From a virus: 55,041 bases of DNA. Positions 1-55,041 of this stretch are shown one piece after another. The DNA lies in the IMG/VR virus record IMGVR_UViG_3300045049_000313, positions 1 through 55,041 of that record. One strand, given 5' to 3'. The notes beneath the pieces are model-generated. The model did not search any database. It saw only the letters and a list, made by a program, of their open reading frames with translations, and was not told the DNA's origin. A program made the position numbers and the translations under genes. The first letter of the stretch is position 1. Each line of letters starts with the position of its first letter.

Positions 1-236
1 TCGATCGCCATTTGATTTTGTAAGTTCCCGGTTGCGGTTCCGGTCTTTTTGTTAATTGATAGATCAAAGATACAACCTATTTCGATTAGTCCAAATATTT
101 GGACAATATTTATTTTCTATTTTCACCTTATTGACGGCCGTCAATTCTTTTGCTCCTTTCTGAAGATATCGCTATCTTTATTATGGCTCTTGTTCTCTCC
201 CTTCGGAGCCATCCCGGTCTTAGTGCCGGGATTTTT
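1..236. repeat. Left copy of imperfect terminal direct repeat
   Basis: This stretch recurs at 54805-55041. The alignment shows one single-base indel (a T after TTTCAC in the right copy) and three substitutions (G/C in the GACGGCCG block, T/C shortly after, C/A near position 220). It contains a leftward promoter, a 16-bp palindrome and the 3' end of the HTH gene at 141-500. The repeat most likely reflects a circular molecule assembled past its own start. Real terminal redundancy with diverged copies is the alternative. Confidence 0.9.
65..104 (-). promoter_or_regulatory. Leftward promoter with palindromic operator (left copy)
   Basis: On the minus strand, TTTG (92-95) is followed by exactly 19 bases and then TATCTTTG (65-72), a full match to the Bacteroidetes -33/-7 promoter. 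A perfect 16-bp palindrome, GTCCAAATATTTGGAC (89-104), covers the -33 box, so a dimeric repressor bound there would block RNA polymerase. In a circular molecule this promoter reads into the leftward operon that begins at 54801. The copy at 54869-54908 is the one physically upstream of that gene in this window. Confidence 0.75.
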
Positions 237-500
237 TATTTCTCTAACTATAATCTTCAGGAACTTTTCGAAAGGATAATCGAACAGCGCGGCCAGCCTT
301 TCAATTTCTTCCAGCGTAAATTTTTTCGGATTATGGGTACACTTGGTGAATGCCGGCGGATTCATGCCCATCTCTTTGGCCACTACGGTTTTTGGAATAA
401 ACCGGAATATATAATGAAAGTCTTTGGCACCCCCTACTTTCAACAGTGCTGAGGTTGTCGCAAATCGGGGATCTTTACCAGTTCTCTTTTCCTTTGCCAT
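141..500 (-). CDS. Small HTH-type regulator
   Basis: A 119-residue basic protein. Residues 28-80 look like a diverged Cro/CI helix-turn-helix: the segment with VVAKEMGMNPPAFTK resembles helices 2-3, followed by FTLEEIERLAALFDYP. The C-terminal 30 residues are charged, low-complexity and probably disordered. It starts at ATG 500, 10 bases after the XRE gene at 510-773 ends, so the two are probably co-transcribed leftward. Its last codons lie in the terminal repeat, immediately upstream of the leftward promoter at 65-104. It may therefore regulate that promoter through the palindrome, but this is inference from position. Its exact family is not recognised. Confidence 0.65.
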   Translation of the reverse strand: MAKEKRTGKDPRFATTSALLKVGGAKDFHYIFRFIPKTVVAKEMGMNPPAFTKCTHNPKKFTLEEIERLAALFDYPFEKFLKIIVREIKNPGTKTGMAPKGENKSHNKDSDIFRKEQKN

Positions 501-509
501 GGCGACAAG

Positions 510-773
510 TTAATCAATACCTACGATAAGTTCCGTTAAAGTCATATTATGCGCGCGGGCAATGCGAAGAAGGGAGCTAACTTTCATATCCTGGCCTTTT
601 TCCCACATGGCATATTGGCTGCGGGTAATTTCGTTTTCAAAGGCGAATTTCTCGGCGTTGGAGTAGCCAGCCTTTAACCTCAGGTCTTTTATACGTTTTC
701 CAATTTTTTGAAATACCTGTTCGTCTGTATCCAATGATTTGCCCTTTCTGTTGTTCGTTTTCCGTTCTGACAT
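510..773 (-). CDS. XRE-family transcriptional regulator
   Basis: An 87-residue protein with a standard XRE/Cro helix-turn-helix: IGKRIKDLRLKAGYSNAEKF, then ITRSQYAMWEKGQDMKVSSLLRIARAHN. The frame can be extended to a TTG at 797, but ATG 773 (MSERK...) is the more likely start because the extra residues are not conserved-looking. It lies first in a leftward pair with the HTH gene at 141-500. The 296 bases between it and the integrase contain only hairpins, so its own promoter should be there, though no perfect TAnnTTTG box is seen. Candidate targets are the palindrome at 89-104 or the integrase region. Binding of DNA is a family inference. Confidence 0.8.
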   Translation of the reverse strand: MSERKTNNRKGKSLDTDEQVFQKIGKRIKDLRLKAGYSNAEKFAFENEITRSQYAMWEKGQDMKVSSLLRIARAHNMTLTELIVGID

Positions 774-878
774 GGCGCAAAATTGCACAATGTCCAATTC
801 GCATGCAACCTATTACAGCAGGACATGGTTTAATCGGATAAATCTGTAACTTAGGTCAGCATTTCCATACAACTAAAG

Positions 879-911
879 CCCCGGCTTTCCACCCTACGGG
901 TCGGGGTTTTT
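879..911 (+). terminator. Intrinsic terminator-like hairpin
   Basis: CCCCG (879-883) pairs with CGGGG (902-906), an inner ACCC/GGGT hairpin sits between them, and a T5 tract continues into TTTAAATAG. No rightward gene precedes it, so it may end an unannotated transcript. Its tail is shared with the hairpin at 978-1001. Confidence 0.55.
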
Positions 912-977
912 AAATAGCTGGCCTTATTAACAAGCAACGAGCCGGTGGATTTCCATCCCAATGTTTTTCATAATCAG

Positions 978-1001
978 CCCGGTCCTCGTGGCCGGGTTTT
1001 T
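978..1001 (+). terminator. Intrinsic terminator-like hairpin
   Basis: CCCGG (978-982) pairs with CCGGG (992-996) and is followed by T5 and the same TTTAAATAG tail seen after the hairpin at 879-911. Two rightward terminators in tandem with no rightward gene upstream suggest insulation of the leftward regulator genes from the integrase side. Confidence 0.5.
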
Positions 1002-1032
1002 AAATAGTTCAGATCTAGCAATCTCCGTAGAG

Positions 1033-1066
1033 CAACACAGCCAACCGGTAAAAGGGTTGGCTGTTG
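1033..1066 (-). terminator. Hairpin at the 3' end of the integrase gene
   Basis: On the minus strand CAACAGCCAACC pairs with GGTTGGCTGTGTTG, a long stem with a two-base bulge, starting four bases after the integrase stop codon. There is no strong T tract, so it may protect the mRNA end rather than terminate transcription by itself. Confidence 0.45.
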
Positions 1067-1069
1067 AGT

Positions 1070-2410
1070 TTAACCGGCGAATGAATTTTGTACCCCTTTC
1101 ACTTTATTGTGCTCTCTCTTATCATGCTCCACGTCATATATCTTAATCACCATAGCGCCGCTAGTATGTGAGTTGTGTTCTGCTAATTCTTTTGCTGAAT
1201 CGGGTACTCCTGCTTTTTCAAGCTCCGTGCGAACCTCAGTAGTGTGCAGATGTTTCAGTGAATAAAGATCCGGATCAATGCCAAGGTCTTTTTTAACATG
1301 CTCTTTCCAGCGCCTCGTAACCTGCTCAGGACGAATAGGCTCAGGACCGGGTACAAGGCCTACCGAAAAGACATAATCCGCAGGGCCGCAGTCTTTCATG
1401 GCTTCGATCCAAAACGGTAAGGCAACATCTTTAATAGTCTTCCAGACCCATGTTTTCTTTTTTCTTTTGTTCACCAGGACTTTGAACCGCTGACCGGGAA
1501 GGTCGACGTTGTTCCTTTGGAGTTGCATAAGCTCCTTACGTCTGGCACCGGAATGGAAGAAAATATGAATGAACCTGTGAAAGGCCGGGAATTTTTCCTT
1601 TAAATAGGCGTCCACTTGTCTACGCTGCTCAACGGATAAGACAGGTCTTTTTGCATCCGGATCCACAGCAATTTCTTTTTTAGGTATTTTTTCAACCGGG
1701 TTATACTCGATGATTTCCTGCCTTTCAAGCTCCGAAAACAAAATACTGAGGTACTTTCGGTAGTGGTTAAATTGCCTGTCGTTCCAAACTTTTTTTCTCT
1801 GGACTACCATTTTTAAAGGCGTACCGTCAGGTTTTCTTTCAACCACCAATTTGCTATTGACGATAATTCGTTTGTTGACTACTTGAGTAACGACAAGGTT
1901 CCTGCAGTTGTCGAGGATGGACCGTATGTCCCTGCTCTTAATTTCCCGCAGTGGCGTAAAGTCTTTCTTCATGGCCCTCGCCGATTCTTCGAAATATTTC
2001 AGAGCACTGGCCATATCAATGCGGGTATCATGATCGACCCCACAAGTATTGAGCACAGTTTTAAGCGCCGAAATAAGTGGGGAATCTGCAGTGATTTCGT
2101 TACCACACGCTTCCTGAGGCGCCATGTAAACTCCGGTTATCGGATTATACCCCAGTTTATCGATCTCCCGCAGTTCATCGGCTATAAGGCATTTAGTGAT
2201 CGCTTGCCGGTCTTCCAGATTACTCACATGGTTCATACCCATGATCTTGATCTGTTTACCCTTTTTGAATTTGCGATCGTCTTTAAAGGCGGGGTCATAA
2301 AAACGGTAGTGAATACGCCATGGCGTAACCGTGCTACCTTTTTTTGTATGCCAGTTCAAAGGCTGAACTTTAATCTCAGACCTGTAGCACCCATTAAAAG
2401 TATATATCAT
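1070..2410 (-). CDS. int: Tyrosine recombinase (phage integrase)
   Basis: A 446-residue site-specific recombinase that should join attP to a host tRNA-Gly gene. The N-terminal half (to about 260) holds the arm-binding and SAM-like core-binding domains. The catalytic domain follows: Arg290 in HSGARRKELMQLQ, a beta-hairpin lysine region near 315-319, the box II segment YSLKH (383-387), His412 in LAEHNSH and the nucleophile Tyr425 in KIYDV. In box II the usual His and second Arg of HxxR are Tyr and Lys. I have seen Lys there in other Bacteroidetes integrases, but it is a departure from the canonical set. The gene starts at ATG 2410, directly beside the arm-type repeats and tRNA fragment of attP, so integrase binding may repress its own transcription. 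No excisionase was recognised nearby. Confidence 0.93.
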   Translation of the reverse strand: MIYTFNGCYRSEIKVQPLNWHTKKGSTVTPWRIHYRFYDPAFKDDRKFKKGKQIKIMGMNHVSNLEDRQAITKCLIADELREIDKLGYNPITGVYMAPQEACGNEITADSPLISALKTVLNTCGVDHDTRIDMASALKYFEESARAMKKDFTPLREIKSRDIRSILDNCRNLVVTQVVNKRIIVNSKLVVERKPDGTPLKMVVQRKKVWNDRQFNHYRKYLSILFSELERQEIIEYNPVEKIPKKEIAVDPDAKRPVLSVEQRRQVDAYLKEKFPAFHRFIHIFFHSGARRKELMQLQRNNVDLPGQRFKVLVNKRKKKTWVWKTIKDVALPFWIEAMKDCGPADYVFSVGLVPGPEPIRPEQVTRRWKEHVKKDLGIDPDLYSLKHLHTTEVRTELEKAGVPDSAKELAEHNSHTSGAMVIKIYDVEHDKREHNKVKGVQNSFAG

Positions 2411-2427
2411 AACTGCAGTTTTTAAAA

Positions 2428-2680
2428 GTGTGACCGAAAGTGTGACTTTTTAAACTGCCGCAACGCAAAGGCTATTTTGTGAAATCGGCTGAAACGTTTA
2501 TCTGTTCTACATTTCAGCGTGGAGCGGAAGACGAGGTTCGAACCCGCGACCCTCAGCTTGGGAAGCTGATTCCTGAGTATAGCCTTTGTATTATTTATTT
2601 TATTTACAGCAGTTTGAATATGTTGGTTTTTATAATTTGACTCCATTTTTTGCCCGGTGTGACCGATTGTGTGACCGGGT
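2428..2680. other. attP: Phage attachment site attP with arm-type repeats
   Basis: The core is a tRNA-Gly 3' fragment at 2520-2570. On each side lies a pair of direct repeats of GTGTGACCG: starts 2428 and 2440 on the integrase side (the second copy reads GTGTGACT) and starts 2657 and 2669 on the other. Within both pairs the spacing is exactly 12 bases and all four copies have the same orientation. This matches P and P' arm sites of a tyrosine integrase. The region has no credible gene; an open frame across it on the minus strand is explained by the tRNA fragment. Confidence 0.75.
2520..2570 (-). other. tRNA-Gly(CCC) 3' fragment (attP core)
   Basis: Read on the minus strand, this gives the anticodon stem TCAGC, loop TTCCCAA (anticodon CCC), the returning stem, a five-base variable region, a T arm with loop TTCGAAC, the acceptor strand CTTCCGC, discriminator T and encoded CCA. 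The 5' half (acceptor strand, D arm) is absent: the upstream bases do not pair with CTTCCGC. This is therefore not a functional tRNA gene. It is the part a phage carries so that the host tRNA is restored on integration. Confidence 0.88.
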
Positions 2681-2740
2681 AAAAAGAACGGTTAGTTCCG
2701 TTTTGCTACCGGGAAATTGGGTTGGGAATCAGTTGATTCT

Positions 2741-3058
2741 TTACCAATTTTCTTTTTTTATAATCTCGTAGTTATCCCCGGGAGGCAAATGCTGCTTCCA
2801 TTCAAATGTGTCTCCTGCCAAGCCCATATCGCCAAACTTATCATATAATTGATACCAGGTACCACCAATCCACCTGCGATAAAATTTAAAATTCTTCAAC
2901 AACCAATTGAAGGGTATATTGGCATATTTCTTAAATATATGCCCACAATTCAGGCAGGTAATTTTATAAGCAAACCCTTTTTTATTTGCATAAAGTTTTT
3001 CTGAATTACACTTCGGGCAATGAATTTCGTTAGACATTTTAGTTGAGTTTAAAGTCAT
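2741..3058 (-). CDS. Small zinc-ribbon protein
   Basis: A 105-residue protein (98 if it starts at the internal ATG at 3037, MSNEIHCPKC). The N-terminus carries a zinc-ribbon pattern, CPKC at about 14-17 and CLNC at about 35-38, followed by an aromatic, basic segment (FNWLLKNFKFYRRW) and an acidic tail. Such ribbons bind nucleic acid or mediate protein contacts; no specific function is assigned. The gene is isolated and leftward, between attP and the gene-poor region that carries the candidate attenuator RNA. It could be a cargo gene expressed from the prophage or an accessory recombination factor, but nothing in the sequence decides this. Confidence 0.55.
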   Translation of the reverse strand: MTLNSTKMSNEIHCPKCNSEKLYANKKGFAYKITCLNCGHIFKKYANIPFNWLLKNFKFYRRWIGGTWYQLYDKFGDMGLAGDTFEWKQHLPPGDNYEIIKKENW

Positions 3059-3300
3059 TTCTTAACGATAGAAATTTAGAAGACTAACGTTTTGGATTGC
3101 GCGTTGCTAAAAAATAAATAATACCCTTATGGTTTTTACATGTAACCTTGATACGGGTCAATTTGTATAGCATATTGACAATATTATTTTTTTGAGATAT
3201 GGTTAATTTGCTAAATTTATTGACTGACCTAATTCCTTAACCACTTAAACCTGATTTGATGCACAGCTTACTTTCAACTTCATAATTTGCAAGTTTCACG

Positions 3301-3308
3301 TACTTTTG
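3301..3308 (+). promoter_or_regulatory. Candidate Bacteroidetes -7 promoter box
   Basis: TACTTTTG followed by CGGTC fits the TAnnTTTG -7 consensus. The nearest upstream TTTG (3286-3289) is too close for a normal -33 box, so the promoter is plausible but incomplete. A transcript from here would start near 3315 and reach the attenuator-like hairpins at 3411-3498. Confidence 0.4.
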
Positions 3309-3410
3309 CGGTCTTCACTCCGGAAACCCGGTAAAAATATTGGATACTTAAGGATTACCAACGCGATTCAAAACTGGCAATTTTTAATGCGAAACTGGTA
3401 ACTGCAAGTA

Positions 3411-3498
3411 TGCGCCGATAAGGCGCAGCTGTGTAGTTGTGGTTTCGCAAGGGATGCCAGTCCCTGAATCGCTACAATGAAGGCTGCGCCCTTTTTAA
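3411..3498 (+). ncRNA. Candidate attenuator RNA with alternative hairpins and terminator
   Basis: Two exclusive structures share one strand. The upstream hairpin is TGCGCC (3411-3416), loop GATAA, GGCGCA (3422-3427). Alternatively GGCGCAGC (3422-3429) pairs with GCTGCGCC (3483-3490) and is followed by CTTTTTAA, an intrinsic terminator. Inside the long form lie TTGTGG/CTACAA (3437-3442 with 3472-3477) and AGGGA/TCCCT (3450-3454 with 3461-3465). This is terminator/antiterminator logic. Readthrough would run antisense into the repressor gene at 3588-4160. No known RNA family is recognised. The gene-free stretch 3059-3410 upstream shows nothing else that can be supported beyond the promoter-like box. 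Confidence 0.5.
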
Positions 3499-3587
3499 CT
3501 CCATCACACAACCAGAACCGCGTCTTTTAACTTTATTTGCCATGAATTCTATTAATCAAACTATAACACGTAGCTGCTCAATATGTC

Positions 3588-4160
3588 CTAACCAGGTGGA
3601 ATGCCCTTTTTCTGATTTTGCCGCAACAACTCCACCGAAACGGTGCCCAGTTCAGCAGCAACCTTTGCAGTTGTCTCCTTCCGTATCTTCGCAATCTGCC
3701 GGATTACAAATTCCCGAAGATCCCCAACGTTGGCTTCAGCGTCTTCAAGTCTATTTGATAAATCATACACAATAGGTTCTAGCTTTTCAATTTTCCCTTT
3801 TACTTCGTTTATTCCATTTATTGCTGACCTCAGGGCAACCAAGTCGGCTTCTTTTTCTGAAATGTTTTTATCCTTATCTGCTATTGTTTTCTCCAGTAAG
3901 GCTAAATATTTTTCTTCAACTGGATTCATGGTCTGCTCCGATCCATTTAGAGGATGCAATTTATTGTCGTAAATAATGTCGTAAACCTTTGTGCCCAAAA
4001 GGCTATCAATATTTCTTACGATATCCCCTTTGTATTTTGGAAATTTCCCTTCCTCATACCTCTGATATGTCCTTAATTCTATTTTGAGCTCTCGGGCTAC
4101 CTGATCCTGTGTCCATCCCTTTTTTTCTCTGGCAGATTTGATAATTTCTTTTGGTTCCAT
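3588..4160 (-). CDS. CI-type phage repressor, XRE family with coiled coil
   Basis: A 190-residue protein and the probable prophage repressor. Residues 4-60 form an XRE helix-turn-helix: IIKSAREKKGWTQDQVAREL with IELRTYQRYEEGKFPKYKGD. From about 80 to 170 the sequence is heptad-like and charged (EEKYLALLEKTIADKDK onward), a coiled coil that would provide dimerisation. There is no LexA-type peptidase domain, so release from repression would not be by self-cleavage. It is divergent from the small Cro-like gene at 4288, and the 127 bases between hold palindromic operators. Two further TCGTA half-sites lie inside its own coding sequence (3967-3971 and 3979-3983). Role as repressor is inferred from this arrangement. 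Confidence 0.82.
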   Translation of the reverse strand: MEPKEIIKSAREKKGWTQDQVARELKIELRTYQRYEEGKFPKYKGDIVRNIDSLLGTKVYDIIYDNKLHPLNGSEQTMNPVEEKYLALLEKTIADKDKNISEKEADLVALRSAINGINEVKGKIEKLEPIVYDLSNRLEDAEANVGDLREFVIRQIAKIRKETTAKVAAELGTVSVELLRQNQKKGIPPG

Positions 4161-4200
4161 CGAAGTATTGCAAATTATTCAATAAAAAGGCGAAAATATT

Positions 4201-4262
4201 TACGAAAAAAAATGTCGTAAAATTTGGCGATACGAAAAATTGTGTCGTATATTTGTGTCGTA
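4201..4262. promoter_or_regulatory. CI/Cro operator region with rightward promoter
   Basis: Two 19-bp inverted repeats of the form TACGA-N9-TCGTA lie at 4201-4219 and 4231-4249, exactly 30 bases apart, so both face the same side of the helix. A third half-site TCGTA is at 4258-4262. The rightward promoter has TTTG at 4223-4226 and TATATTTG at 4248-4255, so its -33 to -7 interval is covered by the second palindrome and its start point by the half-site. A repressor on these sites would shut off the Cro-side early operon. A leftward TAATTTG at 4171-4177 could be the repressor's own -7 box. Confidence 0.8.
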
Positions 4263-4287
4263 ACAATGCTCACCAAATATACAAAGT

Positions 4288-4512
4288 ATGAGACTTACGG
4301 ACAAGGCGAAGGCGGCGGCAAGCACTAACACCAGGTTAAAGAACCTGCTGGCATTAGAGTTCAATCGCTCGGTTTTTACAATACAGAAATGGATTGCAGA
4401 AGGTAATATAATACTCACTACGCCATCGGCTACGGCTATAATCAAGGAGGAAACCGGGCTTACAGATCAGGAGATATTGGAGGAAGGTGAACCGGTTCAC
4501 GCCGGCAAGTAG
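4288..4512 (+). CDS. Cro-like small DNA-binding protein
   Basis: A 74-residue protein, first gene of the rightward early operon and divergent from the repressor. RLKNLLALEFNRSVFTIQKW followed by IAEGNIILTTPSATAIIKEETGL has the length and pattern of a compact helix-turn-helix domain in which the serine-rich FNRSVFTIQKW would be the turn and recognition helix. The leader of about 25 bases starts at a TAnnTTTG promoter whose elements overlap the operators. Position and size fit a Cro-type antirepressor that competes for the same 19-bp sites. The fold assignment is moderate, the role is inferred from position. Confidence 0.7.
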   Translation: MRLTDKAKAAASTNTRLKNLLALEFNRSVFTIQKWIAEGNIILTTPSATAIIKEETGLTDQEILEEGEPVHAGK

Positions 4513-4581
4513 GAGGCAAATGTAATATCGACACTTGAAATCCGCAAGACCCTTAACAACAAATTCACAACCGTCAATCAT

Positions 4582-4749
4582 ATGAAACAAATTGAAATAC
4601 TCCTCGCTACGCTACAGGCCGAATATCCTAACTGCTCCATAGAGCCCAATGCGAGCAAAACTATGGCGCGCGTTAAGGCTGGTTCTGAATACTTGTATTT
4701 CTATTTAAAGGACAATCGGCCGGTCCTCAATTTTAAGCGTGCCGTGTAA
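4582..4749 (+). CDS. Hypothetical protein, 55 residues
   Basis: A short open frame starting at ATG 4582 (MKQIEILLATLQAEYPN) and ending at TAA 4747. It carries SYLYFYLK-like aromatic content (EYLYFYLKDNRPVLNF), suggesting a small beta-strand-rich fold. It follows the Cro-like gene by 69 bases in the same orientation and should be transcribed early from the rightward promoter. I do not recognise the family. Confidence 0.5.
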   Translation: MKQIEILLATLQAEYPNCSIEPNASKTMARVKAGSEYLYFYLKDNRPVLNFKRAV

Positions 4750-4768
4750 GACATGCAAATCCAACACA

Positions 4769-4903
4769 ATGTTAACATCCTTAATCCAACTCGCTGTAGT
4801 AACAATTGTCTCCGTGACAGTCGGTGAAATATATGTTCACCAAGTTAAGAAGCAACTTAAATCCAAACCCCATGATACTCAATTTAACACCCGAACAAAT
4901 TAA
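4769..4903 (+). CDS. Small membrane protein, 44 residues
   Basis: The open frame from ATG 4769 to TAA 4901 encodes an N-terminal hydrophobic segment (LIQLAVVTIVSVTVGEIYV, about residues 5-23) followed by a basic then polar tail (HQVKKQLKSKPHD). A single transmembrane helix with a cytoplasmic basic tail is likely. Small early membrane peptides of this kind in phages can act in superinfection exclusion, but nothing here proves that. It sits between two other small early genes. Confidence 0.45.
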   Translation: MLTSLIQLAVVTIVSVTVGEIYVHQVKKQLKSKPHDTQFNTRTN

Positions 4904-4927
4904 GGCTGCCATCAGCCGGTATAATAT

Positions 4928-5134
4928 ATGGCAAAGTCAGAAGTAGATAACATTATTGAACTCGATGCCCTGGCTGATCTTATGATCGAGAAAGGGCAGG
5001 AGATAAAGAGTATATGCCGCGAGGCAAAGGCTAAAATGGAGGGGGTTTTAACCCCTTCCCTTAACGGAAAAGATTTATCAAAGTTAGCCGCTGATGCTGT
5101 TGCGAAACGCAGGGCCAGAAGAACGCATAAATGA
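4928..5134 (+). CDS. Hypothetical protein, 68 residues, helical and basic
   Basis: The protein begins MAKSEVDNIIELDALADLMI and is predicted mostly helical with a strongly basic C-terminus (AAD..VAKRRARRTHK), which could contact nucleic acid. A 24-codon frame at 4872-4946 (MILNLTPEQIK...) overlaps its start and may be a translated leader. The gene belongs to the early rightward cluster. I do not recognise the family. Confidence 0.5.
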   Translation: MAKSEVDNIIELDALADLMIEKGQEIKSICREAKAKMEGVLTPSLNGKDLSKLAADAVAKRRARRTHK

Positions 5135-5175
5135 AAAACCGGCTTACCTCACCACAAACCCCTTAACTCTTTAAT

Positions 5176-5598
5176 ATGACCTACACATTCGAACAACTAA
5201 AGGAAGATGTTAGAAAAGAAGCAGAAGCACTGAGAGTGCATGCGACGAAGGAGGAATTAGAGAAGTTGGATTTTGATGATTTCGATCCATCAAATGAATA
5301 TCATTGTATTTACGGACAAATGTGCAATGGGTGCAATACTAAAAGAGCAGCCAAATTAATATCGCTGTGTGCGATAAAATATTTCAATCACATATCGCCA
5401 ATTGCACTGCATGGTAGTGACTTGCTGAATGAGTGTGTGGCTGAGGATAAACATGGTATGTTTGTCACGCAGCGTTCAACCCCAGGCAGTGCACATTCGC
5501 AGTGGTCAGCAATCGAAGCATACATTCTCTTACCTGAAGCCAAAAACGCAAATCTTATTGCCTTCTTAAAAGGCGAAACCGATAACCTCGAGTTATGA
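5176..5598 (+). CDS. Hypothetical phage protein, 140 residues
   Basis: The N-terminal third is helical and acidic (FEQLKEDVRKEAEALRVHAT). The middle carries a cysteine cluster, YGQMCNGCNTKRAAKLISLC (about residues 47-66), suggesting a metal site. The C-terminal half contains VAEDKHGMFVTQRSTPG and an SAIEAYILLPEAK helix. Proteins of this outline occur in Bacteroidetes phages but no function is known to me. Its stop overlaps the next gene's ATG by four bases, so the pair is translationally coupled. Confidence 0.6.
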   Translation: MTYTFEQLKEDVRKEAEALRVHATKEELEKLDFDDFDPSNEYHCIYGQMCNGCNTKRAAKLISLCAIKYFNHISPIALHGSDLLNECVAEDKHGMFVTQRSTPGSAHSQWSAIEAYILLPEAKNANLIAFLKGETDNLEL

Positions 5599-5900
5599 TA
5601 GCTGAATTAACCACAGACCACATGATCGACATAGATCCGCAGGATCCGGCTATGGAGAAGTTCAGGCAGAACTTTAAGTTGATAGCAGGCTGTTATGTCA
5701 GCCATGACGGTAATAAGATGCGCTATAGTCTGAAGACAGAAAAAGGTGCGCAGGATTGGTTAAGTAAAGCTGAAGGCATTATTCAGTCTCATAACATGCC
5801 ACTGGAAGCTGACATTAAAGTGAAGAAAGAAAAGGGGCGTGTTATTGATGTGTATCTGACAATTAATTATAAACTATATAACGATTGCCATGGAAAATAA
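5595..5900 (+). CDS. Hypothetical protein, 101 residues
   Basis: Coupled to the previous gene (ATGA overlap at 5595). The sequence alternates hydrophobic and polar residues (NKMRYSLKTEKGAQDWLSKA, then ADIKVKKEKGRVIDVYLTIN), consistent with a small alpha/beta fold. It overlaps the next gene's start by 11 bases. No family recognised. Its place in a run of short, tightly packed genes suggests an early takeover or regulatory role, which is inference only. Confidence 0.55.
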   Translation: MIAELTTDHMIDIDPQDPAMEKFRQNFKLIAGCYVSHDGNKMRYSLKTEKGAQDWLSKAEGIIQSHNMPLEADIKVKKEKGRVIDVYLTINYKLYNDCHGK

Positions 5901-6126
5901 AAATCAACCGGTACATCCCACTACTAATTGGGATCAATTATCGACAGGCGAAATTGTTCATGTAACCGACTATATCGGCCTGACGAAACGTGAATGGTTT
6001 GCTGGAATGGCGTTACAGGGGTGGCTCGCTTCATCTATTACAAACGACATTCCTGACAAAGCAATGGCTGCAAGGAAAAGTGTAGAATATGCGGATGCCT
6101 TATTATCTGAACTTTCAAAACCTTAG
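5890..6126 (+). CDS. Hypothetical protein, 78 residues
   Basis: The core LTKREWFAGMALQGWLASSI, followed by IPDKAMAARKSVEYADALL, resembles a short domain I associate with many phage-encoded proteins of unknown function, in which a tREyfAalaMqgll-like motif precedes AV..AD.Ll. It overlaps the previous frame by 11 bases and ends with TAG two bases before the next ATG. The function is unknown. Confidence 0.65.
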   Translation: MENKNQPVHPTTNWDQLSTGEIVHVTDYIGLTKREWFAGMALQGWLASSITNDIPDKAMAARKSVEYADALLSELSKP

Positions 6127-6128
6127 CC

Positions 6129-6440
6129 ATGAACGAAATCATTAAAGACACTTTCAAGTATCACGTTGACGCCAGCCTGTTCAACTTCCGCTGGTCAGAT
6201 GCTCAATACATAGATGTTGAATACTACGCAAGAAAAGATGGTAAAGACATCAATGTAGCGGTAACGAATTTGTCTGCCTGCCCTTACCTGTTAGGTATGA
6301 TTGTATTACACAACAACTGGGTTGCACTTATCGCAAGCATCGAAGCTGCGGCAAAGGCAAAAGCTAACAAAGAACTGAACCCTGTTGAGCCAGTTATTCT
6401 GAACGCTATAGCGCCCTTTGCGCCTCATATTATGAATTAA
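6129..6440 (+). CDS. Hypothetical protein, 103 residues
   Basis: The start (MNEIIKDTFKYHVDASLFNF) has a mixed alpha/beta pattern, followed by WSDAQYIDVEYYARKDGKD, a hydrophobic stretch and a terminal proline-rich helix ending APFAPHIMN. It follows the preceding TAG stop by two bases. I recognise no family and see no catalytic motif. Confidence 0.55.
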   Translation: MNEIIKDTFKYHVDASLFNFRWSDAQYIDVEYYARKDGKDINVAVTNLSACPYLLGMIVLHNNWVALIASIEAAAKAKANKELNPVEPVILNAIAPFAPHIMN

Positions 6441-6484
6441 TGGACGGATCAGCCGGGGCATTTTTAACTCTTTAATTCTAAGCA

Positions 6485-6775
6485 ATGAGCGATTTAAAAC
6501 ATACACCTGGACCATGGACAATGTGGTATAAAAATGATTGCGATTATATCATTTTAGGGCCACAAATGCAAGATGGCAACCCTGAGATTGCCCATGTTAA
6601 TGGGTACATAGAATTTTCGGATGCAGAAAATAAAGCCAATGCTAAACTGATTGCAGCCGCACCCGATATGTTGCAAACGCTCATTGATTTAAAAGCATCA
6701 CTCGTTGAAGACGGATATTATTCTTCTGACGAGGAAATTCAGGCCATCGATGCTATTCTCGAAAAGGTTTTATAA
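6485..6775 (+). CDS. Conserved phage protein of the HTPGPW...ANAKLIAAAPD type
   Basis: Two hallmarks identify this widespread phage family of unknown function: HTPGPWTM near the N-terminus (residues 6-13) and NKANAKLIAAAPDMLQTL in the middle (about 52-69). It is 96 residues, the usual length for the family. The leader from 6441 contains CGGGGCATTTTTAACTC, a weak hairpin with a T run of the kind repeated further on. Family members lie in early accessory regions of many temperate phages; I know of no established biochemical role. Confidence 0.85.
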   Translation: MSDLKHTPGPWTMWYKNDCDYIILGPQMQDGNPEIAHVNGYIEFSDAENKANAKLIAAAPDMLQTLIDLKASLVEDGYYSSDEEIQAIDAILEKVL

Positions 6776-6801
6776 CCTTTTTACCCCTCAATCCCAACCA
6801 A

Positions 6802-6963
6802 ATGAAACATAAAATCGAATTAATCCCGATAGTTCTTTTCAGTATATCGTTTATTATGGCTTGTGGTTTCGCGTACTTATTATACCGAATGCGAAAGAAC
6901 GACATATCCGATATATATGAAGACTATCAAGACAGTGAACGACCTTTTATTAACAAACCTTAA
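6802..6963 (+). CDS. Small membrane protein, 53 residues
   Basis: The open frame from ATG 6802 to TAA 6961 encodes one hydrophobic helix (IVLFSISFIMACGFAYLLY, about residues 10-28) then RMRKND, which by the positive-inside rule puts the C-terminus in the cytoplasm, and an acidic tail (DIYEDYQDSERP). The Cys within the helix is followed by more hydrophobic residues, so a lipoprotein signal is unlikely. It precedes another single-helix protein by 11 bases. Confidence 0.5.
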   Translation: MKHKIELIPIVLFSISFIMACGFAYLLYRMRKNDISDIYEDYQDSERPFINKP

Positions 6964-6974
6964 ATCAATTAACC

Positions 6975-7307
6975 ATGGACGCAGTTACTCAGGACGCACT
7001 TACACACCTTGCCGCGTTAACCTTTTTAGCAGTTGGATTTTTCTTTCTCGTGGTTTTATGGCCGAAGAAGCTGGAAAAACCCGTAGATCAGGCAAAAGTG
7101 GATTACCATGTTATCAAATATATGATCAGTGAATGCCACACGTTACGGCAAGTCAGAAAAATGGAACAGGCGATAGATGAGTTTTTCACCAGGCATCACC
7201 GGTCAGACAAAGACAATAAGGATCTGATCATGTACTACACGTTTCTGTTGAGAGCAATATCTGAAAAGAAAAGCCAGATCAATGCAATCGAAGAAATCAC
7301 AGCGTGA
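6975..7307 (+). CDS. Membrane-anchored hypothetical protein, 110 residues
   Basis: An N-terminal transmembrane helix (LTFLAVGFFFLVVLW, about residues 15-29) is followed by a cytoplasmic helical domain with VIKYMISECHTLRQVRKMEQ and FLLRAISEKKSQINAIEEI. The Leu/Arg heptads suggest a helical bundle or dimer. It overlaps the next small membrane gene by 26 bases. With 6802-6963 and 7282-7416 it forms a trio of small membrane proteins expressed early, which would fit modification of the host envelope during infection. No family recognised. Confidence 0.6.
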   Translation: MDAVTQDALTHLAALTFLAVGFFFLVVLWPKKLEKPVDQAKVDYHVIKYMISECHTLRQVRKMEQAIDEFFTRHHRSDKDNKDLIMYYTFLLRAISEKKSQINAIEEITA

Positions 7308-7416
7308 GGAAAGAGTGTACATGCCGCCCGGCTATGTGATAGCAAGTATATGTATGGCAATTGTGGCGATGGCGATAGTAGGGTTAGCAATCGCTTTTAT
7401 AAGAAGTCTTTTTTAA
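7282..7416 (+). CDS. Small membrane protein, 44 residues
   Basis: Starts at ATG 7282 inside the end of the preceding gene and ends at TAA 7414. A basic N-terminus (MQSKKSQREERVY) is followed by one long hydrophobic helix (VIASICMAIVAMAIVGLAIA, residues about 19-38) and IRSLF. It is a single-pass peptide of toxin-like or exclusion-protein size. It could also be a chance frame, but the compact layout supports translation. Confidence 0.45.
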   Translation: MQSKKSQREERVYMPPGYVIASICMAIVAMAIVGLAIAFIRSLF

Positions 7417-7433
7417 TCATGTAGGTACACACA

Positions 7434-7595
7434 CCGGCCTTGTTCTCAGGGCGGGTTTTAAAAAGATTAAACGCTCTTTTCTATACGGCAGCAATCGTTA
7501 TAAGTCCTGATGTTTCTACATCGGGGCTAAATTTAAAAACACATTATTAATTATAAAGGGACGACAAGAAATGCCGGTTGTTTCTACATCTGGCT
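7434..7595 (+). promoter_or_regulatory. Cluster of three terminator-like leader hairpins
   Basis: Three hairpins follow each other in this gene-free leader. The first, at 7434-7459, is CCGGCCT/AGGGCGGG with TTTT. The second, at 7506-7525, is CCTGATGT-TTCT-ACATCGGG. The third, at 7573-7594, is GCCGGTTGT-TTCT-ACATCTGGC. The latter two share the loop and loop-proximal bases TGTTTCTACATC, so they are diverged copies. Each ends in a T/A-rich tail such as TTTAAAAA. The last sits 19 bases before the start codon at 7614. They look like intrinsic terminators or attenuators placed in front of genes. Confidence 0.5.
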
Positions 7596-7613
7596 TCATT
7601 TAAAAAGTATTAT

Positions 7614-7868
7614 ATGACAAAAGAAGAATTAAAATCTCAGTTCGAGGATTGTTTCGATAACGCAACTCGGGCCAGCGAGGGCGGCTATGGTGCAGATACA
7701 ACCGATCAATCGAGATTATGGAAAGAATTTAATCCTAAGCTGGATCAATTTGTAAAGGATCGCGTCGTAGCATTTGGCAAGTATTTAAGAACTCTTACTA
7801 TAGGCGAGTTGGTCAGATATGATATTCAACAGCATTACGAAAAGTTTCTTAAGCATAATAAGTGCTGA
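7614..7868 (+). CDS. Hypothetical protein, 84 residues
   Basis: ATG 7614 is preferred over an upstream TTG that lies within the hairpin. The protein is helical and amphipathic (MTKEELKSQFEDCFDNATRA, then NPKLDQFVKDRVVAFGKYLR) and ends in a basic, aromatic segment (HYEKFLKHNKC). It is flanked by hairpins on both sides, so it may be an individually regulated transcription unit. No family recognised. Confidence 0.5.
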   Translation: MTKEELKSQFEDCFDNATRASEGGYGADTTDQSRLWKEFNPKLDQFVKDRVVAFGKYLRTLTIGELVRYDIQQHYEKFLKHNKC

Positions 7869-7871
7869 ACT

Positions 7872-8180
7872 CTTTGTTTTTCATGGCTATAGGTTAAAGG
7901 TTTATAGTTAATGGTACCGGCGGTATTGGTTGGCCGCCGGTTTTTAAGAAGATCGCAATTAGGCTGAGCAACCTCGGCGTTATAAAGAAGAAGCCCCGAT
8001 TTAAGTACGCAAGGTTACGGGCGACATTGAAGATAATAACCACGTATGAGGTCAGCCGATATAAATACAGGGGACGGCTCACAGCACCCGTCCCCCTTTT
8101 AAAACTTTTTGTTCTCATGGCTTTCAAGGATAAGGTTTATTGATTAAGGGTACCGGCTGGCGAAAGTCGGCCGGTTTTTA
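7872..8180 (+). promoter_or_regulatory. Gene-free region with three strong terminator hairpins and a diverged direct repeat
   Basis: The 336 bases between genes hold three hairpins. At 7917-7945, CCGGCGG pairs with CCGCCGG and is followed by T5. At 8070-8099, GGGGACGG pairs with CCGTCCCC and is followed by CTTTT. At 8153-8179, CCGGCTGGC-GAAA-GTCGGCCGG is followed by T5. The first and third are preceded by similar sequences of about 45 bases: TCATGGCT, then AGG-TAA-GGTTTAT and GGTACCGG. They therefore form a diverged direct repeat 236 bases apart. The basic frame between them has no ATG near its beginning and I do not call it a gene. The region may encode short terminated RNAs or act as attenuators. 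Confidence 0.55.
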
Positions 8181-8204
8181 AAAAGCAAATTCAACTCAAA
8201 AAAT

Positions 8205-8846
8205 ATGGAACATCTGTTAACGCATAATAATGCATCAATGAAAACTGAAGTAGAAACATTCTTCATTGAAGAAACTAAAGAGCTGATGTACGATAACGAA
8301 AAGCTTGATCAGTGGAACTCCCTGGTTGCTCAACTTGAACTGATAGGCCAAACGCAAATCGTTAAAACCGATAAAAGCCCGATCCCATTCTTATGGATGA
8401 ACGCGGCGCTGGTAAGGGTATTTCAGGAATTATGCCCAACGAAGGTAGACGTAAGACTATATGACAAGACGCCCATACCGGTTGAGGCATTAAGCCTTGT
8501 TTCTCTTTCGACGAAGGAGGGCTATTTCGATAAAATAGAAGTTTGGTACAATGATAAAAATCCTGACCCTGCTATAATTGGATATAAATTCGACCCTGAA
8601 CATATGCAAGGATGGGCCGCAGACATTTACGCCAAAAAGTATCTGCTCGCGAGATGGTCAGATGTGAAAGCATCGCTGGCTGATCTTACAGAAAGAGCAA
8701 GAAAACTATTCATTCTCAGGCGCAAAGATGAGATTGCTAAACAAATAAAGAATTACCAACGCGAATTAGAAGACATTGAACTTACCGCGAATCGTGATTT
8801 TGGCTTTGCTGGTACAGGCGCGGGCGATCCTGATTTACCGTTTTAA
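8205..8846 (+). CDS. Hypothetical protein with SSB-like acidic C-terminal tip
   Basis: A 213-residue protein. Residues 20-140 have mixed alpha/beta character (PFLWMNAALVRVFQEL, VEALSLVSLSTKEGYFDKIE); 150-195 is a long charged helix (LTERARKLFILRRKDEIAKQ, then NYQRELEDIEL). The protein ends GAGDPDLPF, very like the acidic DDDxPF tip through which single-stranded DNA-binding proteins recruit partners. It opens the replication region, two genes before an SSB-like protein that also ends in a D-x-P-F tip. It could be a phage recombination or replication mediator; the family is not recognised. The start lies 26 bases after a terminator-like hairpin. Confidence 0.6.
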   Translation: MEHLLTHNNASMKTEVETFFIEETKELMYDNEKLDQWNSLVAQLELIGQTQIVKTDKSPIPFLWMNAALVRVFQELCPTKVDVRLYDKTPIPVEALSLVSLSTKEGYFDKIEVWYNDKNPDPAIIGYKFDPEHMQGWAADIYAKKYLLARWSDVKASLADLTERARKLFILRRKDEIAKQIKNYQRELEDIELTANRDFGFAGTGAGDPDLPF

Positions 8847-8891
8847 AAGTTTAGAAGGATAAGGCTCAGATCAGGCAACTCAGAAAACCAA

Positions 8892-8922
8892 AGCCCGGGA
8901 GGAAGGCGCCCGGGCTATTTTT
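8892..8922 (+). terminator. Terminator-like hairpin upstream of the RecB-like gene
   Basis: AGCCCGGG (8892-8899) pairs perfectly with CCCGGGCT (8909-8916) and is followed by ATTTTTAAAG. It ends 14 bases before the ATG at 8936, so it separates two co-oriented genes of the same functional group. Confidence 0.65.
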
Positions 8923-8935
8923 AAAGCAAATACAT

Positions 8936-9733
8936 ATGTCAGCAATTATAACACAGTTACACTCTAAAAATTACCGGATTGACTTCCAGGCGAAGCAGAT
9001 TACTTTTTTAGATACCAGGTTTTACCTGAGCGAACAAGGCAATTATCTGCCATCGGTAACTACAATCCTGGACTGTTATCCGAAGCCAGCCGCTTTTTAC
9101 GACTGGTTAAAAAAAGTGGGTGAAGACGCTGATACTATTCGCGATGAAGCCGGCAACCGTGGATCTACCGTTCACAAACTCACGGAGATGTACGATATGG
9201 GCGAAGAAGTCAATCTGATCAATGAATCGGGCAATGTTGATTACAAACTTATTGAATGGGCGATGTTTGAGCGGTACGTCGAATTTCGGCGCCGCTTCCC
9301 GCTTAATATTATTCATTCAGAATTGCATCTGTTAAGCGATAAGCTTGGCTTTGCCGGTACATTAGACCGTGTGGTACAGTTTAATGGCCGATTGCTTATC
9401 CTCGATATAAAGACCTCGAATAGCTTATACGATCATTACTGGTTGCAGATGGCGGCATATGAAAAATTGCTTAATGAAGTACAGCCCGAATTGAAGATCG
9501 ACGGTTATTGTGTGCTGTGGCTAAATGCGCAAACAAGGACGGAAGGCAAGGCAGGGACTGTGCAGGGCAAAGGCTGGCAACTTATTGAAAGGAAGCCTGA
9601 AGATAAGGTCAAAGACTGGCCTTTATTCCAGGCTACGCACAAGCTATGGCAGGCTGAACGGGGCGATATGAAGCCGAAAGAACTCAGTTACCAATTAAGT
9701 CATAAAATACCCGCATGCGCAAATACATTGTAA
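8936..9733 (+). CDS. RecB/Cas4-like PD-(D/E)XK exonuclease
   Basis: A 265-residue nuclease of the RecB-like exonuclease group found in phage recombination systems. Visible motifs in order are GSTVHKLTE (about 76-84, the G-T-x-x-H helix), SELHLLS (about 121-127, with the metal-proximal Glu), GTLDRV (about 140-145, catalytic Asp), LILDIKTS (about 151-158, the D-x-K signature) and WLQMAAYEKL (about 167-176, the Q-Y motif). All residues of the active site appear present. It lies one gene upstream of the SSB-like protein, an arrangement typical of exonuclease/annealase modules, although no annealase is recognised. It overlaps the next gene by 19 bases. Confidence 0.85.
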   Translation: MSAIITQLHSKNYRIDFQAKQITFLDTRFYLSEQGNYLPSVTTILDCYPKPAAFYDWLKKVGEDADTIRDEAGNRGSTVHKLTEMYDMGEEVNLINESGNVDYKLIEWAMFERYVEFRRRFPLNIIHSELHLLSDKLGFAGTLDRVVQFNGRLLILDIKTSNSLYDHYWLQMAAYEKLLNEVQPELKIDGYCVLWLNAQTRTEGKAGTVQGKGWQLIERKPEDKVKDWPLFQATHKLWQAERGDMKPKELSYQLSHKIPACANTL

Positions 9734-9951
9734 CCGGTGATTTGATTCCAGTCAAGGAGCCAAAAGTAGGTATGAAATATCACGTTGCCTGGGCATTCTC
9801 AAACGGCGTTGTAGGTGTTTGTATTTCCGTCGATGCTGAGAAGAAAACTGTAAAACTTCGCAGCCCTAAAACGAAACGTGAATTTAAGTGTGAAGTTAAA
9901 TGGTCTGATTTAAGACATACACGAAGAAATCAAATTGTCAATCCTCATTAA
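9715..9951 (+). CDS. Hypothetical protein, 78 residues, basic beta-rich
   Basis: Starts at ATG 9715 within the end of the nuclease gene. The sequence (VGMKYHVAWAFSNGVVGVCI, then KTVKLRSPKTKREFKCEVKW) alternates as in a small SH3-like or OB-like barrel and is strongly basic. Such small barrels often bind nucleic acid. Coupling to the nuclease and proximity to the SSB-like protein suggest a role in the same pathway. No family recognised. Confidence 0.5.
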   Translation: MRKYIVTGDLIPVKEPKVGMKYHVAWAFSNGVVGVCISVDAEKKTVKLRSPKTKREFKCEVKWSDLRHTRRNQIVNPH

Positions 9952-9973
9952 ATAACAATACAAACTATCAATT

Positions 9974-10582
9974 ATGGGCGCAATTATGCAATCTAATGCC
10001 ATCTTTCTAACAATTAGTAACGGCCAAATTTGTAAAAAGGTTCCGAAGCCTACTTCCATTTCAAAAGAGCGCGTGAACAAGAATGGAGTTACCGTTCACG
10101 AAGAATATTACAAAGGCTGGAAAGGCCAGATCACGGCTATAGAGATTCGCGAACACAAAGATTTTGGCAAATTCTGGAATATTACTTTAACCGACGACCA
10201 GGGCGACGCTATTCTACAGATGCAATATTCGTCCGGCTATTCAGCAGCTTTTTTAAAGACCCTGCCAAACATCGACCTGAAAAGCGATGTGATCATAACG
10301 CCATCGCTTAAAATCGAAGGAGACAAAAAAAAGACCTCCGTTTTTGTTACTCAACACGGTAAGCCATTGAAATGGTATTATACGAAAGACAATATGAACG
10401 GCCTGCCTGAATTAAAAAAGATCAGGGTAAAGGGTAAGGATCAATGGGATGACAGTGATATCATGGAATTCCTGGAAAACATGGTCAATAGCGAGATCAT
10501 TCCAAAACTACCGAAGGACGGCTCAAATTCTACCGATGCCCCTGAAATTGACGCCGAACAAATGGAGGACGCGCCGTTCTAA
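9974..10582 (+). CDS. Phage SSB-like single-stranded DNA-binding protein
   Basis: A 202-residue protein. Residues 45-145 have the strand pattern of an OB fold: KGWKGQITAIEIREHKDFGK, FWNITLTDDQGDAILQMQYS, then DVIITPSLKIEGDKKKTSVF. The C-terminal 40 residues are acidic and low-complexity and end AEQMEDAPF, an SSB-type tip. Length and layout recall phage SSBs such as the T7 gp2.5 type, but sequence alone does not tie it to one family. It should coat single-stranded DNA in replication and recombination and recruit partners through its tail. It sits between the nuclease and helicase genes and overlaps the next start (TAATG). Confidence 0.75.
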   Translation: MGAIMQSNAIFLTISNGQICKKVPKPTSISKERVNKNGVTVHEEYYKGWKGQITAIEIREHKDFGKFWNITLTDDQGDAILQMQYSSGYSAAFLKTLPNIDLKSDVIITPSLKIEGDKKKTSVFVTQHGKPLKWYYTKDNMNGLPELKKIRVKGKDQWDDSDIMEFLENMVNSEIIPKLPKDGSNSTDAPEIDAEQMEDAPF

Positions 10583-10794
10583 TGACCCTCGCCGATAAAA
10601 TATCCCTGATAGATCAGATGATCCGTGAAAACTCAGATTACACTATCAGGGATTATTTAAGCCACGTAAAAGAAATTGAATCCGTTGAAAACTCTATGGA
10701 AATTAAAAGATATCCGTCCAACGCCACAAACGGACCTTATATTTTTCATCAAACAAATTATAGTAATGGAGCGCCTGATAAAAAGTATTCCTAA
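10582..10794 (+). CDS. Hypothetical protein, 70 residues
   Basis: Starts in a TAATG overlap with the SSB-like gene. The first 40 residues are helical (LADKISLIDQMIRENSDYTI) and resemble a short, acidic helical hairpin; the rest is polar. It overlaps the next gene's start by 29 bases. No family recognised, and the coupling suggests a replication-associated accessory protein. Confidence 0.45.
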   Translation: MTLADKISLIDQMIRENSDYTIRDYLSHVKEIESVENSMEIKRYPSNATNGPYIFHQTNYSNGAPDKKYS

Positions 10795-11119
10795 GCATAT
10801 CAGACTTAAAGGTGGAGAAGAACTTAAGTATGTGCCTAATGTGGGTGAGTTCCGTGAATCCGACTATGAGTACTCGGTAGAACTTCCTCACTTAATTACG
10901 CATGATGATGCTATGATGAATCATAGTATAAAATTTAAGGGTGATCATATTGATATAATCGTTAAAAGAACTGACGAAATTAATGAAGGTGATGTCATAA
11001 TCAATGAATACGGTTTTAGCGCAAAGGTAAAAACCATCATTGAAAGAAGGCCTGCTCGTGGCGACTGGAGTAGCAATTCATTTGATTCAAAACCTGATTT
11101 CATAAGGATTGCCATATGA
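10766..11119 (+). CDS. Hypothetical protein, 117 residues
   Basis: ATG 10766 (MERLIKSIPKHIRLKG) is chosen because the longer frame upstream runs inside the preceding gene. The protein has beta-rich segments such as HSIKFKGDHIDIIVKRTDE and GDVIINEYGFSAKVKTIIER. Its stop overlaps the helicase ATG by four bases. No motif gives a function. Confidence 0.55.
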   Translation: MERLIKSIPKHIRLKGGEELKYVPNVGEFRESDYEYSVELPHLITHDDAMMNHSIKFKGDHIDIIVKRTDEINEGDVIINEYGFSAKVKTIIERRPARGDWSSNSFDSKPDFIRIAI

Positions 11120-12372
11120 TCTTGCGCGATTATCAGGAAAGTATCAGCACGGACGCCGCCAAAATGTTGGAATGGCTGAAGATATGCTATCTAAGTATGG
11201 AGGTAAGAACGGGTAAAACGACTACGGCCCTGGCTGCTGCCGATAAATATGGCGCCCTCTCGGTATTATTTCTGACCAAAAAGAAAGCCATTAGCAGTAT
11301 AACATCCGATTACGACAAGTTAGCGCCGGCCTTTAAGCTCATATGCACCAACTACGAGCAGGTATATAACCTCTCGCCGGATTATCAGTTTGACCTGGTT
11401 ATTCTTGACGAAGCACATGGCCTCGGCCAATTTCCAACGCCTGCAGAAAGGGTGAAAGAGTTGAAAAAGCTGTGTATCGATAAACCGATCATTTATCTAT
11501 CCGGTACACCGACGCCTGAAAGTTATAGCCAGCTATATCATCAGTTTTTCATTAGTTCTTACAGTCCGTTCAAAGAGTGGACTAACTTTTATAAATGGGC
11601 GAAGGAGTTTGTTACTGTTAAAAAGAAATATTTCTATAACCGGGAGATCAATGATTATAGTCAAGCCGATAAAGAGAAGATCGACAAACTAACTAAACAT
11701 TTATTCATCAGCTACACACAGGAAGAGGCAGGTTTTGAACAACCAGTTAAAGAGGTCATCCTTAAAGTTCGCATGCAGGAAAGCACTTATCGGCTGGCTG
11801 AATGGCTTCGTAAAAAGCGTGTGTTCATCGGTAAAGATGGGCAGGAGATATTGGCTGATACTGCTGTGAAACTGCAGCAGAAAATGCATCAGATATATAG
11901 CGGTACTGTGATAGCCGAAGACAAGAACGCTGTTTGTTTCGATCACACAAAAGCAAAGTTTATAAAGGAGCAATTTGCTGGTAAAAAGATAGCCATCTTT
12001 TATAAGTTCCGCGCTGAGTATCTGATGCTGATTGGCACATTTGGAATAGACCGGCTAACAGAAAGCCCGGAAGAATTTAACTGTCGTGATAATCTGATCT
12101 TCGTTTCACAGATAATCAGCGGCCGGGAGGGCACCAATTTAAGTACAGCTGATTGCCTGATCTTTTTCAATATCGACTTCAGCGCCGTCTCATATTGGCA
12201 GGCCCGCGCCCGACTTCAAAGTAAAGAGAGAGAAAAAGAGGCTGTGATCTATTGGATATTTTCAGAGGATGGTATTGAGGAAAAGATATACGGAAAAGTT
12301 ATTGATAAGCGTGATTACACATTAGCGCATTTCATGAAGGATTACCAGATTAAAAAAGAGAAAGCAGTATGA
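11116..12372 (+). CDS. SNF2-type superfamily 2 DNA helicase/ATPase
   Basis: A 418-residue helicase-like ATPase. Motif I is MEVRTGKTTTAL (about 28-39); motif Ia is VLFLTKKK; motif II is LDEAH (about 96-100); motif III is YLSGTPTPE. In the C-terminal RecA-like domain motif V is SGREGTNLSTAD and motif VI reads YWQARARLQSKE, where SNF2 proteins normally have Q-x-x-x-R-x-x-R. The protein is compact, lacking the long insertions of chromatin remodellers, like phage SNF2-type helicases. It should translocate on duplex DNA during replication or recombination. It is coupled at both ends (four-base overlaps) to small genes, and VRR-NUC and PrimPol genes follow. Confidence 0.88.
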   Translation: MILRDYQESISTDAAKMLEWLKICYLSMEVRTGKTTTALAAADKYGALSVLFLTKKKAISSITSDYDKLAPAFKLICTNYEQVYNLSPDYQFDLVILDEAHGLGQFPTPAERVKELKKLCIDKPIIYLSGTPTPESYSQLYHQFFISSYSPFKEWTNFYKWAKEFVTVKKKYFYNREINDYSQADKEKIDKLTKHLFISYTQEEAGFEQPVKEVILKVRMQESTYRLAEWLRKKRVFIGKDGQEILADTAVKLQQKMHQIYSGTVIAEDKNAVCFDHTKAKFIKEQFAGKKIAIFYKFRAEYLMLIGTFGIDRLTESPEEFNCRDNLIFVSQIISGREGTNLSTADCLIFFNIDFSAVSYWQARARLQSKEREKEAVIYWIFSEDGIEEKIYGKVIDKRDYTLAHFMKDYQIKKEKAV

Positions 12373-12650
12373 CTGAAAATAATATTAAAGAGTTACATCC
12401 ATCGTTATGCTACAATTGCATTCACGCCCGCAAGCCTGCCAGCGATGCTAATATTGATAAAGGTTATGTTGGGTGTGCTGAATATTGTAGGAAGCAAACT
12501 TATGGTTTCATCAGTGAATTCAAAGAAATAGCGGAAGGTTGGGTTGATTTACGGGCATCTATTTTCGGCCCGCGAAGTGGTATAACCACAAATTTCCAAT
12601 TGCTTGCATTAGAGGTTTCAAAATGTACCGCCTATTTGAAAAAGACCTGA
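12369..12650 (+). CDS. Cysteine-rich small protein, 93 residues
   Basis: Five cysteines in the pattern CYNC, CAEYC and a late C (KCTAYL) suggest a zinc-binding or Fe-S site. The N-terminal LHPSLCYNCIHARKPAS recalls small phage proteins that start with a C-x-x-C knuckle. It is translationally coupled to the helicase (ATGA) and precedes the VRR-NUC gene by one base. It may assist DNA processing, but the sequence gives no specific function. Confidence 0.55.
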   Translation: MTENNIKELHPSLCYNCIHARKPASDANIDKGYVGCAEYCRKQTYGFISEFKEIAEGWVDLRASIFGPRSGITTNFQLLALEVSKCTAYLKKT

Positions 12651-12651
12651 T

Positions 12652-12912
12652 ATGCTTGAATCCGAATTGAAGCGCCGCGGAACCAAACTACTCGAATCAT
12701 GGGGATGGATGGTAATCCACCTCATTCAGACTAACCAGAATGGAATACCTGATACCCTTATTTTACGCGCCGGTGTAACCGTCTTTATCGAATGGAAGCA
12801 ACCCGGTAAAAAACCAGCAGAACTACAGTTCTACCGTTTCCGAAAACTACTCGAACAAGGCTTTAAAACATTTGTAGTAACCGACCTTAAAGAACTTGAA
12901 CAGTTAAAATGA
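12652..12912 (+). CDS. VRR-NUC domain nuclease
   Basis: An 86-residue stand-alone VRR-NUC nuclease, the common phage form. GIPDTLILRAGVTVFIEWKQ contains the catalytic pattern: Asp in PD, then E-x-K in the second strand (IEWK), followed by KPAELQFYRFRKLLEQGFKT with the conserved Gln. The family belongs to the PD-(D/E)XK superfamily and includes structure-specific nucleases that cut branched DNA. Placed between an SNF2-type helicase and the primase-helicase, it probably resolves replication or recombination intermediates. Its stop overlaps the next ATG. Confidence 0.9.
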   Translation: MLESELKRRGTKLLESWGWMVIHLIQTNQNGIPDTLILRAGVTVFIEWKQPGKKPAELQFYRFRKLLEQGFKTFVVTDLKELEQLK

Positions 12913-15458
12913 AGAACCAATTACTGATTGCAGCGTACGAGTATATCAATAATGGCATTTGTGTTATCCCAACTAATGAAAATAAAATCCCCTGCCTTAC
13001 CTCCTGGAAAAAATATCAGGACCAATTAATAACCATAGAAGAAGCGGAGGAAGGCTTTGAACTTCCCTATGCCAAAACATTATCCGTCGTTTGCGGTAAG
13101 AGTAGTAAGAACCTTGAAGTAATTGACATTGATACCAAATACGACCTTACCGGTAAACTCTTTGAAAGCTATCTGCAGGACATTACAGATAACGATCCGG
13201 ACCTGGCTACATCGTTGCTTATTATCCAAACAAAATCCGGCGGCTACCACATATACTATCATTGTGAGGTGATACAGGGCAATCAGAAATTAGCACAGCG
13301 GCCCTCTACCGAAGATGAGGTTAAACAGAACCCGGGCGATAAGATAAAAGTCCTTATTGAAACACGCGGGCAGGGCGGCTATGTAGTAGCGCCTCCGTCG
13401 AAAGGATATAAGAAACATACCGGAGACGCTATACCAACGATAACACCAGAGCAGCGGGATATATTACTTGAACTAGCCCGGTCATATAATGAAGTTATTG
13501 AACCACCGAAACGGGAATACATTGCCTCCAATGTACAGAAAGAATTTTTTACCACGCCATGGGATGATTATAATAACCGGGGCGATATTATCGGCCTGTT
13601 GATGCAGCACGGATGGGTAAAAGTAAAAGAGAACGCTATACGATCATATTTCCGGCGCCCGGGCAAAAGCAAAGGCATCAGCGCTGATTATCATCATCAG
13701 TTACGGTTATTCAAGGCATTCACCACTAGCAGTGAATTTGAGGTTGGGCATGCTTATACGCATTACGGTGTATTTAAAATACTGGAATGTAAAGGTGATA
13801 GCAGTGCAGCAGCGAAAAAATTATTAGCAAAAGGATATGGCGAAAAGCGGGTCTTCTACGGCGAAAAAGAAGAACGGAACATATTTAAAAAGAAGCGTGA
13901 AGGGCTGACCGATGAGCAACTGGTTAATTATGCGAAGATAGAGCTTAACAAAAGTGATATCGAGGCAAAGGAGATGGTTGCCAACCTGTCGAAGATCTGG
14001 GGTGAGCGGGTGTGCACTTTCTGGGATGTGAACGAAAAGAACCAGGCAGTGATCAATCGTGGCAGGTTGATAGACTTCCTGTATCAACATGGTGGCTTTG
14101 CCCTGTTCTATTACGACAAGAACAGTACAATATACCGGATAGTGCAGTGCAAAGATGGACTACTACAGGAAGCGAGCAGTGAGTACATGAAAAAATTTGT
14201 GATCGAGTTTATCGACCGGCTACCTGATACGTTCGATGGTGGTATAACACCTGATGATCTGAAAGGACTTATTCTAAAATCACATGAACAATTTTTCAGC
14301 AACGGTCTGCTTGAATTTTTACCCAGAGGCGAGTATAACGTTTTAGCTGATACTTTAGATGCTGCTTTCTTTCCTTTCAAAAATGGAGTAGTAAAAGTTA
14401 CAAAAGATAATATTCAGCTATTGAGCTATGCCGATGTAAACCGGGTTGTGTGGCGCACACAGATTATCGATTTTGAAATTAAAGTAGATCCCGATATAGC
14501 CGATAAAAAGCCCGAGTACGGGGAGTTCATCAACTGTATATCTGGTGATGATTCCGATCGATATGCTTATGCCTGCACACTCATCGGTTACCTGTCACAT
14601 AAATACAAAGACCCGGCAAAACCATATTGCGTTATCCTGGCTGAAGAAAACGACAATGAGAGTAAAGGCGGCGGTACCGGTAAAGGCATCTTCCTGACGG
14701 CCATTAGCAAGCTCGTGAACACTGAGCGTGTGGATGGTAAGAATTTCAAGCTGGATAAAAATTTCGCATTCCAGCGCGTCGGCCTTGACACTAAATTGAT
14801 TGCTATCGAGGATACCCGCAAGAATGTAGACTTTGAAGGATTCTATAGCATCATTACCGAGGGTATAACGGTCGAAAAGAAGAACAAAGACGAATTATTC
14901 ATCCCTTACAAGGATAGTCCTAAAATCGTTTTCACGACGAATTACACGATAATAAATTCAGGGGCCCATGCCCGGCGGCGCCAAAAGACTTTTGAATTTG
15001 CCGGTTTTTTCGGTGCCGACAAAACACCGGTCCAGCATTTCGGCCATAACCTGTTCGATGACTGGGATATAACCGAGTGGGGCTTGTTCTACAATTTCAT
15101 GTTCGAGTGCTGCAAAGCATATCTGCAGGTTGGCATTTTGGAAACTGGTAGCACGCTAAAGGTGCGACGTAAACATATCCGCCTGAAATACGGCGATGAG
15201 TTCATAGAGTGGTTTGATGAGTACGTAAAAGATGACGCAAAAGATTGGCGGTCGATCACTGAATTATATGAAGCCTTTCTGTCTGCGAATGGCATCGAAC
15301 GTAAATATTTCAGCCAAAAAAGATTCGTCCAGGGTGTGCACGATGCAGTTGAGATGATTCACACTGATCGTACACAGAAACCATATTTCGTGCACAAAAG
15401 GAGGGTTCGGAACCCAAATCAGCGAATTGAAATTATGGTCAGCAACGATAGTGCATGA
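12909..15458 (+). CDS. Bifunctional PrimPol-type primase and SF3 helicase
   Basis: An 849-residue replication initiator-like protein. The N-terminus (1-190) is a bifunctional primase/polymerase domain: GICVIPTNENKIPCLTSW, VVCGKSSKNLEVIDID (metal-binding Asp pair), SGGYHIYYH and GQGGYVVAPPS. The C-terminal half holds an SF3/D5-like helicase: Walker A GGGTGKGIFL (about 586-595), Walker B-like LIAIEDTRK (about 630) and a sensor region KIVFTTNYTI (about 672), then RRRQKTFEFAGFF. It should prime DNA and unwind the fork. No phage DNA polymerase is recognised in the window, so elongation probably uses the host enzyme. Its stop codon lies in a 20-bp palindrome. Confidence 0.9.
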   Translation: MKNQLLIAAYEYINNGICVIPTNENKIPCLTSWKKYQDQLITIEEAEEGFELPYAKTLSVVCGKSSKNLEVIDIDTKYDLTGKLFESYLQDITDNDPDLATSLLIIQTKSGGYHIYYHCEVIQGNQKLAQRPSTEDEVKQNPGDKIKVLIETRGQGGYVVAPPSKGYKKHTGDAIPTITPEQRDILLELARSYNEVIEPPKREYIASNVQKEFFTTPWDDYNNRGDIIGLLMQHGWVKVKENAIRSYFRRPGKSKGISADYHHQLRLFKAFTTSSEFEVGHAYTHYGVFKILECKGDSSAAAKKLLAKGYGEKRVFYGEKEERNIFKKKREGLTDEQLVNYAKIELNKSDIEAKEMVANLSKIWGERVCTFWDVNEKNQAVINRGRLIDFLYQHGGFALFYYDKNSTIYRIVQCKDGLLQEASSEYMKKFVIEFIDRLPDTFDGGITPDDLKGLILKSHEQFFSNGLLEFLPRGEYNVLADTLDAAFFPFKNGVVKVTKDNIQLLSYADVNRVVWRTQIIDFEIKVDPDIADKKPEYGEFINCISGDDSDRYAYACTLIGYLSHKYKDPAKPYCVILAEENDNESKGGGTGKGIFLTAISKLVNTERVDGKNFKLDKNFAFQRVGLDTKLIAIEDTRKNVDFEGFYSIITEGITVEKKNKDELFIPYKDSPKIVFTTNYTIINSGAHARRRQKTFEFAGFFGADKTPVQHFGHNLFDDWDITEWGLFYNFMFECCKAYLQVGILETGSTLKVRRKHIRLKYGDEFIEWFDEYVKDDAKDWRSITELYEAFLSANGIERKYFSQKRFVQGVHDAVEMIHTDRTQKPYFVHKRRVRNPNQRIEIMVSNDSA

Positions 15459-15470
15459 TATACCATGCAC
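15451..15470. promoter_or_regulatory. 20-bp palindrome at the end of the replication operon
   Basis: GTGCATGATATACCATGCAC has perfect 7-base arms around a 6-base centre and contains the primase stop codon. It is one of a cluster of GTGCA-type motifs between 15336 and 15650, including GTGCACGAT at 15337 and 15547 and its complement near 15641. No T tract follows, so it is more likely a protein-binding site than a terminator. Confidence 0.45.
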
Positions 15471-15599
15471 ACGCTCACGATATTAAAACCATATTGTGCG
15501 CGCAAAAAAAGGTGATTATTAATTAGATACTAAAGCTGTTCTCAATGTGCACGATTTTTTATATAACCGTCCCATTTTGTAAAAAAGCATAAAATATAT

Positions 15600-16760
15600 G
15601 TGTGGGGGAGCGGGTATAGGAAGGCTGGAAAAACATGCACATCGTGCACAGCTAATAAACCTCATAAAATTTTAAAAGAAACTTTTAATGTGGATAATCC
15701 CTTCAAATCACCCGCTATACTCAGCTTTTGCCCCGGAATACTTGGCATCGAAAGAGGACTTAAACGAGCTGGAGTGCATCCCCGTGTCATGGCCTACGTG
15801 GAAATCGAAGCCTTCATCATTGCAAACCTGGTTGCGGGCATGGAAGCGGGTCTATTAGATCCCGCACCTATTTGGACGGATGCTAAAACCTTCGATGCAC
15901 GCCTTTTTTGTGGAAAAATACATGGCATCATTGGCGGTTATCCATGCACACCATTCAGTTTGGCCGGAACTCGATCAGGAGAAGACCATCCCGGACACAT
16001 TTACCCGGCTATATCAAGAGCAATCGAGGCAACAAAGCCTATTTGGTGCTTCTTCGAAAATGTCGACGATCATCTGTCATTGGGATTCGATACTGTTTAC
16101 AAAGACCTACAAAGAATGGGTTATAAGGTTGAGGCAGGAATATACTCAGCGGAGGAAGTTGGCGCGCCTCATGAGAGAGAACGATTGTTCATCCTTGCGG
16201 TGGCCAACTGCTACAGCAATGGATACGGAACAGGAACCGGAAGAATTAATGAAACGAGCGGCGAGACTAAAGGAAAAACACAACGGGAAAAATGGAACAA
16301 CTTACTCCGGCAATGGATGTGGGATGTCATTGGGAACGGCGGTGAAAAATTGGGCAACTCCAACCTGTCCAAATGGCGGCAGAACGTTACCACCGGGCAC
16401 AAGCGAAACCGGGATAACGCCGAATGGAAAGAAGCGACAGGTGGATTTAAATCATCAGGTGAAAAATCTCTGGCCAACGACGGCGGCCAGAGATTGGAAA
16501 TCGGGCGAGAGCAATCAGCATGGCAAGAACTGCAGGCCGCTCAACGAGGTAGTATTACTCAGTTCCCATCCCGACCAGGAGAACATCAATACGACTGGGA
16601 AGAACCGCGCACAATTGAATCCGGCGTGGGTTGCACAATTAATGGGTACAACTTTAGAGAAGATATTCTTCGTGCCCTTGGTAATTCAGTCGTGGAGCAA
16701 ACAGCAGAGTTAGCGTTTATCGATCTTTTGAATAAGCATCTTAAAAATATCAAAGTATGA
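15600..16760 (+). CDS. DNA (cytosine-5) methyltransferase
   Basis: The open frame begins at GTG 15600 (386 codons). GTG 15690 (MDNPFKSPAILSFCPGI) is a credible alternative start, since motif I follows at once and the earlier residues look non-conserved. Motifs in order are AILSFCPGILGIERG (I), GGYPCTPFSLAG with the catalytic Cys (IV), WCFFENVDDH (VI), EVGAPHERERLFILA (VIII) and LRALGNSVVEQTAE (X). The region between VIII and X is long and Asn/Gly-rich and should contain the target-recognition part. It would methylate phage DNA against host restriction. A second, long open frame overlaps the C-terminal two-thirds; see 15880-16713. The gene heads a cluster of three methyltransferases. Confidence 0.9.
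   Translation: MWGSGYRKAGKTCTSCTANKPHKILKETFNVDNPFKSPAILSFCPGILGIERGLKRAGVHPRVMAYVEIEAFIIANLVAGMEAGLLDPAPIWTDAKTFDARLFCGKIHGIIGGYPCTPFSLAGTRSGEDHPGHIYPAISRAIEATKPIWCFFENVDDHLSLGFDTVYKDLQRMGYKVEAGIYSAEEVGAPHERERLFILAVANCYSNGYGTGTGRINETSGETKGKTQREKWNNLLRQWMWDVIGNGGEKLGNSNLSKWRQNVTTGHKRNRDNAEWKEATGGFKSSGEKSLANDGGQRLEIGREQSAWQELQAAQRGSITQFPSRPGEHQYDWEEPRTIESGVGCTINGYNFREDILRALGNSVVEQTAELAFIDLLNKHLKNIKV
15880..16713 (+). CDS. Overlapping +1-frame ORF resembling a phage methylase C-terminal protein
   Basis: This frame is shifted by +1 against the cytosine methyltransferase and is open for 277 residues. Its first third looks like a shadow of the methyltransferase frame. From about 16195 it reads RWPTATAMDTEQEPEELMKR, later KRQVDLNHQVKNLWPT, TTAARDWKSGESNQHGKN and CRPLNEVV, and ends AQLNPAWVAQLMGTT and onward. 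From memory these match a widespread phage protein with WPTPTARDxKxG...RPLNEVV...LNPxWVExLMG motifs. The same bases in the main frame encode LANDGGQRLEIG and LRALGNSVVEQTAE, typical of C5 methyltransferases. Either both frames are translated (overprinting) or one family arose from the other by frameshift. No obvious separate start signal is seen near 16195. Confidence 0.4.
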   Translation: MLKPSMHAFFVEKYMASLAVIHAHHSVWPELDQEKTIPDTFTRLYQEQSRQQSLFGASSKMSTIICHWDSILFTKTYKEWVIRLRQEYTQRRKLARLMRENDCSSLRWPTATAMDTEQEPEELMKRAARLKEKHNGKNGTTYSGNGCGMSLGTAVKNWATPTCPNGGRTLPPGTSETGITPNGKKRQVDLNHQVKNLWPTTAARDWKSGESNQHGKNCRPLNEVVLLSSHPDQENINTTGKNRAQLNPAWVAQLMGTTLEKIFFVPLVIQSWSKQQS

Positions 16761-17005
16761 TCCTAAAAGACCTTGAACCCGGCGACAAGTTCGTGCACGC
16801 GAACAGTAAGGATAAGACGCCGAAACAATTTATTGTAAAAGGCAATTGTCTTTTTAACAGCGGTCATGGTAGTTCGACGCGGTTATGTATTGAGCTTAAA
16901 ACGGGGGCGATAGTGGGTAAGTCCTGCCGGCTGGAAGTGGTTAAGGTTGGCGAAAGCATTCATAAGCAAACATTTTTGGATAAAGTGAAAACTACGAAAC
17001 CATGA
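16757..17005 (+). CDS. Hypothetical protein, 82 residues
   Basis: Starts in an ATGA overlap with the methyltransferase stop. MILKDLEPGDKFVHANSKDK resembles small beta-barrel proteins that begin kl.dLkpGdkF, a pattern common in phage accessory proteins. It is basic and compact, with VVKVGESIHKQTFLDKV at the end. It is coupled to the next gene by four bases. The function is unknown. Confidence 0.55.
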   Translation: MILKDLEPGDKFVHANSKDKTPKQFIVKGNCLFNSGHGSSTRLCIELKTGAIVGKSCRLEVVKVGESIHKQTFLDKVKTTKP

Positions 17006-17292
17006 ATACAAAAAAGACCATCCTGACCAAAGAGCAGGAGAAATTTATAGATGAAAACTGGCAACAATATACCCATGAATCTATCGCTGTAGGGATAGGA
17101 GTAAGTGTTACGAAAGTCTCTAATTACTGCGCTGAAAAAGGATACAAGAAAATAAGAAAGCAGATGGTAAGAATCGAAAAGAAGATCGTTAACCATGGTC
17201 CCGAAAAGAAACATATCAAGCGTCCACCTGCAGTCTACAGCAACCGTTCCCATGAGGAAGTATTGAATTACTACGAAAATCTAATAGTGTAA
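17002..17292 (+). CDS. Small HTH-like protein
   Basis: A 96-residue basic protein. KEQEKFIDENWQQYTHESIA followed by VGIGVSVTKVSNYCAEKGYK fits a helix-turn-helix of the kind that recognises targets in recombinases or Myb-like phage proteins: helix, turn at G-V-S, recognition helix. The C-terminal half is lysine-rich. It ends one base before the adenine methyltransferase gene and probably belongs to the same transcript. DNA binding is inferred. Confidence 0.6.
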   Translation: MNTKKTILTKEQEKFIDENWQQYTHESIAVGIGVSVTKVSNYCAEKGYKKIRKQMVRIEKKIVNHGPEKKHIKRPPAVYSNRSHEEVLNYYENLIV

Positions 17293-18144
17293 ATGTCCCG
17301 TCAACCAAAAATAAAAAGGCCTGTGCTCAGATATCATGGCGGTAAATTTTTACTTGCGAAATGGATTATTTCACATTTTCCAAAGCATCGTACTTATGTT
17401 GAATGTTTTGGAGGAGGCGGTTCGGTTCTTATGCAGAAGCCAAGATCATACGCCGAAATATACAACGATAAATGGGATACAGTTGTGAATGTTTTTGAAG
17501 TCTTGAGAAATCCTATTACCGCAAAAGAACTTGAACGGATAATTAGACTGACGCCATTTTCAAGAACCGAATTTAATAAATGTGGAGAAATCGAATTAGC
17601 GAAAGTCACAGATCCAATTGAGAAAGCACGTCGCACTATACTGAGATCATTTGCGGGATTCGGAAGTGCTTCGACAAATGCAAAATATTCGACAGGCTTT
17701 CGAGCTAATTCAAACAGGTCAGGAACAACGCCGGCGCACGATTGGGTAAACTATTCGGATAACATTACATCTTTTGTGGAAAGATTGAAAGGTGTCGTAA
17801 TCGAGAATAAAGACTACCGAGATGTAATTGCTCAGCACGACAGCTCTGAAACCCTGATTTACTTAGACCCGCCTTACGTCCATAGCACGAGAAACATGTT
17901 AAGAGGAAATGCAACTTATGCCTGGGAAATGACTGATCAAGATCACATTGAAATGGCTGAAATATTAAGTAAAGTAAAAGGCATGGCGATCATTTCGGGG
18001 TATGACTGCGAGCTGTATAAATCACTTTTCTCCGACTGGTTAAAAATTCAAAGGAAAACCTTTGGCGATGGCGCCGTAGAAAGAACAGAGTGTCTATGGC
18101 TGAACGACAGAGCAGGTAAAAATTTAAACAGACAATTATTTTAA
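17293..18144 (+). CDS. dam: DNA N6-adenine methyltransferase, D12/Dam class
   Basis: A 283-residue class D12 (Dam-type) methyltransferase. LRYHGGKFLLAKWIISHFP (about 12-30) and YVECFGGGGSVLMQKP (about 34-49) form the SAM-binding motifs, and TLIYLDPPYVHS (about 188-199) carries the catalytic DPPY. KVKGMAIISGYDCELYKSLF and EGWL-like ERTECLWLN close the fold. It methylates adenine in a short site, usually GATC-like for this class, though the specificity cannot be read from sequence. It is the second methyltransferase of the cluster and should help hide phage DNA from restriction. Length is normal. Confidence 0.92.
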   Translation: MSRQPKIKRPVLRYHGGKFLLAKWIISHFPKHRTYVECFGGGGSVLMQKPRSYAEIYNDKWDTVVNVFEVLRNPITAKELERIIRLTPFSRTEFNKCGEIELAKVTDPIEKARRTILRSFAGFGSASTNAKYSTGFRANSNRSGTTPAHDWVNYSDNITSFVERLKGVVIENKDYRDVIAQHDSSETLIYLDPPYVHSTRNMLRGNATYAWEMTDQDHIEMAEILSKVKGMAIISGYDCELYKSLFSDWLKIQRKTFGDGAVERTECLWLNDRAGKNLNRQLF

Positions 18145-18160
18145 ACGAAAATCTGGAAGT

Positions 18161-18640
18161 ATGATACGCACAAAGGCGATGATAAAAGCAAGGCCCGTTA
18201 CCCAGAAAGATAAATGGGAAACGCCCGATCGTATTTATGCCCCTCTTAACAAAGAGTTCAATTTCACATTAGATCCCTGCTGTGAACCCGAAACCGCTAA
18301 ATGTCCAAAGTATTATACGCTTGAAGATGATGGCCTTTCAAAAGACTGGCAGGGCGAAATAGTTTTCTGCAATCCACCTTATTCAAACGGAAATATTGAT
18401 CTATGGATGGAAAAATGCTATACAGAATCATTGAAGCCAAACACAACAGTTGTAGCCCTTGTAGCGGTATCTACATCAGCTAATTGGTGGCATAATTGGG
18501 TAATTAATAAATGTCAGATAAGATTCATTGAGCGCCGTGTCAAGTTTGTAGGCGCGCCTTATGATGCAACGTTTAGCAGTGCAATACTTGTTTTTGGCCG
18601 CAGGGGAATCACATCATTCAAACAAAATAAAAACTCATGA
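18161..18640 (+). CDS. Phage-type DNA N-6-adenine methyltransferase
   Basis: A 159-residue enzyme of the small phage Dam family (PF05869 type). The family hallmarks are clear: KDKWETPDRIYAPLNKEFNF, TLDPCCEPETAKCPKYYT, a GLSKDWQGEIVFCNPPYSNG segment holding the catalytic NPPY (about 73-76), and a C-terminal strand ATFSSAILVFG. ATG 18161 gives MIRTKAMIKARP; ATG 18179 (MIKARPVTQKDKWE) may be the true start. The family methylates adenines broadly and protects temperate phages. It overlaps the next small membrane gene by four bases. Confidence 0.92.
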   Translation: MIRTKAMIKARPVTQKDKWETPDRIYAPLNKEFNFTLDPCCEPETAKCPKYYTLEDDGLSKDWQGEIVFCNPPYSNGNIDLWMEKCYTESLKPNTTVVALVAVSTSANWWHNWVINKCQIRFIERRVKFVGAPYDATFSSAILVFGRRGITSFKQNKNS

Positions 18641-18879
18641 TAAAAACCATCTTGTTCTTCCTTGCCATCGCTTTTATGCTGGCATACTTGGCAGGAACGA
18701 AAATAAGTCTTAAGCCCTTCAGCATAAAATTCACTGAGCCTGCACTCGCTATAGGGGTTATACTGATCTGCATAGGGCTTTTTTTCTGCTTCTATAGCTT
18801 TTATTCAGCAGGCTATGATCATGGACAAGGTGAAGTAGTAAACAATATTACAGGGCCGGTTAAAATTGTTAAGCCATGA
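18637..18879 (+). CDS. Small two-helix membrane protein
   Basis: An 80-residue protein with two hydrophobic helices, TILFFLAIAFMLAYLAG (about 3-19) and LAIGVILICIGLFFCFYSFY (about 34-53), separated by a polar turn. The C-terminus (DHGQGEVVNNITGPVKIVKP) is soluble. It is coupled on both sides (ATGA overlaps) to the adenine methyltransferase and the HD-domain gene. No family recognised. Confidence 0.6.
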   Translation: MIKTILFFLAIAFMLAYLAGTKISLKPFSIKFTEPALAIGVILICIGLFFCFYSFYSAGYDHGQGEVVNNITGPVKIVKP

Positions 18880-19445
18880 AAGTAGGTACTAAATCAGTTT
18901 TATTCGGGGCTCATTGCTTTTTCCTTCATCCGTGGTTTGTAGCATACGCATGGTGGAAATTATACGGTTTCCCTCTTGATCCTCGCCTTTGGTTTGCTTT
19001 CTTCCTACATGATATTGGCTACATAGGGAAACCGAACATGGACGGTGAAGAAGGTGAATCGCATCCATATCGCGGCGCCTTCATTATGGGTGCATTATTC
19101 GGCAAAAAGTGGTTTGATTTCACACTTTACCATTCACGTTTCTTATCAAAGAAAGCATGTGCACAATATTCTCGCCTGTGTGTTGCTGACAAGCTTGCTA
19201 TTGTATTAACACCCGCATGGCTGTACTTGCCTATGGTCAAAGCAACGGGCGAAATAAAAGAATACATGAAGGATGCGGAGCGCAATAGCAACGGGGAGCT
19301 AAAGGTACAAGGATCTGAATTGATTTGGTATAATGGCGTTCGTGATTATGTACGTCGATGGGTTGATGAACACAAGGATATCAAAGAAGATACGTGGACG
19401 ACTGCAAACCGTTCCGCTCTAAACGAAAACGGAGTTTGGAAATAA
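18876..19445 (+). CDS. HD-domain phosphohydrolase-like protein
   Basis: A 189-residue protein with the signature of the HD superfamily: His13/His18 near the N-terminus (GAHCFFLHPW), the doublet His45-Asp46 in FFLHDIGYIG, His63 and His86 (LYHSRF), and the closing Asp105 in CVADKLAIV. That gives a full H...HD...D metal site. HD enzymes hydrolyse nucleotides, nucleotide second messengers or phosphoesters. The substrate here is unknown. In a phage, removal of a defence signal or pool control are possibilities, neither shown. It is the last gene of the methyltransferase operon, which makes an anti-defence role worth testing. Confidence 0.75.
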   Translation: MKVGTKSVLFGAHCFFLHPWFVAYAWWKLYGFPLDPRLWFAFFLHDIGYIGKPNMDGEEGESHPYRGAFIMGALFGKKWFDFTLYHSRFLSKKACAQYSRLCVADKLAIVLTPAWLYLPMVKATGEIKEYMKDAERNSNGELKVQGSELIWYNGVRDYVRRWVDEHKDIKEDTWTTANRSALNENGVWK

Positions 19446-19481
19446 CCGGCAAACCTGATTTAAAATATTAAAAGCAATAGA

Positions 19482-20036
19482 ATGAACCTCAAAGATTACT
19501 TGCATTATTATCTCTACGGCAAAATATATGAAGTCGGAGTATCGGTTTGTCAATTATTGGCAATTGGAACCGTATATTATACTATTAAGACGCGCCAAGG
19601 GACTGAATTAACATTGTCAGATAGGGCAAACGTAAAATTGGTACTTCGTAAGTTGGATGATCTGACCGAAGATGAAATTCGAAAGGTAGCTGTACTCGCC
19701 TTCGGAGATGAAGATTTTATTATTACTTACAAAGGAATGGGCTATGATATTGATGGGCATATCATACACGATTCTGTAAAATGCTTCCGGATTGAAACCT
19801 ATTGCGAGCACCCGCATGTGAAAGATTGGCTTCCAGCCGCATTACTTCAGATTGATATTGAAGATAAAGATATGCCAATTACCATTGGAAGATTCAGCGA
19901 TAATGGTAAATATCTTGCAGATGATTTAATCGCAAAGCCTTTCGAACTGACGCATTATTTACTATCCCGCGGCTTCGATCTGTTCGGCCTTATTGGCTCC
20001 GGTCTTGCAATTGATGCAAAAACGTTAACCCCATAA
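19482..20036 (+). CDS. Conserved Bacteroidetes phage protein, 184 residues
   Basis: Begins MNLKDYLHYYLYGKIYEVGV, a start pattern I associate with a recurrent but uncharacterised family in Bacteroidetes phages and prophages. These proteins open with a short helix and a beta-rich part (TLSDRANVKLVLRKLDDLTE), then a variable domain, and close with SRGFDLFGLIGSGLAIDAK. The latter phrase (hYLLsRGFDLFGLI..GLAid) is the most conserved-looking part. No catalytic residues stand out. It starts 36 bases after the HD gene. Confidence 0.7.
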   Translation: MNLKDYLHYYLYGKIYEVGVSVCQLLAIGTVYYTIKTRQGTELTLSDRANVKLVLRKLDDLTEDEIRKVAVLAFGDEDFIITYKGMGYDIDGHIIHDSVKCFRIETYCEHPHVKDWLPAALLQIDIEDKDMPITIGRFSDNGKYLADDLIAKPFELTHYLLSRGFDLFGLIGSGLAIDAKTLTP

Positions 20037-20039
20037 TCC

Positions 20040-20294
20040 ATGTACATCAACCGCGAATCTCTCACAGTCGATTTTAATGCTGGTTTAAGTAAATCACAGC
20101 TGGCAAAGAAGCATGGATGCAGCATACCAACCATAAGAAAAAGATTGATTGAATATGGTTTGCATACACCGCGGAAGTACAAGAAGCATCCAGATAGAAA
20201 GAACAAACCTTCCGCAAAGCAAATAGCAGAATGGAAAGAGAAAGCGGAGAAGTGGGATGCGTACGTAAAAGCCAATAACCTGGTAAATCAATAA
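20040..20294 (+). CDS. Small HTH protein of resolvase-like type
   Basis: An 84-residue basic protein. LTVDFNAGLSKSQLAKKHGC, continuing SIPTIRKRLIEYGL, is a Hin/resolvase-type helix-turn-helix: helix, GxSxxxLAKxxG turn, then the recognition helix TIRKRL. The C-terminal part is lysine-rich and ends in an aromatic amphipathic helix (EWKEKAEKWDAYVKANN). It may regulate adjacent accessory genes. No catalytic recombinase domain is present. Confidence 0.65.
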   Translation: MYINRESLTVDFNAGLSKSQLAKKHGCSIPTIRKRLIEYGLHTPRKYKKHPDRKNKPSAKQIAEWKEKAEKWDAYVKANNLVNQ

Positions 20295-20295
20295 C

Positions 20296-20562
20296 ATGAA
20301 GACATATAAAGACCAAAGCCTGATTGGATGGTACAGTTCGACGCAGCAAAATAACCCGTCCCTCGAACAAATACAGACAGGCGCATTACAACGTATTGCC
20401 GACGCCACTGAGTTAGTGGCTAAGAATTACAACCAGCTGCAATCAGATATGGAGTGGTACAAAGGGCTGTACGAGCAAGAACGCGAATCAAACAGACGCA
20501 TGGTCCGGCGTATTGCTGCGCTCCAGGGAGTAATTACCAAAATGAAAAAGAAATACAAATGA
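20296..20562 (+). CDS. Coiled-coil hypothetical protein, 88 residues
   Basis: After a polar N-terminus, residues 30-88 form a continuous charged helix (ALQRIADATELVAKNYNQL, then LYEQERESNRRMVRRIAALQ and KMKKKYK) with heptad spacing, so a coiled coil is likely. It is coupled to the next gene by ATGA. Function unknown; a structural or scaffolding role within a small complex is possible. Confidence 0.55.
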   Translation: MKTYKDQSLIGWYSSTQQNNPSLEQIQTGALQRIADATELVAKNYNQLQSDMEWYKGLYEQERESNRRMVRRIAALQGVITKMKKKYK

Positions 20563-20831
20563 CACATCTCATAAAAAAGGAGGGCAATACAATGATCTAT
20601 AAAGCTATAAGTATAAACAACTGTGATTCTTCGCCTGCGCCAAAAGAATATTGGGATATACCTGAAATCAAAAAAGCGCGACCGCAAGCTGCAGTCGAAA
20701 CAAGTCTGCAACAACTCTCAGGATATCCTAACTCGGTAGTTCTTGTTCAATGGATGGGCGCAAAGAACGGGTTTTGGTATCCGGCATCGGAAGTTTTCAG
20801 AATTACAAAAATAAAAGGGGAGGGGAGATAA
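20559..20831 (+). CDS. Hypothetical protein, 90 residues
   Basis: The start at ATG 20559 overlaps the preceding stop; ATG 20592 (MIYKAISINNC) is an alternative preceded by an AAGGAGGG-like sequence, a rare near-perfect Shine-Dalgarno in this genome. The body holds AAVETSLQQLSGYPNSVVLVQW and KNGFWYPASEVFRITK, an alpha/beta pattern. No family recognised. Confidence 0.5.
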   Translation: MTHLIKKEGNTMIYKAISINNCDSSPAPKEYWDIPEIKKARPQAAVETSLQQLSGYPNSVVLVQWMGAKNGFWYPASEVFRITKIKGEGR

Positions 20832-20832
20832 A

Positions 20833-21261
20833 ATGGAATTGAAACCAAGATATAAAGTAATTGCTCTTTACCCTGATTGTCCTTTTAAGCTCGGAGAAAT
20901 ATTGGAGCTTGGAAAGGACGAATATGATGCCTGGGCATATGTATACGATTATGACGGCACGGCATTATGGCATCAAAGTTATTTTGAATGTTACCCGCAT
21001 CTATTTCACCAGGTCGAATGGTGGGAAGGCTTGGAGCCTGAAGAAATGCCTCAATACGTTAAGTTGAAAGAAAAAAGTTTTCTTACTGCGGAAATACTGG
21101 AAGCGGGAACGATTGTTAAGGTTCTAAAACATTTCACCAGTTCAAACGGTGAAGTAAATCTGCGAGGCTGCCAAATATTCGGCAATGATTTTCTGGCATA
21201 CTTCAAGACGGAACCCGCCACCAAAGAACAATATGAAGAATATATAAAGCAAAAACAATGA
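20833..21261 (+). CDS. Hypothetical phage protein, 142 residues
   Basis: RYKVIALYPDCPFKLGEILE, with YFECYPHLFHQVEWWEGLEP and FVYVKlKE-like PQYVKLKEKSFLTAEILEAG, resembles a two-domain family in phage accessory regions where each half starts with a short barrel (kv....p...f..G.i..l) that senses little by sequence. The two halves of this protein may be internal duplicates. It follows the previous gene closely and overlaps the next by four bases. The function is unknown. Confidence 0.6.
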   Translation: MELKPRYKVIALYPDCPFKLGEILELGKDEYDAWAYVYDYDGTALWHQSYFECYPHLFHQVEWWEGLEPEEMPQYVKLKEKSFLTAEILEAGTIVKVLKHFTSSNGEVNLRGCQIFGNDFLAYFKTEPATKEQYEEYIKQKQ

Positions 21262-21446
21262 GCAATCACCGCTGGCAAAATGATAAGTGTGTTCACTGCG
21301 GAATAACAAGAAAGCGGGTAACCTTAAAGCAATTGATGGCGATAAGCGACTACCCGCCTTACAATCATTATCAATATTCAACTGGCTACGTATACAGTCC
21401 TAATCAAACCAGTAAACGGCCAGAATGCAATAAGCAAAAACAATAA
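21258..21446 (+). CDS. Small zinc-binding protein, 62 residues
   Basis: MSNHRWQNDKCVHCGITRKR begins with a H-x-x-x-x-x-C-x-x-C knuckle, the common phage small-protein pattern (HkW.nd.C..CG..rk). The rest is Tyr/Asn-rich. A late Cys (PECNKQ) may complete the metal site. It overlaps the previous gene by four bases. Confidence 0.6.
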   Translation: MSNHRWQNDKCVHCGITRKRVTLKQLMAISDYPPYNHYQYSTGYVYSPNQTSKRPECNKQKQ

Positions 21447-21448
21447 TC

Positions 21449-21649
21449 ATGGCTGAAGAAATCGAAAACATAAAAACTATTCACGACAACCTGAGTGAAT
21501 GGTGTTTTGCTAAAAGGAAAGAAATTGAGCGCGAAAACCCGCAGCTTCCTTTATTCACCTGCATGGATAAAGCTATTACAGCAGTGCTTGCAGATATGGA
21601 ATTACGATTAAGAAAAATAGAAGCTAAACTCTTAACCAATGGAGAATAA
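21449..21649 (+). CDS. Hypothetical helical protein, 66 residues
   Basis: An all-helical protein (IENIKTIHDNLSEWCFAKRK, then MDKAITAVLADMELRLRKIE) that could form a small bundle or coiled coil. It overlaps the next gene by 11 bases. No family recognised. Confidence 0.5.
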   Translation: MAEEIENIKTIHDNLSEWCFAKRKEIERENPQLPLFTCMDKAITAVLADMELRLRKIEAKLLTNGE

Positions 21650-21857
21650 CACCAATAACACCTTACCGAACGCGCAAAATACCGCTCCAATTATGGTAGT
21701 GTTCAATCCTGATAAATTAGTAGTGCTTGCCGGTAAACCACGAAAGTTAACAGCAAAGGAGATGCGGGAATACACGCAGGCTGGTTGGGCAATTAAAACG
21801 ATGCCCTTCAACGAATACAAAGAAGCAAACTTTAAATGGATTTATGATGAACAATAA
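21639..21857 (+). CDS. Hypothetical protein, 72 residues
   Basis: Contains MVVFNPDKLVVLAGKPRKLT followed by AKEMREYTQAGWAIKTMPF, a strand-helix pattern. It begins inside the previous gene and overlaps the next by 14 bases, in keeping with the very compact packing of this region. No family recognised. Confidence 0.5.
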   Translation: MENNTNNTLPNAQNTAPIMVVFNPDKLVVLAGKPRKLTAKEMREYTQAGWAIKTMPFNEYKEANFKWIYDEQ

Positions 21858-22119
21858 CACCTTACCTGCCGAAGTGCTCGAAAGTATCGAGTTGAAAGCA
21901 GAACACGAAGCAGCCTTGCATTTCCATCCGGAATACAGCCGGGATCAGAACACCGCTTGCCGGATATGTTATCGAAATGGGGCAAAGGAATACGCCGAAT
22001 ACGCCCTAAAACTCGAACAGGCACAGGATTTATTAAAGTCGATTCTTTGGATGCATGAAACAGGAGTAGATGACGAAATTATAAACGAAAAAATAAAAAC
22101 ATTTTTAGATGGAAAATAA
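21844..22119 (+). CDS. Hypothetical protein, 91 residues
   Basis: There are two adjacent ATG codons (21844 and 21847). A central motif with LHFHPEYSRDQNTACRICYR has a C-x-x-C and histidines that could bind metal; the flanks are helical (LESIELKAEHEAA and LEQAQDLLKSILWMHE). It overlaps the next gene by 11 bases. No family recognised. Confidence 0.5.
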   Translation: MMNNNTLPAEVLESIELKAEHEAALHFHPEYSRDQNTACRICYRNGAKEYAEYALKLEQAQDLLKSILWMHETGVDDEIINEKIKTFLDGK

Positions 22120-23107
22120 ATGGGAAGTCAAAGAATGGGGCGACGAAAGCTATGCCCTGACAAATGGCACGATAACGATAGTAACTGCAGATGCTTCTTG
22201 TGAGCATTATTTGCAAGCAATTGTTGATCTGATAAATGGGTCTGGTTACAGGTTTCATTCGGAGAATAACCTTGAATTAGATCAATATCTTGAAATAGAG
22301 GCGTTGAAAGCCGAGATTGAAAATCTAAAACAAGCCGAACAAACCGATAAATCGCAGTTCATAAAGGACTACAAGCAATACAAGGAAAACCTAAAATATC
22401 TGGGCGGCAAAGAAGATTGGACGCAGGAAAAAGTAAACCAGATGAACAAGGTTGAAATATTTGAGGCAATTAAAGGCTTCAGTGAACTGATTATATTTTT
22501 AGATTCAGTGATATGCGCCTGCGAAGAGGGAGCAAAAGATTGGGAAGAACGCGCGTTAAAAGCTGAAGCCCAACAAGCAGTATGGGTGAAGGCGAGTGAA
22601 CCGGACATTAAAGAAGGGGACTATATTGCAAAGTATTTGCCAGGAGGGATGGATCTCGCTCACCCATACGTCGGAATGGCCTTCGTTCGCAAGGACTATG
22701 TAAGATATGTATGTCCGGATTATTATGATCTAAATTGGCCCAAAGGCCATGAAAAGCTACAATACATTCAAATTCTCGACGAGTCTTCCACCTCCAATTA
22801 CTCATCACTAAAGGAAGAAAACGAAGCCCTAAAAGATAAATTAAGCATTATCCAAAGAGGGTGGCTCGATTTATCTTTAGGATTAGAAAATCAGAATGAT
22901 GAATTAAAAGAAAAGGCCGCTAAGATGGAAGCGGCGTTGCGCCAAATAGAAAAATGGCAATTGCCTGAAACCGGCAGATTTTGGGACAAAGAAGAAACAC
23001 AACCCATGTCCTTTGAAGCATGCGCCGGTAGTAATGGGGCACGGGAGTATATCAGGAACGTTGCCCGTCAAGCCCTCGAATGGGAAAAGGAGGAAGGCAA
23101 TGGATGA
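22109..23107 (+). CDS. Large coiled-coil accessory protein, 332 residues
   Basis: Architecture in order: an N-terminal alpha/beta part (TITIVTADASCEHYLQAIVD), a coiled coil (about 65-150), a small beta domain (AVWVKASEPDIKEGDYIAKY, about 155-230), a second coiled coil (SLKEENEALKDKLSIIQRGW), and a terminal EACAGSNGAREYIRNVARQA segment. That last phrase occurs widely at the C-terminus of Bacteroidetes phage accessory proteins. The modular layout suggests shuffled domains. Its stop overlaps the HNH gene start. Function unknown. Confidence 0.6.
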   Translation: MENKWEVKEWGDESYALTNGTITIVTADASCEHYLQAIVDLINGSGYRFHSENNLELDQYLEIEALKAEIENLKQAEQTDKSQFIKDYKQYKENLKYLGGKEDWTQEKVNQMNKVEIFEAIKGFSELIIFLDSVICACEEGAKDWEERALKAEAQQAVWVKASEPDIKEGDYIAKYLPGGMDLAHPYVGMAFVRKDYVRYVCPDYYDLNWPKGHEKLQYIQILDESSTSNYSSLKEENEALKDKLSIIQRGWLDLSLGLENQNDELKEKAAKMEAALRQIEKWQLPETGRFWDKEETQPMSFEACAGSNGAREYIRNVARQALEWEKEEGNG

Positions 23108-23451
23108 GACACGATAATTATTGCTGCTATTGCGGCAGGCAAATAATCTGGCCTTTATACCATACCTGGGAACATATAATTCCAAAAAGTAAAGGAGGTA
23201 GTGACCATGGCAAAAACAAACGCACATGTTGCAATCAGTGCAATAAATATAGAGGCAACCGGGATCTGAACGAGTGGAAAGAAGAGCTACTAGGGCTGAT
23301 TGCAAAGGGATGGGATTACAAAACATTTAAGACAAGCGACATGGAAATTATGGTAGTTAATATCGAAAATATACAACAGGCTGTCGCGACTGCAAGCCCT
23401 GATATGTTTCAGCCGCATTTAAGACAGAAATTATTTAAAAACTCAGATTAA
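23104..23451 (+). CDS. HNH endonuclease
   Basis: A 115-residue HNH nuclease. CCYCGR (about 6-11) and CCNQCNKYRGNRD (about 43-55) give the two C-x-x-C zinc pairs, and EHIIPKSKGGSDHGKNKRT (about 24-42) carries the catalytic H-x-x-P...N pattern. ATG 23104 overlaps the stop of the preceding gene and fits the family start. It lies about 300 bases upstream of the small terminase gene. HNH proteins in that position often cooperate with terminase in genome cleavage at cos sites, so a packaging role is plausible; a homing role is the alternative. Confidence 0.88.
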   Translation: MRHDNYCCYCGRQIIWPLYHTWEHIIPKSKGGSDHGKNKRTCCNQCNKYRGNRDLNEWKEELLGLIAKGWDYKTFKTSDMEIMVVNIENIQQAVATASPDMFQPHLRQKLFKNSD

Positions 23452-23492
23452 CCCCACGGCCGGCATCATCCCCGGCCTCTAATACTTAAACT

Positions 23493-23672
23493 ATGGAAAA
23501 CCAAATAATCGAATTAATCAGAGAAGGTAAATCAAATAAAGAAATTGCATATGCTCTCAACTCAACAGAACAAGCAATAAAAGATCGCATTCATCGGCTG
23601 TTAAGAAAGCATAATTGTAAGAACAGAGTTCAATTAGCCGTAACCGTTCCACAAGGAACTATCGAAAGATAG
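23493..23672 (+). CDS. Mini LuxR-type (GerE) HTH protein
   Basis: A 59-residue open frame from ATG 23493 to TAG 23670. IIELIREGKSNKEIAYALNS followed by TEQAIKDRIHRLLRKHNCKN and RVQLAV is a near-complete LuxR-type C-terminal HTH: GxSNKEIA, the recognition helix TExAIKDRIxRLLRK and the closing NRxQ segment. There is no sensor or receiver domain, so it should bind DNA constitutively. It sits just upstream of the small terminase and late region, which suggests control of late transcription. It is preceded by a GGCCGG/CCGGCC hairpin at 23462-23478 with no T tract. Confidence 0.75.
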   Translation: MENQIIELIREGKSNKEIAYALNSTEQAIKDRIHRLLRKHNCKNRVQLAVTVPQGTIER

Positions 23673-23703
23673 ACATAGATAAACGAAACATATATCTAAT
23701 TTT

Positions 23704-23734
23704 ATTCCGCAATCGATTTGATAGCGGAATTTTT
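23704..23734 (+). terminator. Terminator-like hairpin in front of the small terminase gene
   Basis: ATTCCGC (23704-23710) pairs with GCGGAAT (23724-23730), followed by TTTTTAT. It ends only four bases before ATG 23739, so it separates early or middle genes from the packaging genes. Confidence 0.65.
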
Positions 23735-23738
23735 ATTT

Positions 23739-24239
23739 ATGGCAGCCCCCCTTGGTAATCATTATTGGAGATTGAGAGAATCCCACGGCCGGAATTTAGA
23801 ATATGCGACCGCCGATGAATTGGCAGCTGAAATTATAGCCTACTTCCAATGGGCAGATGCAAATCCCTGGTACAAGAACGAACAGCTTAAAACTCCCATC
23901 AGAAAAAAGAATAAAGAAACAGGCGAGGAAAGTGTAACGACAGTTACTCAAATCCCGACGGCGCGCCCTTATTCAATTTCTGGCTTATGCGTGCATCTTG
24001 GAATTGACTTCAAGACATGGAAGGAATACGGCAAACGTGAAGGTTTTGTCCACATCTGTACGCGCACGGAAGAAATTATCGAAACGCAACAACTTGAAGG
24101 AGCGGCTGTTGGCGCGTTCAATGCAAACATCATTGCGCGTAAACTTGGATTATCGGAAAGCAACATACTGAAAGGAGATAAGGACAACCCGGTACAAGTA
24201 GAAACCAAATTCGATATTACCCTAAACCTGAATAAGTAG
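23739..24239 (+). CDS. terS: Terminase small subunit
   Basis: A 166-residue DNA-packaging protein of the gp3-like small terminase type found in Bacteroidetes phages. Hallmarks are APLGNHYWRLRESHGRN at the start, LAAEIIAYFQWADANPWYKN, a PYSISGLCVHLGIDFKTWKE segment (the HTH-like DNA-binding part) and AAVGAFNANIIARKLGL near the end. ATG 23739 is chosen over an upstream TTG that lies within the hairpin. It would recognise the packaging site and feed DNA to the large subunit. Unusually, the large subunit gene is 5.2 kb downstream, after sigma-like and glycosyltransferase genes. Confidence 0.88.
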   Translation: MAAPLGNHYWRLRESHGRNLEYATADELAAEIIAYFQWADANPWYKNEQLKTPIRKKNKETGEESVTTVTQIPTARPYSISGLCVHLGIDFKTWKEYGKREGFVHICTRTEEIIETQQLEGAAVGAFNANIIARKLGLSESNILKGDKDNPVQVETKFDITLNLNK

Positions 24240-24240
24240 T

Positions 24241-24747
24241 GTGACTAAAAATGAGATTGTCGCAGAGTTATTTCAATCCAGGGAGTTCAATGAGTGCATC
24301 GGGAAGATGGAGCCTGAGCATCTGCGCGACGATCTCAGGTCGGAAGTGATATTGATACTGTTGGAATCGCCGGAAGAAAAGATCAGGCAGATGCATGAAC
24401 GAGGCGGGCAGGAGCTGAAGTACTATACCGTCCGGGTTATCCTAAATCTTATCCAAAGCAAGACAAGTAAGTTTTATAAGCAATACCGGCAACAATTGAT
24501 AGAGATTACAGACAAGTTTACGTGTGAGGAGCAGGACATTCAGGAACGAGAGAATCGGGAACAATTGGAGGAAAAGGCCATCAGTGAGATAAGCAACTTG
24601 TACTGGTATAATAAGGAACTCTTGCAGTTATATATGAAGCATGGAAATTACCGGGCGATTGAAGAAAAGACACGCATCCCTTATTCCAGTGCTTATAAAA
24701 CGATACAGGCATCTATTGAACAAATAAAGCAAAAGGTTTTACAATGA
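24241..24747 (+). CDS. Sigma-factor-like regulatory protein
   Basis: A 168-residue protein starting at GTG 24241 directly after the small terminase. It has a region 2-like helical segment (LRDDLRSEVILILLESPEEK) and VRVILNLIQSKTSKFYKQYR, then a C-terminal HTH: ISNLYWYNKELLQLYMKHGN, YRAIEEKTRIPYSSAYKTIQ, like region 4 of small sigma factors. Proteins of this type sit beside terminase in Bacteroidetes phages. It may direct host RNA polymerase to late promoters or act as an antiterminator. It could be a degenerate sigma that only binds DNA. Confidence 0.7.
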   Translation: MTKNEIVAELFQSREFNECIGKMEPEHLRDDLRSEVILILLESPEEKIRQMHERGGQELKYYTVRVILNLIQSKTSKFYKQYRQQLIEITDKFTCEEQDIQERENREQLEEKAISEISNLYWYNKELLQLYMKHGNYRAIEEKTRIPYSSAYKTIQASIEQIKQKVLQ

Positions 24748-25064
24748 AGATATTATTAAACTGGTTGTTGTTTCTTGGCATTATTGCCGCCATCTGGTTC
24801 AGGCACTGGCTGTTTCAATTCGTACCGACATTCCCAACGTTAACCGGATACCAGGTGATCTTCTTTGCGCTCGCTTCTGCCTTCACGTGGGTTGAAGTTC
24901 TGAAATGGGGATCGGTTAAGCCCTTCAATTGTGTTAAGTGTCTTACCGGCTGGTTTGCTCTTATCCTTGCATTCATCTTTCATGTTGAATCCTGGTATAT
25001 GTATTTGCCGGGAGGACTTTTTTGCGGGGCTATGGTTGAAGGGATTAAAATGAGGTGGTTATGA
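24744..25064 (+). CDS. Phage membrane protein with CxxC motif
   Basis: A 106-residue protein with helices LLNWLLFLGIIAAIWF (about 4-19), VIFFALASAFTWVEVL (about 38-53), WFALILAFIF (about 70-79) and a C-terminal hydrophobic stretch. FNCVKCLTGWF (about 60-70) has the C-x-x-C-x-x-W signature of DUF1360-like phage and bacterial membrane proteins. It is coupled to the sigma-like gene (ATGA). The function is unknown. Confidence 0.6.
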   Translation: MKILLNWLLFLGIIAAIWFRHWLFQFVPTFPTLTGYQVIFFALASAFTWVEVLKWGSVKPFNCVKCLTGWFALILAFIFHVESWYMYLPGGLFCGAMVEGIKMRWL

Positions 25065-25306
25065 GTTGTACAAAAAATATAAAACGGTTTCTGTTTTGGA
25101 AATACGAAGGAGGTCATGATTTTAAAGTTATAAAGTTTGGACGCTTTATAGTAAATGCTCGAACAGATTCATATTTCGTTACGCGATTTGAATGTAAACA
25201 TTGTGGGGTTCAGCATGTGCGACATTTCGTTAGCGAGAGTGAATTATTGAGAAAGGGAGTACCAATTGAAACTATTGCCAAGAATCGTTATATAGAATTT
25301 ACATGA
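25061..25306 (+). CDS. Small zinc-finger-like protein, 81 residues
   Basis: ATG 25061 overlaps the previous stop. FECKHCGVQHVRHFVSESEL contains a C-x-x-C...H pattern, and KRFLFWKYEGGHDF precedes a beta-rich middle. Short proteins with such a knuckle next to glycosyltransferases are not known to me as a family. It is coupled to the glycosyltransferase gene by four bases. Confidence 0.5.
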   Translation: MSCTKNIKRFLFWKYEGGHDFKVIKFGRFIVNARTDSYFVTRFECKHCGVQHVRHFVSESELLRKGVPIETIAKNRYIEFT

Positions 25307-26310
25307 GAATAATCGCCTTTGTCAACGCCAACAGCGGCCCCGCCTATCATCGTATCATCATGCCTCTAATGTTGATGCGGGATACCGATGTTTACATAAC
25401 CAATGACCTAAAGGTCGAAGACTTCGAAAAAGGCTGCGATATTTTCATGTACAACCGCATACTTCCCGATCACGCTTTACCGATTATCAAAGAGCTGAAA
25501 TATCGGTATGAGTTCAAGATATGTGTTGATCTGGACGATTACTGGGAGATTGACGAACACCATGTGCTTTACCAGCACTATCTTGATATTGGCTTTGCAG
25601 CGAAACAGATACAGCAGATCAAAGATGCGGATATTGTTACCGTCACTCATTCCCGCCTTGCAGAAGAAGTATTGCCATACAACAAGAACGTTCATGTGTG
25701 CCCCAATGCCATACCAAAGCAAGGACAGTTTGATATTGAGCGCCAACCTTATCACCTTACCCGGTTGTTCTGGCAAGGCAGCGATACGCATAGGGCCGAC
25801 ATTAACCTGCTGCGCGGGCCGATAAATGCATTGGCGCCAATGGCCGGCAAGATCAAAATGGTAATGGCAGGCTTTGCGCAGGATCACGAAGATTGGTATC
25901 ATATGGCTAAGGATTATACCGCTGACTTCAAACATCAGTATAAATTGATTGAGGCAACGAAGATTACTGAATACTATGCGGCTTATGCCCATGCAGACAT
26001 TTGCCTTGTGCCGCTGGTTAATTCAAGATTCAACCGCCATAAATCCAATCTGAAGATATTGGAAGCAGCTAACCTGGGACTGCCGGTGATAGTGTCGGAA
26101 GTGCATCCTTATCTCGATCTACCAGTTCTATACTGCAGTAAGCCGTCTGATTGGATCAAGCATATCAAACGATTGGTTGAGAGCAGGAAAAGGCAGAAGG
26201 AGGCGGGTGCGCAACTGGCTGAGTATGTAGCTGAACATTTCAACTTCAACCGGATTAATGCAATGAGGAAACAGATTTTTGAATATGAGACTAAAAAAGT
26301 AATAGCATGA
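25303..26310 (+). CDS. GT-B fold glycosyltransferase, family 4-like
   Basis: A 335-residue glycosyltransferase with two Rossmann-like halves. MRIIAFVNANSGPAYHRII gives the N-terminal strand and acceptor-site His, CVDLDDYWEI lies in the first half, and VTVTHSRLAEEVLPYNKNVH with VCPNAIP matches the hinge. The donor domain has TRLFWQGSDTHRADI and NLKILEAANLGLPVIVSEVH, where the E-A-x-x-x-G-x-P segment contacts the nucleotide sugar. It probably transfers a sugar to a phage or host surface acceptor. Together with 27092 and 27864 it forms a glycosylation cassette set between the two terminase subunit genes. Confidence 0.82.
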   Translation: MRIIAFVNANSGPAYHRIIMPLMLMRDTDVYITNDLKVEDFEKGCDIFMYNRILPDHALPIIKELKYRYEFKICVDLDDYWEIDEHHVLYQHYLDIGFAAKQIQQIKDADIVTVTHSRLAEEVLPYNKNVHVCPNAIPKQGQFDIERQPYHLTRLFWQGSDTHRADINLLRGPINALAPMAGKIKMVMAGFAQDHEDWYHMAKDYTADFKHQYKLIEATKITEYYAAYAHADICLVPLVNSRFNRHKSNLKILEAANLGLPVIVSEVHPYLDLPVLYCSKPSDWIKHIKRLVESRKRQKEAGAQLAEYVAEHFNFNRINAMRKQIFEYETKKVIA

Positions 26311-26513
26311 CAGCGGAAAATTTAATCAAGGGCCTTCAGATAATTGAGAAAAGCCGACCCTTAGAAATGTCCGGATATCACATTCGAGCAGATCATGACG
26401 AAATATGGGCGGGTGATTTGTGCTGGCCAATGCCTCCCGGTGATGCTGGGCAGCTTGAATTTTTGGGGTGGGAACGGGATGAAAATGCAAACGGATGGAG
26501 GGCAACCGTATGA
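26307..26513 (+). CDS. Hypothetical protein, 68 residues
   Basis: IRADHDEIWAGDLCWPMPPG followed by QLEFLGWERDENANGWRA resembles small phage proteins with a D-x-i-w-a........L..lGW......W motif (a strand-turn-strand with conserved Trp). It is coupled to genes on both sides by ATGA overlaps. Function unknown. Confidence 0.55.
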   Translation: MTAENLIKGLQIIEKSRPLEMSGYHIRADHDEIWAGDLCWPMPPGDAGQLEFLGWERDENANGWRATV

Positions 26514-26842
26514 CACTATCCCCCGAAGACATACAATTCTTAAATGATAATCGAACGCATCACGAAACCTTAACGAAGGCTTTTTACATGCGCAGCCTAT
26601 CCGGTGAAGTGCGTTCCCGCATGCAGGAGATCATCGGTAAGTATTGGCAGGCTGGCTATACTACTGATCTATGGTGTGGACCTTGCGTATCAGATATGGT
26701 GCTGAAGTTATACCGGCATTATGACGAATGGCTGGAAAAACAAAAGCAGGAACCGCCAGCGGATGCTAAAGAGTCTGAGCCGCCGAAGACCGAACCTATC
26801 AAAGCCTCATTCCCTTCACATAAAAAACATCATCGACGATAA
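26510..26842 (+). CDS. Hypothetical protein, 110 residues
   Basis: ATG 26510 overlaps the preceding stop. The helical core (EIIGKYWQAGYTTDLWCGPC, then VSDMVLKLYRHYDEWLEKQK) is typical of a recurrent Bacteroidetes phage protein with a C-x-x-C; the C-terminal 35 residues are Pro/Lys/His-rich and disordered. No function known. Confidence 0.55.
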   Translation: MTLSPEDIQFLNDNRTHHETLTKAFYMRSLSGEVRSRMQEIIGKYWQAGYTTDLWCGPCVSDMVLKLYRHYDEWLEKQKQEPPADAKESEPPKTEPIKASFPSHKKHHRR

Positions 26843-26844
26843 AA

Positions 26845-27090
26845 ATGCGGCCGCAGCAAAATAATATCCATGTTGGCTTAAAATTTACCTCTTGCCATTT
26901 CAGCGACGATGCTGAGATAGTTGCCGTTAGAGAACAGAACAATGAAGTTGATGTGAAGTTGATCAGTTCGCAAGGCCATGCCCGGATTGAAACCGGTTGG
27001 AACCTGCAACATACCCGATGGGGTTTCGAGCGCGGCGAGTATAAATCTGTCGATCCCGAAAAAGAAAAAGTAAATATTTCAATTATTTGA
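26845..27090 (+). CDS. Hypothetical beta-rich protein, 81 residues
   Basis: The sequence (NIHVGLKFTSCHFSDDAEIV, then AVREQNNEVDVKLISSQGHA) alternates as in a small beta-barrel. RWGFERGEYKSVDPEK follows. It precedes the GT-A glycosyltransferase by one base. No family recognised. Confidence 0.5.
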   Translation: MRPQQNNIHVGLKFTSCHFSDDAEIVAVREQNNEVDVKLISSQGHARIETGWNLQHTRWGFERGEYKSVDPEKEKVNISII

Positions 27091-27091
27091 T

Positions 27092-27871
27092 ATGGCACTT
27101 ATAGGCATGGCAATTTACTGTACCGAGGAAAATAAGAAGGATAAATATCTATTTAAGACATTATCGAGCATTGCGCGCACTGTAAATATTAAGCGTCACA
27201 GATTGATGTTGTCGGTAAATGGCGGTACCTCAGAAACGCAAAACATAATTCATGGTTGGTTGAGTAATGGCCTCGTAAGCCAAATTTTCTGGAATGCCGA
27301 AAATCTTGGCACAGCCGGAGCCATTAATAAAATTATTGCAAGGCGTGACCAAAATGAGCATGTGATTAAGATCGATGACGATATAGCTATTCACAACTCC
27401 GGCTGGGCTGACCTTATGGAAGAATGTGTAAGCGTTGATCCGACCATTGGCATAATCGGATTGAAGCGCAAAGATCTAATTCAAACACCGTGGCACCCCG
27501 ACCCGCAATACAGGAGCGAATTGATATTACTACCGCATACCCCAGGCCATAAATGGTTGACGGTGGAACGAACGCCCGATATTATTGGGACGTGTACGTT
27601 GTTCAATAGCGCACTGCTTGATAAGATAGGTTTCAGCAGGCAGCCTGGAAAGTATGGGTTTGAAGATAACCTGATGTGTCACCGGTCGCACCTTGCTGGC
27701 TTTTACAACTGTTTCCTTAATCATATCGATATTGACCATATCGATGAAGGGGCACCAGCGTATAACGAATGGAAGGCAAAGCATTCGGCAGAATTTTTTC
27801 CTGAATACCATAAGTTGGTGCATGATATGATAGCAGGGCGTGAACCAATTTATTATAACCCATATGTTTAA
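27092..27871 (+). CDS. GT-A fold glycosyltransferase, family 2-like
   Basis: A 259-residue glycosyltransferase. MALIGMAIYCTEENKKDKYL opens the nucleotide-binding half, RLMLSVNGGTSETQNII follows, and HVIKIDDDIAIHNSGW (about 90-105) carries the D-x-D metal-binding motif as DDD. IIGTCTLFNSALLDKIGF and KYGFEDNLMCHRSHLAGF (the ED of the catalytic-base segment) complete the family 2 pattern. It is therefore expected to be active. The target could be virion proteins or the host surface. Its stop overlaps the start of the next glycosyltransferase gene. Confidence 0.85.
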   Translation: MALIGMAIYCTEENKKDKYLFKTLSSIARTVNIKRHRLMLSVNGGTSETQNIIHGWLSNGLVSQIFWNAENLGTAGAINKIIARRDQNEHVIKIDDDIAIHNSGWADLMEECVSVDPTIGIIGLKRKDLIQTPWHPDPQYRSELILLPHTPGHKWLTVERTPDIIGTCTLFNSALLDKIGFSRQPGKYGFEDNLMCHRSHLAGFYNCFLNHIDIDHIDEGAPAYNEWKAKHSAEFFPEYHKLVHDMIAGREPIYYNPYV

Positions 27872-28349
27872 ATGGAATCATGATCCGAACGGCAAAACAT
27901 ATTCATCATTAAGTGAATTTTTCAGCCCCATGAAGATTAAAGTCATAACCACAACCTCTGACCTCTCAAAATGCTTTGAGCTTCGCCGCTCACTGATCTA
28001 CCATGGCTACGACTTCCATTTCATTGAACATAAGTGGACGGGTTTTCTGGACAAGATCCACGAAACCTACAAATACCTGAAGTCATTGGAAGGCTATACG
28101 CACTTCCTTTATACCGACGCCTGGGATACTTTTGCAGTTGGAAGTCCATTGGATTTATCATTGGTTATGCGAAATGGAATATCGATCTCAGCAGAACGCG
28201 CATGTTATCCATATCCGGAACTTGAAAGTAAATATCCGTTAAACGATTCACCGTGGCATTTTGTAAACGGCGGTGGCTGGTGCGGTGAGATAAGGGCCTT
28301 CCTTCGACTATACGAAGATCAGCCACCCACAACTGAGTTGAATGATTAG
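27864..28349 (+). CDS. Glycosyltransferase, N-terminal part before an in-frame amber stop
   Basis: From ATG 27864 (or ATG 27930, MKIKVITTTSDLSKCFELRR) this frame encodes a glycosyltransferase fold like the PLOD-type enzymes: YTHFLYTDAWDTFAVG holds the D-x-w-D metal site and FVNGGGWCGEIRAFLRLYED the acceptor region. The frame stops at TAG 28347, after ELND. The same frame is open immediately after, with VWLTNQFLKLHNEGW and STPLFIHGNGHTP, which look like the missing C-terminal part of the same domain. A C-to-T change of CAG (Gln) to TAG would explain the break. Premature truncation, readthrough or a sequencing error are possible. Confidence 0.7.
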   Translation: MFKWNHDPNGKTYSSLSEFFSPMKIKVITTTSDLSKCFELRRSLIYHGYDFHFIEHKWTGFLDKIHETYKYLKSLEGYTHFLYTDAWDTFAVGSPLDLSLVMRNGISISAERACYPYPELESKYPLNDSPWHFVNGGGWCGEIRAFLRLYEDQPPTTELND

Positions 28350-29255
28350 GTTTGGTTGACCAATCAGTTCTTGAAACTTCATAATGAAGGATGGTTAAAG
28401 CTGGACTATGTCTGTGAGATATTCCAGACATTAGGCTTCTGCCCGGATAGTGATTTTGATATGAAAGGCCGATTCACGAATACCGTTACCAAATCAACGC
28501 CCTTATTCATCCATGGCAACGGCCATACCCCAATGGGTAAGATTTATGAACTATTGCCCAAAACCATGAACAGCATAAAAGAAGTTCGGAGCATTTGGCA
28601 GGACACGCCCGAAAGCCACAAGACCATTAACGAATACTTTACCAGGCAGGTAAACGCTAATCCAAAACTCAAAGCCTACCGCGATTGGATCGAGGAAAAG
28701 GTTTTCGGGTTCGGTGAACGCTCATTCTTATGGATGTGGAAGCTGATTATTGACGATATCCCTGCGCCTGAGTTTTTGGAGATAGGTGTGTTTCGCGGCC
28801 AAATATTGGGGCTTATCCGCATGCTCTCGCCAAAGGCCAGCATTACCGGTATCACCCCACTGGATAGCACCGGCGGCCACTGGGAAAGCAATTACGCGGA
28901 AGATATTGAGCTGCTGCATCAAACATTCAAACTGAAACAACCAACGATTATAAAGGGCCTCAGCACGGATGCAGAAGTATTGGAGCAGGTCAGTAAGAAG
29001 ATGTACGATATTATCTATATCGACGGCGGCCATAGTTACGAGGTGGCGCGGCATGATGTATACCGGTATTCTTCATTTGTTAAAGTGGGCGGTTACCTGG
29101 TTATCGATGACGCTGGCTGCAAGTTCAATATGCCCGAAGGATATTTCAAAGGTATCGAGGAAGTCAGCCGGGCGGTTGATGAACTATTACCGAATGAGTA
29201 TTATGCGGAGGTGTTTAATGTGGTGCACAACAGGATTTTCAAACGAATAAAATAA
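28350..29255 (+). CDS. Continuation of the split glycosyltransferase fused to a class I methyltransferase-like domain
   Basis: This part is in the same frame as 27864-28349, directly after the TAG. The first 60 residues complete the glycosyltransferase (TKSTPLFIHGNGHTPMGK). From about 120 a SAM-dependent methyltransferase or hydroxylase-like Rossmann domain follows: EFLEIGVFRGQILGLIRM (motif I), STGGHWESNY, YDIIYIDGGHSYEVARHD and GGYLVIDDAGC. The pattern resembles CmcI/macrocin O-methyltransferase-type enzymes. Independent translation would need a start after the stop; the first in-frame ATG is at 28461 and cuts off the glycosyltransferase end. The whole thus looks like one bifunctional glycan-modifying protein. 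Confidence 0.7.
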   Translation, partial: VWLTNQFLKLHNEGWLKLDYVCEIFQTLGFCPDSDFDMKGRFTNTVTKSTPLFIHGNGHTPMGKIYELLPKTMNSIKEVRSIWQDTPESHKTINEYFTRQVNANPKLKAYRDWIEEKVFGFGERSFLWMWKLIIDDIPAPEFLEIGVFRGQILGLIRMLSPKASITGITPLDSTGGHWESNYAEDIELLHQTFKLKQPTIIKGLSTDAEVLEQVSKKMYDIIYIDGGHSYEVARHDVYRYSSFVKVGGYLVIDDAGCKFNMPEGYFKGIEEVSRAVDELLPNEYYAEVFNVVHNRIFKRIK

Positions 29256-29261
29256 AAAAAT

Positions 29262-29438
29262 ATGGCAAAGCCTATCTTAATTATTAAAGTACCGCTAACA
29301 GTCTCAGACAAAGATAGCGAAAAGCATAAGACCCTTATCGAAGAAAGACTTAAGGGTGAGTACCATGTATTAGTTAGCCGCTGTTTACCATCAGGGGCGG
29401 AAATGAAATTTGAGTGTATAGGATTCCAGCAAAAGTAA
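29262..29438 (+). CDS. Hypothetical protein, 58 residues
   Basis: The open frame from ATG 29262 (MAKPILIIKVPLTVSDKDSE) to TAA 29436 has an alpha/beta pattern with EERLKGEYHVLVSRCLPSGA and ends three bases before ATG 29442 of the large terminase. A strand-helix-strand with EMKFECIGF is likely. It is close in outline to other short phage proteins of unknown role. Confidence 0.5.
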   Translation: MAKPILIIKVPLTVSDKDSEKHKTLIEERLKGEYHVLVSRCLPSGAEMKFECIGFQQK

Positions 29439-29441
29439 TTG

Positions 29442-30689
29442 ATGGCCGTTAAGATCAACTATACCCGCCCGCCTCTGTATCCTTACCAAATAGCCATCCT
29501 TGATGCGCAGGCCCGTTTTACCGTAACCATAGCCAGCACGAAAGTAGGCAAAACAGCCAGTCATATCGTTTGGCTATTCGAGGAAGCGTTGAAATGCAGC
29601 GCTAATCAATCTGTATGGTGGATAGCTCCCACTTTTACACAGGCGCGAATAGCATTTGACCGCATGAAGGTGCAGATAAGTGATTGGAACTTTTACAAGG
29701 CGAATGAAACTAACCTTATCATTACCCTGGTAACCGGGGTCAAGATTCACTTTAAAACAGCGGAGAAGCCGGATAACCTATATGGCGATGATGTATACGC
29801 CTTCGTATTTGACGAGTTCACCAGGGCTCGGGAAGCTGCATGGTTCGCATTGCGTTCAACTATAACCAGTACAGGCGGCAAAGGTAAATTCATAGGTAAC
29901 GCCAAATCAAAAAAAAATTGGGGCTACAAACTTGCCATGAGGGCCAAAGCTGGTAATGATCCTGATTACCAATTCTTCAAGATCACGGCCTACGATGCTG
30001 CAAGTTGTGGAATGATGACCAAAGATGGCCGGCCATTCCTTGAAGAAATCGAAGCAGCCAAACGCGACTTGCCTGAGAGCGTTTTCAATGAGCTTTACTT
30101 GGCGGAGGCCAGCGAAGACGGTAGCAATCCATTTGGATTAAAATATATTGCTGCTATTTGTGTGCCCACGTTATCAACTGAACCATCGGTATGCCATGGC
30201 ATTGACGTGGCAAATAAGTTCGACAGCACTTCAATCATCGGGCTTGATAGGTTGGCTACTATGAGCCATTACCACAACTTTACGCGAACAGGGTGGCCGC
30301 ATGTGATTAGTACGATCAAATATCTTCCGCGTGTTCCCGCAGCGCAGGACAGCACCGGGGTCGGGGATGTAGTGTTGTCAGAAGTTCAACAAGTTAACCC
30401 TCAAATCGAAGGATATATTTTTACACCGGCCAGCAAACAACGACTAATGGAGGGGCTGGCCGTGGGCATCCAAAGCCGGAAGCTGCTTATTGCCGACGAT
30501 GGCGATGTGGTAAACGGGACCGGAAAGCTACGGCATCAGCTCGAACAATTTGAGATTACCTATACCCGTACAGGGGTTGTCTATTCGGCGCCGGAAGGTG
30601 AGCACGATGATGATGTGATGGCATTGGCATTGGCATGGTACAAATGGCAAACGGCCTCCCATATGTCAGATGGCCCGAGTATCTGGTAA
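29442..30689 (+). CDS. terL: Terminase large subunit
   Basis: The 415-residue DNA-packaging motor and nuclease. ATPase: Walker A variant ASTKVGKTAS (about 31-40), WWIAPTFTQAR, and Walker B YAFVFDEF (about 119-126, Asp124/Glu125), then STGGKGKFIGNAKSKKN as the coupling motif. Nuclease (RNase H-like): CHGIDVANKFD (Asp255), AQDSTGVGD (Asp303) and GEHDDDVMALALAWY (Asp389-391). ATG 29442 is preferred over TTG 29439. It pumps DNA into the prohead and cuts it. The gene is separated from the small subunit by the glycosylation cassette. The portal gene lies 13 kb downstream rather than next to it. Confidence 0.95.
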   Translation: MAVKINYTRPPLYPYQIAILDAQARFTVTIASTKVGKTASHIVWLFEEALKCSANQSVWWIAPTFTQARIAFDRMKVQISDWNFYKANETNLIITLVTGVKIHFKTAEKPDNLYGDDVYAFVFDEFTRAREAAWFALRSTITSTGGKGKFIGNAKSKKNWGYKLAMRAKAGNDPDYQFFKITAYDAASCGMMTKDGRPFLEEIEAAKRDLPESVFNELYLAEASEDGSNPFGLKYIAAICVPTLSTEPSVCHGIDVANKFDSTSIIGLDRLATMSHYHNFTRTGWPHVISTIKYLPRVPAAQDSTGVGDVVLSEVQQVNPQIEGYIFTPASKQRLMEGLAVGIQSRKLLIADDGDVVNGTGKLRHQLEQFEITYTRTGVVYSAPEGEHDDDVMALALAWYKWQTASHMSDGPSIW

Positions 30690-30706
30690 AAAGAGTATCT
30701 TTAAGT

Positions 30707-31084
30707 ATGATAAATGCAACAGAAATAAGAATAGGGAGCTTGTTTGACACGCCGGAAGGAATACAAAAAGCAAATGGCTTCAATCGCGAAGATGGGAAAG
30801 CCATTGTTCATTTCGCAAACCATAGCCATCATGATTCAGAATTGTGTCATGCCATTCCCCTTACTCCCGAATGGCTGGAATGGTTAGGATTTGAAAAGCA
30901 ATCAGAGAGCTATTATGTTTCTAATGTTCATCCTGATCTGCATATCCATGGATCAGATATTTTCGATCTATATAAAGCAGGATGCGGGAAAATAGCAAGC
31001 ACCAAATACGTCCACCAGCTACAAAACCTTTACTTCGCATTAACCGGCGAAGAACTGACAATTAAAGAACCAATAATCCCATGA
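30707..31084 (+). CDS. Conserved Bacteroidetes phage protein, 125 residues
   Basis: ATG 30707 (MINATEIRIGSLFDT) is chosen because upstream codons run inside the terminase gene. The family pattern is AtEIRIGnl near the start, PLTPEWLEWLGFEKQSE in the middle and KYVHQLQNLYFALTGEEL at the C-terminus. I recall this from many Bacteroidetes phages and prophages. The function is unknown. It follows the terminase by 17 bases and is coupled to the next short gene. Confidence 0.75.
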   Translation: MINATEIRIGSLFDTPEGIQKANGFNREDGKAIVHFANHSHHDSELCHAIPLTPEWLEWLGFEKQSESYYVSNVHPDLHIHGSDIFDLYKAGCGKIASTKYVHQLQNLYFALTGEELTIKEPIIP

Positions 31085-31203
31085 CCCTTTCCTCCTGCAT
31101 GGCGATAACCTCAACTGGTATTCTTGTCTACTTAGGACATAAAGGCCAGTTATATGAGATACTTGGCGGGAAGGATGGGCAATTAAATATGATTGAATTA
31201 TGA
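31081..31203 (+). CDS. Hypothetical protein, 40 residues
   Basis: The open frame from ATG 31081 to TGA 31201 (MTLSSCMAITSTGILVYLGH) overlaps both neighbours by four bases. Beta-strands are likely (GILVYLGHKGQLYEILGG). Tight coupling on both sides supports translation. No family recognised. Confidence 0.5.
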   Translation: MTLSSCMAITSTGILVYLGHKGQLYEILGGKDGQLNMIEL

Positions 31204-31811
31204 GCATCTCCAAAGCACAAGCCGCTGCACTTGCTGAAGGTTTTCTCGATAATATCGGGGAAGGCAAAGAAGGTATGCCGCCACGTAATACGCTCACTGA
31301 ATTATTCCTGCTGGCCGGGGAACTCATTGAAGACGCTCAAAACAATCTGAATAAATCCAACCATGTAGCCACCGGCAAATTATCAGAATCATTAATTGCC
31401 GACGATCCCACTCAAAATGCTAAAACTGTTGCCATTGACGTGCTGATGAATTTCTACGGCGCCTTCATAAACAAGGGCGTAAAAGGAACGAGAGGCGGTT
31501 CCAGCACAGCTGGATATAGTTTCCGCAATGAAGTCGTCTCCCGGAAGATGTACAAGGCTATTGCCGACTGGATCGAAAACGCAAAGATCAGCACCCGGAC
31601 CGTAAAGAAATATAAGGGCTATGGCAAACATGAGACAAGACGTAAATCAATAGCTCAATACGATAATACCTATGCCGTTGCCCGGTCTATCAAACAGCAC
31701 GGTCTTAAGCCATCAGGTTTCATGGACAAGGCCGTTACTACCACAAAAAACAAAGTATCCGAACGACTTGGCACAGCCCTACGCATTGATATTATCGACA
31801 GCCTGAAATAA
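31200..31811 (+). CDS. Head-tail connector or tail-completion protein, HK97 gp10-like
   Basis: A 203-residue structural protein. HVATGKLSESLIADDPTQNA, then VDVLMNFYGAFINKGVKGTR-like FYGAFINKGVKG, matches the gp10/neck-protein pattern (aTGrLk.Si......ygY..e.GtkG). The C-terminal half (IADWIENAKISTRTVKKYKG, AVARSIKQHGLKPSGFMDKA) is basic and resembles the family's DNA- or tail-facing tail. It should close or terminate the neck between head and tail. It lies just before the structured RNA and the tail-tip genes. Confidence 0.72.
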   Translation: MSISKAQAAALAEGFLDNIGEGKEGMPPRNTLTELFLLAGELIEDAQNNLNKSNHVATGKLSESLIADDPTQNAKTVAIDVLMNFYGAFINKGVKGTRGGSSTAGYSFRNEVVSRKMYKAIADWIENAKISTRTVKKYKGYGKHETRRKSIAQYDNTYAVARSIKQHGLKPSGFMDKAVTTTKNKVSERLGTALRIDIIDSLK

Positions 31812-31815
31812 AAAC

Positions 31816-31938
31816 ATTCAAGATGGACGAGGAAGCGCCTAACAGTTAAAGTCTGAAAGTCGAAAGGCAAAGCTACACGGCATGGCGCTGATGCCGGAGG
31901 AGTAGCGTAACGCGGGGTTAGAATCCCTGCTCTTGAAT
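31816..31938 (+). ncRNA. Candidate structured RNA, 123 nt, pseudoknotted, tRNA-like ends
   Basis: Between the connector gene and the tail genes lies a tightly foldable RNA. The ends pair perfectly: ATTCAAGA (31816-31823) with TCTTGAAT (31931-31938). Stacked directly on this is a stem-loop like a T arm, GCGGGG-TTAGAAT-CCCTGC (31912-31930, 7-base loop). A central two-part stem is GCTAC/GTAGC (31872-31876 with 31902-31906) plus CGGCAT/ATGCCG (31878-31883 with 31891-31896), with a 7-base loop GGCGCTG. Six of those loop bases (GGCGCT, 31884-31889) can pair with AGCGCC at 31834-31839, giving a pseudoknot. A strong terminator follows at once. No known family is recognised. It is not a standard tRNA (too long, no D arm). 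Confidence 0.7.
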
Positions 31939-31939
31939 T

Positions 31940-31962
31940 AACCGGAGAAATCCGGTTTTTTT
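31940..31962 (+). terminator. Intrinsic terminator after the structured RNA
   Basis: AACCGG (31940-31945) pairs with CCGGTT (31952-31957) and is followed by a run of seven T (31956-31962). It starts two bases after the closing stem of the structured RNA and ends 17 bases before the ATG of the next tail gene. Confidence 0.85.
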
Positions 31963-31979
31963 ATTGCCAAAAACAAACC

Positions 31980-33203
31980 ATGCCTTTTAATATTTATGGC
32001 ATGGCACTCACACTTATTTATTCCCCTGGTACTTACTTCAGCGCCCACAGCGACCTGATATTTACGCTCTTGGAAGATACCAAGCCTTTTAATTCAACGA
32101 CTTACCCGAATTATAAATATGTCTGTGATGTGTATATGTATGGGGCACTGCAGGCCAGACTACAGGCATTCCCCCGCCCGGATGATAAGATAGGCATTTT
32201 CAATATCGGAAATGTGGTAAGGAATTACCTGCTGATGCAATTCCTGCCGGCAGCCAATAATTTGCGAGCCCAGAAGGTAGGAGAAAACGCCTTTTACGTA
32301 AATGTCCAGTGCAAGTTCGGGGAAGAATACGGATTTGTGACTTACCCGAATCTGATCGTAGATACGCAGAAGACATACTTTAATCATTATAATACCCGTC
32401 AGGCCGGCACGCTTACCGTCCTTTCTTCAGTTATCGACAAGGCCATGACGGTACGACCATATGCCACACCTGTCTATCAGGGTTCAAAATATTGCTTTGT
32501 GCCATTCCTTCCATCCGATGACACAACGATCAACCTGGTTATTAACGCCTATAACGGCTCTACGCTGGCCGGTACGACCACCCAGCCATTTACCCCAACA
32601 GCGACAAGCACAAACGAACAGCAGCTTTTTAATGTGTCCCCGGCAGCTATTAACGCAGGGGTGCCCGGATTTATTAACGCGTCAACCACTTATTATACAG
32701 TGAAGTTTGACACGACTAATATCACGGGTGACAGTATTTACCGGTTCAACCTGGTTTGCGAGGCCATGTACGATGTATATACGCTGCACTTTCTCAATAG
32801 ATATGGAGGTTTTGAAAGCCGGGATTTTACCAAAGTTAGTCGTCAATCTCTCGACCCCATCGAAAGAAGTTCTTACGGTTCCAGTGCTGTGCTGATAACC
32901 AACGACGGCCAGCCTCATTATTTTGATTCGACTACAAAAGTTTACCGTGAGCAGAATACTACATATGCTACGACATGGGCTGAAAAGATGACGCTCAATA
33001 CCGATATTCTCACGGATGCGGAATACCAATGGTTGCAGGATCTTATTCTTTCTCCCATGGTTTTTATTGAAATGAATGGCTACTTCTATCCCGTATCGAT
33101 AACGCAAAACAATTACGAACCGAAGAAAGTGATTAACGATGATCTGACCAACCTCACACTTAATATTCAATTCGGAGACAGGTTTAATACGCAATACAGA
33201 TGA
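31980..33203 (+). CDS. Tail tip or baseplate structural protein
   Basis: A 407-residue beta-rich protein (400 if ATG 32001, MALTLIYSPGTYFSAHSDLI, is the start). The order is an N-terminal beta region (IYSPGTYFSAHSDLIFTLLE), a Thr/Asn-rich middle and a C-terminal DREQNTTYA-like fold with VFIEMNGYFYPVSITQNNYE and LTLNIQFGDRFNTQYR. The pattern of short strands and Thr/Ser/Asn content fits a tail-tip or distal-tail-like component of Bacteroidetes siphoviruses. It overlaps the next tail gene by four bases. Exact homology to Dit is not shown. Confidence 0.65.
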   Translation: MPFNIYGMALTLIYSPGTYFSAHSDLIFTLLEDTKPFNSTTYPNYKYVCDVYMYGALQARLQAFPRPDDKIGIFNIGNVVRNYLLMQFLPAANNLRAQKVGENAFYVNVQCKFGEEYGFVTYPNLIVDTQKTYFNHYNTRQAGTLTVLSSVIDKAMTVRPYATPVYQGSKYCFVPFLPSDDTTINLVINAYNGSTLAGTTTQPFTPTATSTNEQQLFNVSPAAINAGVPGFINASTTYYTVKFDTTNITGDSIYRFNLVCEAMYDVYTLHFLNRYGGFESRDFTKVSRQSLDPIERSSYGSSAVLITNDGQPHYFDSTTKVYREQNTTYATTWAEKMTLNTDILTDAEYQWLQDLILSPMVFIEMNGYFYPVSITQNNYEPKKVINDDLTNLTLNIQFGDRFNTQYR

Positions 33204-35785
33204 TCACTGAACTTTACATGGAAGGTTATAAGGTTGATATCGGTGCTGATCTGCCGGCGCTAATGAACTTTGCTATCGATGATGTAAAAGATTTTTCGTC
33301 CCGTTCCACATCGTGGAGTAAAACGGTCGTGCTACCTGGAACAGCAAACAACAACAGGATATTCGGGAACATCTTTCAGGTGGGGCAGGCGAATTACTAT
33401 AATGCCGCTTTGCCGAATGTTAATTCGAATTTTAATGCAGCAAAGTCAGCTCAGTGTATCGTTTTTCAGGATCAGATGCAGACCTTTCAGGGAGTATTAA
33501 GATTGCTGCAGATCAATATATCGAATGGCTTTCAGGGGAGGGTAGAATATGAGGTGCAGTTGGTCGGTAATATTTATTCGCTCAATTATGCTCTTGCAAG
33601 TGCATTGCTTGAAACGCTTGATTTTTCAGCCTACGACCACGTATATAACGATGCTAATATAGTTAACAGTTGGGACAACCCCGGTGGAACCGGTGTATAC
33701 TATCCTTTGATTGATTACGGTACCTATTCGACGGATAAGCACAACTGGGATATTCACACCTTCCGGCCGGCACTCTACGTTAGGGAATACATAGACAAGA
33801 TATTTACCGCAGCGGGCTACAGGTGGGATTGCGCGTTATTCGATACGCCTCGGTTCAAAAGTATCGTTATTCCGCATAGCAAAAAGATTATGACGGTTAA
33901 TCTGACCAATCTTTATACCGCGCATAATATTGTCGATTATTATGGAACGCCACCAGCACCGCCTATCGGGTCGATAACCGGGGGTGTTCTTGTAAGATTC
34001 AATACAGCTACAGGAAGTGGTTTTACCGCCAATGCCGGTAAAACTGTCTTCACATTTAACGGAACTGCAATAACCAACGTAAATCTGACATTTAAATTTA
34101 CGGGCCATTTTACAGCGTCCGGAGGCTTTGATACATATAGTATTATACTTTGGAAGAACGGCGAAGGTAATACGTTCTTGTATAGTGTCGGAGGATTTAA
34201 TACGCCTTTTTCATTGGGCGATGGGATCACGGTTCCGATTAGTCTTGCACCCGGTGATACTATAGAATGGAGACTAACGCAAGGGTCTACCGGAGCTATA
34301 ACTAATTTCCAATTTGATACATCAGATTTCAGTATCACGGCGCAAGGTGGTTCCGGCGTCGCAGTTCCTATTCAAATTGGCGATACGGTAAAAGTCAATG
34401 ATCAAATCCCTCAGAATATACGTCGCATTGACTTTTTAGTAGGGATAGTAAAGCTATTTAACCTGTACGTCCTTGAAGACAAACAAGATCCCTACCTTAT
34501 TCACATCACACCATATATCGATTTCTACAGCAAGAACACAGCTAACGCAATAGACTGGACTTATAAGCTCAACCGAAATAAGATCACAAAGGTACTTCCG
34601 ATGAGCGAACTGAACGCGAAGGTCTACAACTTCAAGTTCAAAAGCGATAGTGATTACTATAATGACCTTTATCGCAAGCGATATAATGAAGGATACGGCG
34701 ACAGAATATACGACAGCCAATTTGAGTTCACGACACAGGAGAAATCTTTTGAGATATTATTCAGCGCTACACCACTAGTAGGTTATGGTGGAGAAGATAA
34801 AGTGTACCCCACCATTTTCAAGCGAACCGGTAGTGATGCTTCCCCAACCGAGGAAAACACAGATAGTAATATTCGTATTCTTCAAACAAAAAAAATCACG
34901 GGCGTATCTGCGTGGGATGTTAAAAATGGCGCCACTGTTCTTAATACACTTACTAAATATGGGTATGCAGGACATCTCGATGATCCTAAAACTCCTGCCA
35001 ATGACCTGAATTTCGGCGCGACCAAAGAATTGTTTTTTATATTAAACGGCGGCAATCTCAGTAATAATCAGTTTAACGTGTACTGGTCTGGTTACATGGC
35101 TGAGATCACGGATAAGAATAGCAAGCTGGTTAGTGGTAATTTTTACCTAAATGCAAAGGATATTCTCAATCTTGATTTTTCAAAGTTCATATACGTGGAT
35201 GGTATTGCCTACCGGCTAAACGCTATCAAAGATTATGACGCTGTAAAGCCGAACGACTGCGTCGTAGAATTATTAAAGGTTAATCTCTCTGCTTATTCAG
35301 AAGCGGCGTCTAACAGTGGGCCGCCCGATGGGTGTTACCTGCTGTGGACGGATGCTAATACACTAGATGATGACACCGGCGATGCCCTGTTATATGACAG
35401 TTGCCAGGGCAATCCCGGCGACGGGGATACTACCGGAGGAAGCGGAGGCGGGGTAGCGCCACCACCACCACCGCCAACGCATTTTTATTTAAACTGGAAT
35501 TGGGTAAGGTTCGTATTCGGAGGATCATTTAAGATATACAAAAATGGAATCATAATAATTAGTGCCACGTCTTCTGCTTCAGGTTCATTCGAGATATTCT
35601 CCGGTGACGTAATAAGGGTAGATGTGGATGGACCCCCCAGCAAGAAACGCGACCTTCAAATCAATGATGACGTTGACGGAAATTTATATAATGTGGTTGG
35701 CTTTACAGGCTCCTTTGTGACGTTAAGCCACACGGTTACTATGGCAACCGGTAGAAATTACAATGTCATTGGCAAGCACTATTAA
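33200..35785 (+). CDS. Tail hub-like structural protein with C-terminal carbohydrate-type domain
   Basis: An 861-residue protein. It begins MITELYMEGYKVDIGADLPA and continues FSSRSTSWSKTVVLPGTANN and GVLRLLQINISNGFQGRVEY, a pattern of tail-hub proteins from Bacteroidetes phages (fs.RsT.wsKTi.lPGT..N). The middle (about 240-385) holds a Thr/Gly-rich beta insertion (GKTVFTFNGTAITNVNLTFK) that resembles a jelly-roll. A linker rich in Gly and Pro (GGSGGGVAPPPPPPTHFY, about 745-765) leads to a final beta domain (about 765-861). Receptor contact by the insertion or the last domain is inferred. Confidence 0.72.
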   Translation: MITELYMEGYKVDIGADLPALMNFAIDDVKDFSSRSTSWSKTVVLPGTANNNRIFGNIFQVGQANYYNAALPNVNSNFNAAKSAQCIVFQDQMQTFQGVLRLLQINISNGFQGRVEYEVQLVGNIYSLNYALASALLETLDFSAYDHVYNDANIVNSWDNPGGTGVYYPLIDYGTYSTDKHNWDIHTFRPALYVREYIDKIFTAAGYRWDCALFDTPRFKSIVIPHSKKIMTVNLTNLYTAHNIVDYYGTPPAPPIGSITGGVLVRFNTATGSGFTANAGKTVFTFNGTAITNVNLTFKFTGHFTASGGFDTYSIILWKNGEGNTFLYSVGGFNTPFSLGDGITVPISLAPGDTIEWRLTQGSTGAITNFQFDTSDFSITAQGGSGVAVPIQIGDTVKVNDQIPQNIRRIDFLVGIVKLFNLYVLEDKQDPYLIHITPYIDFYSKNTANAIDWTYKLNRNKITKVLPMSELNAKVYNFKFKSDSDYYNDLYRKRYNEGYGDRIYDSQFEFTTQEKSFEILFSATPLVGYGGEDKVYPTIFKRTGSDASPTEENTDSNIRILQTKKITGVSAWDVKNGATVLNTLTKYGYAGHLDDPKTPANDLNFGATKELFFILNGGNLSNNQFNVYWSGYMAEITDKNSKLVSGNFYLNAKDILNLDFSKFIYVDGIAYRLNAIKDYDAVKPNDCVVELLKVNLSAYSEAASNSGPPDGCYLLWTDANTLDDDTGDALLYDSCQGNPGDGDTTGGSGGGVAPPPPPPTHFYLNWNWVRFVFGGSFKIYKNGIIIISATSSASGSFEIFSGDVIRVDVDGPPSKKRDLQINDDVDGNLYNVVGFTGSFVTLSHTVTMATGRNYNVIGKHY

Positions 35786-35795
35786 ATTATTGAAT

Positions 35796-36158
35796 ATGAG
35801 TAAAAAAATAAATCAATTAACTGCGGCAAGTGACTCGGAAGCGAAGAATGACAGCTACCTATTAGCGCAAGCTGATCCTGTAAATGGAGTAGCTAAGTCT
35901 ATTACAGTGGCTCAGGCGAAAGAAGTATACGGTGTTAAACGAACTATCTATACCTGTACAGGTTCTGAAGGAACGTCACTAACTATTCCAGCCCTTTCGG
36001 GCCGGCAAATACTTGTAATCGGCCGTGGTCTAGGATTTATTTATGAGGTTGGCAGTGCCCCTGCCAGTGATGAATATACCTGGGACGATACTACAATCGG
36101 ACTGGGAACAGCGACTAATACGGGCGAAAAATTCATCATACTGCATAGAACCTATTAA
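35796..36158 (+). CDS. Small structural protein with repeated C-terminal beta module
   Basis: ATG 35796 (MSKKINQLTAASDSEAKNDS) is chosen over an upstream ATG inside the previous gene. Residues 1-45 resemble a trimerising or head-fibre N-terminus (INQLTAASDSEAKNDSYLLA). Residues 48-120 form a beta module: TGSEGTSLTIPALSGRQIL, GFIYEVGSAPASDEYTWDDT, GLGTATNTGEKFIILHRTY. The same module ends the protein at 46496-47203, at about half-identical positions by eye. It may be a surface-displayed carbohydrate-binding or decoration module. It lies between the hub-like protein and the tail assembly gene. Confidence 0.6.
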   Translation: MSKKINQLTAASDSEAKNDSYLLAQADPVNGVAKSITVAQAKEVYGVKRTIYTCTGSEGTSLTIPALSGRQILVIGRGLGFIYEVGSAPASDEYTWDDTTIGLGTATNTGEKFIILHRTY

Positions 36159-36159
36159 A

Positions 36160-36870
36160 ATGAATTGGCAGGATATAACATTATCAAAGTACCAGCAGCT
36201 TGAAAAAATTAATAATCAACCAATATCAGAAATTGATAAAGTACTTTTTTCGGCATGCGTGATATTTGATAAAACGGAATATGAGTTAGATAATATGGTG
36301 CCAAAGAAAGTATTGAAGTATACCAAACAAATAAGTAAGATATTCAGCGCCCCATTCCCGGAAAAGCATTTCGAAAAGATAGGCCGATATTTTATCACCT
36401 ATGACATTTCGAAAATAACATTTGGGCAATACATCGAGCTTGCATTCTTTCTGTCAAACAAACCGTTGCAGAATGCTCATTATATTTTAGCGACGATGAG
36501 TAATGCGTGGTTAAGAAAAAATAAAGCGAAAGACCACAGAAGGAAGGCAAGCTATTTTTTAATCCAGCCTGTCACCAAAATCACAGGTAGTTTGAAAGTG
36601 ATAATCGAAAATTTCACTGGGTTCAATAATGAATATAAAGATCTTTTCGGGCTTGACAAAGAAGTATCGGGTGATACACAGGAAGATCGCTTTAATAAGC
36701 GATATGGTTGGATATATTCGGCTTCCAAGGTGGCTGAGTACGAACGCATAACCCTTGACGAAGCCTTTGGCCTGCCAATAAGACAAGCCCTTAACGATCT
36801 AATGTACCTGAAGGCGAAAGACAAATACGAATACGAGCAATTTAAAAAGCACAATAAAACAACCGTATAA
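36160..36870 (+). CDS. Tail assembly chaperone-like protein
   Basis: A 236-residue protein immediately upstream of the tape measure gene, the place of tail assembly chaperones in siphophages. ITLSKYQQLEKINNQPISEI, then FSACVIFDKTEYELDNMVPK and ITFGQYIELAFFLSNKPLQN, give an all-helical fold with YGWIYSASKVAEYERITLDE and the segment LRQALNDLMYLKAKDKYEYE at the end. I recall similar proteins in this location in Bacteroidetes phages. No frameshift product is evident. It overlaps the tape measure ATG by one base. Confidence 0.65.
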   Translation: MNWQDITLSKYQQLEKINNQPISEIDKVLFSACVIFDKTEYELDNMVPKKVLKYTKQISKIFSAPFPEKHFEKIGRYFITYDISKITFGQYIELAFFLSNKPLQNAHYILATMSNAWLRKNKAKDHRRKASYFLIQPVTKITGSLKVIIENFTGFNNEYKDLFGLDKEVSGDTQEDRFNKRYGWIYSASKVAEYERITLDEAFGLPIRQALNDLMYLKAKDKYEYEQFKKHNKTTV

Positions 36871-39086
36871 TGTCGGATACTCAAATAATAGCAGCGCAGT
36901 TAACGGCGAATATGGATGATGCCGTAAAAAATGTGCTTAAGCTAAAAGGGACTGTAGCTGATCTAAGGAAAGAGTTTAAGAACGCGCAGGCCGGTTCAGA
37001 TGAACAAGTGGCAGCATTAAAAAAGCTACAGACCGCGGAGGCCGATTTAGCGAAAGCACAAAATCAGCTAAATAACGCCAACAAAGGAACAAGCGAGCAT
37101 TTCGCAAAAATAAAGGAGGGGCTCGGTCAATTGCCGGGCGCAGCAGGTGAGGCAGGGGAGGGGGTAAGTAAGTTACATGCCAAGTTTAATGCACTTCTTG
37201 CTAACCCAATTGTGCTAATTATTACCGCTATCGTAGCAGCTCTTGCATTGCTCTATAAAGCATTTACCAATACGTTTGAAGGAGCGGAAAAAGTGGAACA
37301 GATATTTGCCGGAGTAAAAGCTGCTGCACAATCGTTGCTGGACAATCTTGGGAAAATAGGCAGTGCGATCGTTAAGTTTTTCACATTCGACTTCAGCGGT
37401 GCCGTTAAGGAAATCAAAGGCGTTGCCCAATCCGCTGCGGATGCATTTAACGCGATGGCAAAGTTAACCAAGCAGGCGCAGGAACTTCATCGCGAACAAC
37501 TGGCTAACGACCTCGACCAGGCTGAAAGGCAAAAGAAACTGGCTATACTTCGAGAGCAATCTACCGATGAAACTGTCCCTCTTGCAGAACGTAAAAAGGC
37601 ATTGCTTGAACTCCGGGAAGAGGCCGAAAAAAATGCCAAAGAAGACATTGACCTTGCAAAACGGACAGCCGAAAATAAGATAGCGCAGCTAACTTTAGAA
37701 AAAGATGGGGCTCGAAAGAATCAGGATGAAATCAATAAAATCAAGATTGAGCAGATAAATGTAGAAACGGAAAACGCAAACGAGCTTCGCCGCATAAATA
37801 AGCAGATAACCGCTGCAGAAAAGCAGGAGCTTGCAGAACGCAAAGAGGCTGCGAGAAAGGCAGCAGAGGAAGCCAAGAAAGCACGGGAGCAATTGATCGA
37901 GTTCACCAATAAACTCACCAAACTGGAGCAGGAAAACGAATTGGCTACTATAAAGGACAGCTACCAGAAGGAACTAAAAGCCCTGCAAAACCGGATCGAC
38001 GATGAGAAACGGGCCAATCAGGTAGCATTTCAGGAAAAGAAAATTACCCGTGATCAGCTCAATCAACTCAACGCTGCCCTTGACATACAGGCGAATCTTC
38101 AGCGCGACGCAATAACTGATAAGCATAATAAAGAGGTTGAGAAAAAAGAAGCTGATTTTCAAAAAGAATTAAATGGAATTCTCGCTAAAACAAAACTTGA
38201 TGGAGTAATTGACACGCGTAAAAACGAACTCCTTCAATTAGAGATAGGGTATCAGGAAAAACTTGCACAGGCGATCGAACATTACAAGGATGACAGCGCA
38301 AAACTCGAAGCCATCAAGAAAGCATTGGAAGAACAATATCGCGCCGACAGACAAAAGGCAGAGGACAAATTTAAGAAGGAAGACGAAAAGAAAGCTTTTG
38401 AACTGGAAGAACAGCGACTTAAAGGTGTAATTGATAAAAAGAACTTTGACTTCGATCTAAAGCAGCAGGCAGTTGATCAGGAGCAGGCATTAGTGCAAAA
38501 GGCATTTGATGATAAAGTTATTACTGAGCAGGAATACAACACCAAGATAGCGGCGCTTGCCGAAGCTCGCAAAAATATACGTGACCAGGAACGAGCCCAT
38601 AATCAGGCCGTAGGAAACGCGATAGCAAGTACTTTCGGAACTATCGCTGAGATTGCCGGGAAGCAAACCGTCTTAGGCAAGGCGCTTTCTATCGCTCAAA
38701 CTACTATTCAAACTTATCAGTCCGCTGTAGGCGCCTACCGAGGAATGGTAACGACTATACCCGGCCCCATTGGTATTACGCTTGGCATTGCTGCGGCGGC
38801 CGGCGCCCTGAAAACAGGTTTGGATGCAGTGAAAAAGATAATTGCTACTAAGATACCTGGCACTGCAGATGCGGGCGGTTCAGCGCCTACAGCGCTCGTA
38901 ACGCCCGCGGCACCCGTGGCGCCAACCCAAACCTCTACACAAATCGATCAACAAAGCATTAACGACATTGGTAACGCCGCGGCTGGTGGCGTTAACGCAG
39001 TTCGTGCATATGTGGTAGAAAGCGATAGTTCTAACGCAGCAAACCGAGCGGCACGATTGGCAGGCGCAGCGGTTCTGGGACATTAA
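36870..39086 (+). CDS. Tail tape measure protein
   Basis: A 738-residue protein with coiled coils at about 15-75 (RKEFKNAQAGSDEQVAALKK), a glycine/alanine stretch, a hydrophobic helix (NPIVLIITAIVAALALLYKA, about 108-127) and very long charged helices (about 200-520: ERQKKLAILREQSTDETVPL, then KLEQENELATIKDSYQKELK). The C-terminal part holds hydrophobic Gly/Ala-rich segments (IGITLGIAAAAGALKTGLDA). At the usual 1.5 angstrom per residue, its length predicts a tail of about 110 nm. It measures tail length and exits into the host envelope at infection. The last bases overlap the converging lipoprotein gene by four bases. Confidence 0.85.
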   Translation: MSDTQIIAAQLTANMDDAVKNVLKLKGTVADLRKEFKNAQAGSDEQVAALKKLQTAEADLAKAQNQLNNANKGTSEHFAKIKEGLGQLPGAAGEAGEGVSKLHAKFNALLANPIVLIITAIVAALALLYKAFTNTFEGAEKVEQIFAGVKAAAQSLLDNLGKIGSAIVKFFTFDFSGAVKEIKGVAQSAADAFNAMAKLTKQAQELHREQLANDLDQAERQKKLAILREQSTDETVPLAERKKALLELREEAEKNAKEDIDLAKRTAENKIAQLTLEKDGARKNQDEINKIKIEQINVETENANELRRINKQITAAEKQELAERKEAARKAAEEAKKAREQLIEFTNKLTKLEQENELATIKDSYQKELKALQNRIDDEKRANQVAFQEKKITRDQLNQLNAALDIQANLQRDAITDKHNKEVEKKEADFQKELNGILAKTKLDGVIDTRKNELLQLEIGYQEKLAQAIEHYKDDSAKLEAIKKALEEQYRADRQKAEDKFKKEDEKKAFELEEQRLKGVIDKKNFDFDLKQQAVDQEQALVQKAFDDKVITEQEYNTKIAALAEARKNIRDQERAHNQAVGNAIASTFGTIAEIAGKQTVLGKALSIAQTTIQTYQSAVGAYRGMVTTIPGPIGITLGIAAAAGALKTGLDAVKKIIATKIPGTADAGGSAPTALVTPAAPVAPTQTSTQIDQQSINDIGNAAAGGVNAVRAYVVESDSSNAANRAARLAGAAVLGH

Positions 39087-39454
39087 TTAATAGTGAATGT
39101 TGCGTTATAAACACTGCTGTTATCTGTCATTAAAAAGGATGAAATATATTCCGTTTTGCCCGGCAGTAAAGGGTATGAGTTATAAAAATCGATTAACGTG
39201 TATGTCCCGGTTTTCGGTCTTAATATAGCTGCAGGGATGCCGCCTGCTTTAAGATAAATATAAAACCCCGCAACAACGTTAGTATCAGGAATATTTAAAG
39301 TGATAGTGAATTGGGGATGTGTTACGCTTCCTGTGACTGCTGTAGAAGCTGAAATGCTGGTCACAGTCGGAGGGTTGGTTGGGCCCGGCGCCTCGTGATT
39401 TTTTTTGCAGGAAAGCGAAAATATGAGCAGTCCAATAGCGAATACCTTTTTCAT
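39083..39454 (-). CDS. Leftward lipoprotein (candidate moron)
   Basis: A 123-residue protein with a lipoprotein signal: MKKVFAIGLLIFSLSCKK, lipobox with Cys16 as the lipidated residue. The mature part is PGPTNPPTVTSISASTAV, a short Pro/Thr-rich linker, then an Ig- or fibronectin-like beta domain (HPQFTITLNIPDTNVVAGFY and AFTEYISSFLMT-like GKTEYISSFLMTDNSSVYNA). It is transcribed against the surrounding late genes, has its own leftward promoter candidate and converges on the tape measure gene. That is the classical moron layout for a gene expressed from the prophage, here likely a surface protein of the lysogen. No function is proven; the name lipoprotein rests on the signal. Confidence 0.75.
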   Translation of the reverse strand: MKKVFAIGLLIFSLSCKKNHEAPGPTNPPTVTSISASTAVTGSVTHPQFTITLNIPDTNVVAGFYIYLKAGGIPAAILRPKTGTYTLIDFYNSYPLLPGKTEYISSFLMTDNSSVYNATFTIN

Positions 39455-39472
39455 ATAGCGTGTGGTTTATAC

Positions 39473-39504
39473 CGAAAATACTGAATAAGTATAAATGTAA
39501 CAAA
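39473..39504 (-). promoter_or_regulatory. Candidate leftward promoter for the lipoprotein gene
   Basis: On the minus strand TTTG (39501-39504) is followed by 20 bases and then TATTTTCG (39473-39480), a one-mismatch -7 box. The start point would be about 12 bases before the lipoprotein ATG at 39454. Confidence 0.55.
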
Positions 39505-39569
39505 TAGGCTAGTAAACGTACAAAATCCCTTTAAATGAAACAATTGCGCATGGTCAATTAATCGTCAGT

Positions 39570-39986
39570 TTATAACGGTTGCTGATATTTGTCATAATTC
39601 AATTGGTGGGTTATTTTTCGACCTGTAGAACCGAAGCTTCCCTTTTTCCCGCCAACACCACCAGCATTGCAGTTCAATAACTTATATCCTTCATCAGACA
39701 ATTTCTTAATATAAAATTTCTCCCATTCAGTTAAAATCTTTTGGTCCACTTCTTCTTTCATTTCCATAACAAGATAGTAACGATGATTTTTACGGCCATG
39801 CCGAACCATCGAACTCGCCAGTAATGGATGTCGACCACCTGCTAATTTTTTGTGTTGTCTAATTCGTTCTTCAAGGTCAATTGACTGACCAATATAAATT
39901 TCTCCTATAGGGTTAACGATTGCGTATATCCCTGCTTCCGCATGCACGTATAAACCATCTCCGGTAAATTCTTTCGGTAGTTCCAT
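39570..39986 (-). CDS. GIY-YIG homing-type endonuclease
   Basis: A 138-residue nuclease. GIYAIVNPIGEIYIGQSI (about 19-36) is the GIY...YIG catalytic core, followed by DLEERIRQHKKLAGGRHP with the conserved Arg. MVRHGRKNHRYYLVMEMKEE and ILTEWEKFYIKKLSDEGYKL, with the catalytic Glu, close the domain. A short C-terminal NAGGVGGKKGSFGSTGRKIT tail may be a DNA-binding module (NUMOD-like). It lies opposite to the flanking late genes, between the lipoprotein and the capsid protease gene, and has its own TACTTTTG promoter box. It is probably a mobile homing gene. An inverted repeat marks its upstream side. Confidence 0.85.
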   Translation of the reverse strand: MELPKEFTGDGLYVHAEAGIYAIVNPIGEIYIGQSIDLEERIRQHKKLAGGRHPLLASSMVRHGRKNHRYYLVMEMKEEVDQKILTEWEKFYIKKLSDEGYKLLNCNAGGVGGKKGSFGSTGRKITHQLNYDKYQQPL

Positions 39987-40010
39987 GACTTAAAGATAGT
40001 CTAAATGAAA

Positions 40011-40047
40011 CAAAAGTAGCTGCTGCATATTTAATACATGCAGCTAC
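40011..40047 (-). promoter_or_regulatory. Promoter box and inverted repeat between nuclease and protease genes
   Basis: On the minus strand TACTTTTG (40011-40018) matches the -7 consensus and would serve the GIY-YIG gene. Overlapping it is an inverted repeat, GTAGCTGC (40016-40023) and GCAGCTAC (40040-40047). The second arm includes the start codon of the protease gene at 40038, so the structure could affect both genes. Confidence 0.5.
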
Positions 40048-40844
40048 AGGTTTATAAGGCCCGCATTGATCCAAATATTGACAGTGACTTAGAAGTCAAC
40101 TATATAGGTCTGGTTGACCGTCCGGCCATTGAGCGCAACTTTCAGGCTTTCAAGGCCCAGCAAAAAAAGACTGCTTTCATTCTCAATGAGGAAAAACGCA
40201 TTATCTCAGGCCCGGCAATGATCGCGGATATGCCTATCTATCGTAAGGATGATCAGCTGGGTGAGTACTACGTGGTATTCGACAAACCCGCCATTCAATC
40301 CATTGTCGAAAAATTCTCCGCGAAAGGTTACCTGAAGAATTTCAATTTATTCCATGATGCTCAGCAGAAAGTAAATGACGTAACCATTTTCAATTCATTC
40401 GTCAGTGATTCTACTCTCGGTATTGGTCCTATGGCCGGATTTGAAGATGTAGCCGATGGTAGCTGGTTCATATCGGCCAAAGTAAATAACCCTACGGTTT
40501 GGGAAGACGTGAAAGCCGGAACTATAAAAGGTTTCAGCGTTGAAGGATTATTCAATTACGTACCTGTCCCACAAAAGATGAGCTCAGCCAACGATCTCAC
40601 AATGGACGATGCCTGCTTCCTGGAAGAAACGATAAGCGAGTTTCAGGAGATTCTACAGTGTGCTGTGCTTGTACCTAAAGACTCTCGCCTTTTTGATTTT
40701 GCTCAGACACTTATCAAGACTCTCACAGATGAAATCCAGCAGATGAATGACTGGTTAGGGAAAGGGTATGTGCCCACGGGTTTCAGGTTGGAAAGGGCCA
40801 TGAAGAAAGTTGAGAGAATCATAAACGAAACAAAAATTGACTGA
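40038..40844 (+). CDS. XkdF-like prohead protease
   Basis: A 268-residue protein of the XkdF family of phage capsid proteases. IISGPAMIADMPIYRKDDQL is the family N-terminal signature, then GEYYVVFDKPAIQSIVEKFS, FNLFHDAQQKVN (with the catalytic His), FNSFVSDSTLGIGPMAGFED and VKAGTIKGFSVEGLFNY (catalytic Ser in FSVEG). It should cleave scaffold and capsid during maturation. Its ATG lies in an inverted repeat next to the GIY-YIG gene. It precedes the scaffold-like and capsid genes as expected in a head module. Confidence 0.85.
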   Translation: MQLQVYKARIDPNIDSDLEVNYIGLVDRPAIERNFQAFKAQQKKTAFILNEEKRIISGPAMIADMPIYRKDDQLGEYYVVFDKPAIQSIVEKFSAKGYLKNFNLFHDAQQKVNDVTIFNSFVSDSTLGIGPMAGFEDVADGSWFISAKVNNPTVWEDVKAGTIKGFSVEGLFNYVPVPQKMSSANDLTMDDACFLEETISEFQEILQCAVLVPKDSRLFDFAQTLIKTLTDEIQQMNDWLGKGYVPTGFRLERAMKKVERIINETKID

Positions 40845-40857
40845 AAATATTTAGAGT

Positions 40858-41712
40858 ATGACGCTTAAAGAACGTTTTTTAAAAATAAAGGCTGCGTTCG
40901 ATGGAACACCTCCTTTGCCGCCTGCTCCACCAGTACCACCGGCCGCGCCTGCAGCAACTACATCATGTGGTTATGCGGTCAATAACGGCTCACCGGTATA
41001 CGTAGATATTTCTGACGACGGTATGCCTGACATTGATGTGAATGATAAAGTGTATACCGATTCTGCAATGACTACACCGTATCCGGATGGAACTTATACT
41101 GTCACAGGTTCCAACTTTGTTTTCACCGTTACCGGTGGAGTTGTAGCAAGTGTGAATGATCCTGATGGCAAAGGGCCCGGTACACCTATCGATGATGGTA
41201 TGGCAAAGCCTCCTGCAGCACCACCTGCTCCGCCCACGCCTCCTGTACCTGCCGCAACACCGCCTCAGCCTGTTACGCTGGCTGAAATGACGCCCGAACA
41301 GATAACGGCCATGTATCAAAAGTTTTACACCGGCACACCCGAAGAACGTTTGGCCGCGGTTGAAATCATGGTGAAGGCGCTCATGGAATGCAACTTCGGT
41401 TACAAGATCCGTGAGGGCAATGAGAATCAGGCAATACAGGTTTATAAAGACACTGTAGGAACTCCCACTGCTCAAATTACCGCTATGCAAAGCGCGTTTG
41501 CGAAAATTGATGAACAGGCAAAAACAATCACAAAGCTTGAAGGAACAATCACCAGCCTGTTGGAATTAACGGGCCAGCTGGTTGAAATGCCGAACGACGA
41601 TCCGAAAACGCTTACGGGCGGGAAAAAGGAAAAGTTCGAAAGGACTTTGAAAAAGGAAAACGCTGTGCTGGGAATCGCTGCGGCACTCAAAGACATTAAA
41701 AAACAGAACTAA
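40858..41712 (+). CDS. Scaffold-like protein with proline linkers and a beta domain
   Basis: A 284-residue protein between protease and capsid, the place of a scaffold. Order: a short helix (LKERFLKIKAAFDG), a Pro/Ala linker (about 17-33), a small beta domain (CGYAVNNGSPVYVDISDDGM, then DGTYTVTGSNFVFTVTGGVV; about 37-102), a second Pro/Ala linker (about 113-140) and a helical scaffold part (MTPEQITAMYQKFYTG and IDEQAKTITKLEGTITSLLE). The DGTYTV...V.GG.V pattern is recurrent in scaffold proteins of Bacteroidetes phages. The acidic, coiled C-terminus should drive capsid assembly. Cleavage by the XkdF-like protease is expected. Confidence 0.7.
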   Translation: MTLKERFLKIKAAFDGTPPLPPAPPVPPAAPAATTSCGYAVNNGSPVYVDISDDGMPDIDVNDKVYTDSAMTTPYPDGTYTVTGSNFVFTVTGGVVASVNDPDGKGPGTPIDDGMAKPPAAPPAPPTPPVPAATPPQPVTLAEMTPEQITAMYQKFYTGTPEERLAAVEIMVKALMECNFGYKIREGNENQAIQVYKDTVGTPTAQITAMQSAFAKIDEQAKTITKLEGTITSLLELTGQLVEMPNDDPKTLTGGKKEKFERTLKKENAVLGIAAALKDIKKQN

Positions 41713-41745
41713 AAACAAGAATACTAACCCAATTAAAATATTCAT

Positions 41746-42729
41746 ATGGCCTTAGACGTATCAACCCTGGTGGATTATGTTATCGAAAACGAAGATTTGC
41801 TCATCGCGAAATCTTTATTCGGTGGCAAAACAGCCGACCTTATCCGTAGCGAAGGCACGGTTATGACCGGCGTAAAATTCGCCGAGCAGATTAATATTCT
41901 CGGAACCGATGCCATTTTCCAAAATGGCGCCGGTTGCACAAAGGTTTCCAGCGGTACAACTTCTATCACTCAACGTAAAGTAACTGTAGGTGAAATTGCA
42001 GTGGTGGAAGATATCTGCGTTAAAACGCTCAATAAAAAATACCTGAGCAAAAAGCTCGCCGCAGGCAGTATCCCGGAAGAACAACAGATCCCTTTCGAGC
42101 AGGAGTATACCGATCTCAAATCAGCTACTATTGCGAAACAATTGGAGATTGCGATATGGCAAGGCGATACCACAAGTGGTAACGCTAACCTTAGCCGCTT
42201 CGATGGTTACATCAAACTTATTGACGCAGCCGGTACAGCAATAGTTGCCAATCAGGCTCCATATATGGGAACAACGCCTCTTGCAACTGTTGCCGGCGGG
42301 ATCACCCTTTCAAATGTAAAGGCTGTCGTTAATTCAATGTGGCTGGCTTTGCCTGCTGACATTATGGGACAGGACGATATTCGCATCTTCTGCGGATGGG
42401 ATACATTCAACAAATTCATTAACGCATTCACTGATCAGAATCTGTTCAACTTCGCGCCTACGGGTAGCGAAGTGAGTGCAGCGAATGGCGTGGTTATTAT
42501 TCCGGGCACGAACTACAAGCTCACCGCCGTGCATGGTCTGGATGGCACCAGTCGCCTTTTTGCAATGCGCATGAGTAACATGTACGCGGGGGTGGATTTG
42601 GAAAACGAAGAAGAAAAGTGGGAGATCATGCAGGATCAGTTCAAAGATTACTTGCGCTTTAAAACTGAGTTCAAATACGGCGTTAACATCGCCTTCCCTG
42701 ACCAGGTGGTTTCCTTCAAATTAGTTTAA
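41746..42729 (+). CDS. Major capsid protein
   Basis: A 327-residue protein with the general HK97-fold arrangement: an N-terminal helix (LVDYVIENEDLLIAKSLFGG), a TVGEIAVVEDICVKTLNKKY segment (E-loop/P-domain boundary), TIAKQLEIAIWQGDTTSG (spine helix and loop) and a strongly folded A domain (ADIMGQDDIRIFCGWDTFNK, then GVVIIPGTNYKLTAVHGLDG). The end EKWEIMQDQFKDYLRFKTEF is typical of such capsids. The name rests on position, length and character; no single signature residue exists. It is followed by a GGCCGG/CCGGCC hairpin (42737-42755). Confidence 0.85.
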   Translation: MALDVSTLVDYVIENEDLLIAKSLFGGKTADLIRSEGTVMTGVKFAEQINILGTDAIFQNGAGCTKVSSGTTSITQRKVTVGEIAVVEDICVKTLNKKYLSKKLAAGSIPEEQQIPFEQEYTDLKSATIAKQLEIAIWQGDTTSGNANLSRFDGYIKLIDAAGTAIVANQAPYMGTTPLATVAGGITLSNVKAVVNSMWLALPADIMGQDDIRIFCGWDTFNKFINAFTDQNLFNFAPTGSEVSAANGVVIIPGTNYKLTAVHGLDGTSRLFAMRMSNMYAGVDLENEEEKWEIMQDQFKDYLRFKTEFKYGVNIAFPDQVVSFKLV

Positions 42730-42770
42730 TAACCGGGCCGGCTAATAACCGGCCTTAACCATATCATAGC

Positions 42771-43286
42771 ATGGCTAATTGCGCTTTAACACAGGATTAT
42801 TCGTTTGGCTGTGATACCGGTGTCGGTGGCACCAAAGAATGCTATCTGATCGAGCTGGAAAATATTGCGTCTTATACAGAGAGCAGTGGAACGCTCACGG
42901 CCATCACAAAGGTTTCTGGGAAAGTCTTCCGTAAGTATCAGCTTGTTCTGGAAACAGCCAACTTCGAGGAAGACATTCAAGGCAACCGTCAGAACGGGAC
43001 CTTATTCTATCCGCAAAAAGGAACGATCGTCATTAACAAGCAGAATGTCGCCGTGCGTAATGAAATTCTATTACTCGCCAAGAACAGGCTTGTTGTGGTT
43101 ATAAAAGATAACAACGACACTTACCGTCTATTTGGCCGGGAGTATGGATTGATGCTTCAGACAGGTAACGCCACAACCGGCGTAGCCTGGGGCGACAGAA
43201 ACGGGTATACATTGAACTTTACCGGTAATGAATTGGAGCTGGCCCCGTTCGTGAGTGCTTCAGTAATATCAACGTTACAAACCTAA
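42771..43286 (+). CDS. Structural protein, possible tail tube or head decoration
   Basis: A 171-residue beta-rich protein after the capsid gene. LIELENIASYTESSGTLTAI, KVFRKYQLVLETANFEEDIQ and GREYGLMLQTGNATTGVAWG, with a closing GYTLNFTGNELELAPFVS, fits the compact sandwich of tube or tail-sheath-like proteins in Bacteroidetes phages, where a strong KYxLxxxTAN/F pattern appears in tube proteins. It is the best tail-tube candidate in the window, though its position among head genes makes a decoration protein possible. Confidence 0.6.
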   Translation: MANCALTQDYSFGCDTGVGGTKECYLIELENIASYTESSGTLTAITKVSGKVFRKYQLVLETANFEEDIQGNRQNGTLFYPQKGTIVINKQNVAVRNEILLLAKNRLVVVIKDNNDTYRLFGREYGLMLQTGNATTGVAWGDRNGYTLNFTGNELELAPFVSASVISTLQT

Positions 43287-43308
43287 TCTTCATAAGAAAA
43301 ACTGGGGG

Positions 43309-43339
43309 AACCGCTTTTGGAAACAAAACGCGGTTTTTT
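43309..43339 (+). terminator. Terminator-like hairpin inside the head module
   Basis: AACCGC-TTTTG (43309-43319), loop GAAA, CAAAA then a bulged C and GCGGTT (43324-43335), followed by TTTTTTC. It sits 14 bases before ATG 43354, between two late genes that should be co-transcribed. Confidence 0.75.
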
Positions 43340-43353
43340 CTATTTATACCGTA

Positions 43354-43740
43354 ATGCTCGAATTTAAGCAAGATGATACGGCTGTAGAACTGATATTGAC
43401 ACTTACTGAATACGTGACAATACCGACGCCTTATTACCTGTTTGTGTTCACGCATGTCGTCACAAAAGATCAGGTAGTATTTGTGAAAGGTGAAATTGAT
43501 GATGAAAGTCTATACCCCGACAGGTTTAACGAATTCACGATTAACGCGGCTACTCTATTCGCAGGTAAGCAAACAGGTGAATGGCATTATGAAGTGTACC
43601 AACAGGATAATGGGAGCAATTTAAACCCGGCATTAACAAACGGACTGCTTGAAAGGGGAAAGTTAATGCTTGTCAGAACAACTGAGTTTGCATTCACTAT
43701 GTACAATCAGGCTCAAACTTTCAAAATGTACAATGGATAA
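43354..43740 (+). CDS. Hypothetical structural protein, 128 residues
   Basis: A beta-rich protein (AVELILTLTEYVTIPTPYYL, then YLFVFTHVVTKDQVVFVKGE and GEWHYEVYQQDNGSNLNPAL). The fold resembles small phage connector or decoration proteins; the sequence pattern FVFTHVVTKDQVVF recurs in Bacteroidetes phage structural modules. It overlaps the portal gene start by eight bases. The role within the virion is unknown. Confidence 0.6.
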   Translation: MLEFKQDDTAVELILTLTEYVTIPTPYYLFVFTHVVTKDQVVFVKGEIDDESLYPDRFNEFTINAATLFAGKQTGEWHYEVYQQDNGSNLNPALTNGLLERGKLMLVRTTEFAFTMYNQAQTFKMYNG

Positions 43741-45835
43741 TACAGCACCTATAACACAGGATCAATCTAAGATTTCGGAAAGTTTGCCGGAGTTCATTGT
43801 ATTGAAGTTTGCTGATAGTAAAATTCCGGTATTCAAAGAAAGCAAGAATAAAGATTATATCAAGTACGGGGTAGATAATAATTACCCTTCATATCTTACT
43901 TACTTATTCAATAAATCTGCAAAGCACGGCGCCATCATCGCCGGCAAAGCATTTTATGTTTTCGGTGAAGGTTATGAGAATGGAGATATCGTCGTCAATC
44001 GCCTCGGGGATACGCTAAATGATATTTCAAAAAAATCCATTCTCGATATAGAGCTTTACGGTGGTTTTAGATGGGAAATTATCTGGAATGCTGCATTAAA
44101 AGTGAAGGAGATATATCACGTTGATTATACCACTATTCGGGTTGGGAAAGCAGGCGGTTACTATTTTAAAGAAAATTGGGAACCATTAAACCGCGATGAA
44201 GAAATTTTTATTCCCGCTTTTAATCCAAACAATCCGGTAGGCTCACAGATTTACGCCTATAATGAGTATAGGCCCAAAACGCGGTACTACCCATTACCTG
44301 AATATATTGGCTGCAACAACTGGGTAGAAACCGATATTGAGATAAGTAAGTATTACCTCTCATCTATCCGGAATGGAATGACCCCTTCCAAAATGATTCA
44401 GTTTTTTAAGGGGGAACCAACTGAAGAAAAGAAACGCGAGATTGAAAGAAGAATGGCGGCGAAATTTGCCGGCGCTGAAAACGCTGGAAAATTCCTGCTT
44501 GTTTTTAACGATGCGAATGCCTCAAAATCCGTTGAGGTAAATGATCTGTCAGCGAACGACCTTGACAAACACATGATTGAACTGAATAAAACCTGTCAGC
44601 AGGAAATATTCAGCGGCCATCGTGTAACCAGCCCGATGTTATTCGGCATCAAAACGGAAGGGCAATTGGGGGGCAATACTGAGTTAAAAGCGGCCTACGA
44701 TCTTTTTAAGGCCACGTATTCAAATCCAAAAGCGAATGCTTATGATCAGGAATTGAATTATGTGATGTCGTTCTCCGCTCAGAAAGCCGAATATAAACTA
44801 AGAGAGACTGACCCTATTGGTGTTCAGTTCGATGTTAAAGACGTTATTAATTCTTTACCGAAAGTATTCGTGTTTCAGAAACTTGGCATTCCACAGGACC
44901 AATGGAATTTACCAAACATAGGAGCAGACAATAAAGCTACTGATGTTACTGTTCCGGCGCCTAAACCAGCTGAATCTACTCCAACAAAAGCAAACGATGA
45001 ATTGCCAATAAATGACAACATTAAAAACCTGAATGCGAAACAGCATCAGCAATTAGTTCGCATAATTCGCCAATACTCAAAAGGACAATTAACGGAGGCC
45101 GCCGCAAGAGTTCTATTAAGAACTGGACTTCAATTAAGCGATAACGATATTAATGATGTGCTCGGGATTAAGCCCGCAGCAATGTCCGCTCAGGAAGAAG
45201 AAGATTCGATTATTTCTATGTTCGATGAATGCGGCGAAAACCGGGATGATTTCGAAATATTGAAGTCAAAGAAGGTATTTTTCTCTGATGATATTGAAAT
45301 GGAAAGTGATGAATCTATTTTTATTCAGGAGGCTTTCAAAACATATGATGTAACTAAAACTGAAGATCAAATTATTCAACTCATTAAAGGCGACAAACGA
45401 ATAACACCCGAGGTTATCGCAGAAGCAATTGGTCAGACTGAATCATATGTGAAATCAAAGATTGATAGTCTGATAAAACGTGGTTATATCGAAACCAGCA
45501 CAACGATGGATGGCCCCGACGAAATTATCGAGCGAACGATTCCCGAGAATTTAGATATAACGCCGCCCCCGGATGTAATTAAAAATCCACCGGCTCAGAT
45601 TTCGATTAAATATAGTTATGAGGTAAAACCAGGCATCGGCCCTGCGGTAATTCCTACGACACGCCCTTTCTGTCGAAAGATGATTGCCCTTAACAGATTA
45701 TATAGCCGCGCTGATATCGAAAAAATAAGTCAGCGGTTAGGGTATAGCGTATGGGATCGTAAAGGTGGATGGTGGGGTAAAAGTCCTGAATGCAGGCATA
45801 TGTGGCGCTCGAATATTGTCGTAAAAAAGAAATAA
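43733..45835 (+). CDS. Portal protein with C-terminal minor head-like domain
   Basis: The ATG 43733 start lies within the end of the preceding gene. The first 460 of 700 residues form a portal: KYGVDNNYPSYLTYLFNKSA, GGFRWEIIWNAALKVKEIYH and the stem/tunnel part HRVTSPMLFGIKTEGQLGGN followed by TELKAAYDLFKATYSNP. After a linker, 540-600 contains a winged-helix-like segment (IQLIKGDKRITPEVIAEAIG, QTESYVKSKIDSLIKRGYIE), and 630-700 ends with TRPFCRKMIALNRLYSRADI, YSVWDRKGGWWGK and CRHMWRSN, a domain otherwise attached to minor head (MuF-like) proteins. It is thus a portal fused to minor-head parts. It is the DNA gate of the capsid. Confidence 0.82.
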   Translation: MDNTAPITQDQSKISESLPEFIVLKFADSKIPVFKESKNKDYIKYGVDNNYPSYLTYLFNKSAKHGAIIAGKAFYVFGEGYENGDIVVNRLGDTLNDISKKSILDIELYGGFRWEIIWNAALKVKEIYHVDYTTIRVGKAGGYYFKENWEPLNRDEEIFIPAFNPNNPVGSQIYAYNEYRPKTRYYPLPEYIGCNNWVETDIEISKYYLSSIRNGMTPSKMIQFFKGEPTEEKKREIERRMAAKFAGAENAGKFLLVFNDANASKSVEVNDLSANDLDKHMIELNKTCQQEIFSGHRVTSPMLFGIKTEGQLGGNTELKAAYDLFKATYSNPKANAYDQELNYVMSFSAQKAEYKLRETDPIGVQFDVKDVINSLPKVFVFQKLGIPQDQWNLPNIGADNKATDVTVPAPKPAESTPTKANDELPINDNIKNLNAKQHQQLVRIIRQYSKGQLTEAAARVLLRTGLQLSDNDINDVLGIKPAAMSAQEEEDSIISMFDECGENRDDFEILKSKKVFFSDDIEMESDESIFIQEAFKTYDVTKTEDQIIQLIKGDKRITPEVIAEAIGQTESYVKSKIDSLIKRGYIETSTTMDGPDEIIERTIPENLDITPPPDVIKNPPAQISIKYSYEVKPGIGPAVIPTTRPFCRKMIALNRLYSRADIEKISQRLGYSVWDRKGGWWGKSPECRHMWRSNIVVKKK

Positions 45836-45837
45836 CC

Positions 45838-46437
45838 ATGTCAAAAAACATATTACTGATATCGGATAATATACTTAAAGAGCGTACCGCAATACATGGG
45901 AATATTGACCCGAAGTTGATCTACCCTGATATTAAATACGTTCAGGATGCCTTTATAAAACCAATATTGGGCACCGCGTTATTTGATAAGATACAAGGCA
46001 TCGTCGGGGATGGGACGGTAACTGATCCGGTAAACGCAGATTATAAATTGTTACTCGACGAATATCTGATCGACACATTAATCTACTATACCCTGGCAGA
46101 ACTGCCGGTCAATATAAGTTATCAGTTTTGGAACAAAGGGGTTGTAAGAAAACAAGGCCAGGATACTGATTTGCCAACAATGGCTGAACTGGTGGATATA
46201 TCTAATAGACATAAGAGCAAAGCCGAGTATTACGCTAATCGTATGAAGCTATTCATTATCGACCAGAATTCAAGGCTGCAAAAATACCAGGAATATACAC
46301 ATCCCGGTAGTACCGTGGATACTGTAACCCCCGAAATGCGAAACTTCACTTCACCCATTTGGTTAGGAGACACGGAAGGGAGAGATAACCCATGGTGCAA
46401 TCCGGGTGGTTTTAACGGGCAACCCTATCGCGATTAA
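45838..46437 (+). CDS. Head-tail connector-like protein
   Basis: A 199-residue protein from ATG 45838 (MSKNILLISDNILKERTAIH). It is all-helical: DPKLIYPDIKYVQDAFIKPI, LLDEYLIDTLIYYTLAELPV and ISNRHKSKAEYYANRMKLFI fit DUF6712-type adaptor proteins of Bacteroidetes phages, which sit below the portal. The C-terminus is Gly/Pro/Asn-rich (NPWCNPGGFNGQPYRD). The gene follows the portal by two bases. Confidence 0.68.
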   Translation: MSKNILLISDNILKERTAIHGNIDPKLIYPDIKYVQDAFIKPILGTALFDKIQGIVGDGTVTDPVNADYKLLLDEYLIDTLIYYTLAELPVNISYQFWNKGVVRKQGQDTDLPTMAELVDISNRHKSKAEYYANRMKLFIIDQNSRLQKYQEYTHPGSTVDTVTPEMRNFTSPIWLGDTEGRDNPWCNPGGFNGQPYRD

Positions 46438-46495
46438 AATATGAAAAAGCCAAATAAAAAAAACGAAGAAAAACTAAGGATTTATTTAAGCAAGA

Positions 46496-47203
46496 ATGAC
46501 ACTCAATCAGGTAATAGCGCGAATAAAAAGTCTGGCACTGGGGCACAAGCAGGTCAGAAACTTTTATCAGGGCCTGGTAACCGACTTTCTGACCGATAAG
46601 ACTACCAGGTATCCTTCTGTCTTTTTGCAGGATATAAGCGGAAGCATAAGTCTGTCAGGGCATGCGACTACTTTAACCTATCGTATGTTTCTGCTCGATC
46701 TCGTTCACGTGAGCGAGGACAGTAAGCAGAATGAACAGGACGTACAAAGTGATATGGTGAGCATTGCAATGGATTTGCTTGCCCAGATGAATAATAACCA
46801 GTTTACTGATTGGCGAATCAGCCCGGATAATAATCTGCAGTTGTTAGTTGAGCAGGATAATGATCTGATCGCTGGATGTTATGTCGACTTTTCAGTTCGG
46901 ATAATGTACTCGCAAAACCTCTGCCAGATACCTACTGATATTACCGGTTATTCACCAACAGATACAGAAATGAAATACATATATGATACATCGTATGTGG
47001 CGACTGGAACAGAGGGCAATGTACTGACTATCCCTGAACTGGTGGGTAAGAAAATCATTCTGATAACCCGTGGAAATTCGATTATCTATAAAGTTAGTTC
47101 CTCGCCATTATCAGCTGAATTCACATGGGATGATACCGTCATCACTTTAGGTACATCAACAAACCCAAACGAAAGATTTTTAATTCTTTATAGAAATTAT
47201 TGA
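46496..47203 (+). CDS. Neck or tail-completion protein with repeated C-terminal beta module
   Basis: A 235-residue protein. Residues 1-150 (IARIKSLALGHKQVRNFYQG, DISGSISLSGHATTLTYRMF, VQSDMVSIAMDLLAQMNNNQ) have the pattern of a tail-terminator or neck protein of the gpU/gp17-like type. Residues 160-235 repeat the beta module found in 35796-36158: TGTEGNVLTIPELVGKKIIL, IYKVSSSPLSAEFTWDDTVI, TLGTSTNPNERFLILYRNY. The fusion of a neck protein and a displayed module is unusual. It precedes the fibre gene by three bases. Confidence 0.6.
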   Translation: MTLNQVIARIKSLALGHKQVRNFYQGLVTDFLTDKTTRYPSVFLQDISGSISLSGHATTLTYRMFLLDLVHVSEDSKQNEQDVQSDMVSIAMDLLAQMNNNQFTDWRISPDNNLQLLVEQDNDLIAGCYVDFSVRIMYSQNLCQIPTDITGYSPTDTEMKYIYDTSYVATGTEGNVLTIPELVGKKIILITRGNSIIYKVSSSPLSAEFTWDDTVITLGTSTNPNERFLILYRNY

Positions 47204-47206
47204 CGT

Positions 47207-49537
47207 ATGAAGTGGTTATTAGCGATATTATTATTTATAAGCTTTTCTGCTATTGCTCAGGATGATACGACTAAATACATAGCATATCCGACGCAATACG
47301 GACTCAAAATTCCGCGCGTGTGGGCGCCCACTACTTTGTTGCTGCCTGTAGGCGATACAACCGGTAGAAGGCCGGGTAAAATAGGCGCTTTAATGATGTG
47401 CTCATGTGATTCTAATTTTTATAAATGGGACGGTAGAAACTGGAAAGTAATAGGAACAGGCGGTGGCGGCACTCCATCAGGTTCCGCAGGAGGTGATCTA
47501 ACAGGAACATACCCAAATCCTACCGTAGCTAACAATGCTATTACGAATGCAAAGTTTCGCCAATCGTCTGGACTATCCATCATTGGTAAGCCGACTTCGG
47601 GTACAGGGAACGTATCAGATATAACGGCTAGTACTGCGAATACGTTTTTAAATTACGACGGCACCTCTCTCAATTACAGTAAGGTGGGTTTAACCAATGG
47701 AGTTACAGGAGTCTTACCCGTTGCAAATGGCGGCACCGGTACATCGTCGGGATTATCATGGCAGCAAACGTTGAATATAAGCCACAACAGCTTTGGAGGT
47801 TTAATATTCGATACCTCTATAGTCAAACCGACTGATCCTTCGACTCCCGCTGAACATACATGGTTTACAATGAAGCCACTGGTTAAGGAAGACTCCGCCT
47901 ATACGAGTCCCTTTTATTGGAACCAATTCGGCGGGTATAATAACGGCAGAATAAATGAAGTGATGATTTGGGGATGGAACATGTCGCCAGGCGGTGGTCA
48001 TGTTCAGGCAAATAAACCAGGATTGGGATATAGCTTGGAAAGTAACTATTATGTTGATGTGGGGATCGGTGATCTTAAAAGATACATGGAGGCACACCTT
48101 TATTATATCGATTCAAACGGTGTTCAATACAGACCATTTTCTTATACTATCAATACTACTGATGGTACATGTAATTTTTATCATTCGGTCAGTAGCTTCA
48201 ATTTAAGAAATTTCGGCCCAGCCGGAACCAATACGCCCTATTTTTCAGTACAAGGAAGCGCTAATAATGTCGAGCAGACATATATTAATTTGTCTGATCA
48301 GACGCGGTATTTTGGAATAGCAGCCCACTTTGCTCAGGATGCTAATACAGCAAATCTGACAATTTCAGCTGGTTCGGGAAAACCCACCAACTTGTTTAAT
48401 CTAACAGGTTTTACAAACGCAAATTTGCCAAATTCTATTTTTGGTATAGATGGATACGATGGCTCTGAAATTACATTTAATGGAGCAACAACAGGGGCGC
48501 TGGCAAAATGGATTTCCGATAGCTCACAAACGTTGGTGTCTACTTTTACCAACGTCCCTATGCGATTCATGCCTAATACCACACCAGCATTGGATTTACG
48601 TAGTAATCGCATAAACATGTATCTGCCTGTTGGTATAGGATCCGGCGTTACTACACCGATTGCGCAATTAGATGTGCGTAGTGCCACACAAGATCAGACA
48701 TTTTATTGCGAAAGCACAAAACCGGGCGGCTACGCCGGTATTTTCACAACGACAAATGGTGGGGTAGGAGTAGATATTACGGCAACAGGAGGCGGCGGCG
48801 GCAATAGAGCTATTAATTTTAATAATTCTACCACGTCATCAGATTGGACACATTACTCTGATGGTTTAGCTAAATTTTACAATAGAGGAAAAGTTGGCAT
48901 AGGTGGTGGTACATCATCACCTGATAGTACTTTACAGGTAAACGGAAGTATTCATAACAACGCGGGGGTGAGGTTTGAAGGATTGCCGGTTGGACCTGGT
49001 ACAAAGGCGGTGCGTATAGATGATAATGGAAATTTAAGTATTGCCGATACGACAGTATCTGGTGGAAGTAGTCTTTCAGGTTCCGGCACATCTGGTTCAT
49101 TAGCATACTGGAACGGAACCTCATCACTTACCAATGCATCTATTGGTAGTCTATTAGATTTTACCACCGGAACGCTGGATTTTAAGCCAACCTACATGAC
49201 CGTCGCATCTAATGTACTACAGATGAAATCTCACTTTACATATTGGTCTCGGTCGGTTACAGATGCTGACTATACGTTAGGCACCCATCAGGAAGGGCTA
49301 TATAAGTTGCCTACTGTCACAGCGAATAGAAACTTTGCTGTCCCTGGTGGCAGCGGTATCGATGGGGAAGAAATATTCATTTACAACGGCAATACATCAG
49401 GAACCTTCCACTGGACTTTTTCCGGCGGCACGGTAAAGAAAGGAAGCGATGGTACAAGTGTCACAACGCTGACTAATGGAGTACTTTATCACTTATTAGG
49501 TATTGGCGGGGTGGGATATGTAATCATTAACCAGTAA
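47207..49537 (+). CDS. Tail fibre-like protein with an N-terminal signal sequence
   Basis: A 776-residue, Gly/Thr/Asn-rich protein. It begins with a clear signal peptide, MKWLLAILLFISFSAIAQ (cleavage after about 18). The next 100 residues read KIGALMMCSCDSNFYKWDGR and GSAGGDLTGTYPNPTVANNA, a repeat phrase common in Bacteroidetes phage fibres. The middle and end carry beta-helix-like strings (FTTTNGGVGVDITATGGGGG, GKVGIGGGTSSPDSTLQVNG). The phage-fibre nature is supported by composition and position after the neck gene. The secretory signal is the oddity: tail proteins are assembled in the cytoplasm. Confidence 0.75.
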   Translation: MKWLLAILLFISFSAIAQDDTTKYIAYPTQYGLKIPRVWAPTTLLLPVGDTTGRRPGKIGALMMCSCDSNFYKWDGRNWKVIGTGGGGTPSGSAGGDLTGTYPNPTVANNAITNAKFRQSSGLSIIGKPTSGTGNVSDITASTANTFLNYDGTSLNYSKVGLTNGVTGVLPVANGGTGTSSGLSWQQTLNISHNSFGGLIFDTSIVKPTDPSTPAEHTWFTMKPLVKEDSAYTSPFYWNQFGGYNNGRINEVMIWGWNMSPGGGHVQANKPGLGYSLESNYYVDVGIGDLKRYMEAHLYYIDSNGVQYRPFSYTINTTDGTCNFYHSVSSFNLRNFGPAGTNTPYFSVQGSANNVEQTYINLSDQTRYFGIAAHFAQDANTANLTISAGSGKPTNLFNLTGFTNANLPNSIFGIDGYDGSEITFNGATTGALAKWISDSSQTLVSTFTNVPMRFMPNTTPALDLRSNRINMYLPVGIGSGVTTPIAQLDVRSATQDQTFYCESTKPGGYAGIFTTTNGGVGVDITATGGGGGNRAINFNNSTTSSDWTHYSDGLAKFYNRGKVGIGGGTSSPDSTLQVNGSIHNNAGVRFEGLPVGPGTKAVRIDDNGNLSIADTTVSGGSSLSGSGTSGSLAYWNGTSSLTNASIGSLLDFTTGTLDFKPTYMTVASNVLQMKSHFTYWSRSVTDADYTLGTHQEGLYKLPTVTANRNFAVPGGSGIDGEEIFIYNGNTSGTFHWTFSGGTVKKGSDGTSVTTLTNGVLYHLLGIGGVGYVIINQ

Positions 49538-49613
49538 CGGTACGGTTCATCATATAACGTTAACCATTGCTCCTTATCCATATTACTTAACCCGAACCCG
49601 CAAAACGGATTCA

Positions 49614-49880
49614 ATGAAAAACTTCTTAATGGGCTGGCAACCAGAACAGGCAAACGGAAAAGTAGCATTTATTATTGGCTGCATAGTAGGGCTATACAAA
49701 TACGTAATCAACATCAACCTCCCTATAGAGTTCGGTTCAAAATTAGCTGAAGGCTTTGTAATGGCCAGCCTTTGCGGGTTTGGGGGGATGTTTGGTAAAT
49801 GGGTGTTCGGTCTAATAAAGCTCTATGTCTTCATTCCGATATCACAACATTTTAAAATCAGAAAAAAGAAAACCAAGTGA
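49614..49880 (+). CDS. Small membrane protein, holin candidate
   Basis: An 88-residue protein with two hydrophobic segments: VAFIIGCIVGLYKYVINI (about 18-35) and LAEGFVMASLCGFGGMFGKW (about 45-64), then FGLIKLYVFIPISQHF, and a basic C-terminal tail (KIRKKKTK). That is holin topology (two or three helices, basic cytosolic tail). It begins a run of membrane genes that ends with the CHAP endolysin gene. Holin function is inferred from position and topology. Confidence 0.6.
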   Translation: MKNFLMGWQPEQANGKVAFIIGCIVGLYKYVININLPIEFGSKLAEGFVMASLCGFGGMFGKWVFGLIKLYVFIPISQHFKIRKKKTK

Positions 49881-50263
49881 AAAAATATCCTGATTTTTTT
49901 AGCGTGTTGATTGGTCCGGGCGGCCCCGGATTTTTCTTTGGCTATGTCATTATAGCCTTCATCTGCGCTGGGGTTATTATTCTTATAGACGCGAGTAATC
50001 GCGATGTAACCAGCGCAAGAACGCCGGTCAAATTCAGTTTGAAATTCTGGCTGGCTGATAATCTTGCCCGTGTGTTGGCGAATCTCCTTTTGATTCCGAT
50101 CGCAATTCGTTTGTGTTATGAGTATGTAAATCCAACGTGGATGCTTTTTTTATCCGCAGGTATAGGATTCGGCGTAGACGGTTTGGGGCTAATCGCAAAA
50201 CGTTTTGGTGTGCTCACCACCAACAAGCTGGCAGAACGGATTAATCAAAAACTAACTCAATGA
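49877..50263 (+). CDS. Membrane protein, 128 residues
   Basis: Starts at GTG 49877, overlapping the preceding stop by four bases. Hydrophobic segments: FFFGYVIIAFICAGVIILI (about 16-34), VLANLLLIPIAIRLCYEYV (about 58-76) and a WMLFLSAGIGFGVDG segment (about 80-94). It is coupled to the spanin-like gene. It may form part of the holin or an antiholin system; no family is recognised. Confidence 0.55.
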   Translation: MKKYPDFFSVLIGPGGPGFFFGYVIIAFICAGVIILIDASNRDVTSARTPVKFSLKFWLADNLARVLANLLLIPIAIRLCYEYVNPTWMLFLSAGIGFGVDGLGLIAKRFGVLTTNKLAERINQKLTQ

Positions 50264-51000
50264 AGCAACTGACTTACATATTGGCAATCATCCCCTGGTT
50301 GATTATTCTCGGTATGGTATTATGCCGCAAACCAGCGCATACCGATATGATACCCCGTTCGCAGTTTACAGCCCTGCAGGAACGGTTAAATGATACTTCA
50401 GCGGCTTATGAACAGTTCAGAAGAAAGTCAGATTCAGCGATCGATAATGCTACTGCAATGGCTGTACAGGCCAGCGAACAGCTAAAAGAATCCAACGACA
50501 AACTAAACGATACAAAAGGTACCGTGAAGTGGTTGTTATCAGAACTTGACAAAGCTGATGCTCAGAAACCGGATAGCTCATGGGTATCGGTCAGTCCTGA
50601 ATATAAGAACGACTGTGATTCATTACGTGAGGTCAATGGCGTGCTGCTTGGCCAGATCGATAACTATCAGCAGGGGGCCGAACAGCAAGCCGATATACTC
50701 GCGTACGAACTTCGTCTGCGCGATTCGATTATCGAGCAGGAGAGAGGTTTCAATGACATGTTCAAAAAGTCTTTACAGGATTGTATTGCTATCGGAAAAC
50801 AAGCACAGAAATCAGCTGCGCCACGTAACCAACTATATGCCGGGTTTGGAGCTATAGGAAGCCAATTAAACCCACTTGCGGGAGGCGAGGTAAACTTATC
50901 GCTAAAGACAAAAGCCGATCAAATTTACGAGGTAAGAGGGGCACTGATTGCTACTACCTGGTATGTGGGGCTCGGGACTAAATTCAAGTTGCATTTTTAA
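50260..51000 (+). CDS. Spanin-like inner-to-outer membrane protein
   Basis: A 246-residue protein. An N-terminal transmembrane anchor (YILAIIPWLIILGMVLC, about 5-21) is followed by a long periplasmic coiled coil (about 30-185: FTALQERLNDTSAAYEQFRR and QASEQLKESNDKLNDTKGT) and a short C-terminal outer-membrane-like beta segment (LYAGFGAIGSQLNPLAGGEV, VRGALIATTWYVGLGTKFKL). The layout matches a one-molecule (u-spanin-like) link between the membranes. Two-component spanins have their outer lipoprotein encoded separately; none is seen here. The position, between membrane genes and the endolysin, supports a lysis role. Identity as a spanin is inference. Confidence 0.6.
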   Translation: MKQLTYILAIIPWLIILGMVLCRKPAHTDMIPRSQFTALQERLNDTSAAYEQFRRKSDSAIDNATAMAVQASEQLKESNDKLNDTKGTVKWLLSELDKADAQKPDSSWVSVSPEYKNDCDSLREVNGVLLGQIDNYQQGAEQQADILAYELRLRDSIIEQERGFNDMFKKSLQDCIAIGKQAQKSAAPRNQLYAGFGAIGSQLNPLAGGEVNLSLKTKADQIYEVRGALIATTWYVGLGTKFKLHF

Positions 51001-51006
51001 ACCAAC

Positions 51007-51025
51007 TATCCGGAATTTCCGGATA
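51007..51025. promoter_or_regulatory. Perfect 19-bp palindrome
   Basis: TATCCGGAATTTCCGGATA has 9-base arms around a single T. It lies between the spanin-like gene and the next membrane gene. No T tract follows, so a protein-binding or mRNA-processing site is more likely than a terminator. Confidence 0.5.
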
Positions 51026-51040
51026 ACTCAAAACAATCAT

Positions 51041-51253
51041 ATGGCAAGAACATCAGAATTCAGAAACCCTCTTTTTTGGGCAGCAGCCGCTTTTATCGGT
51101 GGGCTCGTATTGGCCGCATGGGGATGGGATAAAAATGAATCAACTATCGCCGCGCGAACACATGGCGCCGTAGGAATGATCGTAACCGGTTGTGTTTTGG
51201 CAGCTGCAGGGCTGATTTACTTTTTCACCGGCGGTAACAGAAATTCACAATGA
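51041..51253 (+). CDS. Small two-helix membrane protein, 70 residues
   Basis: ATG 51041 (MARTSEFRNPLFWAAAAFIG) is chosen over longer upstream frames that run inside the preceding gene. Two hydrophobic helices, PLFWAAAAFIGGLVLAAWGW (about 10-29) and VGMIVTGCVLAAAGLIYFF (about 45-63), are joined by a short loop with ARTHGA. It is holin-like in size. It is coupled to the next gene. Confidence 0.55.
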   Translation: MARTSEFRNPLFWAAAAFIGGLVLAAWGWDKNESTIAARTHGAVGMIVTGCVLAAAGLIYFFTGGNRNSQ

Positions 51254-51648
51254 TCACTTACCTGCTCAATCAACTCTCGCTATTCGGATTTAATTTCTGG
51301 AATAGCAGAATCGATGCCTATCGGATAGTGCATAACAAGCAAATTGCACATGGCGTCAATTTCGGCGCATATGCACTATTCACAGCATTGCTTTGCTGGC
51401 TGGCTCGTTGGAGCTTTACGCAGATAATAATTTTCTGCCTGTCTGCTTTCTGCAACCGGCAATTCTCATTCGACATCCCTCTCAATCTTCGCAGGGGCCT
51501 GAGGTGGGATTACGTCACAAAAGACAATCCGCCGAAAGCATTGATGGACCGAATTGAGATTAAGATCTTCGGCTATAATGGCCGGGCGCCGTTTCTTGTT
51601 TATGGCGCGGTGTGGATTATATGTTTAATTATCAAATTGTTTATATGA
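51250..51648 (+). CDS. Membrane protein, 132 residues
   Basis: Hydrophobic segments FGAYALFTALLCWLARWSF (about 38-56), FTQIIIFCLSAF and a C-terminal helix (FLVYGAVWIICLIIKLF) alternate with basic loops (IPLNLRRGLRWDYVTKDNPP). The last four bases overlap the endolysin ATG. It may be a second holin component. No family recognised. Confidence 0.55.
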   Translation: MITYLLNQLSLFGFNFWNSRIDAYRIVHNKQIAHGVNFGAYALFTALLCWLARWSFTQIIIFCLSAFCNRQFSFDIPLNLRRGLRWDYVTKDNPPKALMDRIEIKIFGYNGRAPFLVYGAVWIICLIIKLFI

Positions 51649-52103
51649 CAATACAACAACAGGCCTTAGATGTGGCCGTTAAACAGATCGGCGTTCACGA
51701 AGACGCTGCCCACACCAATCACGGTGCGCAGGTTGAAAAATATTTAGCATCGGTCGGTCTTCCTGGTGGCAACAGCTGGTGCATGGCTTTTGTGTACTGG
51801 TGCTTTGAACAGGCCGCAGAAGCCATGGGGCGCCAAAATCCGCTCTTTAAAACAGGCGGTGTATTACTGCAGTGGCAGAAAAGAAAGGACCAATTCAGGG
51901 CTTTAAGCCCTCAGCCAGGCGACATATTCATAATGGATTTCGGCAAAGGGCTCGGCCATACCGGTATTGTCGAGAAAGTTGATGAAGATCTGATCTACAC
52001 CGTGGAGGGTAATTCAAACGATGAAGGCAGCAGGGAAGGTTATGAAGTATGCACGCGTGCAAGGCCGCGCGGAAAGATTCTTGGTTATCTCAGATTTGTT
52101 TAG
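51645..52103 (+). CDS. CHAP-domain endolysin
   Basis: A 152-residue cell-wall hydrolase. ATG 51645 (MTIQQQALDVAVKQIGVHED) overlaps the previous stop. The catalytic Cys46 lies in GGNSWCMAFVYWCFEQA, His105 in GLGHTGIVEKV and the polar partner in TVEGNSN (Asn123). This is the papain-like CHAP family, which cleaves peptidoglycan amide bonds. There is no signal peptide or wall-binding domain, so release requires the holin-like membrane proteins encoded just upstream. It is the last gene of the rightward late operon, which then ends at a strong terminator. Confidence 0.92.
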   Translation: MTIQQQALDVAVKQIGVHEDAAHTNHGAQVEKYLASVGLPGGNSWCMAFVYWCFEQAAEAMGRQNPLFKTGGVLLQWQKRKDQFRALSPQPGDIFIMDFGKGLGHTGIVEKVDEDLIYTVEGNSNDEGSREGYEVCTRARPRGKILGYLRFV

Positions 52104-52140
52104 TCACCATAGCAGTTTTTTTTACGTGTTGGTTTTTTAT

Positions 52141-52168
52141 CCCGGTGTGTTTACATCGGGATTTTTTT
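52141..52168 (+). terminator. Late operon terminator
   Basis: CCCGGTGT (52141-52148), loop GTTT, ACATCGGG (52153-52160), then A and seven T. It follows the endolysin stop by 37 bases. Its stem and loop resemble the hairpins at 7506-7525 and 7573-7594. Confidence 0.85.
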
Positions 52169-52211
52169 ATGCCTTTACGGTTTCCCGTAAGAAAAAGATA
52201 AAAGAGAAATA

Positions 52212-52219
52212 TACCTTTG
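52212..52219 (+). promoter_or_regulatory. Candidate -7 box for the 52257 gene
   Basis: TACCTTTG matches TAnnTTTG 38 bases before the ATG at 52257, after the late terminator. No clear TTTG -33 box lies at the usual distance. It gives this gene a probable promoter of its own. Confidence 0.5.
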
Positions 52220-52256
52220 ATGAAAGCAGGGACTGGCTAAGCAGTCTATTGATTTT

Positions 52257-52595
52257 ATGGAAAGAAATATTTTTGATGAAACACTCGCCAAGCTTATTAG
52301 CTTAAACGGTTCTGACTTTGTTTTTAAAGAATCAGAAAAGTTGATTTATCCCGGTCAGATAGCTTTGTTTAAACTCGGTAACTTAACCGGTGAAATACCG
52401 GTTTATGTTCATGCTGCACATGAGCTATCGGGACAATGGAAATATGATTTGATCTTTACGTGGTTAGAGGAAGGCAGCTGGCAACTTGAAAGGGCCTATA
52501 ATATCAGCGGTAGACTGTTGAAGAACATACCAAAGGAAACGTATAACAATGAATTTTGGCAGGCGTATAAAAAAGAACATGGGTTTGAAGCTTAA
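52257..52595 (+). CDS. Hypothetical protein, 112 residues
   Basis: A separately expressed protein after the late terminator, with its own promoter box. IYPGQIALFKLGNLTGEIPV, then WKYDLIFTWLEEGSWQLERA and LLKNIPKETYNNEFWQAYKK, suggests an alpha/beta fold with a helical end. Being expressed apart from the lytic genes suggests a possible prophage cargo gene. No family recognised. Confidence 0.55.
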   Translation: MERNIFDETLAKLISLNGSDFVFKESEKLIYPGQIALFKLGNLTGEIPVYVHAAHELSGQWKYDLIFTWLEEGSWQLERAYNISGRLLKNIPKETYNNEFWQAYKKEHGFEA

Positions 52596-52625
52596 GCCAA
52601 AATAGAAGAACATGGTTTAGAAATG

Positions 52626-52652
52626 GCCTCGGTATTCTTGCCGGGGCTTTTT
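52626..52652. terminator. Bidirectional-type terminator
   Basis: GCCTCGG (52626-52632) pairs with CCGGGGC (52641-52647, one G-T pair) with loop TATTCTTG and a T5 tract. It lies between the converging genes at 52257-52595 and 52651-52869 and its T run overlaps the stop codon of the latter. Confidence 0.7.
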
Positions 52653-52869
52653 AATGTGTCTTATCATACATGCGCTGCATTAATCTTATTTCAGCGAGCA
52701 ACCTTTGCAACATAAATTCCACATTAGTAAGCTCTGCCCGATTGGTACGGTCAAGCCGGCCCATGATAAGAGTTTCGGTATCGCGTCCTAATTGGGTTAT
52801 CTTTTCAGGACTTCCGGCGATACTCATTTCTTTTTGAATGTCGTCCCATGTCATTCGTGATAGTTTCAT
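52651..52869 (-). CDS. Hypothetical helical protein, 72 residues
   Basis: The last gene of the leftward operon. An all-helical sequence (MTWDDIQKEMSIAGSPEKIT, then FMLQRLLAEIRLMQRMYDK) with heptad-like leucines suggests a small dimer or bundle. No family recognised. Confidence 0.5.
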   Translation of the reverse strand: MKLSRMTWDDIQKEMSIAGSPEKITQLGRDTETLIMGRLDRTNRAELTNVEFMLQRLLAEIRLMQRMYDKTH

Positions 52870-52899
52870 ATATTCTCCCGGCTCCTTCCCGGGCAGGGG

Positions 52900-53187
52900 C
52901 TACTTATATAATATTGAATAAAACATACCGGCAAGTTGTTCCTTAGCGCCATGCACTTTATTAATATCTATTTGGCACGCCATCGCTATTTGCTCCTTTG
53001 TTAGGCCCTTTAAAGCAGTCCACAATGCTTTTATTTCCTCTTTGGAATAGTCGCGAAGGTTTTCTGATTCAGTCGTTATCCCAGTGGTTAATGTGAATAC
53101 CGCTGCGAATATTTTCTTAGAATTGCCGGTTGGTATTAACGGGTTTAATCCCTGCTTTTTTAATAGGTGGTTTTCCCAGCTTCCCAT
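52900..53187 (-). CDS. Hypothetical protein, 95 residues
   Basis: The C-terminal half (DYSKEEIKALWTALKGLTKE, then QIAMACQIDINKVHGAKEQL) looks like a small HTH: helix, turn and recognition helix with IDINKVHG. This could be a DNA-binding protein of the leftward operon. The N-terminal part is basic and hydrophobic. No named family recognised. Confidence 0.5.
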   Translation of the reverse strand: MGSWENHLLKKQGLNPLIPTGNSKKIFAAVFTLTTGITTESENLRDYSKEEIKALWTALKGLTKEQIAMACQIDINKVHGAKEQLAGMFYSILYK

Positions 53188-53217
53188 ACTCTCCCGGTCA
53201 CGCTTCCGGGTGGCGTT

Positions 53218-53412
53218 TTATTTTCTAAATTGTTTTACCCAATCAATTACCGGCTGGTGCCAATTATCCGGCAATCCACGCCGGCCATCGACGAATTTCT
53301 TTAACGTTCCTTCAGGCATTTGCAATTCGCGCTCTATTTTATAAATGCTAATGAGATCCTTGCGTCCGATCAACCATTGCAGGTTCTTATCAATTGTCCT
53401 TTGCCGCGTCAT
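53218..53412 (-). CDS. Small HTH-like protein, 64 residues
   Basis: ATG 53412 (MTRQRTIDKNLQWLIGRKDL) is chosen over a longer frame that lies within the next upstream gene. The core ISIYKIERELQMPEGTLKKF, then VDGRRGLPDNWHQPVIDWVK, fits a helix-turn-helix in which the second helix has EGTLKKFVDGRRG. It is typical in length for small DNA-binding accessory proteins. It overlaps the upstream gene by 23 bases. Confidence 0.6.
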   Translation of the reverse strand: MTRQRTIDKNLQWLIGRKDLISIYKIERELQMPEGTLKKFVDGRRGLPDNWHQPVIDWVKQFRK

Positions 53413-53719
53413 CTGTATCAATGTTTTTATCTTCAAATTCCAGGTACGAGCGAAACCAGCGCCATGCACGATCAAGCAAAGGTATTACCTGTTGTTCGGG
53501 CTCAGTCGCAAAGTCAGTTGTAAAAAAGTGATAAGCCGATAAGGTCCATTCTTCGACCACTCCGTCACTATTCTGAAATTGGAAATGCTTGTAAATTCTG
53601 TCAATTTCGGCATGCCCCTCCGTGCATCTTATTATTGCTTTCGGGTCAAGCAGGTGAATAACCCAAAGGCCGGACTGTTCCGGCCTCATAGGATTTTCTG
53701 CAAGTAAGAATTTATTCAT
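53390..53719 (-). CDS. Hypothetical protein, 109 residues
   Basis: Starts at ATG 53719 in a TAATG overlap with the upstream gene. The pattern (SGLWVIHLLDPKAIIRCTEG, then VEEWTLSAYHFFTTDFATEP) is alpha/beta with an acidic C-terminus (DKNIDTDDAAKDN). AEIDRIYKHFQFQNSDG sits in the middle. No family recognised. Confidence 0.5.
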   Translation of the reverse strand: MNKFLLAENPMRPEQSGLWVIHLLDPKAIIRCTEGHAEIDRIYKHFQFQNSDGVVEEWTLSAYHFFTTDFATEPEQQVIPLLDRAWRWFRSYLEFEDKNIDTDDAAKDN

Positions 53720-54252
53720 TACAATAACCTCCATATTCGTTTGACCTGTGAATCAGTTTCCTCGGTCTTAGTCCTGTAATAGCGTTCAGGTAGATATTTA
53801 AGCATGTTACGTATAGTTTGATATTCCTCAGCGGGGAAAAGAAAACTATCACCTATTTTCATCTTTGAAAGTTTTCGCAGGTATTCGTTTGATTTACCTT
53901 TACGATAAGGTACATCACTTTCTATGTCACTGTCATCATGCTCGGTGTCATGGCTATAAAGTTGAGTAATTTTTAATTCAGAAATCTTGTGGGCCACAGA
54001 ACTTACACTCCTGCCTAATAATGCCGCCAGCTCAGTATAGGTATGTGAAGAGGCGTTTTCTGCCAAAAACACCATTTCATCTTTGGACCAGGATTTTTGA
54101 TTACTTTTTTCGGTTAATCCTAAAAATGAAGCCCTCCAGCGGACAGCATAGACGCTTCGATCAAGATGCATGGTAATTTGATTCAAAGGAATCAATCCAT
54201 AATTATGTTTAAGATATTCATCTTCCTGGTCGGTCCAATGCTTTTGATTCAT
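53719..54252 (-). CDS. Tandem Myb/SANT-like HTH protein
   Basis: A 177-residue protein with two repeats of a Trp-anchored helix-turn-helix: WTDQEDEYLKHNYGLIPLNQ with ITMHLDRSVYAVRWRASFLG, and WSKDEMVFLAENASSHTYTE with LAALLGRSVSSVAHKISELK. Each has the WT/S..E...L...Y......I...L.RS..AV..R/K layout of Myb/SANT-like phage HTH proteins. The C-terminal third (KIGDSFLFPAEEYQTIRNML) could be an effector domain. Tandem repeats suggest binding of a bipartite or repeated DNA site. It lies second in the leftward operon, behind a terminator-like hairpin. Confidence 0.7.
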   Translation of the reverse strand: MNQKHWTDQEDEYLKHNYGLIPLNQITMHLDRSVYAVRWRASFLGLTEKSNQKSWSKDEMVFLAENASSHTYTELAALLGRSVSSVAHKISELKITQLYSHDTEHDDSDIESDVPYRKGKSNEYLRKLSKMKIGDSFLFPAEEYQTIRNMLKYLPERYYRTKTEETDSQVKRIWRLL

Positions 54253-54262
54253 AATAGACGTG

Positions 54263-54283
54263 AAAAAAGGGCCCGAAGGCCCG
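54263..54283 (-). terminator. Leftward terminator inside the leftward operon
   Basis: On the minus strand GGGCC-TTCG-GGCCC is followed by TTTTTT. It lies between the first gene (54292-54801) and the HTH gene at 53719-54252, so downstream genes would need readthrough or another promoter. Confidence 0.75.
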
Positions 54284-54291
54284 GTTAAATA

Positions 54292-54801
54292 TTAATCTTC
54301 AGTTTCTTCATCAACAATACCCAACTGCTCTTTGGCGTAATCGCGTATGGTATCATCAACATAACCGCCGTAGTCCGCAATCAACTTTAACTCATGTTCA
54401 TTACAATCAGAAAGGAGGCGGGTGTATGTGGTATCATACTGTCCGTCCAGGTCGATGCGGCCAATGCCGGTTACAGCTTCGGCCTCAGTTAAGCCAACCG
54501 GGGAGCCATTGCAATCAGTATATATTTTTTCACCCAGAGGCAAGCCAATTTTTTCAAAAAATGAAATAGCAGCGGTGTCGCTGTCTAAAGCCTGCTCGAA
54601 TTTATTTTGCAAATTTTCACGGCCTTTTATTTTTTTTCCAATTTCATAGGCATTTTCATAACTTAAAAAAAGATCGTCAGTGTAATGGGTAATTTTATTT
54701 TCGCCCAAAAAAGTAATGTGACCAGGATTATTGAAACGACCGCCACGGCCAATGTGAAAGGCTACGATTGTTGATTGAGCGAAGTTGTTGGAGTTTGTCA
54801 T
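54292..54801 (-). CDS. Hypothetical protein, 169 residues
   Basis: The first gene of the leftward operon, starting at ATG 54801 close to the repeat promoter. IVAFHIGRGGRFNNPGHITF opens a beta-rich part, then LFLSYENAYEIGKKIKGREN and SPVGLTEAEAVTGIGRIDLD, with an acidic C-terminus (QLGIVDEETED). I recall similar proteins in Bacteroidetes plasmids and phages but no function. Its promoter, with an operator palindrome, suggests repression in one phage state. Expressed in the lysogen or early in lysis; the sequence does not decide. Confidence 0.6.
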   Translation of the reverse strand: MTNSNNFAQSTIVAFHIGRGGRFNNPGHITFLGENKITHYTDDLFLSYENAYEIGKKIKGRENLQNKFEQALDSDTAAISFFEKIGLPLGEKIYTDCNGSPVGLTEAEAVTGIGRIDLDGQYDTTYTRLLSDCNEHELKLIADYGGYVDDTIRDYAKEQLGIVDEETED

Positions 54802-54804
54802 TTT

Positions 54805-55041
54805 TCGATCGCCATTTGATTTTGTAAGTTCCCGGTTGCGGTTCCGGTCTTTTTGTTAATTGATAGATCAAAGATACAACCTATTTCGATTAGTCCAAAT
54901 ATTTGGACAATATTTATTTTCTATTTTCACTCTTATTGACCGCCGTCAATTCCTTTGCTCCTTTCTGAAGATATCGCTATCTTTATTATGGCTCTTGTTC
55001 TCTCCCTTCGGAGCCATCCCGGTATTAGTGCCGGGATTTTT
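54805..55041. repeat. Right copy of imperfect terminal direct repeat
   Basis: This copy matches 1-236 with three substitutions and one indel. It holds the promoter and operator of the leftward operon (54869-54908) and, beyond, a partial copy of the 3' end of the HTH gene at 141-500. Confidence 0.9.
54869..54908 (-). promoter_or_regulatory. Leftward operon promoter with palindromic operator (right copy)
   Basis: This is identical to the left copy: TTTG (54896-54899 on the minus strand), 19 bases, TATCTTTG (54869-54876), with the 16-bp palindrome at 54893-54908 over the -33 box. Transcription should begin about 60 bases before ATG 54801. Confidence 0.8.

Follow-up and report, generated by a model that had tools for sequence, protein, structure and literature searches.

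A previously uncatalogued, tRNA-like phage RNA with a predicted stub hairpin in place of the anticodon arm

Matching base changes in relatives confirm, at the level of sequence, that a gap in an operon of the phage examined here holds a real RNA whose shape has been kept, and we regard the fold itself as close to certain. The RNA belongs to a previously uncatalogued family, tRNA-like in kind, in which the anticodon arm is the only tRNA arm that has been replaced, by a stub hairpin. Since the shape is kept through compensating changes, the RNA has been selected for a role other than codon reading. The DNA analysed, referred to throughout as the window, is a whole virus record of 55,041 bases; its genes include terminase, tail-like and replication genes, and a related phage gene is present in a Bacteroidota MAG.

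The MFE fold of the window RNA recovers all of the nested helices (closing stem of 8 bp, two-part central stem, T arm, terminator), and 2 of 200 shuffled sequences are as stable (z-score -2.31). Folding of a single sequence is moderate evidence, and covariation in 18 homologues is decisive. A first-pass annotation had described these helices, the TTAGAAT loop of the 6-bp T arm, a pseudoknot strand at 31834-31839 and the T run of the terminator, and every one of these elements lies where it had been placed (Table 1). The two pseudoknot strands are a perfect 6-bp match.

Table 1. Features of the RNA and its surroundings in the window
Feature	Position	Strand	Evidence or remark
tRNA-like ncRNA body, family member	31816-31938	+	R3 113 bits; covariation
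P1 5' strand, acceptor-like stem	31816-31823	+	pairs with 31931-31938, 8 bp; 8/8 pairs double-changed in homologues
P1 3' strand	31931-31938	+	pairs with 31816-31823; 8/8 pairs double-changed
U8 G9 equivalents	31824-31825	+	directly before D-stem 5' strand
D-stem 5' strand GAC (tRNA 10-12)	31826-31828	+	pairs with 31851-31853; 3/3 pairs covary
D-stem 3' strand GUC (tRNA 23-25)	31851-31853	+	covariation
Pseudoknot strand AGCGCC, enlarged D loop	31834-31839	+	pairs with 31884-31889; 88% of cells paired
Pseudoknot strand GGCGCU, P4 loop	31884-31889	+	pairs with 31834-31839
G18-U19 equivalent	31845-31846	+	U31846 pairs with T-loop A31920 (tRNA 19-56)
Invariant core UGAAAGUC-GNAA-GGCRAA, in place of anticodon arm	31854-31871	+	alignment A9
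Stub hairpin in core, 3-bp GNRA-type	31859-31868 (31859-31861/31866-31868)	+	not noticed in first-pass annotation
Enlarged variable arm	31872-31906	+	P3, P4 and RAGGA bulge
P3	31872-31876/31902-31906	+	5/5 pairs with double changes
P4	31878-31883/31891-31896	+	5/6 pairs with double changes
RAGGA bulge of variable arm	31897-31901	+	sequence
T arm of 6 bp with loop UUAGAAU, directly stacked on P1	31912-31930 (31912-31917/31925-31930)	+	100% of cells paired; 4/6 pairs double-changed
Intrinsic terminator AACCGGA-GAAA-TCCGGTT and T run	31940-31962 (hairpin 31940-31957)	+	sequence
Candidate promoter TTGGCA-16-TATTAT with TG	31768-31795	+	within 3' end of upstream gene; no excess over chance
Accessory cassette (RNA and terminator)	31810-31975		AAAAACA at both ends; missing in L002

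Covariation was assessed in an alignment of 18 rows (A9) that was fitted to R1, a covariance model made from the window sequence alone, and hence leans towards the helices of R1. The search for compensating changes that the first-pass annotation had proposed as its own check found homologues and bears out the fold: 95.2% of paired cells in A9 are standard, double-sided changes occur at 29 of 38 pairs, and there are 157 compensatory cells against 43 after shuffling, with a covariation score of 0.604 against 0.145 (0/500 shuffles); structures slid along the alignment score 0.04-0.11. R1 contains neither the D stem nor the pseudoknot nor the 19-56 pair, so their covariation is not built in; the 19-56 pair is in no model. 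The D stem occurs as GAC/GUC, GCG/CGC, AAC/GUU and GUG/CAC. The pseudoknot occurs as GCGCC/GGCGC, GCACC/GGUGC, GGGCC/GGCCC, GUGCA/UGCAC and CACC/GGUG, with double changes at three pairs among the members having it. The 19-56 pair is standard in all 18 rows (G-C in 6, A-U in 6, U-A in 5, G-U in 1; none broken), and in the other full-length members inspection shows G and C at these positions. The eighth position of P1 is paired in 15 of 18 rows; P1 extends into a longer helix in about half of the 18 members, and the position after it is variable. An outer helix with an internal loop lies beyond P1 in many, not all, members (L073, L074, L087 and similar; 5' CACGCAUGG...CCAGYCGUG 3') and is possibly a processing element.

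Searched against 395 Bacteroidota genomes, R1 gave one convincing match (L012, E = 6.8e-9), a prophage copy in a Bacteroidota genome that adjoins capsid, sheath and baseplate genes on the opposite strand and carries a terminator and, judged by eye, a TACATTTG box just upstream. An 18-mer common to the window and L012 led to L018, L032 and L033 in IMG/VR; a relaxed pattern yielded 58 further loci, 34 of which match R1 at E below 1, mostly strongly; and a core-free pattern gave eight matches, of which seven are real and two new (L103 and L104). R1 and the IMG/VR pattern scans bring the family to about 40 members. The final model, R3, scores all 36 tested members at 38-113 bits, 18 of which also built it, against at most 23 bits for T4 tRNAs; R2 served, together with R1, only for rough filtering. 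Because most members come from core-containing patterns, invariance of the core is partly built in there; the independent checks on it are the core-free scan and L012, for which R1 alone was sufficient. On two overlapping 395-genome surveys R3 returned only the L012 copy and a different RNA, and the family RNA is rare in Bacteroidota chromosomes. Two 17-base exact patterns had zero matches in IMG/VR, and DNA similarity searches with four members found nothing real among annotated phages, plasmids and E. coli genomes. Weak R1 matches at L013-L017 were rejected as chance, most of the core being missing, and thirteen contigs (L019-L031) as coincidence: they have the 18-mer without the rest of the RNA, and they carry GTCTGAAAGTCGTAAGGC in one conserved, protein-coding-looking stretch unrelated to the RNA.

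The different RNA returned by R3 (L102:1501-1628, minus strand; genome G160) resembles tRNA-Leu, with an intact Leu D arm, a T arm, an 8-bp acceptor and a long non-tRNA middle (GGGCAGU...ACUGCC...CCGAAAGAAGGCGAAACAC), and is not called by ARAGORN. At L018:1242-1570 and L032:616-928 (minus strand) a family member is apparently nested in a second, outer tRNA-like RNA, whose 8-bp stem (AUAUGAGG/CCUCAUAU versus AUGUGG/CCACAU) is directly stacked on a 6-bp T-like arm with the loop UGCAAAU; CTAAATGG repeats bound the inner RNA.

The T arm, with its 7-base loop, is stacked on an acceptor-type stem, and the earlier proposal that this arrangement imitates a tRNA is strengthened by the covarying D-loop/T-loop pair, which occurs as three Watson-Crick types. 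The 19-56 contact holds the L shape of tRNA together, and because it is conserved here a tRNA-like L is the natural inference from sequence. It had further been proposed that both the D and the anticodon arms are replaced; this applies to the anticodon arm, but the D arm is kept, and in the window RNA its enlarged loop holds a pseudoknot strand. Many members have the D arm UGGCGGAAUUGRUAGACGC, which we take to be that of a bacterial tRNA-Leu. After the D arm come, in order, UGAAA, the stub hairpin GUC-GNAA-GGC, RAA, P3/P4, GUA and the T arm. The core flanks (UGAAAGUC...GGCRAA) are invariant in A9 apart from N and R, and are unchanged in L103 and L104, which were found without the core and have a 5-bp stub. 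Rather than an anticodon arm with a 7-base loop, the family thus has a stub of 3-5 bp, a GNAA or other short loop and a 5-base linker; rather than an acceptor/T stack of 7 + 5 bp, it has 8 + 6 (or 5 plus a bulge, the T arm often having one bulged base). The variable-arm loop pairs with the D loop in members where the D loop is large. ARAGORN made no tRNA or tmRNA call on the RNA, and Rfam RF00005 was silent. Twelve loci (L044, L045, L052, L056, L059, L064, L071, L080, L084, L087, L090 and L093) form a subtype with a very short T stem, a long outer stem and an extended D stem, resembling 9/3 allo-tRNA geometry, and with an apparent D-loop/P4-loop pairing (UAGCC/GGUUA or UAGCA/UGUUA).

The view that this is a phage ncRNA of no known family also stands. 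Rfam 15 has no family at gathering score anywhere in the window or on the members checked, and permissive scans gave only sub-threshold matches (e.g. SpF41, 20.2 of 52 bits); readings as hammerhead-, twister- or glmS-like short motifs were weighed and set aside. A search of mainly open-access literature without preprints brought up no published description, and an earlier one is possible. Bacterial class II tRNAs (tRNA-Leu) share U8, the D arm (identical in many members), the T arm, the 19-56 pair and a long variable arm, but the family has no normal anticodon arm, an acceptor of at least 8 bp instead of 7, a T stem of 6 bp or 5 plus a bulge, the UGAAAGUC..GGCRAA core and the D-loop pseudoknot. 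In layout it most resembles T4 species 1 RNA, without common sequence: rnaC and rnaD are likewise phage-encoded, stable RNAs of 119-139 nt beside tRNA genes, and rnaC has a T arm on its closing stem. They lack the family core, however, and homology with rnaC was rejected at an R3 score of 16.5 bits, below those of T4's own tRNA-Ser and tRNA-Leu, the best T4 matches at only 19-23 bits. tmRNA, too, has a tRNA-like acceptor and T arm and lacks an anticodon arm, but the family has a paired D stem and no tag reading frame domain, and this identity was rejected for want of an RF00023 match or a tag peptide domain; host G213 has its own tmRNA. Long acceptors (8 bp in bacterial tRNA-Sec, 9/3 in some allo-tRNAs) and a class II arm are shared with tRNA-Sec and allo-tRNAs, and L087 and similar members look 9/3 with a long D stem; these RNAs, with acceptor domains of 8/4, 9/3 or 8/5, possess anticodon arms and decode (PMC7609411), and this identity was also rejected. 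The structured phage and prophage ncRNAs GOLLD and ROOL, of unassigned function and sometimes near tRNAs (PMC12286853), are over 600 nt and not tRNA-like, and their Rfam models have no match here. In its working the RNA would be most like a non-decoding pseudo-tRNA, exemplified by tRNA-Other of Bacillus cereus, which is tRNA-like and not used in translation (PMC3399842); tRNA-Other differs in having a Trp anticodon and in being a tRNA element within a larger RNA.

On balance, we favour the reading that the RNA is a tRNA-derived mimic of tRNA that does not decode but acts in trans, engaging the tRNA-handling machinery of the host as a putative decoy or modulator. A terminator of its own, present in the window and in L012, and an orientation opposite to flanking genes in some members suggest production as a distinct small RNA, which would be trimmed like a pre-tRNA. 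Acting in trans and taking no part in decoding, it would offer a tRNA elbow to the host's tRNA-binding machinery. The tRNA corner, made of the acceptor-like stem on the T arm, the D arm and the D-loop/T-loop docking, is kept, and in many members the pseudoknot locks the enlarged variable arm to the D loop. The invariant UGAAAG/CRAA patch and the RAGGA bulge, located at what would be the junction of the anticodon and variable arms, form a putative specific binding site. From this anatomy, with which the decoy role raised in the first-pass annotation agrees, we infer that the target is a tRNA-handling or tRNA-targeting host factor, acted on during infection; binding of such factors would be the simplest use of a kept elbow and a new invariant patch. 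The RNA is probably excluded from elongation, because it has no normal anticodon loop and because EF-Tu binds an 8-bp acceptor less tightly, by a factor of about 100 in tRNA-Sec (PMC7609411). Against the favoured reading, P1 runs on in about half of the 18 members, an outward extension unlike a mature tRNA, so that processing may differ; many members lie in late or packaging modules, a location that may point to a role in packaging or in cis; and the window RNA is on the operon strand, with no standout promoter.

The RNA might instead be an aminoacyl carrier, charged with an amino acid for use in a non-ribosomal reaction or in tmRNA-like, tagless ribosome rescue. LeuRS and SerRS act independently of the anticodon, and the class II tRNA-like scaffold, Leu-type D arm, large variable arm and preserved acceptor and T arm would suit such a role. 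A regular discriminator/CCA end is not visible, however, because P1 is 8 bp or longer and extends outward in many members, and the base position after P1 varies; we consider this reading unlikely.

The setting of the RNA bears on a role in cis. The gap in the window is flanked by genes for proteins of 203 (31200-31811) and 407 (31980-33203) amino acids, and the RNA lies inside the operon on its coding strand with the terminator directly 3', an arrangement that, together with the attraction of processing enzymes to tRNA-like folds, is consistent with 3'-end protection, a site of processing by RNase P or translational control of the adjoining late gene. In a promoter scan against shuffled sequences no promoter stands out for the RNA (3 sites found, 2.6 expected). 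The nearest relative, L002, whose counterpart of the 203-aa protein is 76% identical, has otherwise matching flanking genes joined by GGTCAAAAACAAACCATG, with neither RNA nor terminator; AAAAACA, present at 31810-31816 and 31969-31975 in the window, occurs there in a single copy, and searches with R1 and R3 did not find the RNA elsewhere in the 54-kb record. The RNA and terminator, being absent between matching genes, therefore behave as what appears to be an accessory cassette, and either insertion or loss is compatible with the sequences. This absence with gene order unchanged, the differing neighbours among members, the frequent opposite orientation of the flanking genes (L012, L096) and the lack of any alternative pairing seen between RNA and terminator make a cis element improbable. 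The window phage also encodes, at 15600-18640 and 25303-29255, a C5 cytosine methylase and two further DNA methyltransferase-like genes, and within these regions, before the terminase, a block containing genes for a glycosyltransferase and for a methyltransferase of the Methyltransf_24 type.

Across the family the RNA is spread over unrelated loci. Terminase genes are nearby in L043, L058, L081, L082 and L085; a minor head gene adjoins it in L032, a capsid gene in L033, portal to tail component genes in L104 and a minor tail gene in L060, and elsewhere the neighbours are clamp (L018), helicase/ParB (L044), DNA polymerase (L059), HNH (L064) and methyltransferase (L080) genes. Late and packaging genes are thus frequent, not universal, and because the neighbours vary the suggestion that the RNA regulates tail genes was dropped. 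Two of the phages also carry an ordinary tRNA gene (Arg, Pro) at a distance of 100-600 bases from the RNA (L077:4037-4123 and L085:2352-2428). The terminase, portal or head genes of eight of these loci (L043, L058, L081, L082, L085, L033, L104 and L032) could point to a packaging or virion RNA like the pRNA of phi29, but L018, L044 and L059 adjoin replication genes, the RNA is dispensable in L002, which has a related tail/neck region, and Rfam, including its phage pRNA family, has no match, so that we judge such a role very unlikely. A functionless decayed tRNA gene or integration-site remnant, which would account for the resemblance to tRNA-Leu and for which there is precedent in the tRNA fragments common beside mobile elements (PMC9897764), is scarcely credible, being already contradicted by the extensive compensatory change, the tertiary covariation and the invariant new core.

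Phage tRNAs are usually read as a supply of codons, and a recurrent RNA that conserves the elbow without an anticodon implies that the tRNA fold is used beyond decoding. We tentatively raise the possibility that such RNAs are tRNAs evolved into effectors that do not decode and instead block, titrate or reprogram some tRNA-dependent process of the host, with the invariant stub core as the putative active surface; if this is true, an example of a target would be a tRNA-sensing or tRNA-cutting defence. The family now has a covariation-backed model and may shed light on long-standing orphans, T4 species 1 RNA among them.
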